Below are positions 1-30,288 of a stretch of 30,288 nucleotides of DNA, piece after piece. The translations under genes and the position numbers were made by a program. Positions within the stretch are counted from its first letter, which is position 1. Each line of letters starts with the position of its first letter. Location: the IMG/VR virus record IMGVR_UViG_3300029787_000191, positions 1-30,288 of that record, one strand, 5' to 3'. Source of the stretch: a virus. Under the pieces are notes generated by a model. The model worked only from the letters and a program-made list of their open reading frames with translations, was not told the DNA's origin and made no database searches.

Positions 1-1
1 A

Positions 2-2035
2 GATGGCTTAATAGAAGAAGTAGGATATTTCTCAAGTGAGTTAGTACAAAACGGAAACTTTAGTGAATTAGGAAGCGAAATTATACCTGACCCAAATTTT
101 GACACAGACAGCACTTCTTATTGGTCTATTGCATCTACAGGTGGCACACCAAGAGCTACAAAGAGTTATATTGATACGTTTGAAGGTAAGTTTATGCGAT
201 TAACATATGATTTAGCAAATGGTGCTGCTATTAATAGAGGAGGTGCTATTGTATCAGGTAAATCTTATAGAGTTACTTTTAGAGCTAAAGGAACAGCAAA
301 TTCAGCATTTGCAAGTGTAGGAAACAATGGAGATTTAGGAACAGTAATATCGAATCCAACTTTAACTACAAGTTTTCAAAATTATGAGTTTTACATAACA
401 GCAACTCAGACTACTTTTAGATTATATTTATCTACAAGTGCAGTTAATATTGGAGACACTTTAGATATTGATAACATATCAGTAAAACAAGTTGATCCTA
501 ATGATAGATGGACTTTAGGAACAGGATGGGTTTACGGAGCAAATAAAATAAGTAATACAGGGGGTGCAAATTTTTCAGATGCTACACAAAGTAACTCAAA
601 TATAATTATTGGCAATACATACAAAGTTTCATATACTATTTCTAACTACACAAGTGGCTCAATAAAATTTATAATGAATAACAATTCTGCAACAGGTGTA
701 GAAAGAAATGCAAACGGAAACTATGTTGATATTATAGTTTCAAACAGTCAAGGATATTCCATAAGAACACAAGGTAGTGGTTTTGTTGGGGATATATCTA
801 ACATAAGCGTAGTAGAAGTACAAGGCGATAGACCAAGATTAAGTTACGATATAACAAATGGAGTAGTAGAAGATAAACCACATTTACTTTTGGAAAATAG
901 TGCTACGAATCTTGTTACCTTTAGTGAGGATTTCAGTCAGTCTGCTTGGGTTAAAGAAAATTTAAGTGTTATAGCAAATCAAGCTATATCTCCTGATGGA
1001 GGTTTAAATGCTAATAAAATTATTGAAAACAATCAAAACACTTTTCATTTATGCTTACATACAGTAACCACATCTTCATCTGCAAATTATCTTTGGTCTG
1101 TTTTTGTAAAAAAAGGTACAAGAACTAATGCGTATATTTATTTTAGAACTAATGGAGGCTCTACAAGATATGGTTTTAATATTAATTTAGAAAATGGTTT
1201 AATAACCGATACAGAATCTTATGGCTCTGTAACAAATGTAGAAACAAATGTAGTTTATTATGGTAATGATTGGTATAGGTGTAGTATCAGGATGGGTAAC
1301 ACATCAGGATATATATCAGGTATTGTTGCACCAAACAACAATTCTACTACTAACGGAATCAACAATGAATATCAAGGAGATGGAACAAGTTATATATATG
1401 CTTGGGGCGCACAATTAGAACAGCAATCATACGCTACATCATACATACCCACAGCAGGAACTACTATTACAAGAGCTGCTGAAACTTGTAACAATTCTAA
1501 ACCAAGTGTAAATAGTACAGAGGGTGTTTTATATGCAGAGATAGCTGCACTTGCAGATGACCAAACATTTAGAAATATATCAATAAGTGATGGTGTAGGC
1601 ACAAACGCAATTAGAATGAATTTTAACACTACATCAAATAGAATATCATCTATAAATAGAGTTGGTAATAGTAATAGTGCTTTTATAAGCTATGATGCTA
1701 CTGATATAACACAATATCAAAAAGTAGCTTTTAAGTTTAAAGTAAATGATTTTGCTGTATATGTAAATGGAACAGAGATAGGAACAGATACTTCAGGTGC
1801 AGTAAATAGTGCAGGTGCTTTAACAACTTTAAATTTTGACCAAGCAGATGGTGGAAGTCCATTTTATGGAAAAGTAAAAGGTTTAGCAGTATATAACGAA
1901 GCATTAAGCGAATCACAACTTATGCAACTAACAGGCGTAACAGCATCATCAATATATAACAACTTTGTAACAAGAACAGCATCCTTTACAGTAGAAGCAT
2001 TAAACGAAGTTAAAAAAGTAATAGATAATTTATAA
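2..2035 (+). CDS. Tail fibre/adhesin with carbohydrate-binding-like modules (5' end off the window)
   Basis: The reading frame is open from base 2, so the true start lies left of the window and 677 residues are visible. It begins with DGLIEEVGYF, matching the SEGLIERVGYY anchor phrase of the next gene. Then come at least two beta-sandwich modules resembling the CBM_4_9 carbohydrate-binding family: each opens with a phrase like LVQNGNF or PDPNFDT and closes with DIDNISVK or GDISNISVVE. A middle domain follows (LLLENSATNLVTFSEDFSQS through QLEQQSYATSYIPT and TRAAETC), then a C-terminal LamG/concanavalin-like fold (FKVNDFAVYVNGTEIG, FYGKVKGLAVYN). The likely role is host-glycan recognition at the tail or capsid surface. 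The ATG at 194 lies inside a module and is unlikely to be the start. The family role is from recollection of phage fibres; the sugar target is unknown. Confidence 0.8.
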   Translation, partial: DGLIEEVGYFSSELVQNGNFSELGSEIIPDPNFDTDSTSYWSIASTGGTPRATKSYIDTFEGKFMRLTYDLANGAAINRGGAIVSGKSYRVTFRAKGTANSAFASVGNNGDLGTVISNPTLTTSFQNYEFYITATQTTFRLYLSTSAVNIGDTLDIDNISVKQVDPNDRWTLGTGWVYGANKISNTGGANFSDATQSNSNIIIGNTYKVSYTISNYTSGSIKFIMNNNSATGVERNANGNYVDIIVSNSQGYSIRTQGSGFVGDISNISVVEVQGDRPRLSYDITNGVVEDKPHLLLENSATNLVTFSEDFSQSAWVKENLSVIANQAISPDGGLNANKIIENNQNTFHLCLHTVTTSSSANYLWSVFVKKGTRTNAYIYFRTNGGSTRYGFNINLENGLITDTESYGSVTNVETNVVYYGNDWYRCSIRMGNTSGYISGIVAPNNNSTTNGINNEYQGDGTSYIYAWGAQLEQQSYATSYIPTAGTTITRAAETCNNSKPSVNSTEGVLYAEIAALADDQTFRNISISDGVGTNAIRMNFNTTSNRISSINRVGNSNSAFISYDATDITQYQKVAFKFKVNDFAVYVNGTEIGTDTSGAVNSAGALTTLNFDQADGGSPFYGKVKGLAVYNEALSESQLMQLTGVTASSIYNNFVTRTASFTVEALNEVKKVIDNL

Positions 2036-2038
2036 GAT

Positions 2039-3673
2039 ATGGATATACCAAGTTTATTTATGATTCCCTCAGCAGTTAGTTCAGGCAAAGTACATTCTGT
2101 ATTTCCTAACTCAACGGATGCTGATTTTGACTTTAATAGAGATTCGGATGCTACTCGTGTGAATAGTGAGGGTTTAATAGAAAGAGTAGGTTATTATGGT
2201 AGTGAATTAATTACAAATGGCGACTTTGCGACAGATTCTAATTGGACTAAAGGCTCAGGATGGAGTATAAGCAATGGTGTGGCTATTTCAAGTGGTATTC
2301 AAACAGGAAACTCTAATTTCTATCAAGTAGTTTATACAACAAGTAAGGTTTACAATACAAGGCTTAAGGTTATAGCAATTAATGGAACTTTACGAGTGTT
2401 TACAGGTACAGGGGCAGCAAGTCTTACTATAACAGAAGTAGGCGATTACGAGGTTTTAGATAAATTAGCAGATTCTTCTACAGTTTTATACTTGCAAGTT
2501 ACAGCAGGTACAACAGTAACTATTGACAATGTAAGCGTAAAAGAAGTATTAGGCGACAGAGCAAGATTAAATTATGAAATAGAGGGAGGTTTAGTAAACA
2601 CAAAGCCATCACTTTTATTAGAGCCACAAAGCACAAATATAGTTACATATAGTGAGGACTTTAGTCAATCGTATTGGACTAAAAGCAACACAACTATAAA
2701 TGTAAATCAAAGCACATCTCCTGATGGAACTTTAAATGCAGATAGTATTGTTAGTTCAACAACAAATAGTGTACATTTTCTTAGACACACATTTGTAGCT
2801 GTGAGTGCAAACACACCTCATACTTATTCCTTTTTTATTAAAGCTAATGGTTATACTAAGTTTGGGGTAAGAGATAATGCACAAACAGGAGCTTACTTAA
2901 CATACGATTTAGAAACAGAAAGCATAATAAATTCTGCATCAATGACCGTTGTTGTAAATAAACTAAAAGATGATTGGTTTAAATGTTCTTTCACATCTAC
3001 AATAGGAAGTAATGGAGTAGCAGGATATGCTTTTTATTTATTAGATGACTCCTATACAACAGGATACCTTAACACATATAGTTATACAGGAGATGGTGTA
3101 AGTGGTTTTTACATATATGGCTTTCAGTTAGAGCAACAAAGCTATGCAACAAGCTACATACCAACAAACGGAAGCACACAAACAAGAGCAGCAGAAACCT
3201 GTAATGGTGCAGGTACATCTTCTATTCTACCAAGTGAGGAGGGAATATTATATGCTGAAATAGCAGCTTTAGTAACAGGTGGAGAAAACAGAGTAATAAC
3301 TATATCAGATGGCTCTTATAATAATTCATCAAGAATACAACTTTACACTAATACAAATGAAATAGAAATGCGTACTGTTGTTGGTGGTGCAATACAAGCG
3401 TTAGAAAGAGTTGCAATCTCAAACACTCTTGATTTTAATAAAATAGCATATAAATACAAAGCAAATGATTTTCAGCTATATGTAAATGGTTCTAAGTTGA
3501 GGTTTGACACAAATGGTAGCGTGTCTGCAGCAGGAACATATAATACAATTAATTTTGATGATGGAGGGGGTAACGCAGATTTCTATGGAAAAGTACGAGA
3601 TATAAGAGTATATAACACTAAAGAGATGACAGATTCAGAGGTAGATATATTATTAACTAAAATAACAAGTTAA
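2039..3673 (+). CDS. Tail fibre/adhesin, LamG-like, paralogue of the upstream gene
   Basis: A 544-residue protein starting 3 nt after the previous stop. It has an N-terminal anchor (SLFMIPSAVSSGKVHSVFP, then FDFNRDSDATRVNSEGLIE, about residues 5-48). One CBM_4_9-like module follows (ELITNGDFATDSNW to TIDNVSVKEV, about 55-168), then the LLLEPQSTNIVTYSEDFSQS domain ending at QLEQQSYATSYIPTNG and TRAAETC, and a LamG-like C-terminus (YKANDFQLYVNGSKL, FYGKVRDIRVYN). It shares the same module order as the gene before it but has fewer CBM-like repeats. The DATRVNSEGLIE phrase recurs at the N-terminus of many phage fibre proteins. The inferred role is receptor binding; which virion structure carries it cannot be told from sequence. 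Confidence 0.8.
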   Translation: MDIPSLFMIPSAVSSGKVHSVFPNSTDADFDFNRDSDATRVNSEGLIERVGYYGSELITNGDFATDSNWTKGSGWSISNGVAISSGIQTGNSNFYQVVYTTSKVYNTRLKVIAINGTLRVFTGTGAASLTITEVGDYEVLDKLADSSTVLYLQVTAGTTVTIDNVSVKEVLGDRARLNYEIEGGLVNTKPSLLLEPQSTNIVTYSEDFSQSYWTKSNTTINVNQSTSPDGTLNADSIVSSTTNSVHFLRHTFVAVSANTPHTYSFFIKANGYTKFGVRDNAQTGAYLTYDLETESIINSASMTVVVNKLKDDWFKCSFTSTIGSNGVAGYAFYLLDDSYTTGYLNTYSYTGDGVSGFYIYGFQLEQQSYATSYIPTNGSTQTRAAETCNGAGTSSILPSEEGILYAEIAALVTGGENRVITISDGSYNNSSRIQLYTNTNEIEMRTVVGGAIQALERVAISNTLDFNKIAYKYKANDFQLYVNGSKLRFDTNGSVSAAGTYNTINFDDGGGNADFYGKVRDIRVYNTKEMTDSEVDILLTKITS

Positions 3674-3674
3674 A

Positions 3675-3851
3675 ATGAAATATAAATTTAATAACAGAAA
3701 AGAAGCTCTACAAAAAGTAGATGCCTTACCTACACCTCACTCGCATACAATCAATCACTATGCAGAGGAAGATCAGTATATAGTAGAGGTAGAGTGGAAA
3801 GGCAAACAATTATGGACAAATAAAAAAAAGAAAAATGATAAAAGTAAGTAA
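3675..3851 (+). CDS. Small protein, paralogue of the next gene
   Basis: A 58-residue ORF whose ATG follows the fibre stop by 1 nt; its end overlaps the next start by 17 nt in another frame. The sequence includes NRKEALQKVDALPTPHSHT and YIVEVEWKGKQLW and ends in a lysine-rich tail. The next gene has a matching pattern: EEQALGKINALPS, then PSHKHTVVKLG, then YHVDVLWKD. The two are therefore tandem paralogues, this one lacking the insert between the ALP and HT motifs. I do not recognise a function. The position just after the fibre genes suggests an accessory virion or fibre-associated protein. Confidence comes from the packed spacing and the similarity to its neighbour. Confidence 0.7.
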   Translation: MKYKFNNRKEALQKVDALPTPHSHTINHYAEEDQYIVEVEWKGKQLWTNKKKKNDKSK

Positions 3852-4197
3852 ATACGAGTTTGATTCAGAAGAACAAGCATTAGGCAAAATAAACGCTTTA
3901 CCAAGTGTAAAAGATGAAGAGGGAAACGATGTACCATCTCACAAACATACTGTAGTGAAGTTAGGTAACATTGTCTTAGAGCAAGGCGAGTATGATGAGA
4001 ACGGAGACGAAACAAAAGCACCTGTACTTTCCGAAAAGTATCACGTTGATGTATTATGGAAAGACATTGAAGAAACTGATGAGGAGGGTAACGTAAGTAT
4101 AGACCACCCTTACGGATGGAAAAGCTATGCAATAGATTTAGATAACGAGGGTATGCACGGATTTATGGGCGTGTCGTACCAAGAAAATAAAATGTAA
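3835..4197 (+). CDS. Hypothetical protein, larger paralogue of the preceding small protein
   Basis: A 120-residue acidic protein. It has the ALPS...SHKHTVVKLG...YHVDVLWKD pattern shared with the 58-residue protein upstream, plus an acidic segment (residues 60-98) and the C-terminal phrase HPYGWKSYAIDLDNEGMHGF. There is no signal peptide or membrane segment. It overlaps the upstream ORF by 17 nt and its TAA overlaps the next ATG (TAATG), so translation is probably coupled. The function is unknown. It sits between fibre and lysis genes and could belong to either group; soluble beta-rich accessory proteins are common in this position. Confidence 0.75.
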   Translation: MIKVSKYEFDSEEQALGKINALPSVKDEEGNDVPSHKHTVVKLGNIVLEQGEYDENGDETKAPVLSEKYHVDVLWKDIEETDEEGNVSIDHPYGWKSYAIDLDNEGMHGFMGVSYQENKM

Positions 4198-4511
4198 TGG
4201 CAGAGCTAAGTCCAGAAAGCAAGTTTAATTTATCTCTTAAAGAGGTTGTAGGCGCAGTAGTAGGACTATCGAGTTTGTTTGGTATTTATTTTACTTTACA
4301 AGCAAGTGTAGAAGCAAACACACAAGATATAGATGCACTAAAAAGCAATAGTGTAAACCCTGTTGAGTTTTCTTACAAAGATAAATTAGTGCGAGAATCT
4401 GTATTAAGGCTTGAAGAAAAACAAGACATTATGGGGGAGGACGTAAAAGAAGTTAAAGAACAACTTAACAAGATTGACGAGAGATTGTATCAAATTAGTA
4501 AACAAAAATGA
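4197..4511 (+). CDS. Membrane-anchored coiled-coil protein
   Basis: A 104-residue protein with one hydrophobic segment at about residues 15-36 (VVGAVVGLSSLFGIYFTLQ) followed by a charged region predicted to form a coiled coil (residues 63-102, with many E/K heptad-like positions such as LRLEEKQDIMGEDVKEVKEQ). It starts in a TAATG overlap with the previous gene and overlaps the next by 4 nt. One N-terminal transmembrane helix plus a long helix, in front of amidase and holin genes, fits a lysis accessory protein such as an inner-membrane spanin-like factor. The spanin idea is only inference, because no partner lipoprotein was recognised. Confidence 0.75.
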   Translation: MAELSPESKFNLSLKEVVGAVVGLSSLFGIYFTLQASVEANTQDIDALKSNSVNPVEFSYKDKLVRESVLRLEEKQDIMGEDVKEVKEQLNKIDERLYQISKQK

Positions 4512-4831
4512 GATTATGTGTAATAACTGTATTCTTATGGACTTTTGCGAGTTTTGCTCAAATTGAGGTAATTCAATTTAGTGCAGAGTTCTTAAAAGAA
4601 AACGAAGTATCCTTAAAGGCATTTAGAAGTTATGAAACAAAAACTTTATATATGTCTAAGGAAAGTGCTATGTTTAAAAAATTAGACATTAAATATATTC
4701 CCACTTTAATCTTATTTAACAACGGAGAAGAAATTATAAGAGTAGAATCAGGTATATCCCTTAAACTTCCTGATAATGCAATACGAAGAATCGAAGAAGA
4801 AATAGAAGAAATAATAGACAGCAAATTTTAA
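4508..4831 (+). CDS. Exported thioredoxin-fold protein lacking CXXC
   Basis: A 107-residue protein with an N-terminal signal peptide (residues 1-18, ending SFAQ, a typical Bacteroidota cleavage context). The segment FKKLDIKYIPTLILFNNGEE (about residues 56-75) closely follows the thioredoxin pattern of a buried strand after the cis-proline (IPT) and the F-x-N-G turn. The N-terminal half begins like the first thioredoxin strand (IEVIQFSAEFLKE), but no CXXC redox motif is present; the only cysteine lies in the signal peptide. It should therefore act by binding, not by disulfide exchange. It precedes an outer-membrane barrel gene, so a periplasmic role is likely. The fold assignment is by motif and moderately secure; the function is unknown. 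Confidence 0.7.
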   Translation: MRLCVITVFLWTFASFAQIEVIQFSAEFLKENEVSLKAFRSYETKTLYMSKESAMFKKLDIKYIPTLILFNNGEEIIRVESGISLKLPDNAIRRIEEEIEEIIDSKF

Positions 4832-4833
4832 TT

Positions 4834-6009
4834 ATGAGAACACTTATTACATTTATTTTGTTTTTTGTAGTTACACAAACTACATCACAAAACCTGTTTA
4901 AGAAAATATACAAAGACTTATTTAAGTACAGTACTATTTATGTAGCAGGAAACGTAGACAATCCTAAAGAACAACCTAAAGATTATTTTGTAAGAACAAA
5001 TCCTGATGGTAATTTATATGCACCTCCTGTGGTAGTTGATGGGACAGATTACTATGACTTTGATTATCGTTATGGTTTTGGTATTAGAAAGATAGCAAGA
5101 TTTGATTACGAAATAAAAGGTAAACACTACTACGATGGCACAGAAAACAACATAGGACTTTCTGCAAGTAACTCTCCTGTAAGTGGTTTAGAGTACACCT
5201 TTCACTTTGAGAAAGAAAGGTCAAGAGACGAAATATATAAAAATCACAGATATTTTGTAAAACATAGTGGTAAATATCATATGGTAAAAGTAGAAAGCAG
5301 AAAACAAGGTAGAGTAGATTTTAATTATCAATCAGCAGAAGCAAGAGCTAAACTACCTATAGGAAAAAAATTTAGTTTTAACGCAGGAATTATTTACAGA
5401 ACACACGAAAGACCTTACGGTTATAACCCAATAGAAATATGGCTTAACGAAACAAACGCTGATGGCTTTCCTATAAATCAATGGTATCAGTTAGGGTATC
5501 AGTATGGATATACAGACCAATTTGTAACAATAGATATTGACGGAGAAGAAACATTTGATTGGTATTGGTATAACGAACAAGGAGATTTAGTAGCACTTTC
5601 AGATTTACAATTTAGAGATACAGTATTTGAATCCTTGATTAACCGATTTAATAATGAGGTATGGGATGAGTTAGACTACTTTGGGGTGTTAAGCCCTGTA
5701 GTAGGTTTTGACTATTATCATTATGGAAAGGGTGGTAAATTTTGGTTACATAGTTACGGATCATACTTACTTCCGTATCACAAATACATTCAAGGAGACG
5801 TTGACTTTAGTTACCTTAACAGAAATAATTGGGGATTAGGTGGTTTAAGACACGATTCACAGCACGAACAATGGGAAGATTATCAATTAGGAGTTAGTTT
5901 TGGTTGGAAGATATCAAGATCAATAGGAGTGTTTGTTGAGGGAGAATATACAAAGTTTTGGGATTCAAAGATATATAATTCAAGTATAGGATTTAATTTT
6001 AGATTATGA
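4834..6009 (+). CDS. Predicted outer-membrane beta-barrel protein
   Basis: A 391-residue protein with a signal peptide (residues 1-19, hydrophobic FILFFVV then TTSQN). The mature part is rich in aromatic residues and alternating polar/apolar strands, for example YYDFDYRYGFGIRKIARFDY, KFSFNAGIIYRTHE and YQLGVSFGWKIS. It ends in the outer-membrane barrel signature SSIGFNFRL, where the terminal residues alternate and the last strand closes the barrel. Neighbours are the exported thioredoxin-like protein upstream and the amidase downstream (4-nt overlap). Phage-encoded outer-membrane proteins could block superinfection by altering receptors, or help disrupt the outer membrane at lysis; the sequence does not decide. 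No enzyme motif was seen. Confidence 0.72.
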   Translation: MRTLITFILFFVVTQTTSQNLFKKIYKDLFKYSTIYVAGNVDNPKEQPKDYFVRTNPDGNLYAPPVVVDGTDYYDFDYRYGFGIRKIARFDYEIKGKHYYDGTENNIGLSASNSPVSGLEYTFHFEKERSRDEIYKNHRYFVKHSGKYHMVKVESRKQGRVDFNYQSAEARAKLPIGKKFSFNAGIIYRTHERPYGYNPIEIWLNETNADGFPINQWYQLGYQYGYTDQFVTIDIDGEETFDWYWYNEQGDLVALSDLQFRDTVFESLINRFNNEVWDELDYFGVLSPVVGFDYYHYGKGGKFWLHSYGSYLLPYHKYIQGDVDFSYLNRNNWGLGGLRHDSQHEQWEDYQLGVSFGWKISRSIGVFVEGEYTKFWDSKIYNSSIGFNFRL

Positions 6010-6428
6010 GACAAATTACAAAAATCATAGTACATTGTACAGCTACTCCTGAGGGTAGAGAAGTTGACGTTGATGAAATAAGAAGATGGCACGTTGACGA
6101 GAGAGGATGGTCTGATGTTGGCTATCATTTCCACATTAAGTTAGATGGGAAACTACAAGAAGCAAGACCAATAGAAAGAACAGGCGCACATTGTTCAGGA
6201 CAAAACTATTGCTCTATTGGAATCTCTTACGCAGGTGGTATGACAAAAGATATGAAAGATCCTAAAGATACACGCACACAAGCACAAAAAGAGGCTTTGG
6301 TAGACCTACTACACGAATTAAAAGAACAATACCCAAAAGCAAAGATATACGGACACAGAGACTTTTCAACAAAGGCTTGTCCAAGTTTTGATGCGAAAGC
6401 AGAATACGAATACATAAGCAACTGCTAA
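6006..6428 (+). CDS. N-acetylmuramoyl-L-alanine amidase (T7 lysozyme-type endolysin)
   Basis: A 140-residue Amidase_2/PGRP-family enzyme that cuts the amide bond between MurNAc and L-alanine in peptidoglycan. Zinc ligands are visible: H10 in IIVHCTAT, H117 in YGHRDFS and C125 in KACPSFDA. Y40 in VGYHFHI and K123 correspond to the catalytic pair of T7 lysozyme, and the H117-K123-C125 spacing equals that in T7. There is no signal peptide, so release must depend on the holin encoded two genes downstream. The ATG overlaps the preceding stop by 4 nt. The length is normal for single-domain phage amidases, and no cell-wall-binding domain is attached. Confidence 0.95.
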   Translation: MRQITKIIVHCTATPEGREVDVDEIRRWHVDERGWSDVGYHFHIKLDGKLQEARPIERTGAHCSGQNYCSIGISYAGGMTKDMKDPKDTRTQAQKEALVDLLHELKEQYPKAKIYGHRDFSTKACPSFDAKAEYEYISNC

Positions 6429-6574
6429 TGGACTTTTCTGTAATACTTTTACTTCCTAATGGTTTAAATTTTGGATTTAATTATTACCCATCTGATGATA
6501 CTTATGAGTATGAAGAAATGAATATATATTTATTAATAGTACAATTAAAATGGAGATTTTATGAAGAAATTTAA
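6428..6574 (+). CDS. Small hypothetical protein in the lysis cassette
   Basis: A 48-residue ORF starting in the TAATG overlap with the amidase stop and ending inside the next gene (14-nt overlap). It starts MDFSVILLLPNGLNFGFNYY, has an acidic centre (DDTYEYEE), and ends with a hydrophobic segment, MNIYLLIVQLKW. I recall similar short proteins beside endolysin genes in flavobacterial phages, but I cannot assign a role. It may be peripheral to the membrane. Support comes from the coupled start and stop and its position between amidase and holin. Confidence 0.7.
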   Translation: MDFSVILLLPNGLNFGFNYYPSDDTYEYEEMNIYLLIVQLKWRFYEEI

Positions 6575-7004
6575 AGACACAAAGGTAGGCAAGTTTTTAT
6601 TGTCTAAAGGTAGCGACATAGCAGGTATAGTAGGCGATGTATTGCCTGATAATGGCGTATTAGGACTTGTAAAGAACGTTCTTGACAAAGATGATAGTAT
6701 GCCTCAACAAGACAAAGATATTGCGTTAGAGCTTCTTAAACAAGATGAAATAGAGATGCAAGAGGTTACTAAAAGACTTGAATCAGACAATGAACACAAT
6801 GTAACAAGGTTAGTAAGACCTGTTAGTTATGCAGCTATGTTTATTTTGTATATGAGCTGTATTTTTTTTGATGGTAATTTAGGAGAGTTCCAAATAAGAG
6901 AACAATACATACCAAGTATTACATCATTGTTTTCTACAATGACAATATTTTATTTTGGAAGTAGAGGTCTTGAAAAAGTAATGAAAACTATAAATAAAAA
7001 ATAG
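6561..7004 (+). CDS. Holin (3TM / gene-transfer-agent type)
   Basis: A 147-residue protein resembling the GTA_holin_3TM family. The N-terminal amphipathic half (residues 1-80) is charged in its second part. Then come two clear hydrophobic helices: about 87-104 (SYAAMFILYMSCIFFDG, preceded by VRP) and 117-134 (PSITSLFSTMTIFYFGSRG), the latter followed by LEKVMK. The RP...FDG and FYFGSRGLEK phrases are characteristic of this family. The role is to permeabilise the inner membrane so the amidase reaches the cell wall. It is the last gene of the lysis group and is followed by the AT-rich intergenic region. The third transmembrane helix is weak in the sequence. Confidence 0.85.
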   Translation: MKKFKDTKVGKFLLSKGSDIAGIVGDVLPDNGVLGLVKNVLDKDDSMPQQDKDIALELLKQDEIEMQEVTKRLESDNEHNVTRLVRPVSYAAMFILYMSCIFFDGNLGEFQIREQYIPSITSLFSTMTIFYFGSRGLEKVMKTINKK

Positions 7005-7080
7005 CCCTATATATGATTCTTATATATGAATTACAGAGTAGGTTGTTTAAGGGATTCTTATATATGATATATATATAGGC
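7005..7080. repeat. AT-rich intergenic repeat region (direct and inverted repeats)
   Basis: Between the holin stop and ninG lies a non-coding stretch. It holds an exact 15-bp direct repeat, GATTCTTATATATGA, at 7015-7029 and 7053-7067. Flanking these is a 9-bp inverted repeat, CCTATATAT at 7006-7014 and ATATATAGG at 7071-7079. It separates the late lysis genes from the early block and could be a regulatory site or an origin-like element; the sequence alone does not decide. No T-tract follows, so it is not a standard terminator. Confidence 0.65.
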
Positions 7081-7107
7081 AATTTATATCTTTTTTTTGT
7101 AACTTGC
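7078..7107 (+). promoter_or_regulatory. Possible weak host-type promoter for ninG
   Basis: TAACTTGC at 7100-7107 resembles the Bacteroidota -7 element TAnnTTTG and follows a T8G run. The base triplet 19 nt upstream (7078-7080) is GGC instead of TTG, so the -33 element is poor. The element ends 4 nt before the ATG, which would give little or no leader. Confidence 0.35.
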
Positions 7108-7111
7108 AAGT

Positions 7112-7510
7112 ATGCCAAGAAAAATTTCAAGAAAAAATTTAATAAAAAAACTTGACAAGATATTTAGCGAATACATAAGACTAAAATATGCAGACAAGAA
7201 TGGCATAGTATCTTGCTATACTTGTGGCAAGAAAAAATACTGGAAAGGAGACGGAATGCAGAACGGACATTTTATCTCAAGAAGATCAAGAATACTTCGA
7301 TGGAGAGAAGATAACTGCAGACCACAATGTTATTCTTGTAATGTAATGCGATATGGTGAATCGTATATTTTTGGTGTTAAGCTAAATCAGGAGTATGGAT
7401 ATAACATAGCTGACGAACTTTTAATAGAAAGTAAAAAAATTATAAAACAAAGTGATGAGGATTTAAAAAATTTGATTAAATTGTATGAAGATAAAATAAA
7501 AGAGACATAG
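7112..7510 (+). CDS. ninG: NinG/Rap-like recombination endonuclease
   Basis: A 132-residue protein of the lambda NinG (Rap) family, which cleaves recombination intermediates such as Holliday junctions. It has a basic N-terminus, a zinc-binding pair C35-x2-C38 (SCYTCGKKKYW), and the HNH-like core GMQNGHFISRRSRILRW with N51 and H53. Then come DNCRPQCYSCN with C73-x2-C76 and a helical C-terminus. The order and spacing agree well with NinG. The gene opens the early block, stands alone between the repeat region and a strong terminator, and is probably expressed early. A more general HNH nuclease label is the main alternative. Confidence 0.88.
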   Translation: MPRKISRKNLIKKLDKIFSEYIRLKYADKNGIVSCYTCGKKKYWKGDGMQNGHFISRRSRILRWREDNCRPQCYSCNVMRYGESYIFGVKLNQEYGYNIADELLIESKKIIKQSDEDLKNLIKLYEDKIKET

Positions 7511-7540
7511 TTTTTTCCTTTAATTTGTTTTTTATTTAGG

Positions 7541-7570
7541 GAGCTTTACTTCGGTAAGGCTCTTTTTTTT
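7541..7570 (+). terminator. Rho-independent terminator after ninG
   Basis: GAGCTTTAC pairs with GTAAGGCTC (one G-T wobble) around a TTCG tetraloop (7541-7562), followed by eight T residues. The UUCG loop gives an unusually stable hairpin. It isolates ninG from the replication operon. Confidence 0.92.
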
Positions 7571-7581
7571 ATTAACAATAG

Positions 7582-7611
7582 TTGGTATTTAAAATATTTT
7601 TTATAACTTTA
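7582..7611 (+). promoter_or_regulatory. Host-type promoter of the replication operon
   Basis: TTG at 7582-7584, a 19-nt spacer, then TAACTTTA at 7604-7611 fits the Bacteroidota primary-sigma consensus TTG-N19-TAnnTTTG except for the last base. It lies just after the terminator and 16 nt before the first small gene. It is expected to drive 7628 through at least 8642. Confidence 0.6.
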
Positions 7612-7627
7612 AGAAAAAATAAAATTT

Positions 7628-7738
7628 ATGGAAAGTCCAAAAGATGAGTTAATAGAATTGTATTATAGAAGAATACAAGCTATGACTTTTAAAATAGAAC
7701 AATTAGAAAAACAATTAAATTATGAAAGGAAAAATTAA
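7628..7738 (+). CDS. Small coiled-coil protein
   Basis: A 36-residue ORF, the first after the promoter at 7582. It is almost wholly helical and charged, with a leucine-zipper-like end (MTFKIEQLEKQLNYERKN). It overlaps the next gene by 17 nt, so translational coupling is likely. Function unknown; it may be a leader peptide or a dimerising small protein. Support is from position and packing only. Confidence 0.5.
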   Translation: MESPKDELIELYYRRIQAMTFKIEQLEKQLNYERKN

Positions 7739-8072
7739 ATTTATACAAGAAAAAGGAGAATGGTCAAATAGTTCTGGCACATTCAACAAGTTTCAAGTTA
7801 CGTTTGACGATGGTCAAAGTTTTCAGTTTCTTGCAAAGGGAGACTTTAAGCGAAAGATTGGAGACAATGTAGAATACGAGATCACCAACAAACAATATGG
7901 AACTGCAAAGTTAGTTTACACACAGCCACAAGCGACACAAAGTAAAGATGTAACAATATCTAAGTTAGCGTGTTTAAAGGCTGCTGCTGAGTTTAATGCA
8001 GGCAGACCACAATCAGATAGAGTAAGTGTCGTAGAAGATGCGAAACACTTCTATAATTGGATAATAAGTTAA
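7722..8072 (+). CDS. OB-fold, ssDNA-binding-like protein
   Basis: A 116-residue protein. Residues 1-67 read as five beta strands typical of an OB fold: KGKIKFIQEKGEW, FNKFQVTFDDGQSFQF, then KIGDNVEYEITNKQYGTAKL. After a short linker, the C-terminal half (78-116) is helical: ISKLACLKAAAEFNAGRP, then VVEDAKHFYNWII. This two-part layout is common for single-stranded DNA-binding proteins in small phages. It lies in the replication operon two genes before the DUF3127 protein, so the operon appears to hold two OB-fold proteins. The role in DNA binding is inferred from fold pattern and context. Confidence 0.6.
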   Translation: MKGKIKFIQEKGEWSNSSGTFNKFQVTFDDGQSFQFLAKGDFKRKIGDNVEYEITNKQYGTAKLVYTQPQATQSKDVTISKLACLKAAAEFNAGRPQSDRVSVVEDAKHFYNWIIS

Positions 8073-8075
8073 GTT

Positions 8076-8300
8076 ATGCCAATAAGCAACGAAATATTTG
8101 AAACGTTTAGAATACAGGAACGAGCAAGAGAGCAATTAAGAGCAGTAAGACTGTTAGCTAAACAAGGTTATACTATAGTAGATTTAGAGGGACAAATCAT
8201 AAACAAAACAAACATTGATAGTATTTATGAAAGAGACTCGATAAAAGATCTAAAGTATAACAGAAGACCGAAAAAAAAGTATATAAAAAATAATAATTAA
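8076..8300 (+). CDS. Hypothetical basic protein of the replication operon
   Basis: A 74-residue protein 3 nt after the preceding stop. The N-terminal half is helical and charged (FETFRIQERAREQLRAVRLL), followed by the short beta phrase GYTIVDLEGQIINK. The C-terminus is very basic (RRPKKKYIKNNN), suggesting nucleic acid binding. No family recognised. Expression with the SSB-like genes suggests a replication accessory role. Confidence 0.65.
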   Translation: MPISNEIFETFRIQERAREQLRAVRLLAKQGYTIVDLEGQIINKTNIDSIYERDSIKDLKYNRRPKKKYIKNNN

Positions 8301-8303
8301 AAA

Positions 8304-8642
8304 ATGAATAAAATGTCAATAACAGGAAAAATAGCAAGAATATTAGAAACTGAAGAAAAAGGAAACTTTAGAGTAAGAAAGCTAATATTAGAAACAAACG
8401 AGAAATATCCACAGACAGTAAGTTTAGACTTTGTGCAAAACAATGTTGGACTTTTAGACGATGTAATATGTAAAGTAGGAAATAGTGTAGAGGTATTTTA
8501 CAACGTAAGAGGTAGAGCTTGGGAAAAGGAGGGTAAGACTTTATACTTTACTTCTCTACAAGGATGGAGAGTTAGAGAATATAAAGAAGAAGTAACCACT
8601 AAAGACCAAGCACCAGACAGAGAAGATGACTTACCATTCTAA
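8304..8642 (+). CDS. DUF3127 SSB-like protein
   Basis: A 112-residue protein with the DUF3127 pattern, an OB-fold family frequent in Bacteroidota and their phages. It starts MSITGKIARILETEE, continues with VRKLILETNEKYPQTVSLDF and GNSVEVFYNVRGRAWEK, and finishes LYFTSLQGWRVREY (about residue 92). The tail is acidic and ends EDDLPF, the same kind of tip that bacterial SSB uses to recruit partner proteins. The predicted role is to coat single-stranded DNA during phage replication and recruit host factors. A strong terminator follows at once, consistent with high output of this stoichiometric protein. A second Met three codons in could also be the start. Confidence 0.82.
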   Translation: MNKMSITGKIARILETEEKGNFRVRKLILETNEKYPQTVSLDFVQNNVGLLDDVICKVGNSVEVFYNVRGRAWEKEGKTLYFTSLQGWRVREYKEEVTTKDQAPDREDDLPF

Positions 8643-8648
8643 CAATCA

Positions 8649-8673
8649 GGGGGTTTAGCGACCCCCTTTTTTT
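8649..8673 (+). terminator. Rho-independent terminator after the SSB-like gene
   Basis: GGGGGT (8649-8654) pairs with ACCCCC (8661-8666) around a TTAGCG loop, followed by seven T residues. The helicase ATG begins directly after the last T at 8674, so helicase expression presumably depends on read-through. Confidence 0.92.
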
Positions 8674-9606
8674 ATGCTTATAAACTATTCAGAACATATA
8701 AACCGACTAAACGACTTCCGTAAAGGCAAAGTAAAAGAATCCCTTACGTTAGGAATAAAAGAACTTGATACACACTTTAGGTTTGTGCATAGCAATTTGG
8801 TAATGTGGTTAGGATTTCCAAATATAGGCAAGACACATTTTGTAATATATATAATGATGTTGTATGCCATAAAGCACAACTTAAGGTTTTTAATTTTCTC
8901 AAGTGAGAATGATCCTGTCAGCCTGATCAGGAAAATGATTGAGTTCTATTTTGGTTTACCAATCAATCGTATCGAAGAAGCTGATTATCAAAAGGGTGTA
9001 GAATTTGTAGACAGACATTTTAAGTTTGTAGATTGCTCTAAACAATACACCTATACAAGTTTATTAGCTTTAGCAACCAACATTAAAAATGCTTGGGACT
9101 ATGATTGTTTGATGGTTGATCCTATAAACTCTTTAAAAAAAGAAATAAAAGTAGGTAGCAATTCTTTTGAGTATGGCTACGAGCAACTCACAGAGTTAAG
9201 GATATTCTCCAAAAAATATAATGTTGCTACTTGGGTGTGTCTACACACAAACACAGAAGCGCTAAGAAAGGTACATCCTAAAGGACACGACTTTGAGGGT
9301 CAACCTGCTGTACCAAACTATGCCTCAGCAGAGAACGGACAGATGAATGCATCACGATCTTGTGATTTTGTAACACTTCATCGTTATATATACGACAAAA
9401 GAGATTGGATGTACACCAGAATGTATGTAAGTAAAGTAAAAAATCAGGAATTAGGTTACAGACCAAACTCAATGAATGAGCCTATAATGTGGAAAAGTAT
9501 TATTAATAATGTAGGATTTGAAATAGCAGGAAAGAATCCTGTACTATATCCAACAAAAAAACAACTAACCATTGACAACACTACAGAAAATAGCAGAGAA
9601 GCATAA
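8674..9606 (+). CDS. RecA/DnaB-type replicative helicase core
   Basis: A 310-residue RecA-fold ATPase. Walker A is GFPNIGKTH (residues 47-55), with a following helix FVIYIMM. A conserved FSSEND strand lies at 75-80. Walker B is YDCLMVDP with D149. An H-T-N segment (WVCLHTNTEAL) corresponds to the sensor region. A late motif, NGQMNASRSCDFVTLHRY, matches the arginine-finger/ssDNA-loop zone of DnaB and T7 gp4 helicases. It lacks the DnaB N-terminal collar and any primase domain, being much shorter than the usual 400-500 residues. It probably unwinds DNA at the phage fork. The start abuts the terminator T-tract; a RecA-like recombinase is a less likely alternative. Confidence 0.75.
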   Translation: MLINYSEHINRLNDFRKGKVKESLTLGIKELDTHFRFVHSNLVMWLGFPNIGKTHFVIYIMMLYAIKHNLRFLIFSSENDPVSLIRKMIEFYFGLPINRIEEADYQKGVEFVDRHFKFVDCSKQYTYTSLLALATNIKNAWDYDCLMVDPINSLKKEIKVGSNSFEYGYEQLTELRIFSKKYNVATWVCLHTNTEALRKVHPKGHDFEGQPAVPNYASAENGQMNASRSCDFVTLHRYIYDKRDWMYTRMYVSKVKNQELGYRPNSMNEPIMWKSIINNVGFEIAGKNPVLYPTKKQLTIDNTTENSREA

Positions 9607-10066
9607 TGATTGGTTACGCATAGTAAAGAGCTTTGGCTGTGATGGCGACAAATGCGAGGACATCGTCCAAGAGATGTACCTAAAAGCACACACCTTAATA
9701 AATAGTGGTACAGACATAAGTTACGGAGAGGACATAAACCACTTCTACATATACAGAATTTTACGCAGTTTATTTATAGATTTATGTCGCAAAGAGGCGA
9801 AAGTAACAAAAGTAAACCTTGATTACTTAGAAAGGTTTGTACAGGAAGAAGAAATAAAAGAATACAAAGACATAGAGGGTAAAATGAAGCAATTAGATAA
9901 TCTGCTTGACAAAGTCTATTGGTATGATAGAAAAGTATTTGATTTAATTAGCGAGGGAATGAGTATAGCAGAATTATCAAAGAAGTCAGGGATCAGTTAT
10001 TACTCTTTATATAACACATACAAAAATGTAAAATTATTAATTAAAAATAACATACAATGGGATTAG
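9572..10066 (+). CDS. Sigma-70-like transcription factor (phage sigma, TTG start)
   Basis: A 164-residue protein with two sigma-factor regions. Region 2 covers residues 20-76: CEDIVQEMYLKAH matches region 2.1/2.2 (core binding) and FYIYRILRSLFIDLCRKE matches 2.3/2.4 (promoter melting and -10 reading). Region 4 covers 115-160, with a helix-turn-helix at MSIAELSKKSGISYYSLYNT. The size and two-region layout resemble ECF sigma factors. The start is TTG, as no ATG is in frame upstream of region 2, and the gene overlaps the helicase by 35 nt, so expression is probably kept low. It could direct host RNA polymerase to the late ACGTTATA elements downstream; that link is inference. Confident as a sigma-like protein, less so for its target. 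Confidence 0.8.
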   Translation: MTTLQKIAEKHNDWLRIVKSFGCDGDKCEDIVQEMYLKAHTLINSGTDISYGEDINHFYIYRILRSLFIDLCRKEAKVTKVNLDYLERFVQEEEIKEYKDIEGKMKQLDNLLDKVYWYDRKVFDLISEGMSIAELSKKSGISYYSLYNTYKNVKLLIKNNIQWD

Positions 10067-10191
10067 GAGACTTAATAGAAAAGATAACAACCTACACAGG
10101 TATCAAATGGGTAGTAAAAAAGATATTTGGAAACAAGTGTGGATGCGATAAACGTAAAAAAAATTTAAATGACAAAGTAAAGCTATGGTAG
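10057..10191 (+). CDS. Small C-x-C protein
   Basis: A 44-residue basic ORF overlapping the sigma-like gene by 10 nt and the next gene by 7 nt. The start MGLGDLIEKITTYTGIKWVV is amphipathic, followed by KCGCDKRKK with C28 and C30. I recall similar short proteins with a GCDKR motif in flavobacterial phages but know no function. A single C-x-C could take part in metal binding with a partner; the next gene also has one. Confidence 0.65.
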   Translation: MGLGDLIEKITTYTGIKWVVKKIFGNKCGCDKRKKNLNDKVKLW

Positions 10192-10376
10192 AAAAAGACT
10201 TACAAAAGTGGTATAAGTTTTTGGGTAGACCGAGACCTAACGAACTTAACCGAGAAGAAATAAAGTTAGTAGCAGAGTTACACTCTAAATACTATGGTCA
10301 TAAGTATCACGAGCCTTGTACCTGTAATGGAAGCATTTACAAAAAATGGATTACAGAACTTAACAGACTTGTATGA
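10185..10376 (+). CDS. Small protein with CTCNGSIY motif
   Basis: A 63-residue protein, highly charged, mostly helical (LNREEIKLVAELHSKYY). It carries the conserved-looking segment HEPCTCNGSIYKKWITELN, with C45 and C47. It overlaps its neighbours on both sides (7 nt and 4 nt). No membrane segment or signal. Function unknown; the adjacent gene also encodes a small C-x-C protein and the pair might share a metal site. Confidence 0.7.
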   Translation: MVEKDLQKWYKFLGRPRPNELNREEIKLVAELHSKYYGHKYHEPCTCNGSIYKKWITELNRLV

Positions 10377-10840
10377 AAGTAAGTAAAAATAGATGGGCGT
10401 ATAGTTTTAAAGAGGGAACTGATACTGAGAATAAATTTAAAGAACTTTTACAATCAAAAGGTTATGAGGTTATTAAGTCTACAAAAAAACAAGACATCTA
10501 CGATCATATTGATTTTTATGTTAATGGGTATGGTATAGATGTAAAAGGTAGAAGATATACACAAACTATTTGGTTAGAGATACAAAATGTAAAAGGTAAG
10601 GATGGGTGGTTAAAAGGTAAGGCTAAATATATTGTTTTTGATATATTAGATATGCAAGAGTTTGTTTTTTTCTATCGAGAAGATTTATTAAAATATGTTC
10701 AGCAATTTAACGAATTAACAGAAAACAAAAAAGATTATTTAAAATGGTACTCAAGAAAAAAATGGAATAGAGAAGATAAGATAATAAAAGTAAAATACGA
10801 TTACATAAAACATTTGCAGATTAAAACATATTCTTATTAA
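10373..10840 (+). CDS. PD-(D/E)XK nuclease-like protein
   Basis: A 155-residue protein with the core of a PD-(D/E)XK nuclease. The helix TENKFKELLQSKGYEVI (residues 18-34) is followed by HIDFYV (D47) and GIDVKGR (D56-x-K58), which supply the acidic residues and lysine of the active site. Then comes WLEIQNVKGKDGWLKGKA (67-84) and the strand YIVFDI. This layout resembles small Holliday-junction-resolvase-like and VRR-type nucleases of phages. It may process replication or recombination intermediates. It is the last gene before a gap with a promoter. The exact substrate cannot be told from the sequence. Confidence 0.72.
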   Translation: MKVSKNRWAYSFKEGTDTENKFKELLQSKGYEVIKSTKKQDIYDHIDFYVNGYGIDVKGRRYTQTIWLEIQNVKGKDGWLKGKAKYIVFDILDMQEFVFFYREDLLKYVQQFNELTENKKDYLKWYSRKKWNREDKIIKVKYDYIKHLQIKTYSY

Positions 10841-10855
10841 TAAATTTAATTAACA

Positions 10856-10886
10856 TTTGTTAATATAATATTTTTTTGTATATTGC
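10856..10886 (+). promoter_or_regulatory. Host-type promoter for the second early operon
   Basis: TTTG at 10856-10859, a 19-nt spacer, then TATATTGC at 10879-10886 fits the Bacteroidota consensus except for the final TTGC in place of TTTG. It lies in the 63-bp gap before the gene at 10904 and leaves a 17-nt leader. The spacer is the same length as at 7582. Confidence 0.6.
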
Positions 10887-10903
10887 AGTAAATAAAAACA
10901 ATT

Positions 10904-11062
10904 ATGAAAACACTTATAGACGAATTAGTAATATTAGAAGATTACGCAGTAACAGGTACTTTTGCTTGGAGATCAGACATTGATCCTAATTGGAAGCCAA
11001 TGATATGGAACGAGACTTTTGAATGTTGGACAAAAGATTACTGTGGACAAAAAGATAGATAA
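10904..11062 (+). CDS. Small hypothetical protein
   Basis: A 52-residue acidic, tryptophan-rich ORF (FAWRSDIDPNWKPMIWNETF) starting 17 nt after the promoter at 10856-10886. Its end overlaps the next gene. Two cysteines near the end (C41, C47) could bind metal. I recognise no family. As the first gene of an early operon it might be a host-takeover protein, but nothing in the sequence shows that. Confidence 0.6.
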   Translation: MKTLIDELVILEDYAVTGTFAWRSDIDPNWKPMIWNETFECWTKDYCGQKDR

Positions 11063-11336
11063 CTTAAAAGACTTAGAGATTTGGACTGATCTAAACTTCT
11101 TGACTTCTATTGTTCAGAAACAACTAAACAAAAACAAGACAGAGAATTTAGAGAAGATGTCAGAATCTTTAATTAGGATTGTGTTTTACTTTCAAGAATA
11201 TTCCAACAACATACGACTATACAAAAAAGCACTATCAGAATATAAACAAACTAAAAACCGAACAATTGAAAGAGCAAGAAGATCAGAACAAGAAAACGAA
11301 AGACTACGAAAACAAAATGAAAGCCTTAGCATTTAG
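11043..11336 (+). CDS. Coiled-coil protein, early operon
   Basis: About 97 residues from a GTG at 11043; a TTG at 11019 would add eight residues. No ATG is available before the conserved-looking core LEIWTDLNFLTSIVQKQL. The protein is all helical, with KKALSEYKQTKNRTIERARR and a C-terminal coiled coil (SEQENERLRKQNESL). There is no membrane segment. It overlaps the 52-residue ORF by 20 nt and the membrane peptide gene by 20 nt. Function unknown; the long helix suggests a structural or adaptor role. The start choice is uncertain. Confidence 0.65.
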   Translation: MDKKIDNLKDLEIWTDLNFLTSIVQKQLNKNKTENLEKMSESLIRIVFYFQEYSNNIRLYKKALSEYKQTKNRTIERARRSEQENERLRKQNESLSI

Positions 11337-11385
11337 CTACTTAGGAATTATATTTACTTTATTATGGATTATATTCAGCTCTTAG
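11317..11385 (+). CDS. 22-residue membrane peptide
   Basis: A 22-residue ORF consisting of one hydrophobic helix (residues 3-20, LAFSYLGIIFTLLWIIF). It lies within a chain of overlaps, 20 nt with the gene before and 22 nt with the gene after. The same frame is open further upstream, but that part overlaps the previous gene entirely and does not look like protein. The short form keeps the overlap pattern of the operon. A membrane-active peptide or a chance ORF are both possible. Confidence 0.4.
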   Translation: MKALAFSYLGIIFTLLWIIFSS

Positions 11386-12137
11386 ACGGAGAACGATTTA
11401 GAAAGCAGGAGATATTAGAACTTATGAAAGATGATGAGTTTTACTATGGCTATTTAGGAAAGGCAGCTTTAAGCTCCTCATCAATCAAACTACTATTAGA
11501 TAGTCCTAAGAAATACAAATACGTTACCGAGTATGGATCACAAGAATCAAATGCTTTAGATGCAGGATATTTATTTCATACCTGTATCCTCGAACCACAC
11601 ATTTTTGAGAAACAAATCTTTGTAGATGTGCAAAGCAAAAACACAAAGGCATATAAGTTAGCTAAAGAAGAATACGGCAGAGTGTTTACAAGAAAACAAA
11701 AAAACGATGCAGAAAGATTAGCTGATGCTTTCTTTAGGAATGAACACGCTTTACAACTAATAACTAAATGTGAGTTTGAAGTTCCTGCAATAGGTATGGT
11801 GCAAGGTTATCCATTTAGAGGTAAAGCAGATGTCCTTGATTCTTATAGAGTGGTTGATCTTAAAACAACAAGCGACTTAAAAGCATTCCCCTATGCAGCA
11901 AGAAAATATGGATATGATGTACAAGTGTATATTTATTCAGAACTATTTAATAAACCTTACGAGGAGTTTAAGTTTGTAGCTATAGACAAAGGATCATTAG
12001 ATATAGGTATCTATGATGTAAGTGAAGAGTTTTATTTACAAGGCAAAGCGAAAGTAACAAAAGCATTAGAAACATTTGAGACATTTTTTATTAACGGAGC
12101 AGACTTAGACAGCTACTGTATAAAAGGAACTTTATGA
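11364..12137 (+). CDS. RecE/RecB-type exonuclease (PD-(D/E)XK)
   Basis: A 257-residue protein of the RecB-like nuclease fold, related to exonuclease VIII/RecE and the DUF3799 PDDEXK family. The N-terminal motif LSSSSIKLLLDSPKKYKY (37-54) is typical. The active-site set is complete: H72 in GYLFHTCILEP, D156 in FRGKADVLD, D165-x-K167 in VVDLKTTS, and Q187-x3-Y191 in QVYIY. The enzyme should resect double-stranded DNA ends to give single strands for recombination. No annealase (Beta/RecT) was recognised next to it. It belongs to the early operon begun at 10904 and overlaps the next gene by 4 nt. Confidence 0.82.
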   Translation: MDYIQLLDGERFRKQEILELMKDDEFYYGYLGKAALSSSSIKLLLDSPKKYKYVTEYGSQESNALDAGYLFHTCILEPHIFEKQIFVDVQSKNTKAYKLAKEEYGRVFTRKQKNDAERLADAFFRNEHALQLITKCEFEVPAIGMVQGYPFRGKADVLDSYRVVDLKTTSDLKAFPYAARKYGYDVQVYIYSELFNKPYEEFKFVAIDKGSLDIGIYDVSEEFYLQGKAKVTKALETFETFFINGADLDSYCIKGTL

Positions 12138-12574
12138 GAGAGGCAAATAAAATAGCAAAACATATTATAGAAATATCAGGAGTAAATGTGTTTGAGAATT
12201 GTAGAAAAAGAAAGTTTGTAGAAATGAGGTCTTTGCTTACGTTTATGTTGAGGCATCATTGTAATATGAAGTTTACAGATATAAGAGACTTTTACAAAGC
12301 TAATGGAAAGAGTTATGATCACGCTACAGCTATATATAGTTTAAGAGCATTTGAAATGCACAGAAGATACAATTCCCTATTAGACAAGTATTTTGATATA
12401 GCTCTACTTCGAGTAAGAAACAAATCAAAATTGAGACGTGCATTACTAAATCACATCATAGACTACACAAAATCAAAAGACTTAAAAAGACTATTAAAGA
12501 TAGTAGATACATTACCCTTAAAACAATTAGATGGAAAAGAACAAAAACAAAAGAAAAGAGATACCCCTGTATAG
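12134..12574 (+). CDS. DnaA domain IV-like DNA-binding protein
   Basis: A 146-residue basic protein. Residues 28-90 resemble the C-terminal DNA-binding domain of DnaA: MRSLLTFMLRHHCNMKFTDI, then the signature-like GKSYDHATAIYSLRAFE, comparable to the G-R-D-H-T-T-V motif that contacts the DnaA box. The AAA+ ATPase domain of DnaA is absent. The C-terminal third is lysine-rich (QKQKKRD). It may bind a phage origin or act as a repressor that uses the same fold. It overlaps the next gene by 44 nt. The assignment rests on motif recognition without alignment. Confidence 0.68.
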   Translation: MREANKIAKHIIEISGVNVFENCRKRKFVEMRSLLTFMLRHHCNMKFTDIRDFYKANGKSYDHATAIYSLRAFEMHRRYNSLLDKYFDIALLRVRNKSKLRRALLNHIIDYTKSKDLKRLLKIVDTLPLKQLDGKEQKQKKRDTPV

Positions 12575-12893
12575 TGGGTTAGTAAAATACTTCCCTGATG
12601 CACTATGCGAGGTAGCAAGAGTTAGTTACATAGGAAGTAAACAACATCACCCTGACAAAGAGATACATTGGGATAGAGAAAAGAGTAGTGATGATTTAGA
12701 TGCATTGATGCGACACCTAATTGAGAATGGTATGCACGACATAGATGGAGTAAGACACTCAGCAAAAATAGCTTGGAGAGCATTAGCACACCTACAAAAA
12801 GAAATAGAGGGAGACAGAGGCGAACAATGGTACATAGACCAATACAATCGCAACAGACTGCCACACGATCAAATAATATCAGGAACAGAATAA
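12531..12893 (+). CDS. DUF5664 dATP/dGTP diphosphohydrolase-like protein
   Basis: A 120-residue all-helical protein. It fits the DUF5664 pattern, related to MazG-type NTP pyrophosphohydrolases: YFPDALCEVARVSYIGSKQH, then HWDREKSSDDLDALMRHLIE, then HSAKIAWRALAHLQKEIEGD with the conserved H-x3-A-W. Members such as cyanophage MazZ hydrolyse purine dNTPs. Here it lies next to DNA-metabolism genes, but no purZ or datZ is visible, so aminoadenine DNA is not supported. It could tune dNTP pools or remove signalling nucleotides. It overlaps the preceding gene by 44 nt. Confidence 0.72.
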   Translation: MEKNKNKRKEIPLYSGLVKYFPDALCEVARVSYIGSKQHHPDKEIHWDREKSSDDLDALMRHLIENGMHDIDGVRHSAKIAWRALAHLQKEIEGDRGEQWYIDQYNRNRLPHDQIISGTE

Positions 12894-12918
12894 TAATCAA
12901 TAACTAAATTTAAAAACA

Positions 12919-13671
12919 ATGGAAACACTAAAAAAAGGAAAATTTAAACCTAATTACCCAATCAACAAATTAAAGTATGCAAAAGTTAATAGAGATATGA
13001 CAGTTAATCACGCTGAGAACTTTAAAACAAAACTCATAGACTATGGATGGATGATGCCAATAGTAGCATCAGTAACAGGCGATGTATTAGAGGGACACCA
13101 CAGAATAGAAAGTGCGAAGCTACTAAAACAAGAAACAGTACCTGCTTACATAGTAGATTGGATAGACACTAAACAAGTTAAAGAACATTTAGATTGTATT
13201 ATAAGTCTAAACAACGGAAACAAAGCGTGGAGTATGTTTGACTACCTAAAAGCATTTGCAGATCAAAACGAGGACTATAAAATAGTTTATGATGCTTATA
13301 TGAGCAACTCTAACAATGTATCAGTAGGAAACGTAATAAACATATTCTTTACAAGAGGACAACACGCTAATAATAGTAAATTTAAAAAAGGCACAGCTAA
13401 AATAGAAGATATAAAGTTTGCTAATTATCTTTTACATAATATTTCTAATTTGTATGAAAAATATGGTCGTAGAAGAATACAAGCATATTGTGTTAGAGAG
13501 TTTGTAAAAGTAGCATACGCTAAAGCACAAAAAAACAAAAAAGCAGTAGAATACTTATTTAAACAATATGAAAAGATGGCAAAGAGAGATCATTTAGCTA
13601 TATCATCTATAAGTGAGTTTAAGCCTATATTAGAAGTGTATTTAAACGATTACAAGTTAATGTCAAAGTAA
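12919..13671 (+). CDS. ParB/Srx-domain protein
   Basis: A 250-residue protein with an N-terminal ParB/Srx-like domain (about residues 12-85). PINKLKYAKVNRDMTVNH corresponds to the first strand and helix, and GDVLEGHHRIESAKLL contains the GHHR box (usual form GxHR), followed by VPAYIVDW. The C-terminal half is helical and basic and has no recognised ParB HTH. Phage ParB-like proteins can act as CTPases, nucleases or adaptors, often next to methyltransferases, as here: its stop overlaps the C5-methyltransferase start (TAATG). A role in DNA modification or segregation is inference. Confidence 0.78.
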   Translation: METLKKGKFKPNYPINKLKYAKVNRDMTVNHAENFKTKLIDYGWMMPIVASVTGDVLEGHHRIESAKLLKQETVPAYIVDWIDTKQVKEHLDCIISLNNGNKAWSMFDYLKAFADQNEDYKIVYDAYMSNSNNVSVGNVINIFFTRGQHANNSKFKKGTAKIEDIKFANYLLHNISNLYEKYGRRRIQAYCVREFVKVAYAKAQKNKKAVEYLFKQYEKMAKRDHLAISSISEFKPILEVYLNDYKLMSK

Positions 13672-14312
13672 TGAAGATACTAAATCTTTATGCTTGTTTA
13701 GGAGGTAATAGATATAAGTGGGGAGATGACCACGATATTACAGCTGTAGAATGGGATGAGGAATTAGCAAGATTATACCAAGAGAGATTTCCAAAAGACA
13801 AGGTAATAGTAGCAGATGCACATCAATACTTGTTAAATTACTACAAAGAGTATGATTTTATTTGGAGTTCTCCACCTTGCCCAAGTCATAGTAGAATAAA
13901 CATAAGTCAATACACGAGAGATAATTGGACACCAAGATATCCTGATATGGCATTATATCAAGAAGTAATTTTTTTAGATAATTATTATAAAGGACAATAT
14001 GTAGTTGAGAATGTTATACCTTTTTATGAGCCTTTAATACCTGCAAAGAAAAGAGGTAGACATTTATATTGGTGCAATTTCAGACTACCTAATACACTAA
14101 GTAAAAGAAAAAACCCTGACTTATCAAGAACAAAAAACTTAATAGATGCTATGTCAGAGTTTCACGATTACGACTTTAAAAAATATAAAGGCAAACAAAG
14201 AATGAATAAAATAGCAAGAAACCTTGTAGATTATGAAGCAGGTAAAACTATATTAGATACAGCTATGGGAATAATGACAAAGCAAGACACGAAACAAACA
14301 GAACTATGGTAA
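13671..14312 (+). CDS. Compact C5-cytosine DNA methyltransferase
   Basis: A 213-residue member of the C5-cytosine methyltransferase family. Motif I is NLYACLGGNRYKW (5-17) for SAM binding; the acidic motif II is AVEWDEEL. Motif IV is WSSPPCPSHSR with the catalytic cysteine C70, motif VI is YVVENV (110-115), and motif VIII is KKRGRHLYWCNF. A motif X-like end follows (RNLVDYEAGKTI). Between motifs VIII and IX there is little room for a target-recognition domain, and the whole is much shorter than typical Dcm (more than 300 residues). It probably methylates phage DNA for protection from host restriction. No cognate restriction enzyme is adjacent. The target site is unknown. Confidence 0.85.
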   Translation: MKILNLYACLGGNRYKWGDDHDITAVEWDEELARLYQERFPKDKVIVADAHQYLLNYYKEYDFIWSSPPCPSHSRINISQYTRDNWTPRYPDMALYQEVIFLDNYYKGQYVVENVIPFYEPLIPAKKRGRHLYWCNFRLPNTLSKRKNPDLSRTKNLIDAMSEFHDYDFKKYKGKQRMNKIARNLVDYEAGKTILDTAMGIMTKQDTKQTELW

Positions 14313-14419
14313 ACAAAAAATACACAACAATACAAAGAATAAAAAGATTAGAGAATATAGTAAGCCAAATCTATATGAGTGTAGAGGTAATAAAAAAGCA
14401 GTTAGATGAAAATAAATAA
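14306..14419 (+). CDS. Small coiled-coil protein between the methyltransferases
   Basis: A 37-residue ORF overlapping the C5-methyltransferase by 7 nt and the second methyltransferase by 14 nt. It is basic and helical: TIQRIKRLENIVSQIYMSVE, then VIKKQLDENK, with coiled-coil spacing. The overlaps on both sides support translation. Function unknown; it may help assemble or regulate the neighbouring enzymes. Confidence 0.55.
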   Translation: MVNKKYTTIQRIKRLENIVSQIYMSVEVIKKQLDENK

Positions 14420-15104
14420 TATTTATTTAGGCAACGCAGTAGAGCTGTCAAAACAAATAGAAGATAATAGTATTGATTGTATTATAACATCCCCACCATA
14501 TTATAACTCAAGCCATAAATATCAAAGAGGAACAGGTTTTCATTATACAGCAGATGTAGGAGAGCCTTTGTATGTTATTGTTGATTTTTTTGCAGCAATA
14601 AAACCAAAACTTAAAGAAGATGGCATAGCTTGTCTTAATTTAGGTTTTAGTTATGGAGAAACAGGCGTAATGCGCCCTTTTGATATAATTAACAGATTGA
14701 GGGAAAAACAAGGATATTTTATAAATGATATAATTATTTGGCACAAAAACAATCCAATACCAATGAATAAAAGATTGACAAATGCTATAGAGTATATATT
14801 TGTTTTAAGCAAACATCCTATAGGAAAATACTATACAAATACATACACACATAATGTTTGGAAGTTTCCTGTAGATAAAGGTGGTAGAAATCATAGTGCT
14901 GTATTTCCAATTACATTACCTAAATTATGCTTAGAACATTTTACAAAAGAAGATGATTTAGTCCTTGATCCTTTTATGGGTAGTGGTACTACAGCTTTGG
15001 CTTGTACAGAAATGAAGCGTAATTATATAGGTTTTGAAATTAACAAAGATTATATTAAAGTAGCAAATGAAAGAATTAACACAACTCAAAAAAAGTTATT
15101 TTAA
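14406..15104 (+). CDS. Beta-class DNA methyltransferase (N6-adenine or N4-cytosine)
   Basis: A 232-residue amino-methyltransferase with beta-class motif order. Motif IV, TSPPYYNS (28-35), comes first, and the SAM-binding motif I, VLDPFMGSGTTALAC (186-200), comes near the C-terminus, followed by YIGFEINKDY. The TSPPY form occurs in both N4-cytosine and N6-adenine enzymes, so the base cannot be fixed. The length is normal for phage orphan enzymes. It is the last gene of the early block, and its stop codon shares its final A with the first ACGTTATA late element. Probably an anti-restriction function. Confidence 0.88.
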   Translation: MKINNIYLGNAVELSKQIEDNSIDCIITSPPYYNSSHKYQRGTGFHYTADVGEPLYVIVDFFAAIKPKLKEDGIACLNLGFSYGETGVMRPFDIINRLREKQGYFINDIIIWHKNNPIPMNKRLTNAIEYIFVLSKHPIGKYYTNTYTHNVWKFPVDKGGRNHSAVFPITLPKLCLEHFTKEDDLVLDPFMGSGTTALACTEMKRNYIGFEINKDYIKVANERINTTQKKLF

Positions 15105-15111
15105 CGTTATA
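15087..15111 (+). promoter_or_regulatory. Late promoter-like element L1 (terminase unit)
   Basis: CAAA at 15087-15090, 13 nt, then ACGTTATA at 15104-15111. It is one of five matching elements. Here the element is followed by a palindrome and a longer leader (27 nt to the ATG at 15139), unlike the other four. Confidence 0.6.
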
Positions 15112-15113
15112 TA

Positions 15114-15127
15114 ATTGATTAATCAAT
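15114..15127. promoter_or_regulatory. 14-bp perfect palindrome, possible operator
   Basis: ATTGATTAATCAAT is a perfect inverted repeat placed 2 nt downstream of late element L1 and before the terminase ATG. The position overlaps the expected transcription start, which suits a repressor or activator site. A TTG inside it (15115) would be an alternative start for the terminase small subunit. Confidence 0.45.
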
Positions 15128-15138
15128 CTTTTTCAATT

Positions 15139-15381
15139 ATGGATAAACGTAAACTTAATGGTGGTAAGAGAGAGGGAGCAGGAAGAAAACCTAAGACAGA
15201 AGAAGTAAAACTAATAGAGAAACTTACACCACTTGAGCCATTAGCATTTGAAGCTCTTAAAAAGGGTTTAGAGAAAGGCGACTTTAAATATGTACAACTA
15301 TACTACAACTATGTAGCAGGTAAACCAAAAGAAACAAAGGACATACACATAAACGAAGATGTACCTTTATTTATTGATTAA
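15139..15381 (+). CDS. Terminase small subunit
   Basis: An 80-residue protein with the typical N-terminus NGGKREGAGRKPKTEE, a basic DNA-binding lead segment seen in many small terminases and in ParB/HTH contexts. A helical central part follows (FEALKKGLEKGDFKYVQLYY) and an acidic end. It recognises phage DNA for packaging and recruits the large subunit, whose ATG overlaps its stop (TAATG). The ATG at 15139 was preferred; a TTG at 15115 would add eight residues but lies inside a palindrome. The protein is short for a TerS, so the oligomerisation domain is minimal. Confidence 0.8.
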   Translation: MDKRKLNGGKREGAGRKPKTEEVKLIEKLTPLEPLAFEALKKGLEKGDFKYVQLYYNYVAGKPKETKDIHINEDVPLFID

Positions 15382-16550
15382 TGCAAATAACCAAAACCTT
15401 AGCACTAAACAAACTACGAGAACTAAACAAAAGAGTTCGTATTATAAGAGGGGGATCATCAGCAGGTAAAACAATAGCAATCATAGCAATCCTTATAGAC
15501 TATGCAATTCGCAACAAGGGAAAAGAAATAAGCATAGTAGCTGAATCAGTACCACACTTACGTAGAGGCGCTTTAAAAGACTTTCTAAACATCCTTAAGG
15601 CATTGAATAGGTATGATGACAGAAAGTTCAACAAAAGTACCTTAAAATACGAATTTAGTACAGGTAGCTATATAGAGTTCTTTAGTACAGACCAACCTGA
15701 CAAACTAAGAGGAGCAAGAAGAACAGACTTATTTATTAACGAGTGTAACAATGTTAGCTTTGATTCTTACCAACAATTAGCAGTTAGAACATCAGGTAAC
15801 ATTTGGTTAGACTACAATCCTGCTAATTTATTTTGGGTAGACAAAGAACTAATAGGACAGCAAGATGCAAACTTTATAACCCTTACTTATAAAGACAACG
15901 ATAGTCTTCCTAAATCAATAGTAAAAGAAATAGAGAAAGCCAAAGAGAAAGGTAAGACATCAACCTATTGGGCAAATTGGTGGAAAGTCTACGGACTTGG
16001 TCAGATAGGTAGCTTAGAGGGTGCGTGTATTCCTGATTGGAAACCTATTGATAACATACCAAGTGAAGCTAGATTGCTTTGTTCAGGGTTAGACTTTGGC
16101 TACTCGGTTGATCCCTCAACAATTATAAGACTATACAAATGGAATGATGCTTATATATTTGATGAGGTACTTTACAGAAAGGGAATGTTAAATAGAGACC
16201 TCAGCTACTTTATTAAACAGAACGAGATGCGAGAACAAATATACGCAGATAGTGCAGAGCCTAAGTCTATTCAAGAACTAAGAAACTACGGACACAAAGT
16301 ATATCCTGTAACAAAGGGTAGAGATTCTATAGTCTACGGAATTAACCTAATCAACCAAAACGAAATCTACATTACAAGCCATTCTAAGAATCTAATAAGA
16401 GAGCTACAGGGTTATGTATGGGACAAAGACAAAGAGGGTAACAATCTACAAAAACCTACAGGTACACACCCTGATTGTATTGACGCTGCAAGATACGCAT
16501 TAATGATGCAACTTAAAAATCCAAATAGAGGACAGTATGCAATTAGATAG
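15381..16550 (+). CDS. terL: Terminase large subunit
   Basis: A 389-residue packaging ATPase/nuclease of the Terminase_3-like group. Walker A is RGGSSAGKT (23-31). Walker B is TDLFINEC (115-122) with the catalytic E121. The coupling segment WLDYNPANLFWVD follows. The C-terminal RNase H-like nuclease shows GLDFGYSVDPS with D238, YADSAEP with D290, and HPDCIDAARYALM near the end. It drives genome packaging through the portal and cuts concatemers. The length is at the lower end of normal. The assignment is secure; the packaging mode (cos or pac) cannot be read from it. Confidence 0.97.
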   Translation: MQITKTLALNKLRELNKRVRIIRGGSSAGKTIAIIAILIDYAIRNKGKEISIVAESVPHLRRGALKDFLNILKALNRYDDRKFNKSTLKYEFSTGSYIEFFSTDQPDKLRGARRTDLFINECNNVSFDSYQQLAVRTSGNIWLDYNPANLFWVDKELIGQQDANFITLTYKDNDSLPKSIVKEIEKAKEKGKTSTYWANWWKVYGLGQIGSLEGACIPDWKPIDNIPSEARLLCSGLDFGYSVDPSTIIRLYKWNDAYIFDEVLYRKGMLNRDLSYFIKQNEMREQIYADSAEPKSIQELRNYGHKVYPVTKGRDSIVYGINLINQNEIYITSHSKNLIRELQGYVWDKDKEGNNLQKPTGTHPDCIDAARYALMMQLKNPNRGQYAIR

Positions 16551-16554
16551 TTTC

Positions 16555-16579
16555 TAAAACTTTTTTTTATTACGTTATA
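16555..16579 (+). promoter_or_regulatory. Late promoter-like element L2 (tail unit)
   Basis: TAAA at 16555-16558, 13 nt (mostly T), then ACGTTATA at 16572-16579, ending 5 nt before the chaperone ATG at 16585. This is the only copy with T instead of C at the first upstream position. Confidence 0.65.
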
Positions 16580-16584
16580 TATAT

Positions 16585-17232
16585 ATGAAAGTAGAGGTTT
16601 ATATTCCTGACACTTTAAGTGAGATCACTTTAGGTCAATATCAAAAGTATCTAAAGATACAATCTGAAAACGAAGATGAGAACTTCTTAGCTATAAAAAT
16701 GATAGAAATATTTTGTGGACTAAGAGGCGATACAATAATGTCTATGAAAGCTAAAAGCATTAGAGATATAACAGCTATTTTAAGTAATATGTTTAACGAG
16801 AAGCCTCCACTTGTTAAAGAGTTTAAAATGGGTAAAAAGACTTATGGCTTTATACCTAAGTTAGAAGATATGAGTTTTGGAGAGTATATAGACTTAGACA
16901 CTTACATAGGAGATATGCCAAACCTACATAGAGCTATGAGTGTTCTTTACAGACCAATTAAACTAAAAGAAAAAGAAAAATATCTAATAGAAGATTACAA
17001 AGGGGAAGAATCTGAAAAGATGAAAGATATGCCGATGGATGCTGTATTAAGTTCTATAATTTTTTTTTACAATTTAGGGATGGACTTGTCAAAAGCTATG
17101 CTGAACTTTTTGAACGAGGAGGAGATGGACTTAGTGCAACAGCAAATTTTGGGAGAAAGTGGGGATGGTATCAATCGCTTTTCGGACTCTCTCAAGGAGA
17201 TATTAGAAGATTTGAAGATATCACTAAACTAA
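16585..17232 (+). CDS. Tail assembly chaperone, zero-frame product
   Basis: A 215-residue protein beginning exactly 5 nt after late element L2. It reads as a helical, acidic protein: SEITLGQYQKYLKIQ, then FGEYIDLDTYIGDM, then a central KEKEKY linker. This pattern is common for the first product of tail assembly chaperone genes (lambda gpG type), which keep the tape measure protein extended while tail tube protein polymerises around it. The region after residue 190 is probably only the zero-frame tail: a TTTGGGA slippery site at codons 189-190 moves ribosomes into another long frame. Identification rests largely on that frameshift and on the next ORF's sequence. Confidence 0.8.
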   Translation: MKVEVYIPDTLSEITLGQYQKYLKIQSENEDENFLAIKMIEIFCGLRGDTIMSMKAKSIRDITAILSNMFNEKPPLVKEFKMGKKTYGFIPKLEDMSFGEYIDLDTYIGDMPNLHRAMSVLYRPIKLKEKEKYLIEDYKGEESEKMKDMPMDAVLSSIIFFYNLGMDLSKAMLNFLNEEEMDLVQQQILGESGDGINRFSDSLKEILEDLKISLN

Positions 17233-17321
17233 ATGTACATACCTGTCTTTATGCTTTAAGTTTTATAAAAGAAAAAGCAGAGGTAGAATCAAAGAATATA
17301 AAAAGTAAATTTAATCGATGA
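16585..17321 (+). CDS. Tail assembly chaperone, -1 frameshift product (GT-like)
   Basis: Predicted 245-residue fusion: 190 zero-frame codons up to GGA at 17152-17154, then 55 codons in the -1 frame from 17154 to the TGA at 17319-17321. The extension begins RKWGWYQSLFGLSQGDIRRF and continues EDITKLNVHTCLYALSFI, a WGWY...GD...FE...T pattern seen in the second product of many siphovirus chaperone genes (lambda gpGT type). Its stop overlaps the next ATG as ATGA, which explains the otherwise empty 85-bp gap after the zero-frame stop. Only a minority of ribosomes should shift. The GT-type part would bind tail tube protein. Confidence 0.78.
17148..17154 (+). promoter_or_regulatory. -1 ribosomal frameshift site TTTGGGA
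   Basis: In the zero frame this reads T TTG GGA, a canonical X XXY YYZ heptamer. Slippage gives TTT GGG and then AGA AAG TGG. The shifted frame is open for 55 codons and encodes a plausible protein, whereas the zero frame ends 78 nt further on. Confidence 0.8.
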
Positions 17322-17788
17322 ATCAAGGAGTAAGAGGTTATTACCAAATCACAGAAACACTTAAGACTAATCTCTTAGCAGACGAGAATGTCAATACTGT
17401 AACAACAGGCGACATCTTTGATATAGACCTATCTAAACAAACAATCTTTCCTTTAAGTCATATAATAGTTAACTCAGTAGAGATACAAGAACAAGTCCTC
17501 AACTTTAACATTACAGTAATGTCTATGGATATTGTAGATCAGTCTAAGGATGAGGTAACAGACGTATTTAGAGGAAACAACAACGAACAAGATATCCTTA
17601 ACACACAATTAGCTGTGGTCAATAAATTGGTAGGATTGTTAAGCAAGAGTACTTTATACCAAAACAAATACCAATTAGATGGTAATGCTTCTTGTGAGTT
17701 TTTTTATGAAAGGTTTGAGAATCAAATGGCAGGTGTAGCTTGTACGTTTAATGTATTAATCAGTAATGATATTAACGTATGCAGTTAA
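17318..17788 (+). CDS. Tail completion/terminator-like protein
   Basis: A 156-residue protein coupled to the frameshift product by ATGA. It has alternating strands and helices: RGYYQITETLKTNLLADENV, then DIDLSKQTIFPLSHIIVNSV, then VLNFNITVMSMDIVDQS. The last strands are ASCEFFYERFENQMAGVACT. The N-terminal helix-loop with an L-x5-N-V-N-T-V-T-G-D segment resembles tail terminator proteins of siphoviruses, which cap the tail tube and join it to the head. Position beside the neck-like gene fits. It could equally be a minor tail protein; no decisive motif exists. Confidence 0.6.
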   Translation: MNQGVRGYYQITETLKTNLLADENVNTVTTGDIFDIDLSKQTIFPLSHIIVNSVEIQEQVLNFNITVMSMDIVDQSKDEVTDVFRGNNNEQDILNTQLAVVNKLVGLLSKSTLYQNKYQLDGNASCEFFYERFENQMAGVACTFNVLISNDINVCS

Positions 17789-18285
17789 AAGAAACAAGGG
17801 AAGCGTTAAATAAGTTTGGCAAGTTTGTTATACAACAAGCAAGATCAAGACTAACAAAGGGCAAGAAAAACGTAAACAAGAAACTATACAACAGTTTAGA
17901 GTATCTACCATTTACAGATGGTAAGTTTATAGGTGTTAAGTTTTATATGGAACAATACGGAAAGTTTCAAGATCAAGGTGTAAAAGGTACAAAGTCAAAC
18001 TATACAGAGAATAAAAAAAGTCCCTTTAGCTTCAAGTCTAAAATGCCACCACCAAAAGCATTTAAAGATTTTATTAAAAGAAAGGGTATAAAAGGTAGAG
18101 ACAAGAAAACAGGTAGATTTATAACTGACAAATCTTTACAGTATTTAATAGCAAGAAGCGTATTTCAAAAAGGTATAAAGGCAAGTATGTTTTTTACTAA
18201 ACCATTCAACCAAGCATTTGAGAAACTGCCACAAGAGTTACAAGAAAACTTTGTAAGAGATATAGAAAATATAATATTTGATTAA
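17779..18285 (+). CDS. Neck / HK97 gp10-like head-tail joining protein
   Basis: A 168-residue basic protein. The N-terminal helix LNKFGKFVIQQARSRLT followed by KKLYNSLEYLPF and a strand FIGVKFYMEQYGKFQDQGVK is the usual pattern of HK97 gp10-like neck proteins. In these, helix alpha-1, a conserved Y-G-x-F/Y and a -Q-G-x- loop line the head-tail interface. The C-terminal half is rich in K and F (ASMFFTKPFNQAFEKLP) and ends in a helix. It overlaps the previous gene by 10 nt and the next by 1 nt. Reasonable by pattern and context, but not proven. Confidence 0.68.
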   Translation: MQLKETREALNKFGKFVIQQARSRLTKGKKNVNKKLYNSLEYLPFTDGKFIGVKFYMEQYGKFQDQGVKGTKSNYTENKKSPFSFKSKMPPPKAFKDFIKRKGIKGRDKKTGRFITDKSLQYLIARSVFQKGIKASMFFTKPFNQAFEKLPQELQENFVRDIENIIFD

Positions 18286-19232
18286 TGGCACAAATACTAC
18301 TTAGAAGTCCTTATTATGTAACAGTTACTACTGCATCTCATTTATCTGCACAATTAGCGTTAACGATAGATGGTACATTGCGTTATACCATCCTTAAAAA
18401 TGCTACAAGCAATAGAACAGTATTTGAAATAGCAAGTTTAGCAAGAGATTATATTAATATAGTTTTTGGAGGTACAACAGTTGTTGCAGATACAATAGCT
18501 ATATCTTACGTAATAACAACCTTTACAGCAGTAGATGGTGGAGGTACAGGCACAGCTCAAACAGCAGTAACACATACAGGATTAGATGGATATGGTACTT
18601 TCACATTTGGTAACAATCCAATTATAAGAGATGAAATAGATCCAACATATGTCGGAGATTGTTTAGGAAACGGAATTATATATCTGCCTGACAACACAAT
18701 AGGTAAATTTATAGGGGTAAATGCTTTAGGAGTGTTAAATGTGTTCACAATAGCAGCAAACAATAATACTACAATAGCAACACCTTACAGAACATATGAT
18801 ATAAAAAGAGTATGCAATCCTAAATACACAAATGTAAAAATGGTTTATTTAAATCGTTATGGTATGTTCCAAGAGTTTTATTTCTTTTTAAAAAACGTAG
18901 AATCATTTAACACAAAATCAGAAACATTTAAAAGAAACATATTTGTAGAATCATCTTCATCTTATAGTATTTATAGTCATCAAAACAAAACCTTTGACAA
19001 AAATGGAAGAACAAGAGTTACACTTAACACAGACTACATAGACGAATGCTATAACGAAGTAATACAAGATATTATGTTAAGTGAGTATGTTTGGATTTAT
19101 TTTAATTCAGTCTGGAGACCATCTACAATATCTACAAACTCTTTAACATTTAAAACATCAGTAAACGACAAACTAATTCAATACACGTTAGACTTAGAGT
19201 TTGCTAACGACATCATCAATAACATAGTATAA
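18285..19232 (+). CDS. Tail protein (distal tail/tip component)
   Basis: A 315-residue beta-rich protein without cysteine clusters or catalytic motifs. Notable phrases are LLRSPYYVTVTTASHLSAQL at the start, RYTILKNATSNRTVFEIASL, and the conserved-looking YLNRYGMFQEFYFFLKNVES (about residues 189-208). The C-terminus ends in strands (LIQYTLDLEFANDIINNIV). It lies between the neck gene and a large tail protein and overlaps both by 1 nt (TAATG). Similar proteins in Bacteroidota siphophages are annotated as tail proteins. A distal-tail or hub role is inferred from position. Confidence 0.6.
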   Translation: MAQILLRSPYYVTVTTASHLSAQLALTIDGTLRYTILKNATSNRTVFEIASLARDYINIVFGGTTVVADTIAISYVITTFTAVDGGGTGTAQTAVTHTGLDGYGTFTFGNNPIIRDEIDPTYVGDCLGNGIIYLPDNTIGKFIGVNALGVLNVFTIAANNNTTIATPYRTYDIKRVCNPKYTNVKMVYLNRYGMFQEFYFFLKNVESFNTKSETFKRNIFVESSSSYSIYSHQNKTFDKNGRTRVTLNTDYIDECYNEVIQDIMLSEYVWIYFNSVWRPSTISTNSLTFKTSVNDKLIQYTLDLEFANDIINNIV

Positions 19233-21379
19233 TGAAGCGTGAGTTACAATTATACATACAAGATACAAGAGTAGACTTATTCAAAGACGAAACAGTAAGC
19301 CTTACAGATTCTATACAAAATGTAAGGGATATATCTAAAATATTTACAAGTTTTACAAAGACTTTTACTTTACCTGCTTCTTCCACAAATAATAAGTTAT
19401 TTCAGCACTATTACAATTTTGATATTGTAAGTAATGAATCAATTAATCAAAGTGGATTTGATGCACGTAAAAAAGTAACAGCAAGAATCCAAATAAACCA
19501 CTCACCCTACAAATCAGGTAAAATAAAATTAGAGGGAGTTAACTTAAAAAACAATAAACCTTATGCTTATAGAATAACATTCTTTGGAGACATAGTAGAA
19601 ATAAAAGATGCTTTAGGAGATAAAAAACTTGCTGACTTAGATTTTTCTACATATGATCTAACTTACAATGCCTCAACAGTAGAAACAAAACTAACAAACA
19701 TTCAAAGTTCTACAAATCATATTATAGCACCACTTATAACACATACACAAAGATTATTCTATAATAGTTTAAATTCAGCAGAAACTGCAGATGATGGAAA
19801 TCTTACATATTTTACAGGTGGTGGTTCACACAATCACGGTGTAAAATGGAATCAATTAAAATATGCTATACGAGTAAACAAAATAATAGAAGCAATAGAA
19901 GCCTTAACAGAATTTGATTTTACTTTTAGTACAGACTTTTTTAAAAAGACATCTAAGCCTGAGTTTGACCATTTGTTTTTATGGCTTCACAGAAAGAAAG
20001 GAGCAGTAGAACAATTAACAGATACTCCTGAAACTAAAATAACAGGTTTTGGAGATACAACAGGTGGAGCAAGTTCAACAGGGGATTATAACTTTAGAAG
20101 TAGTATTAATGATTTTTTAGTTACTGCAGGAACAGACTTTATTACAGTAAGAGAACCTTTGAGAGATAATATGGATAAATTTGAATTAGAGATAGATGTA
20201 GCAACAGGCGAGACAGATCCTTATTCACTAAGGGTAACAAAAGATGGAAGTTTATTTTATCAAAAAAATAACATAACAGGAAGTTATATTGTAGGTGATG
20301 ACAATTTAGATGAATCTTCAGGTAACGAAGATGATGATTGGATTTATGAAGCAGGAACATATGAAGTCTTAATAACACCTGATAATGCAGGAACAGTAAT
20401 TTCATTAGACAAATTAGTTTGGAAAATAAACACAAACAGAGGTACAGATAGTAATTTGTTTTTTAGAACACCTGCAATCGCAATAGGAGAAACATTTACT
20501 TTTTATGTAAATAGACAAATGCCTGATATGAAGATTATAGATTTTCTTGCAGGTTTATTTCAGATGTTTAATTTAACAGCTTTTTTAGATAACAACGTAA
20601 TTAAAGTTCAACCTTTAAATGATTTTTATGCAGGTGGTACTTCTTACGATATAACGGAGTATATTGATATAAACACCTCACAAGTTAATGTAGCATTACC
20701 TTTTAGAGAAATAGTTTTTAAGTTCAAAGACACAAAAACATTTATAGCAGACAAGTATGGTAAGATTAATGGTCAAGATTGGTCTGAAATAAAATACAAA
20801 GCAGGAGAAACACAACTTGCAGGAGAAATCTACAAAGTAGAAGCACCATTTGGTCATATGCAATTCGAAAGACTTAATGACGTAAACGGAGGAACACAAA
20901 AAAATATACAATGGGGATATTATGTAGACAGTAACCAAGAGCCTTACATTGGGAGTCCAATGTTATTTTATCCTATAAACATTGATACAGGAGGTATATC
21001 TTTTGTAGATGCTTTAGACGTGAATGGAGTGGCTTCAAGTCATAAACAATTGAATAACGTAAATTTACCATTTAATAGTGTTGATGAAAACCCTGCTGTA
21101 AGTTTACATCAATTAAATTTTAACCAAGAGTTTAGTGAATGGACACAGACTACTGATTTTACTAAGAGTTTATTTCTTGAATATTACTCTACTTATATTT
21201 CACAAGTATTTGATAGTAAGAATCGACTAAGCAAAATTAAAGCAAGACTACCATTAAAGATATTACTTAATTATTCATTAGCAGATAAATTTGTAATAAA
21301 CGGAACAGATTATAGAATTAACAGTATCACAACAAACCTAACAACAGGCGAAGCAGATATAGAACTATTGAATATATGA
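19232..21379 (+). CDS. Large tail-tip / baseplate hub-like protein
   Basis: A 715-residue protein. The N-terminal part (LQLYIQDTRVDLFKDETVSL, then FTSFTKTFTLPASSTNNKLF) has a TKTFTLPAS phrase typical of tail-associated hub proteins in Bacteroidota phages. Middle segments include NRQMPDMKIIDFLAGLFQMF (about 429-448), a helix-strand unit found in hub proteins, and INSITTNLTTGEADIELL at the C-terminus. It is beta-rich with no transmembrane segment. It probably sits at the tail tip, linking tube and fibres. The size and neighbours (tape measure downstream, tip protein upstream) fit. No lysozyme or peptidase domain was seen. Confidence 0.68.
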   Translation: MKRELQLYIQDTRVDLFKDETVSLTDSIQNVRDISKIFTSFTKTFTLPASSTNNKLFQHYYNFDIVSNESINQSGFDARKKVTARIQINHSPYKSGKIKLEGVNLKNNKPYAYRITFFGDIVEIKDALGDKKLADLDFSTYDLTYNASTVETKLTNIQSSTNHIIAPLITHTQRLFYNSLNSAETADDGNLTYFTGGGSHNHGVKWNQLKYAIRVNKIIEAIEALTEFDFTFSTDFFKKTSKPEFDHLFLWLHRKKGAVEQLTDTPETKITGFGDTTGGASSTGDYNFRSSINDFLVTAGTDFITVREPLRDNMDKFELEIDVATGETDPYSLRVTKDGSLFYQKNNITGSYIVGDDNLDESSGNEDDDWIYEAGTYEVLITPDNAGTVISLDKLVWKINTNRGTDSNLFFRTPAIAIGETFTFYVNRQMPDMKIIDFLAGLFQMFNLTAFLDNNVIKVQPLNDFYAGGTSYDITEYIDINTSQVNVALPFREIVFKFKDTKTFIADKYGKINGQDWSEIKYKAGETQLAGEIYKVEAPFGHMQFERLNDVNGGTQKNIQWGYYVDSNQEPYIGSPMLFYPINIDTGGISFVDALDVNGVASSHKQLNNVNLPFNSVDENPAVSLHQLNFNQEFSEWTQTTDFTKSLFLEYYSTYISQVFDSKNRLSKIKARLPLKILLNYSLADKFVINGTDYRINSITTNLTTGEADIELLNI

Positions 21380-21516
21380 TAAAAAACATATTAGAGATGC
21401 TACCCTATGTAGAGGGAGGATCAGAACTTATAGACATAGCAAAGGGTAAATACAAATACCCTGAAACAGTAAAGGAAGCGTTTAACAATTTTAAAAAGCA
21501 ATTATGGGACAAGTAA
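21376..21516 (+). CDS. Small protein before the tape measure
   Basis: A 46-residue ORF coupled by ATGA to the hub-like gene and overlapping the tape measure start by 13 nt. The sequence MIKNILEMLPYVEGGSELID is followed by GKYKYPETVKEAFNNFKK. Overlap on both sides supports translation. No family recognised; it may be a small tail assembly factor. Confidence 0.6.
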   Translation: MIKNILEMLPYVEGGSELIDIAKGKYKYPETVKEAFNNFKKQLWDK

Positions 21517-23102
21517 TCGAAGCAGAACTAAAACTAAAATACGGCAATGCTATAAAAGAGGTTGAGGAATTAAAAAAAGAACTACAAGAGGTTAAAGAGT
21601 CTTTTGAAGCAAGTGATAAAGCAGCTAAAGATTCTTCAAAAAGTTCTAAAGGTTTCGGTAAAGCATTAGGTGCAATTGGTAAAGCAGGTGGTGTCATATT
21701 TTTGCTTGAAAAAGCGTTTGGATTATTTCAAGAGACGTTAGGCAAAAATCAGACAATTATTGATGCTACTGCTACAGCAACAGAATTTTTATCTATTGCT
21801 TTCAATGATTTGTTTAATTTTCTGCAAAACAATGTAGGTGCAGTTACAGGCTTTTTTAAATCTATATTTGATGATCCTAAACAATCTTTAATAGATTTTG
21901 CAAATGCATTTAAAAGAAACATACAAGAAAGGTTTGAATCTTATTTAGATACCTTAGGCTTTTTAGCAAGTGCAGTCAAGAAAGTGTTTAGTGGAGACTT
22001 TGCAGGTGCTATGGAAGATGTCAAAAATGCAGGTAAAGAATCTTTAGATGTGCTTACAGGTGTAGATGGTACTTTTGAAAAATCTGTCGAAACTGTTGGT
22101 AAAGTAACAAAAGCAGTTACAGAATATACTAAGTCAACTTATAACTCTGCAAAAGCAACAGTAGAGTTAAACAAAGAAGTACAAATAGCAGATGCGTTAC
22201 AACAAGGGTTAGTAGAGAAATACGACTTACAAGCAGAACAACAAAGACAAATTAGAGATGACGAAAGTAAAAGTATTGAAGAAAGAATAAAAGCTAACGA
22301 AAAATTAGGAGAGATTCTTGACAAGCAAGAGGAGGAAATGCTTAAAAATGTTAAACTACGTGTCCAAGCAGCACAAATAGAGTTTGATAAAAATCAAGAT
22401 AACATAGAAGCTAAGGTAGCACTAATAGAGGCAGAAAATGAATTAGCAGCAGTACAAGCACAAGTTACAGGTTTTAGATCAGAACAATTAACAAATATAA
22501 ATTCTTTAGAAAGAGAAAGATTAGACCTAATCACAGAAGCAAACGAAAAAGAATTTCAGCTTGAAATGGATAGAGTTAAAAACAAACAAATGGCTGTTGA
22601 TGCTATAGCAGGGTTGGTCAACAAAGAATCAACAATAGGAAAAATAGCCTTTATAGCAAAACAAGGTTTAGTTTTAAAAGAAATGATGTTAAATGCAAAA
22701 AAAGCATTACAAGAAATTGCAGTTAAAAGTGCTGAATCAGGAGTAGATGTATCGAAAGGTTTTACTGCAACATTAAAAGCAGGTTTTCCTCAAAACGTAC
22801 CTTTACTTATTGCTTATGCAGCTCAAGCAGCAGGAGTAGTCGCTTCTATGGTGTCAGCAGTTGGTAAGGCTAAATCACAAATACCTAATGGAGGAGTAAG
22901 TGTTTCAACTCCGACAACACCAAACGCTCCTGCCTCACAAGCACCTGCATTTAATATAGTAGGTCAAAGCACAACAGATCAATTAGCAGATGTGTTAGCT
23001 TCACAAGGACAACAACCTATTCAAGCCTATGTAGTTTCCAATGATGTAAGTACAGCACAAGAGCTTGATAGAAATATTATAGAGGGAGCAAGTATAGGAT
23101 AA
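21504..23102 (+). CDS. Tape measure protein
   Basis: A 532-residue, mostly helical protein with long coiled coils: YGNAIKEVEELKKELQEVKE near the start and the charged repeat EQQRQIRDDESKSIEERI in the centre. There are apolar segments at about 56-75 and near the C-terminus (VPLLIAYAAQAAGVVASMV). The end is low-complexity (SVSTPTTPNAPASQAPA). It is the longest helical protein in the tail region and sets tail length. By the rule of about 1.5 angstrom per residue, it implies a tail near 80 nm, which is short for a siphovirus. The chaperone that should load it is about 4 kb upstream, not adjacent. Confidence 0.85.
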   Translation: MGQVIEAELKLKYGNAIKEVEELKKELQEVKESFEASDKAAKDSSKSSKGFGKALGAIGKAGGVIFLLEKAFGLFQETLGKNQTIIDATATATEFLSIAFNDLFNFLQNNVGAVTGFFKSIFDDPKQSLIDFANAFKRNIQERFESYLDTLGFLASAVKKVFSGDFAGAMEDVKNAGKESLDVLTGVDGTFEKSVETVGKVTKAVTEYTKSTYNSAKATVELNKEVQIADALQQGLVEKYDLQAEQQRQIRDDESKSIEERIKANEKLGEILDKQEEEMLKNVKLRVQAAQIEFDKNQDNIEAKVALIEAENELAAVQAQVTGFRSEQLTNINSLERERLDLITEANEKEFQLEMDRVKNKQMAVDAIAGLVNKESTIGKIAFIAKQGLVLKEMMLNAKKALQEIAVKSAESGVDVSKGFTATLKAGFPQNVPLLIAYAAQAAGVVASMVSAVGKAKSQIPNGGVSVSTPTTPNAPASQAPAFNIVGQSTTDQLADVLASQGQQPIQAYVVSNDVSTAQELDRNIIEGASIG

Positions 23103-23103
23103 A

Positions 23104-23128
23104 CAAAAAAATAAATTAATACGTTATA
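23104..23128 (+). promoter_or_regulatory. Late promoter-like element L3 (protease unit)
   Basis: CAAA at 23104-23107, 13 nt, then ACGTTATA at 23121-23128, ending 5 nt before the ATG at 23134. It directly follows the tape measure stop. Confidence 0.68.
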
Positions 23129-23133
23129 CATAT

Positions 23134-23739
23134 ATGAGAATCGTTGAATTAATTTTAGGAGATGATGAATTAACAGGAATAGAAGCTATATCTGTAGTAG
23201 AGAATCCTGCTATAGAAGAAGATTTTATCGCACTAAAAAGCGAGGAAATAAAACTTGCAGAGGTAGACAAAGAAAAACGTATTCTAATGGGTGCTTTGCT
23301 TGTTCCTAACAAACCTATCTATCGTAAAAAAGGAGAAGAAGAATATTACATATATTTCTCTACAGATACAGTAGCTAAAGCATCACAGCTTTATTTAATG
23401 AACGGAAATCAATCTAAAGCTACATTAGAACACCAACACACGATCAACGGATTAACATTAGTAGAATCTTGGTTAGTAGAAGATGAGGTACACGACAAAT
23501 CAAGAAAGTATGGTTTAAATGTTCCTGTAGGTACTTGGATGGGTGCAGTCAAAGTAAACAACGATGAAATTTGGAACAACTTTGTCAAAACAGGCAAGGT
23601 CAAAGGGTTTAGTATAGAGGGTTACTTTGCAGACAAGATGGAAAGACCTAAAGAACCTGTAAACGACTTTGAGAAAGAAGCAGAGGAAAAATTATCTGTC
23701 ATTAGAGGTATTATTAAAGATGGCGAGAAACATAGTTAG
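23134..23739 (+). CDS. XkdF-type prohead protease
   Basis: A 201-residue protein matching the Peptidase_S78_2 (XkdF) pattern. GIEAISVVENPAIEEDFIAL (15-34) is the family-typical opening. KRILMGALLVPNKPIYRK (about 48-65) and EEYYIYFSTDTVAKAS follow. Then comes the putative catalytic part, LEHQHTINGL (candidate His), VESWLVED (candidate Ser) and a GTWMGAVKV...GFSIEGYF end. It should trim scaffold and capsid proteins during head maturation, at a point 2 kb upstream of the capsid gene. The catalytic assignment is tentative, but family membership is well supported by the ENPAIE and VPNK phrases. Confidence 0.85.
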   Translation: MRIVELILGDDELTGIEAISVVENPAIEEDFIALKSEEIKLAEVDKEKRILMGALLVPNKPIYRKKGEEEYYIYFSTDTVAKASQLYLMNGNQSKATLEHQHTINGLTLVESWLVEDEVHDKSRKYGLNVPVGTWMGAVKVNNDEIWNNFVKTGKVKGFSIEGYFADKMERPKEPVNDFEKEAEEKLSVIRGIIKDGEKHS

Positions 23740-23839
23740 TGTTTATATAAAACCTAAAAGAAAATCACATCCACACAGCAAAAATGCGAGTGTAGGACAA
23801 AACAAATATAAAAAACCATATAAAGGTCAAGGAAGATGA
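23720..23839 (+). CDS. Small basic protein (KPYKGQGR tail)
   Basis: A 39-residue, strongly basic ORF overlapping the protease stop by 20 nt and the next ATG by 4 nt. The core RKSHPHSKNASVGQNKY and the end KKPYKGQGR look highly constrained. I recall comparable short proteins with KPY/KKY-GQGR ends in Bacteroidota phages, but know no function. Its charge would let it bind DNA or the acidic scaffold. Confidence 0.7.
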   Translation: MARNIVSVYIKPKRKSHPHSKNASVGQNKYKKPYKGQGR

Positions 23840-24186
23840 GTAAAAGAATAAGTAAAATGCTTTTTAGCAAAGAGAGAGTAGAGTTATCATTAGTTGATGA
23901 TTTAAAAGCCATACAAAAAGAATCTTCAAAAGCATATGTGGAGTATATTGATGATATGGATACATCTAAAGGCTTTTTATCACAAGCTAAAAAAAAAGCA
24001 ACTAAAGCTGTACAATTATTAAAAGAATCAGTAGAAACTTATAATAAAACAGAAAAAGCATTTAAAGAATTAGGTGTAGATATGCCAAGTGAATTAAAAA
24101 AACAAACGCCTGTTGCTGCATTACAAGAAGCAGAAAAAGATTTGAATATGATGACAACATTATTTTCACAATTCAAAGTAAGATAA
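23836..24186 (+). CDS. Helical hypothetical protein, capsid region
   Basis: A 116-residue helical protein with no membrane segment: VDDLKAIQKESSKAYVEYID, then GFLSQAKKKATKAVQLLKES, then LQEAEKDLNMMTTLF. It overlaps the preceding ORF (ATGA) and is 2 nt from the next. Families of this look near capsid genes include structural accessories, but nothing specific is visible. Confidence 0.7.
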   Translation: MSKRISKMLFSKERVELSLVDDLKAIQKESSKAYVEYIDDMDTSKGFLSQAKKKATKAVQLLKESVETYNKTEKAFKELGVDMPSELKKQTPVAALQEAEKDLNMMTTLFSQFKVR

Positions 24187-24188
24187 AA

Positions 24189-24320
24189 ATGAAAAAATTT
24201 GAAACACCAAGTAAGACAAGTCCAAGAGGAGGGCGTAGAGGTTGTTTATGTAAAGATGAAACCTATTCAGTAAAGTGCTGTAAGGGTAATATAATAAATC
24301 AAGGAATCGGTAAAATATAA
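24189..24320 (+). CDS. Cysteine-rich mini-protein (RGGRRGCLC motif)
   Basis: A 43-residue ORF, 2 nt after the preceding stop and 3 nt before the next ATG. It contains RGGRRGCLCKDETYSVKCCKG: C19, C21, C30 and C31 can form a zinc or disulfide site. It ends NQGIGKI. I recall this RGGRRGCLC...KCC...QGIG pattern as a recurring mini-protein in Bacteroidota phages, which supports it as a real gene. Function unknown; the position suggests a head-associated part. Confidence 0.75.
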   Translation: MKKFETPSKTSPRGGRRGCLCKDETYSVKCCKGNIINQGIGKI

Positions 24321-24323
24321 GTT

Positions 24324-24752
24324 ATGAGAAAAAAAGCAATGGATCATATAGTAGCAATTACTAAAAATGATAAACAAGAATTATCTACACACAGAGTAGA
24401 ATTAAACTTTCAAGCAGACATCCAAAAGTTTTTAGATGAAGTTTATGAAGAAATAGATTATAATGAAAAATTAAATAAATCAATGGATGAGGCTTGGGCA
24501 AAAGCAAGAAATGCAGTAAATGATTTAGTAGAGCAAACTAATGAGGTAAAAAATCATTTGCCAAATTTAGATGTAAAAGCAGACGGAAAAGAAATGAAAG
24601 ACAGAGTTAAGAAAGCAGCGGATGAATTAGGAGTAAAACCTGATGCTGTAAAAGGATATGATCTTATTGATTTAGCAGTTAAAGACGCTAAAGAGCAACA
24701 AACAAATGCAAAAATAAACATTAAAGATTCTAAACCTCCAAAAGGAGATTAG
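24324..24752 (+). CDS. Helical hypothetical protein upstream of the scaffold
   Basis: A 142-residue charged, helical protein: LNFQADIQKFLDEVYEEIDY, then SMDEAWAKARNAVNDLVEQT, then VKKAADELGVKPDAVKGYD. The C-terminus is polar (DSKPPKGD). It has no membrane segment or catalytic motif. It is the last gene of the L3 unit, just before element L4. It resembles the 116-residue protein upstream only in composition. Possible head accessory or scaffold helper. Confidence 0.7.
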   Translation: MRKKAMDHIVAITKNDKQELSTHRVELNFQADIQKFLDEVYEEIDYNEKLNKSMDEAWAKARNAVNDLVEQTNEVKNHLPNLDVKADGKEMKDRVKKAADELGVKPDAVKGYDLIDLAVKDAKEQQTNAKINIKDSKPPKGD

Positions 24753-24761
24753 ATAAAAATG

Positions 24762-24786
24762 CAAATATAAATTTTAACACGTTATA
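24762..24786 (+). promoter_or_regulatory. Late promoter-like element L4 (scaffold/capsid unit)
   Basis: CAAA at 24762-24765, 13 nt, then ACGTTATA at 24779-24786, ending 5 nt before the scaffold ATG at 24792. It should feed scaffold and capsid, the most abundant products. Confidence 0.68.
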
Positions 24787-24791
24787 GTAAT

Positions 24792-25367
24792 ATGAAATCA
24801 ACAGAAATCTTAAACAAAATCAAAACTTTCTTAGGAGAAGAAAAAACTGAGCAAGTAGAGGAAACAAAACTTGAACAAGTAGAAGAAACTCAAGAGGAAG
24901 TCAAGTTAGCACAAGCTACACTTGAAAATGGTACAATCTTAGAAGCTGAGGCTTTTGAAGCAGGAAACGAAATCTTTATTGTCTCAGAAGATGATAGAGT
25001 AGCAGTACCTGTAGGCGAATATCAAATGGAAGATGGTCAAATGCTTATTATTGAAGAAGAGGGGATCATTGGAGAAATCAAAGCTCAAGAAGCTGAAGAA
25101 GAAGTAGAAGCTGAAGAAGAAATAGAGGCTTATGTATCAAAAGAAGAATTTAACTATGCCGTTGAGGAAATCAAAGGTATGATTAACGAGCTAAAAAAGG
25201 ATAAAGAAGAAATGGCAGAGGAAGTAAAAGAAGAATTAAGCAAAACTCCTGCTGTAGAGCCTATTGCTCACAATCCTGAAGCTCAAGAGAAATTTAAAGT
25301 AAGATTCGGTAATAACCGAAAAGAGACTGCTTTAGATAGAGTAATGAAAAAATTAACCAATAATTAA
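24792..25367 (+). CDS. Scaffolding protein
   Basis: A 191-residue very acidic protein. Residues 1-45 are helical and E-rich. A central beta-like module follows (LENGTILEAEAFEAGNEIFI to MLIIEEEGIIGEIKA, about 46-97). Then come acidic repeats, a long coiled coil (YAVEEIKGMINELKKDKEEM, about 120-150) and a basic C-terminus ending RVMKKLTNN. An acidic coiled-coil protein with a basic tail directly before the capsid gene is the classic scaffold layout; the basic end binds the capsid protein. The inserted beta module is shared by some Bacteroidota phage scaffolds as far as I recall. Probably digested by the XkdF-type protease. Confidence 0.82.
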   Translation: MKSTEILNKIKTFLGEEKTEQVEETKLEQVEETQEEVKLAQATLENGTILEAEAFEAGNEIFIVSEDDRVAVPVGEYQMEDGQMLIIEEEGIIGEIKAQEAEEEVEAEEEIEAYVSKEEFNYAVEEIKGMINELKKDKEEMAEEVKEELSKTPAVEPIAHNPEAQEKFKVRFGNNRKETALDRVMKKLTNN

Positions 25368-25378
25368 AATTAAATAAA

Positions 25379-26302
25379 ATGCCAAATCCAACTATTACAA
25401 GTAGTAGCTATGCAGGAGAGTTTGCAGGTAAATATATCGCTGCATCTTTATTGACAGCAAAAACTTTAGATGATGCTGCTATTAGCATACTACCAAACAT
25501 TAAGTACAAGGCTGCTATGAAAGTAGGGGCTTTTTCAAATTTAGTAAGAAGTGCTGACTGTGATTTTGACTCGTCAACTTCAGGTCTTACACTTACTGAA
25601 AAAGTATTAACACCTGCTGAGTTACAGGTAAACTTACAAATCTGTAAAAAAGAATTACACGCTGATTGGGAAGCTGCACAAATGGGATTCTCTGCGTTTG
25701 ACAACTTACCTCCACTATTCTCTGACTTTGTTATTGCAAGAGTAGCTGCTGAGGTTGCAAGTGCAACTGAATCATCTATTTGGTCAGGATCATCAGGAGA
25801 GGGTAACTTTGACGGCTTTGTTACATTAGCAGGAGCTGATTCTACAGTAGTAGATGTATCTGCTGCAACAGTAACTTCAGCAAACGTAATTGCTCAATTA
25901 GGAGCTATTGTAGATGCTATTCCATCAGGAGTTTACGGAGCAGATGACCTTATTATCTATGTATCACAAAACATTTATAGAGCTTACATTAGAGCTTTAG
26001 GTGGTTTTGGTGCATCAGGATTAGGAGCTGCAGGTTATGACAACAAAGGTAACAATCAATCATTAGATGGTTTATTCTTTGATGGTGTCAAGATTTATCC
26101 ATCTTCAGGTTTTGCTGATAACAGAGCAATCGCTGCAAGATCAAGCAACTTATTCTTCGGAACAGGTCTATTAAACGACAGAAACGAAGTAAAAGTAATT
26201 GATATGTCAGATATCGATGGATCACAGAACGTAAGAGTAGTAATGAGATACACAGCAGGATGCCAAATTGGTGTAGGTGCTGATGTAGTTCTTTATTCTT
26301 AA
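25379..26302 (+). CDS. Major capsid protein
   Basis: A 307-residue protein directly after the scaffold and followed by a strong terminator. It has a helical N-terminus (SYAGEFAGKYIAASLLTAKT), the spine region MKVGAFSNLVRSADCDFD, then LTPAELQVNLQICKKELHAD and WEAAQMGFSAF. The A-domain-like C-terminal half includes DDLIIYVSQNIYRAYIRALG and RVVMRYTAGCQIGVGADVVL, typical for HK97-fold shell proteins. The codon use (many gct/gca) differs from nearby genes, as often for highly expressed genes. Fold and role are inferred from position, length and pattern. Confidence 0.85.
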   Translation: MPNPTITSSSYAGEFAGKYIAASLLTAKTLDDAAISILPNIKYKAAMKVGAFSNLVRSADCDFDSSTSGLTLTEKVLTPAELQVNLQICKKELHADWEAAQMGFSAFDNLPPLFSDFVIARVAAEVASATESSIWSGSSGEGNFDGFVTLAGADSTVVDVSAATVTSANVIAQLGAIVDAIPSGVYGADDLIIYVSQNIYRAYIRALGGFGASGLGAAGYDNKGNNQSLDGLFFDGVKIYPSSGFADNRAIAARSSNLFFGTGLLNDRNEVKVIDMSDIDGSQNVRVVMRYTAGCQIGVGADVVLYS

Positions 26303-26315
26303 TTAACTAACATAT

Positions 26316-26345
26316 AAAGGGGTAGTTAACCCTACCCTTTTTTTA
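26316..26345 (+). terminator. Rho-independent terminator after the major capsid gene
   Basis: GGGTAG (26320-26325) pairs with CTACCC (26332-26337) around a TTAACC loop, followed by eight T residues. The tail tube ATG follows 12 nt after the T-tract with no ACGTTATA element between. Confidence 0.9.
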
Positions 26346-26357
26346 TAACTAATAATT

Positions 26358-26882
26358 ATGGCTTTTACATTAACAACAGGTAGAAAAGTCCCTTGTAAAT
26401 CGGCAGTAGGTGGTCTCAAGACTGTTTACTTTGCAGATTACGGAACTCTTGGTGCTGCTACGATTTCAGGAGGAGAAGTTACTGCTTTAGCAGGAAGTCC
26501 TGCTTTATTTCAATTTGATATTAAAGGTAATTCTTCTTTAGAAACTGCAATCAATAGCTCAAGAGAAAATGGTACTACTTTCTATGAAACCACATTAAAC
26601 TTAACACTTACGTTTCTTGAAAAAGCTACACAAGAAGAATTAAAATTAATTGCACACGCAAGACCTCACGTATTTGTAGAGGACTACAATAGCAATTATT
26701 TTGTTATAGGCTTAGAACACGGAGCTGAGGTAACAGGTGGATCAATTGTAAGTGGAGCTGCTATGGGAGACCTTAGTGGATTTACTTTAACACTTGTAGC
26801 ACAAGAAACTGCACCACCTTACTTTATTACAGGTTCTGTAGTAACAGGAGATGCAAGTGCAACTCAAATAACACCTAATTAA
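26358..26882 (+). CDS. Major tail tube protein
   Basis: A 174-residue beta-rich protein. The start AFTLTTGRKVPCKSAVGGLK is typical of tail tube proteins in Bacteroidota siphophages. Later parts are LFQFDIKGNSSLETAINSSR, then TFYETTLNLTLTFLEKATQE and the strand-rich GEVTALAGS. There is no sheath gene nearby, which supports a non-contractile tail. It is boxed by two terminators, one before its start and one after its stop. Its position after the capsid gene and about 9 kb from the chaperone gene is unusual. Confidence is from N-terminal pattern and size. Confidence 0.8.
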   Translation: MAFTLTTGRKVPCKSAVGGLKTVYFADYGTLGAATISGGEVTALAGSPALFQFDIKGNSSLETAINSSRENGTTFYETTLNLTLTFLEKATQEELKLIAHARPHVFVEDYNSNYFVIGLEHGAEVTGGSIVSGAAMGDLSGFTLTLVAQETAPPYFITGSVVTGDASATQITPN

Positions 26883-26933
26883 AAATAATTTCTTATATTT
26901 ATAAGAGTTTTCATTAATTTTTAGTTTTGTTTT

Positions 26934-26962
26934 AAAGGGGAGGTTTTTACCTCCCTTTTTTT
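26934..26962 (+). terminator. Rho-independent terminator after the tail tube gene
   Basis: GGGAGGT (26938-26944) pairs with ACCTCCC (26949-26955) around a TTTT loop, followed by seven T residues. The next promoter-like element begins 5 nt later, so the units are cleanly separated. Confidence 0.92.
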
Positions 26963-26967
26963 ATACA

Positions 26968-26992
26968 CAAAATCTTAAGTTTGTACGTTATA
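26968..26992 (+). promoter_or_regulatory. Late promoter-like element L5 (portal unit)
   Basis: CAAA at 26968-26971, 13 nt, then ACGTTATA at 26985-26992, ending 5 nt before the ATG at 26998. It follows a terminator directly, so this unit must have its own start signal. Confidence 0.72.
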
Positions 26993-26997
26993 TAAGT

Positions 26998-27345
26998 ATG
27001 ATACACTTAACGACATCTGCATCAGCTCAGACATTAAAAGTAATACCAAGAAGTTACGCTTCAAGTGTGAGTATGATACTAAGAGACGATTCAACAAATG
27101 CCTCAACAACATACTCAGTAAGCACTACAACAGACAAAAATTATTTAGTGATATCACAAGCATTAAGTCCTGTACTTGTAGAGGGTAGATTTTATGACCT
27201 AACTATAAAAGAGGGAAGTAATGTAATATATAAAGATAAAGTTTTTTGTACTGATCAGTCAGCAGCTTCTTACACAGTCAATAGTGGAGAATATACAGTA
27301 CCAACAGGAAACGATGTCTTTGATAATGATTATATTGTAATATGA
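26998..27345 (+). CDS. Small beta-sandwich structural protein
   Basis: A 115-residue beta-rich protein starting 5 nt after element L5: MIHLTTSASAQTLKVIPRSY, then VSMILRDDSTNASTTYSVST, then FYDLTIKEGSNVIYKDKVFC. The strand pattern suggests an Ig-like or carbohydrate-binding-like sandwich. It overlaps the portal start by 4 nt. The position suggests a minor virion or head decoration protein. No defined family was recognised. Confidence 0.7.
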   Translation: MIHLTTSASAQTLKVIPRSYASSVSMILRDDSTNASTTYSVSTTTDKNYLVISQALSPVLVEGRFYDLTIKEGSNVIYKDKVFCTDQSAASYTVNSGEYTVPTGNDVFDNDYIVI

Positions 27346-29282
27346 AAAATAAATCAGATTTAAGTATTGTAAATTTAAGCACCTATACTTCTCCACAAGT
27401 TAAAGAAGTAAGAGGCAAAGACTTTATAGAATACGGAGAAGATAACAACTACTTTCAATATCTTATAGACAGATACAACGGAAGTCCTACTAATAACGCT
27501 ATTATAAATGGTGTTAGCGAGATGATCTACGGAAAAGGGTTAGATGCTACTAACTCAAATAAAAAGCCGAATGAGTACGCTCAAATGAAGTCGTTATTTA
27601 ACAATGACTGTACAAGAAAGTTATGTTATGACTTAAAACTTATGGGGCAATGTGCAGTACAAGTTATCTATTCTAAAAACAGAGCAAAGATTGTACAGTT
27701 AGAGCATATGCCAATAGAGACACTAAGAGCTGAAAAGTGCAATGAAAAAGGAGAAATAGAAGCCTACTATTATTTTAGTGATTGGTCAAAGTATAAGCGA
27801 GGAAACGAACTTAAAAGAATACCTGCATTCGGAACTTCTAAAGAGGGATTAGAAATACTTTATATAAAGCCTTATAGAGCAGGTTTTAAATATTATAGTC
27901 CTGTAGATTATCAAGGGGGAACGCAATACGCAGAATTAGAGGAGGAAATTTCTAACTTCCATTTAAACAACATACTAAACGGACTTGCACCAAGTATGTT
28001 AATTAACTTCAATAATGGAACTCCTGATCCTGAACAAAGAGAAATGATAGAAAGAAGAATCTACGAAAAGTTTAGTGGCTCAAGTAATGCAGGTAAATTT
28101 ATTTTAGCATTTAACGACAATCCTGAAACAGCAGCAAGTATAGAGCCTGTACAGTTAAGTGATGCACACCAACAATACGAGTTTTTAAGCAACGAGAGTT
28201 CTAAAAAGATTATGGTATCTCACAGAATTGTAAGTCCTATGTTATTTGGTATCAAGGACGACACAGGGTTAGGTAACAACGCTGACGAGTTAAAGACAGC
28301 ATCTATACTATTTGACAATCTTGTAATTAAGAGCTTTCAAGGACTTTTAATTGATGCTTTTGATAGAATACTTGGTTACAACGAGATCTCTTTGCATTTA
28401 TACTTTAAAACGCTTCAGCCACTTGAATTTGTAGACTTAGAGAACGTAGAGGACGAAGAAACAAAAGAAGAAGAAACAGGAGTTAAGTTAAAAAAGATAG
28501 ATGGTAAAAATGTTTACCCTACAAAAGAAGAAGCTATAGAAAAAGCGAAAGAGATGGGATGCGAGGGTTACCACGTACACGAAGAAAACGGAACTTGGTA
28601 TATGCCTTGTAAAGATCATTCAGAAACACAAGATTTATCAGAGGATGATTTTAGAGACAATATAGCACAAGACCTAATAGACTTAGGAGAAGATGAAGAA
28701 GAACTTTTAAAAGATTTTGATTTAGTAGATGAATCAGAAGTAGATTATGAGTTTGACGATGAAATGGATGAATTAATAGAACAAACTAATGACGAAGTAA
28801 AGTTAGCAAGAGTAGGAAAAGCTACACCATATAGAGAAAGCGATCAAGACGGAAAAACACCTGCAAGTAAATTATTAGGTTATACATTTTTAGTAAGATA
28901 CTATTATAGTCCAAATAGAGTTAAAGCTACATCAAGAGAGTTTTGTAAAAAAATGGTAAGAGCTAAAAAGGTTTATCGTAAAGAAGATATAAAAGCTATG
29001 GATCAAATAGCAGTCAATGCAGGGTTTGGTAAAAGTGGATCAGATACTTACTCTATATGGCTATATAAGGGTGGAGCAAGATGTGAACACTATTGGTCTC
29101 GTAGAACTTATTTAAGAAAAGACGGCAATAAGAGTTTAGGTAAAAAGCTATATGATAGTGAGGCTAAGAGACGAGGTTTTACACCTCCCAAGAACGCAAA
29201 GAAAGTAGCAATAAAACCAAAGGATATGCCTTACAAAGGATATACAGCAGCATACGCAAAAAGAATAGGAATAAGTAGATAA
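27342..29282 (+). CDS. Portal protein fused to two C-terminal modules
   Basis: A 646-residue protein. Residues 1-365 form the portal: FIEYGEDNNYFQYLIDRYNG, NNAIINGVSEMIYGKGLD, FHLNNILNGLAPSMLINF, then HRIVSPMLFGIKDDTGLG and the helix ASILFDNLVIKSFQGLLID. After an acidic linker, residues 380-428 carry a small module, VYPTKEEAIEKAKEMGCEGY...WYMPCKDH. A long acidic stretch follows. Residues about 510-595 form a cysteine-containing domain (FLVRYYYSPNRVKATSREFC, then ARCEHYWSRRTY) reminiscent of MuF/XkdF C-terminal regions. The C-terminus is basic. Portals are usually 400-500 residues, so this looks like a portal plus head-morphogenesis fusion. It overlaps the preceding gene by 4 nt. Confidence 0.82.
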   Translation: MKNKSDLSIVNLSTYTSPQVKEVRGKDFIEYGEDNNYFQYLIDRYNGSPTNNAIINGVSEMIYGKGLDATNSNKKPNEYAQMKSLFNNDCTRKLCYDLKLMGQCAVQVIYSKNRAKIVQLEHMPIETLRAEKCNEKGEIEAYYYFSDWSKYKRGNELKRIPAFGTSKEGLEILYIKPYRAGFKYYSPVDYQGGTQYAELEEEISNFHLNNILNGLAPSMLINFNNGTPDPEQREMIERRIYEKFSGSSNAGKFILAFNDNPETAASIEPVQLSDAHQQYEFLSNESSKKIMVSHRIVSPMLFGIKDDTGLGNNADELKTASILFDNLVIKSFQGLLIDAFDRILGYNEISLHLYFKTLQPLEFVDLENVEDEETKEEETGVKLKKIDGKNVYPTKEEAIEKAKEMGCEGYHVHEENGTWYMPCKDHSETQDLSEDDFRDNIAQDLIDLGEDEEELLKDFDLVDESEVDYEFDDEMDELIEQTNDEVKLARVGKATPYRESDQDGKTPASKLLGYTFLVRYYYSPNRVKATSREFCKKMVRAKKVYRKEDIKAMDQIAVNAGFGKSGSDTYSIWLYKGGARCEHYWSRRTYLRKDGNKSLGKKLYDSEAKRRGFTPPKNAKKVAIKPKDMPYKGYTAAYAKRIGISR

Positions 29283-29284
29283 TT

Positions 29285-29785
29285 ATGGCAACAGCATTAT
29301 TCATATCGAGAACAGATTTAGTCAAGAATAGTATTATTGATGGCAATACAGATACTGATAAATTTATACAGTTTATTAAGTTAGCACAAGAGATTGAAAT
29401 AAGAAACTACTTAGGAACTAAACTTTATGAAAAGCTACAAGCTGATATAGCAGGATCAGGTGTTTCAGGTAATTATCAGATATTGTTAAACAAATATGTA
29501 CAACCTATGTTGATTTGGTTTGCACAAGCAGAGTACATACCTTATGCTGCATATCAAATAAAGAACGGAGGAGTGTTTAAGCATACAAGCGAGAACTCAG
29601 AAACAGTTTCAAGAAGCGAAGTAGACTATTTAGTAAACAAAGCAAGAAACACAGCAGAGTATTACACGCAAAGATTTTTAGATTACATTAATAATAATAG
29701 TAATTTATTTCCTGAGTATAATGACAATCAGGGTGGCGATGTTTACCCAGACAGCGATGGATTATTTAACGGATGGGTATTGTGA
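29285..29785 (+). CDS. Head-tail connector protein (DUF6712-like)
   Basis: A 166-residue helical protein 2 nt after the portal stop. It has the family-like start LFISRTDLVKNSIIDGNTD, then DKFIQFIKLAQEIEIRNYLG and TKLYEKLQADIAG, and the central AQAEYIPYAAYQIKNGGVFK. This layout (helical bundle with an I-x-N-Y-L-G motif) is that of DUF6712 head-tail adaptors common in Bacteroidota siphophages. It would bind the portal ring and start the neck. The position right after the portal fits. The C-terminus is acidic and flexible. Confidence 0.78.
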   Translation: MATALFISRTDLVKNSIIDGNTDTDKFIQFIKLAQEIEIRNYLGTKLYEKLQADIAGSGVSGNYQILLNKYVQPMLIWFAQAEYIPYAAYQIKNGGVFKHTSENSETVSRSEVDYLVNKARNTAEYYTQRFLDYINNNSNLFPEYNDNQGGDVYPDSDGLFNGWVL

Positions 29786-29833
29786 TATACAAACCAAAAG
29801 AAAAAAATATAATTAAATTAAAACAGTATTTAA

Positions 29834-30013
29834 ATGGCAAATACGATAAATTGGGGAATAGCGTACAGCTATGGTTATTGGGGCAACGCAACAACAACCA
29901 ATAGTTGGGGAGATGATTATATAGTAGAGTATTTAACTTCTGATCTTAGGAGAAGAGTGCAGATATACGAAAACAACACAATGACTAATCAACTATTAGA
30001 GAATATACAATGA
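29834..30013 (+). CDS. Small Gly/Trp/Tyr-rich protein before the fibre gene
   Basis: A 59-residue ORF whose stop overlaps the next ATG (ATGA). The first part, NWGIAYSYGYWGNATTT, is rich in aromatic and glycine residues; the second part is a charged helix (SDLRRRVQIYENNTMTNQ). No family known to me. A short AT-rich gap of 48 nt precedes it. It may be a minor virion part at the head-tail or fibre junction. Confidence 0.7.
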   Translation: MANTINWGIAYSYGYWGNATTTNSWGDDYIVEYLTSDLRRRVQIYENNTMTNQLLENIQ

Positions 30014-30288
30014 GTTTACTACAAAAAGCATCCATAATAACCACACCTACAGCTTATGCTGAGGACTACTTATATTCTATAAAACCTGCTTATGCTTTAG
30101 GCTCAGAGCTTGTTACAAATGGTAATTTTGCTACAGATTCAAATTGGACAAAATCAAGTGGGGCAGTTATATCAAATGGTGTGGCAACTATAACAGTAAC
30201 AGGTGGTGGCTTTCAATCAGTAGCACAAAGCATATCTCTATCTAATACAAAAAAATATAGAATAACTGCTGTAGTAAATGGAACTTCA
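30010..30288 (+). CDS. Third fibre/adhesin gene (3' end off the window)
   Basis: 93 codons are visible, and the frame stays open to the window edge. The start MSLLQKASIITTPTAYAEDY is typical of fibre N-termini. ALGSELVTNGNFATDSNWTK then matches the CBM_4_9-like module start in the gene at 2039 (ELITNGDFATDSNWTK), and ISNGVATITVTGGG follows like ISNGVAISSG. It is therefore a member of the same family as the two genes at the left edge. Unlike the gene at 2039, it lacks the DATRVNSEGLIE phrase before the first module. It is coupled to the preceding ORF by ATGA. Confidence 0.82.
   Translation, partial: MSLLQKASIITTPTAYAEDYLYSIKPAYALGSELVTNGNFATDSNWTKSSGAVISNGVATITVTGGGFQSVAQSISLSNTKKYRITAVVNGTS

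Follow-up and report, generated by a model that had tools for sequence, protein, structure and literature searches.

The locus at 9572-10066 raises the question of whether the small sigma-like protein that it encodes directs host RNA polymerase to five copies of a short element in the same genome, as a preliminary description had proposed. The DNA analysed, here called the window, is a 30.3-kb portion of a 33.2-kb virus record with 32% G+C. Its nearest cultured terminase relatives are those of Flavobacterium phages, at 47% identity, and the bacterial host is probably a member of the Bacteroidota. The sigma reading frame overlaps the 3′ end of a DnaB-like helicase gene, and its TTG start is shared with relatives L001, L034, L041, L057 and L083. 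The features around the sigma gene are as follows.

8674..9606, + strand: DnaB-like replicative helicase gene (PHROG 18375 and 19; gene order kept in relatives)
9572..10066, + strand: ECF-like sigma factor gene, 164 aa, TTG start (profiles, predicted fold, relatives)
10057..10191, + strand: 44-aa open reading frame with a CGC motif, beginning MGLGDLIEKITTYTGIKWVVKKIFGNKCGCDKRK..., its ATG within the last codons of the sigma gene

The predicted 164-residue frame was present and contained the region 2 motifs quoted for it. Profile searches, proposed as a check, returned sigma domains: Pfam Sigma70_r2 matched at 24.4 bits, above its gathering cut-off of 24 bits, and PHROG 1740, 'RNA polymerase sigma factor', matched with E = 1e-7. 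NCBIfam TIGR02937 (sigma70-ECF) covered residues 14-158 with E = 3e-10 and 39.9 bits, just under the curated cut-off of 42.9 bits; because this score is close to but below the cut-off, the protein is named 'ECF-like'. Helix-turn-helix matches at residues 122-154 stayed sub-threshold in sequence profiles. The protein is very divergent, the best hit of a phmmer search of the PDB having E = 0.23.

The second proposed check, structure prediction, agreed with the profiles. An AlphaFold model built from an alignment of 41 sigma relatives (alignment A1; mean pLDDT 82.5) showed two helical domains, region 2 at about residues 1-79 and region 4 at about 99-160, joined by a floppy, low-confidence linker (80-97). 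Escherichia coli sigma-E (1or7) aligned to residues 1-163 with Z 10.4, region 2 on −10 DNA (4lup) to residues 1-81 with Z 8.6, and sigma-E region 4 on −35 DNA (2h27) to residues 99-164 with Z 9.7 and rmsd 2.0, Z-scores of a size common among helical bundles. The last of these alignments bears out the region 4 helix-turn-helix that had been read from the sequence. The top solved structures were ECF sigmas, and sigma factors dominated the match list. The layout consists of regions 2 and 4 only, without regions 1.1 and 1.2 and without a region 3 domain. Across alignment A1 the core-binding motif residues E29, D30, Q33 and Y36 were invariant, as were L64, I141 and S145 in the −10 and −35 helices. 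As modelled, the phage protein contains both region 2 and region 4 of the sigma-70 superfamily. Its identity as a two-domain ECF-like sigma factor is confirmed by profile, predicted structure and conservation in about 200 relatives.

The elements assigned to this factor lie in the packaging and structural block, where the window contains five copies of ACGTTATA, all on the + strand. The predicted promoters and a neighbouring hairpin are listed below.

15087..15111, + strand: late promoter 1, CAAAA (15087-15091) and ACGTTATA (15104-15111), upstream of terS (ATG 15139) and terL
16555..16579, + strand: late promoter 2, TAAAA (16555-16559) and ACGTTATA (16572-16579), ATG 16585
23104..23128, + strand: late promoter 3, CAAAA (23104-23108) and ACGTTATA (23121-23128), ATG 23134 of an XkdF-like head protease gene
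24762..24786, + strand: late promoter 4, CAAAT (24762-24766) and ACGTTATA (24779-24786), ATG 24792, upstream of the probable capsid gene 25379
26934..26959, + strand: Rho-independent terminator-like hairpin (−16.4 kcal/mol, z −4.2), directly upstream of late promoter 5
26968..26992, + strand: late promoter 5, CAAAA (26968-26972) and ACGTTATA (26985-26992), ATG 26998, upstream of the portal gene 27342

Counting the bare 8-mer was rejected as proof: five copies were found against a shuffle mean of 1.0, which is weak alone, since 8 of 2000 shuffles reached five. The two-box form [CT]AAA[AT]-N12-ACGTTATA accounted for all five copies in the window and for none of the 2000 shuffles at that count, the largest shuffle count being 1. 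In this form ACGTTATA is the −10-like half and the upstream A-rich box the −35-like half. In every copy, the distance from the first base of the upstream box to the G of CG was exactly 19 nt. Four of the five copies ended exactly 5 nt before an ATG, and the terS copy 27 nt before. The window thus holds a two-box, rigid-spacer promoter with a −10 of the G-T-x type, as for ECF sigmas. Copies were present at 5 of about 40 genes, each after a gap, at the starts of transcription units; the hairpin at 26934..26959 may be marking a boundary between such units.

Several features of the surrounding genes were also observed. The interval between promoter and terS ATG (15112-15138) carries, in most close relatives, a conserved inverted repeat (TTGATTAATCAA and variants), whereas the four other late promoters are almost without a leader; the repeat could be a regulatory or packaging-site feature. 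At 15381-16550, terminases have been swapped behind the same two-box element, with terL of relatives being at least 90%, about 38% or about 27% identical to that of the window. Within 23134-25367, a single PHROG (24921) is matched in its two halves by the XkdF-like protease at 23134 and the gene at 24792; the two functions would thus be fused in some phages and separate here, each with its own late promoter. Tail-fibre-like genes at the two ends of the window (2-3673 and 30010-30288) share repeated segments (GSELVTNGNFATDSNWTK...), which suggests duplicated modular receptor-binding genes.

Scans of IMG/VR yielded about 200 relatives of the sigma protein. Close relatives share the gene order helicase, sigma, exonuclease, terS, terL and g16585 onward, and carry the elements at the same gene starts, on the strand of the sigma gene, most of the longer records having 3-5. 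The promoter spacing in relatives is 13 or 14 nt. In the first set of records tested, CGWTATA-N5-ATG had at least one match in 31 of 34, typically 3-5 in close relatives, while a reversed control pattern gave 0-1 per record; some records lack the pattern because sigmas of other lineages use other words. In 21.6 kb examined of a related Flavobacterium phage, in which no sigma relative was detectable, these two-box elements were absent. Searching 50,697 phage records with the sigma protein gave no match, and 84,980 bacterial and archaeal genomes gave only five weak relatives (25-28% identity), one of them on a 30-kb contig that is binned as Psychroflexus and also carries a g16585 homolog. In some relatives with V63/G66/N70 sigmas (L106, L115, L137, L145), the g16585 start is shifted downstream from the element by about 12 nt, and the distance to the ATG is therefore not fixed in that lineage. 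A single contig (L024 and L025; IMGVR_UViG_3300030061_000336, 47,685 bases) carries two sigma genes and two promoter sets, and is probably an assembly that joined two related phages, or a double genome.

The 44-aa frame that follows the sigma gene matched no known family. A small C-x-C protein follows sigma in 109 of 203 loci, and the CGC protein is a possible sigma partner or anti-sigma. CGCTATA copies just after sigma in L041-L053 were rejected as promoters, as the stretch codes for this conserved protein.

Published structural data provide a basis for assigning residues of the sigma factor to bases of the element. In the open complex of Mycobacterium tuberculosis SigH, the −10 element is G-11 T-10 T-9; T-10 has I85 stacked beneath it and a bond to N88, the two residues together forming a pocket for the −10 base, while N92 and I91 contact the −11 pair and W81 supports the pocket (PMC6411747). 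The phage family was aligned to SigH (5zx2, in which chain numbering is that of the paper plus two) by way of Streptomyces coelicolor SigR (1h3l). SigH W81, I85, N88, I91 and N92 aligned to phage Y59, I63, S66, I69 and D70, within the −10-reading helix at residues 57-77, where Y59, I63, S66 and D70 are the key positions. Positions 4 and 3 of the element, which vary between phages, fall at −10 and −11 in the SigH register; the covarying residues and bases described below are therefore the pairs matched in the published structure. On this alignment, covarying residues 63, 66 and 70 are predicted independently from the sigma-H complex.

Covariation was examined in the promoters of five orthologous genes, using a pattern with positions 2-4 left free and grouping by residues 63/66/70; the correspondence was close to exact. 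Sigmas with D70 and without Q63 were accompanied by CGT at these positions, including the V63/G66/D70 sigma of L201 (3 promoters). Q63/G66/D70 sigmas had CGA (21) or CTA (2), and a separate lineage with Q63/G66 and A70 or S70 (L217, L246 and relatives) had CTA (6). Position 4 was thus A in 29 of 29 promoters of Q63 sigmas, with ACGATATA or ACTATATA at the equivalent places, although such counts are not independent because closely related phages are included. V63/G66/N70 sigmas had TTA in 27 of 28 promoters and GTA in the other. Residue 70 tracked the base neighbouring position 4, D70 sigmas retaining G at position 3 with only two exceptions. Mixed words (TGT, TTA, CAT, TAT) went with a small number of very divergent sigmas. 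A single-residue code in which G66 reads A was ruled out by L201, which has CGTTATA. No simple pairing of single residues with single bases holds, since the V63/G66/D70 sigma of L201 goes with T and V63/G66/N70 sigmas with A.

The switch could also be followed between near-identical phages. L200 and the Q63 phages L045 and L047 are 88-99% (mostly 92-99%) identical in most replication, packaging and head genes; for L200 and L045 the values are 98% for terS, terL and g16585, 99% for g17318, 95% for capsid and 92% for portal and helicase. Their sigmas, at 80%, are the most diverged of 13 genes compared (others 92-99%), the helix reading RTLRA in L200 and KQLRG in L045. Position 4 was A in L045 and T in L200 at five of five promoters, and the other 35 positions of these −10-like boxes showed only one further change. 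Had six changes fallen randomly on 40 positions, five at position 4 would be expected with P = 9e-6. L057 (sigma KTLQT) is 89-95% identical to the Q63 phages L045, L047 and L051 in helicase, terS and terL (terL 90%), and L057, L083 and L201 repeat the L200 pattern wherever their promoters are in the data. One clade alternates between Q63 with A (L034, L041-L053) and T63 or V63 with T (L057, L083, L200, L201), while most neighbouring genes are 80-99% identical to those of the Q63 phages. When the helix columns were left out of the tree, three changes of Q63 and five of promoter base A were counted. In most pairings, 3 of 3 independent pairs agreed (sign test, p = 0.25), which is not significant because three pairs are too few.

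In these comparisons residue 63 and the base at position 4 change in step, and such natural covariation is the decisive evidence for this sigma as the reader of these elements. It might be argued that the sigma does read them but that the residue-base code is spurious, residues and bases both merely following phage lineage. The small number of independent switches (three) and the non-significant pair test leave room for this, yet the two states alternate inside one clade in which most neighbouring genes remain 80-99% identical, and the residues involved are those predicted from the sigma-H structure. We regard this reading as unlikely.

The remaining alternatives, both considerably less probable, separate the elements from the sigma altogether. 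Another phage DNA-binding regulator could use the element as its operator, with the sigma acting otherwise, for example in reprogramming the host's genes, a role proposed for phage sigmas of the sporulation-like kind. Other phage sigmas do act on host genes (PMC9429907), and a regulator could be encoded by one of the small genes, such as that of the 44-aa CGC protein. It would then be hard to see why the varying base is the one that the aligned sigma residues should read, or why in L200 and L045 it is the sigma, at 80% against 92-99%, that has diverged most while the promoters switch; we consider this explanation very improbable. Slightly more improbable still is that ACGTTATA is a translation-initiation signal, a Shine-Dalgarno substitute in Bacteroidota unrelated to sigma. 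The fixed 5-nt distance to ATG at four of five elements is what such a signal would show, and Shine-Dalgarno sequences are absent from the likely hosts (PMC9723704). The terS element, however, ends 26-27 nt before its ATG in the window and close relatives, and the g16585 element in L201 ends 17 nt before. Nor would a translation signal be expected to have an upstream partner box at fixed spacing, to be confined to 5 of about 40 genes, all after a gap at the start of a transcription unit, or to track sigma residues with its fourth base.

We therefore return to the sigma as the reader of the five elements, a proposal that is now strongly supported by comparative evidence: two-box geometry, orthologous gene starts, and covariation of residue 63 with base 4. 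It is highly probable that the minimal ECF-like factor encoded at 9572 steers host core polymerase to the five structural-gene two-box promoters. The sigma is probably made together with the replication proteins and would bind host core RNA polymerase, which would then be directed to the beginnings of five transcription units, those of terminase, head/tail, protease, capsid and portal. The A-rich box would be recognised by region 4 and the −10 box by the helix of regions 2.3/2.4, with D70 placed at G (−11), I63 and S66 at the following T (−10), and a loop near Y59 at the conserved T (−9). At four of the five promoters the SigH register would put +1 at the A of the ATG, so that, from register and distance, the late mRNAs at these promoters would be leaderless or nearly so. 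The ATG has been displaced from the element in some relatives (17 nt away at g16585 in L201), and a leaderless start is therefore not obligatory. Transcription start sites, contact register, early-to-late timing and host core binding are elements of the scheme that we infer. On the + strand, host-type early promoters (TTTG-N19-TAnnTTTG) numbered 12 against 8.8 expected, not clearly above chance, and the early part of the switch is therefore assumed from the order of the genes. A scan for E. coli-type promoters gave 67 against 84.6, below chance.

We also favour, with moderate confidence, a wider reading in which a large group of uncultured marine phages has its structural genes driven by an ECF-like sigma whose −10 specificity has repeatedly changed through residues 63, 66 and 70, all five late promoters being rewritten in concert. 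Near-identical phages would thereby have mutually orthogonal late transcription, with mostly leaderless late mRNAs. A concerted five-promoter switch involving a few sigma residues is a natural experiment on the joint change in specificity of a sigma factor and its regulon. It offers a directly testable −10 code (residues 63, 66 and 70), compact and possibly orthogonal sigma/promoter pairs, and a simple motif for locating late genes across many uncultured marine phages. In the literature covered by a partial search, we found no ECF-like late sigma described for such Bacteroidota-linked phages, no ACGTTATA promoter, and no phage late sigma with its whole promoter set identified.

The phage protein resembles ECF sigmas (M. 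tuberculosis SigH, E. coli sigma-E and those of flavobacteria) in its layout of regions 2 and 4, its predicted fold, its aligned −10 pocket residues and a −10 box containing CGT/GTT. It differs in being encoded by a phage, in the replication block, and in having no recognisable anti-sigma gene beside it, the adjoining 44-aa CGC frame being a possible candidate. An adjacent anti-sigma gene is common among ECF sigmas, though not universal. Its sequence is very divergent, and the A-rich −35 box lies about 3-4 bp nearer the −10 than in SigH (6 + 17 nt vs 19). Flavobacterium psychrophilum has an ECF-type promoter motif with a CGT −10 box, and only 5.5% of its mRNAs are leaderless (PMC9723704); relative to these SM6 promoters, the phage box is an extended ACGTTATA, so near the ATG that leaderless mRNAs are implied. 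T4 gp55 and SPO1 gp28/gp34 are established phage late/middle sigma factors (PMC9429907), and the role proposed here is the same, redirection of the host's core enzyme to phage promoters of the late or middle class. Compared by description, the present factor differs in being ECF-like and from uncultured marine phages, and neither a second sigma nor a sliding-clamp co-activator was identified. That phages have sigmas for middle and late genes is known; the unusual feature is that a sigma and its promoters have switched repeatedly and in concert.
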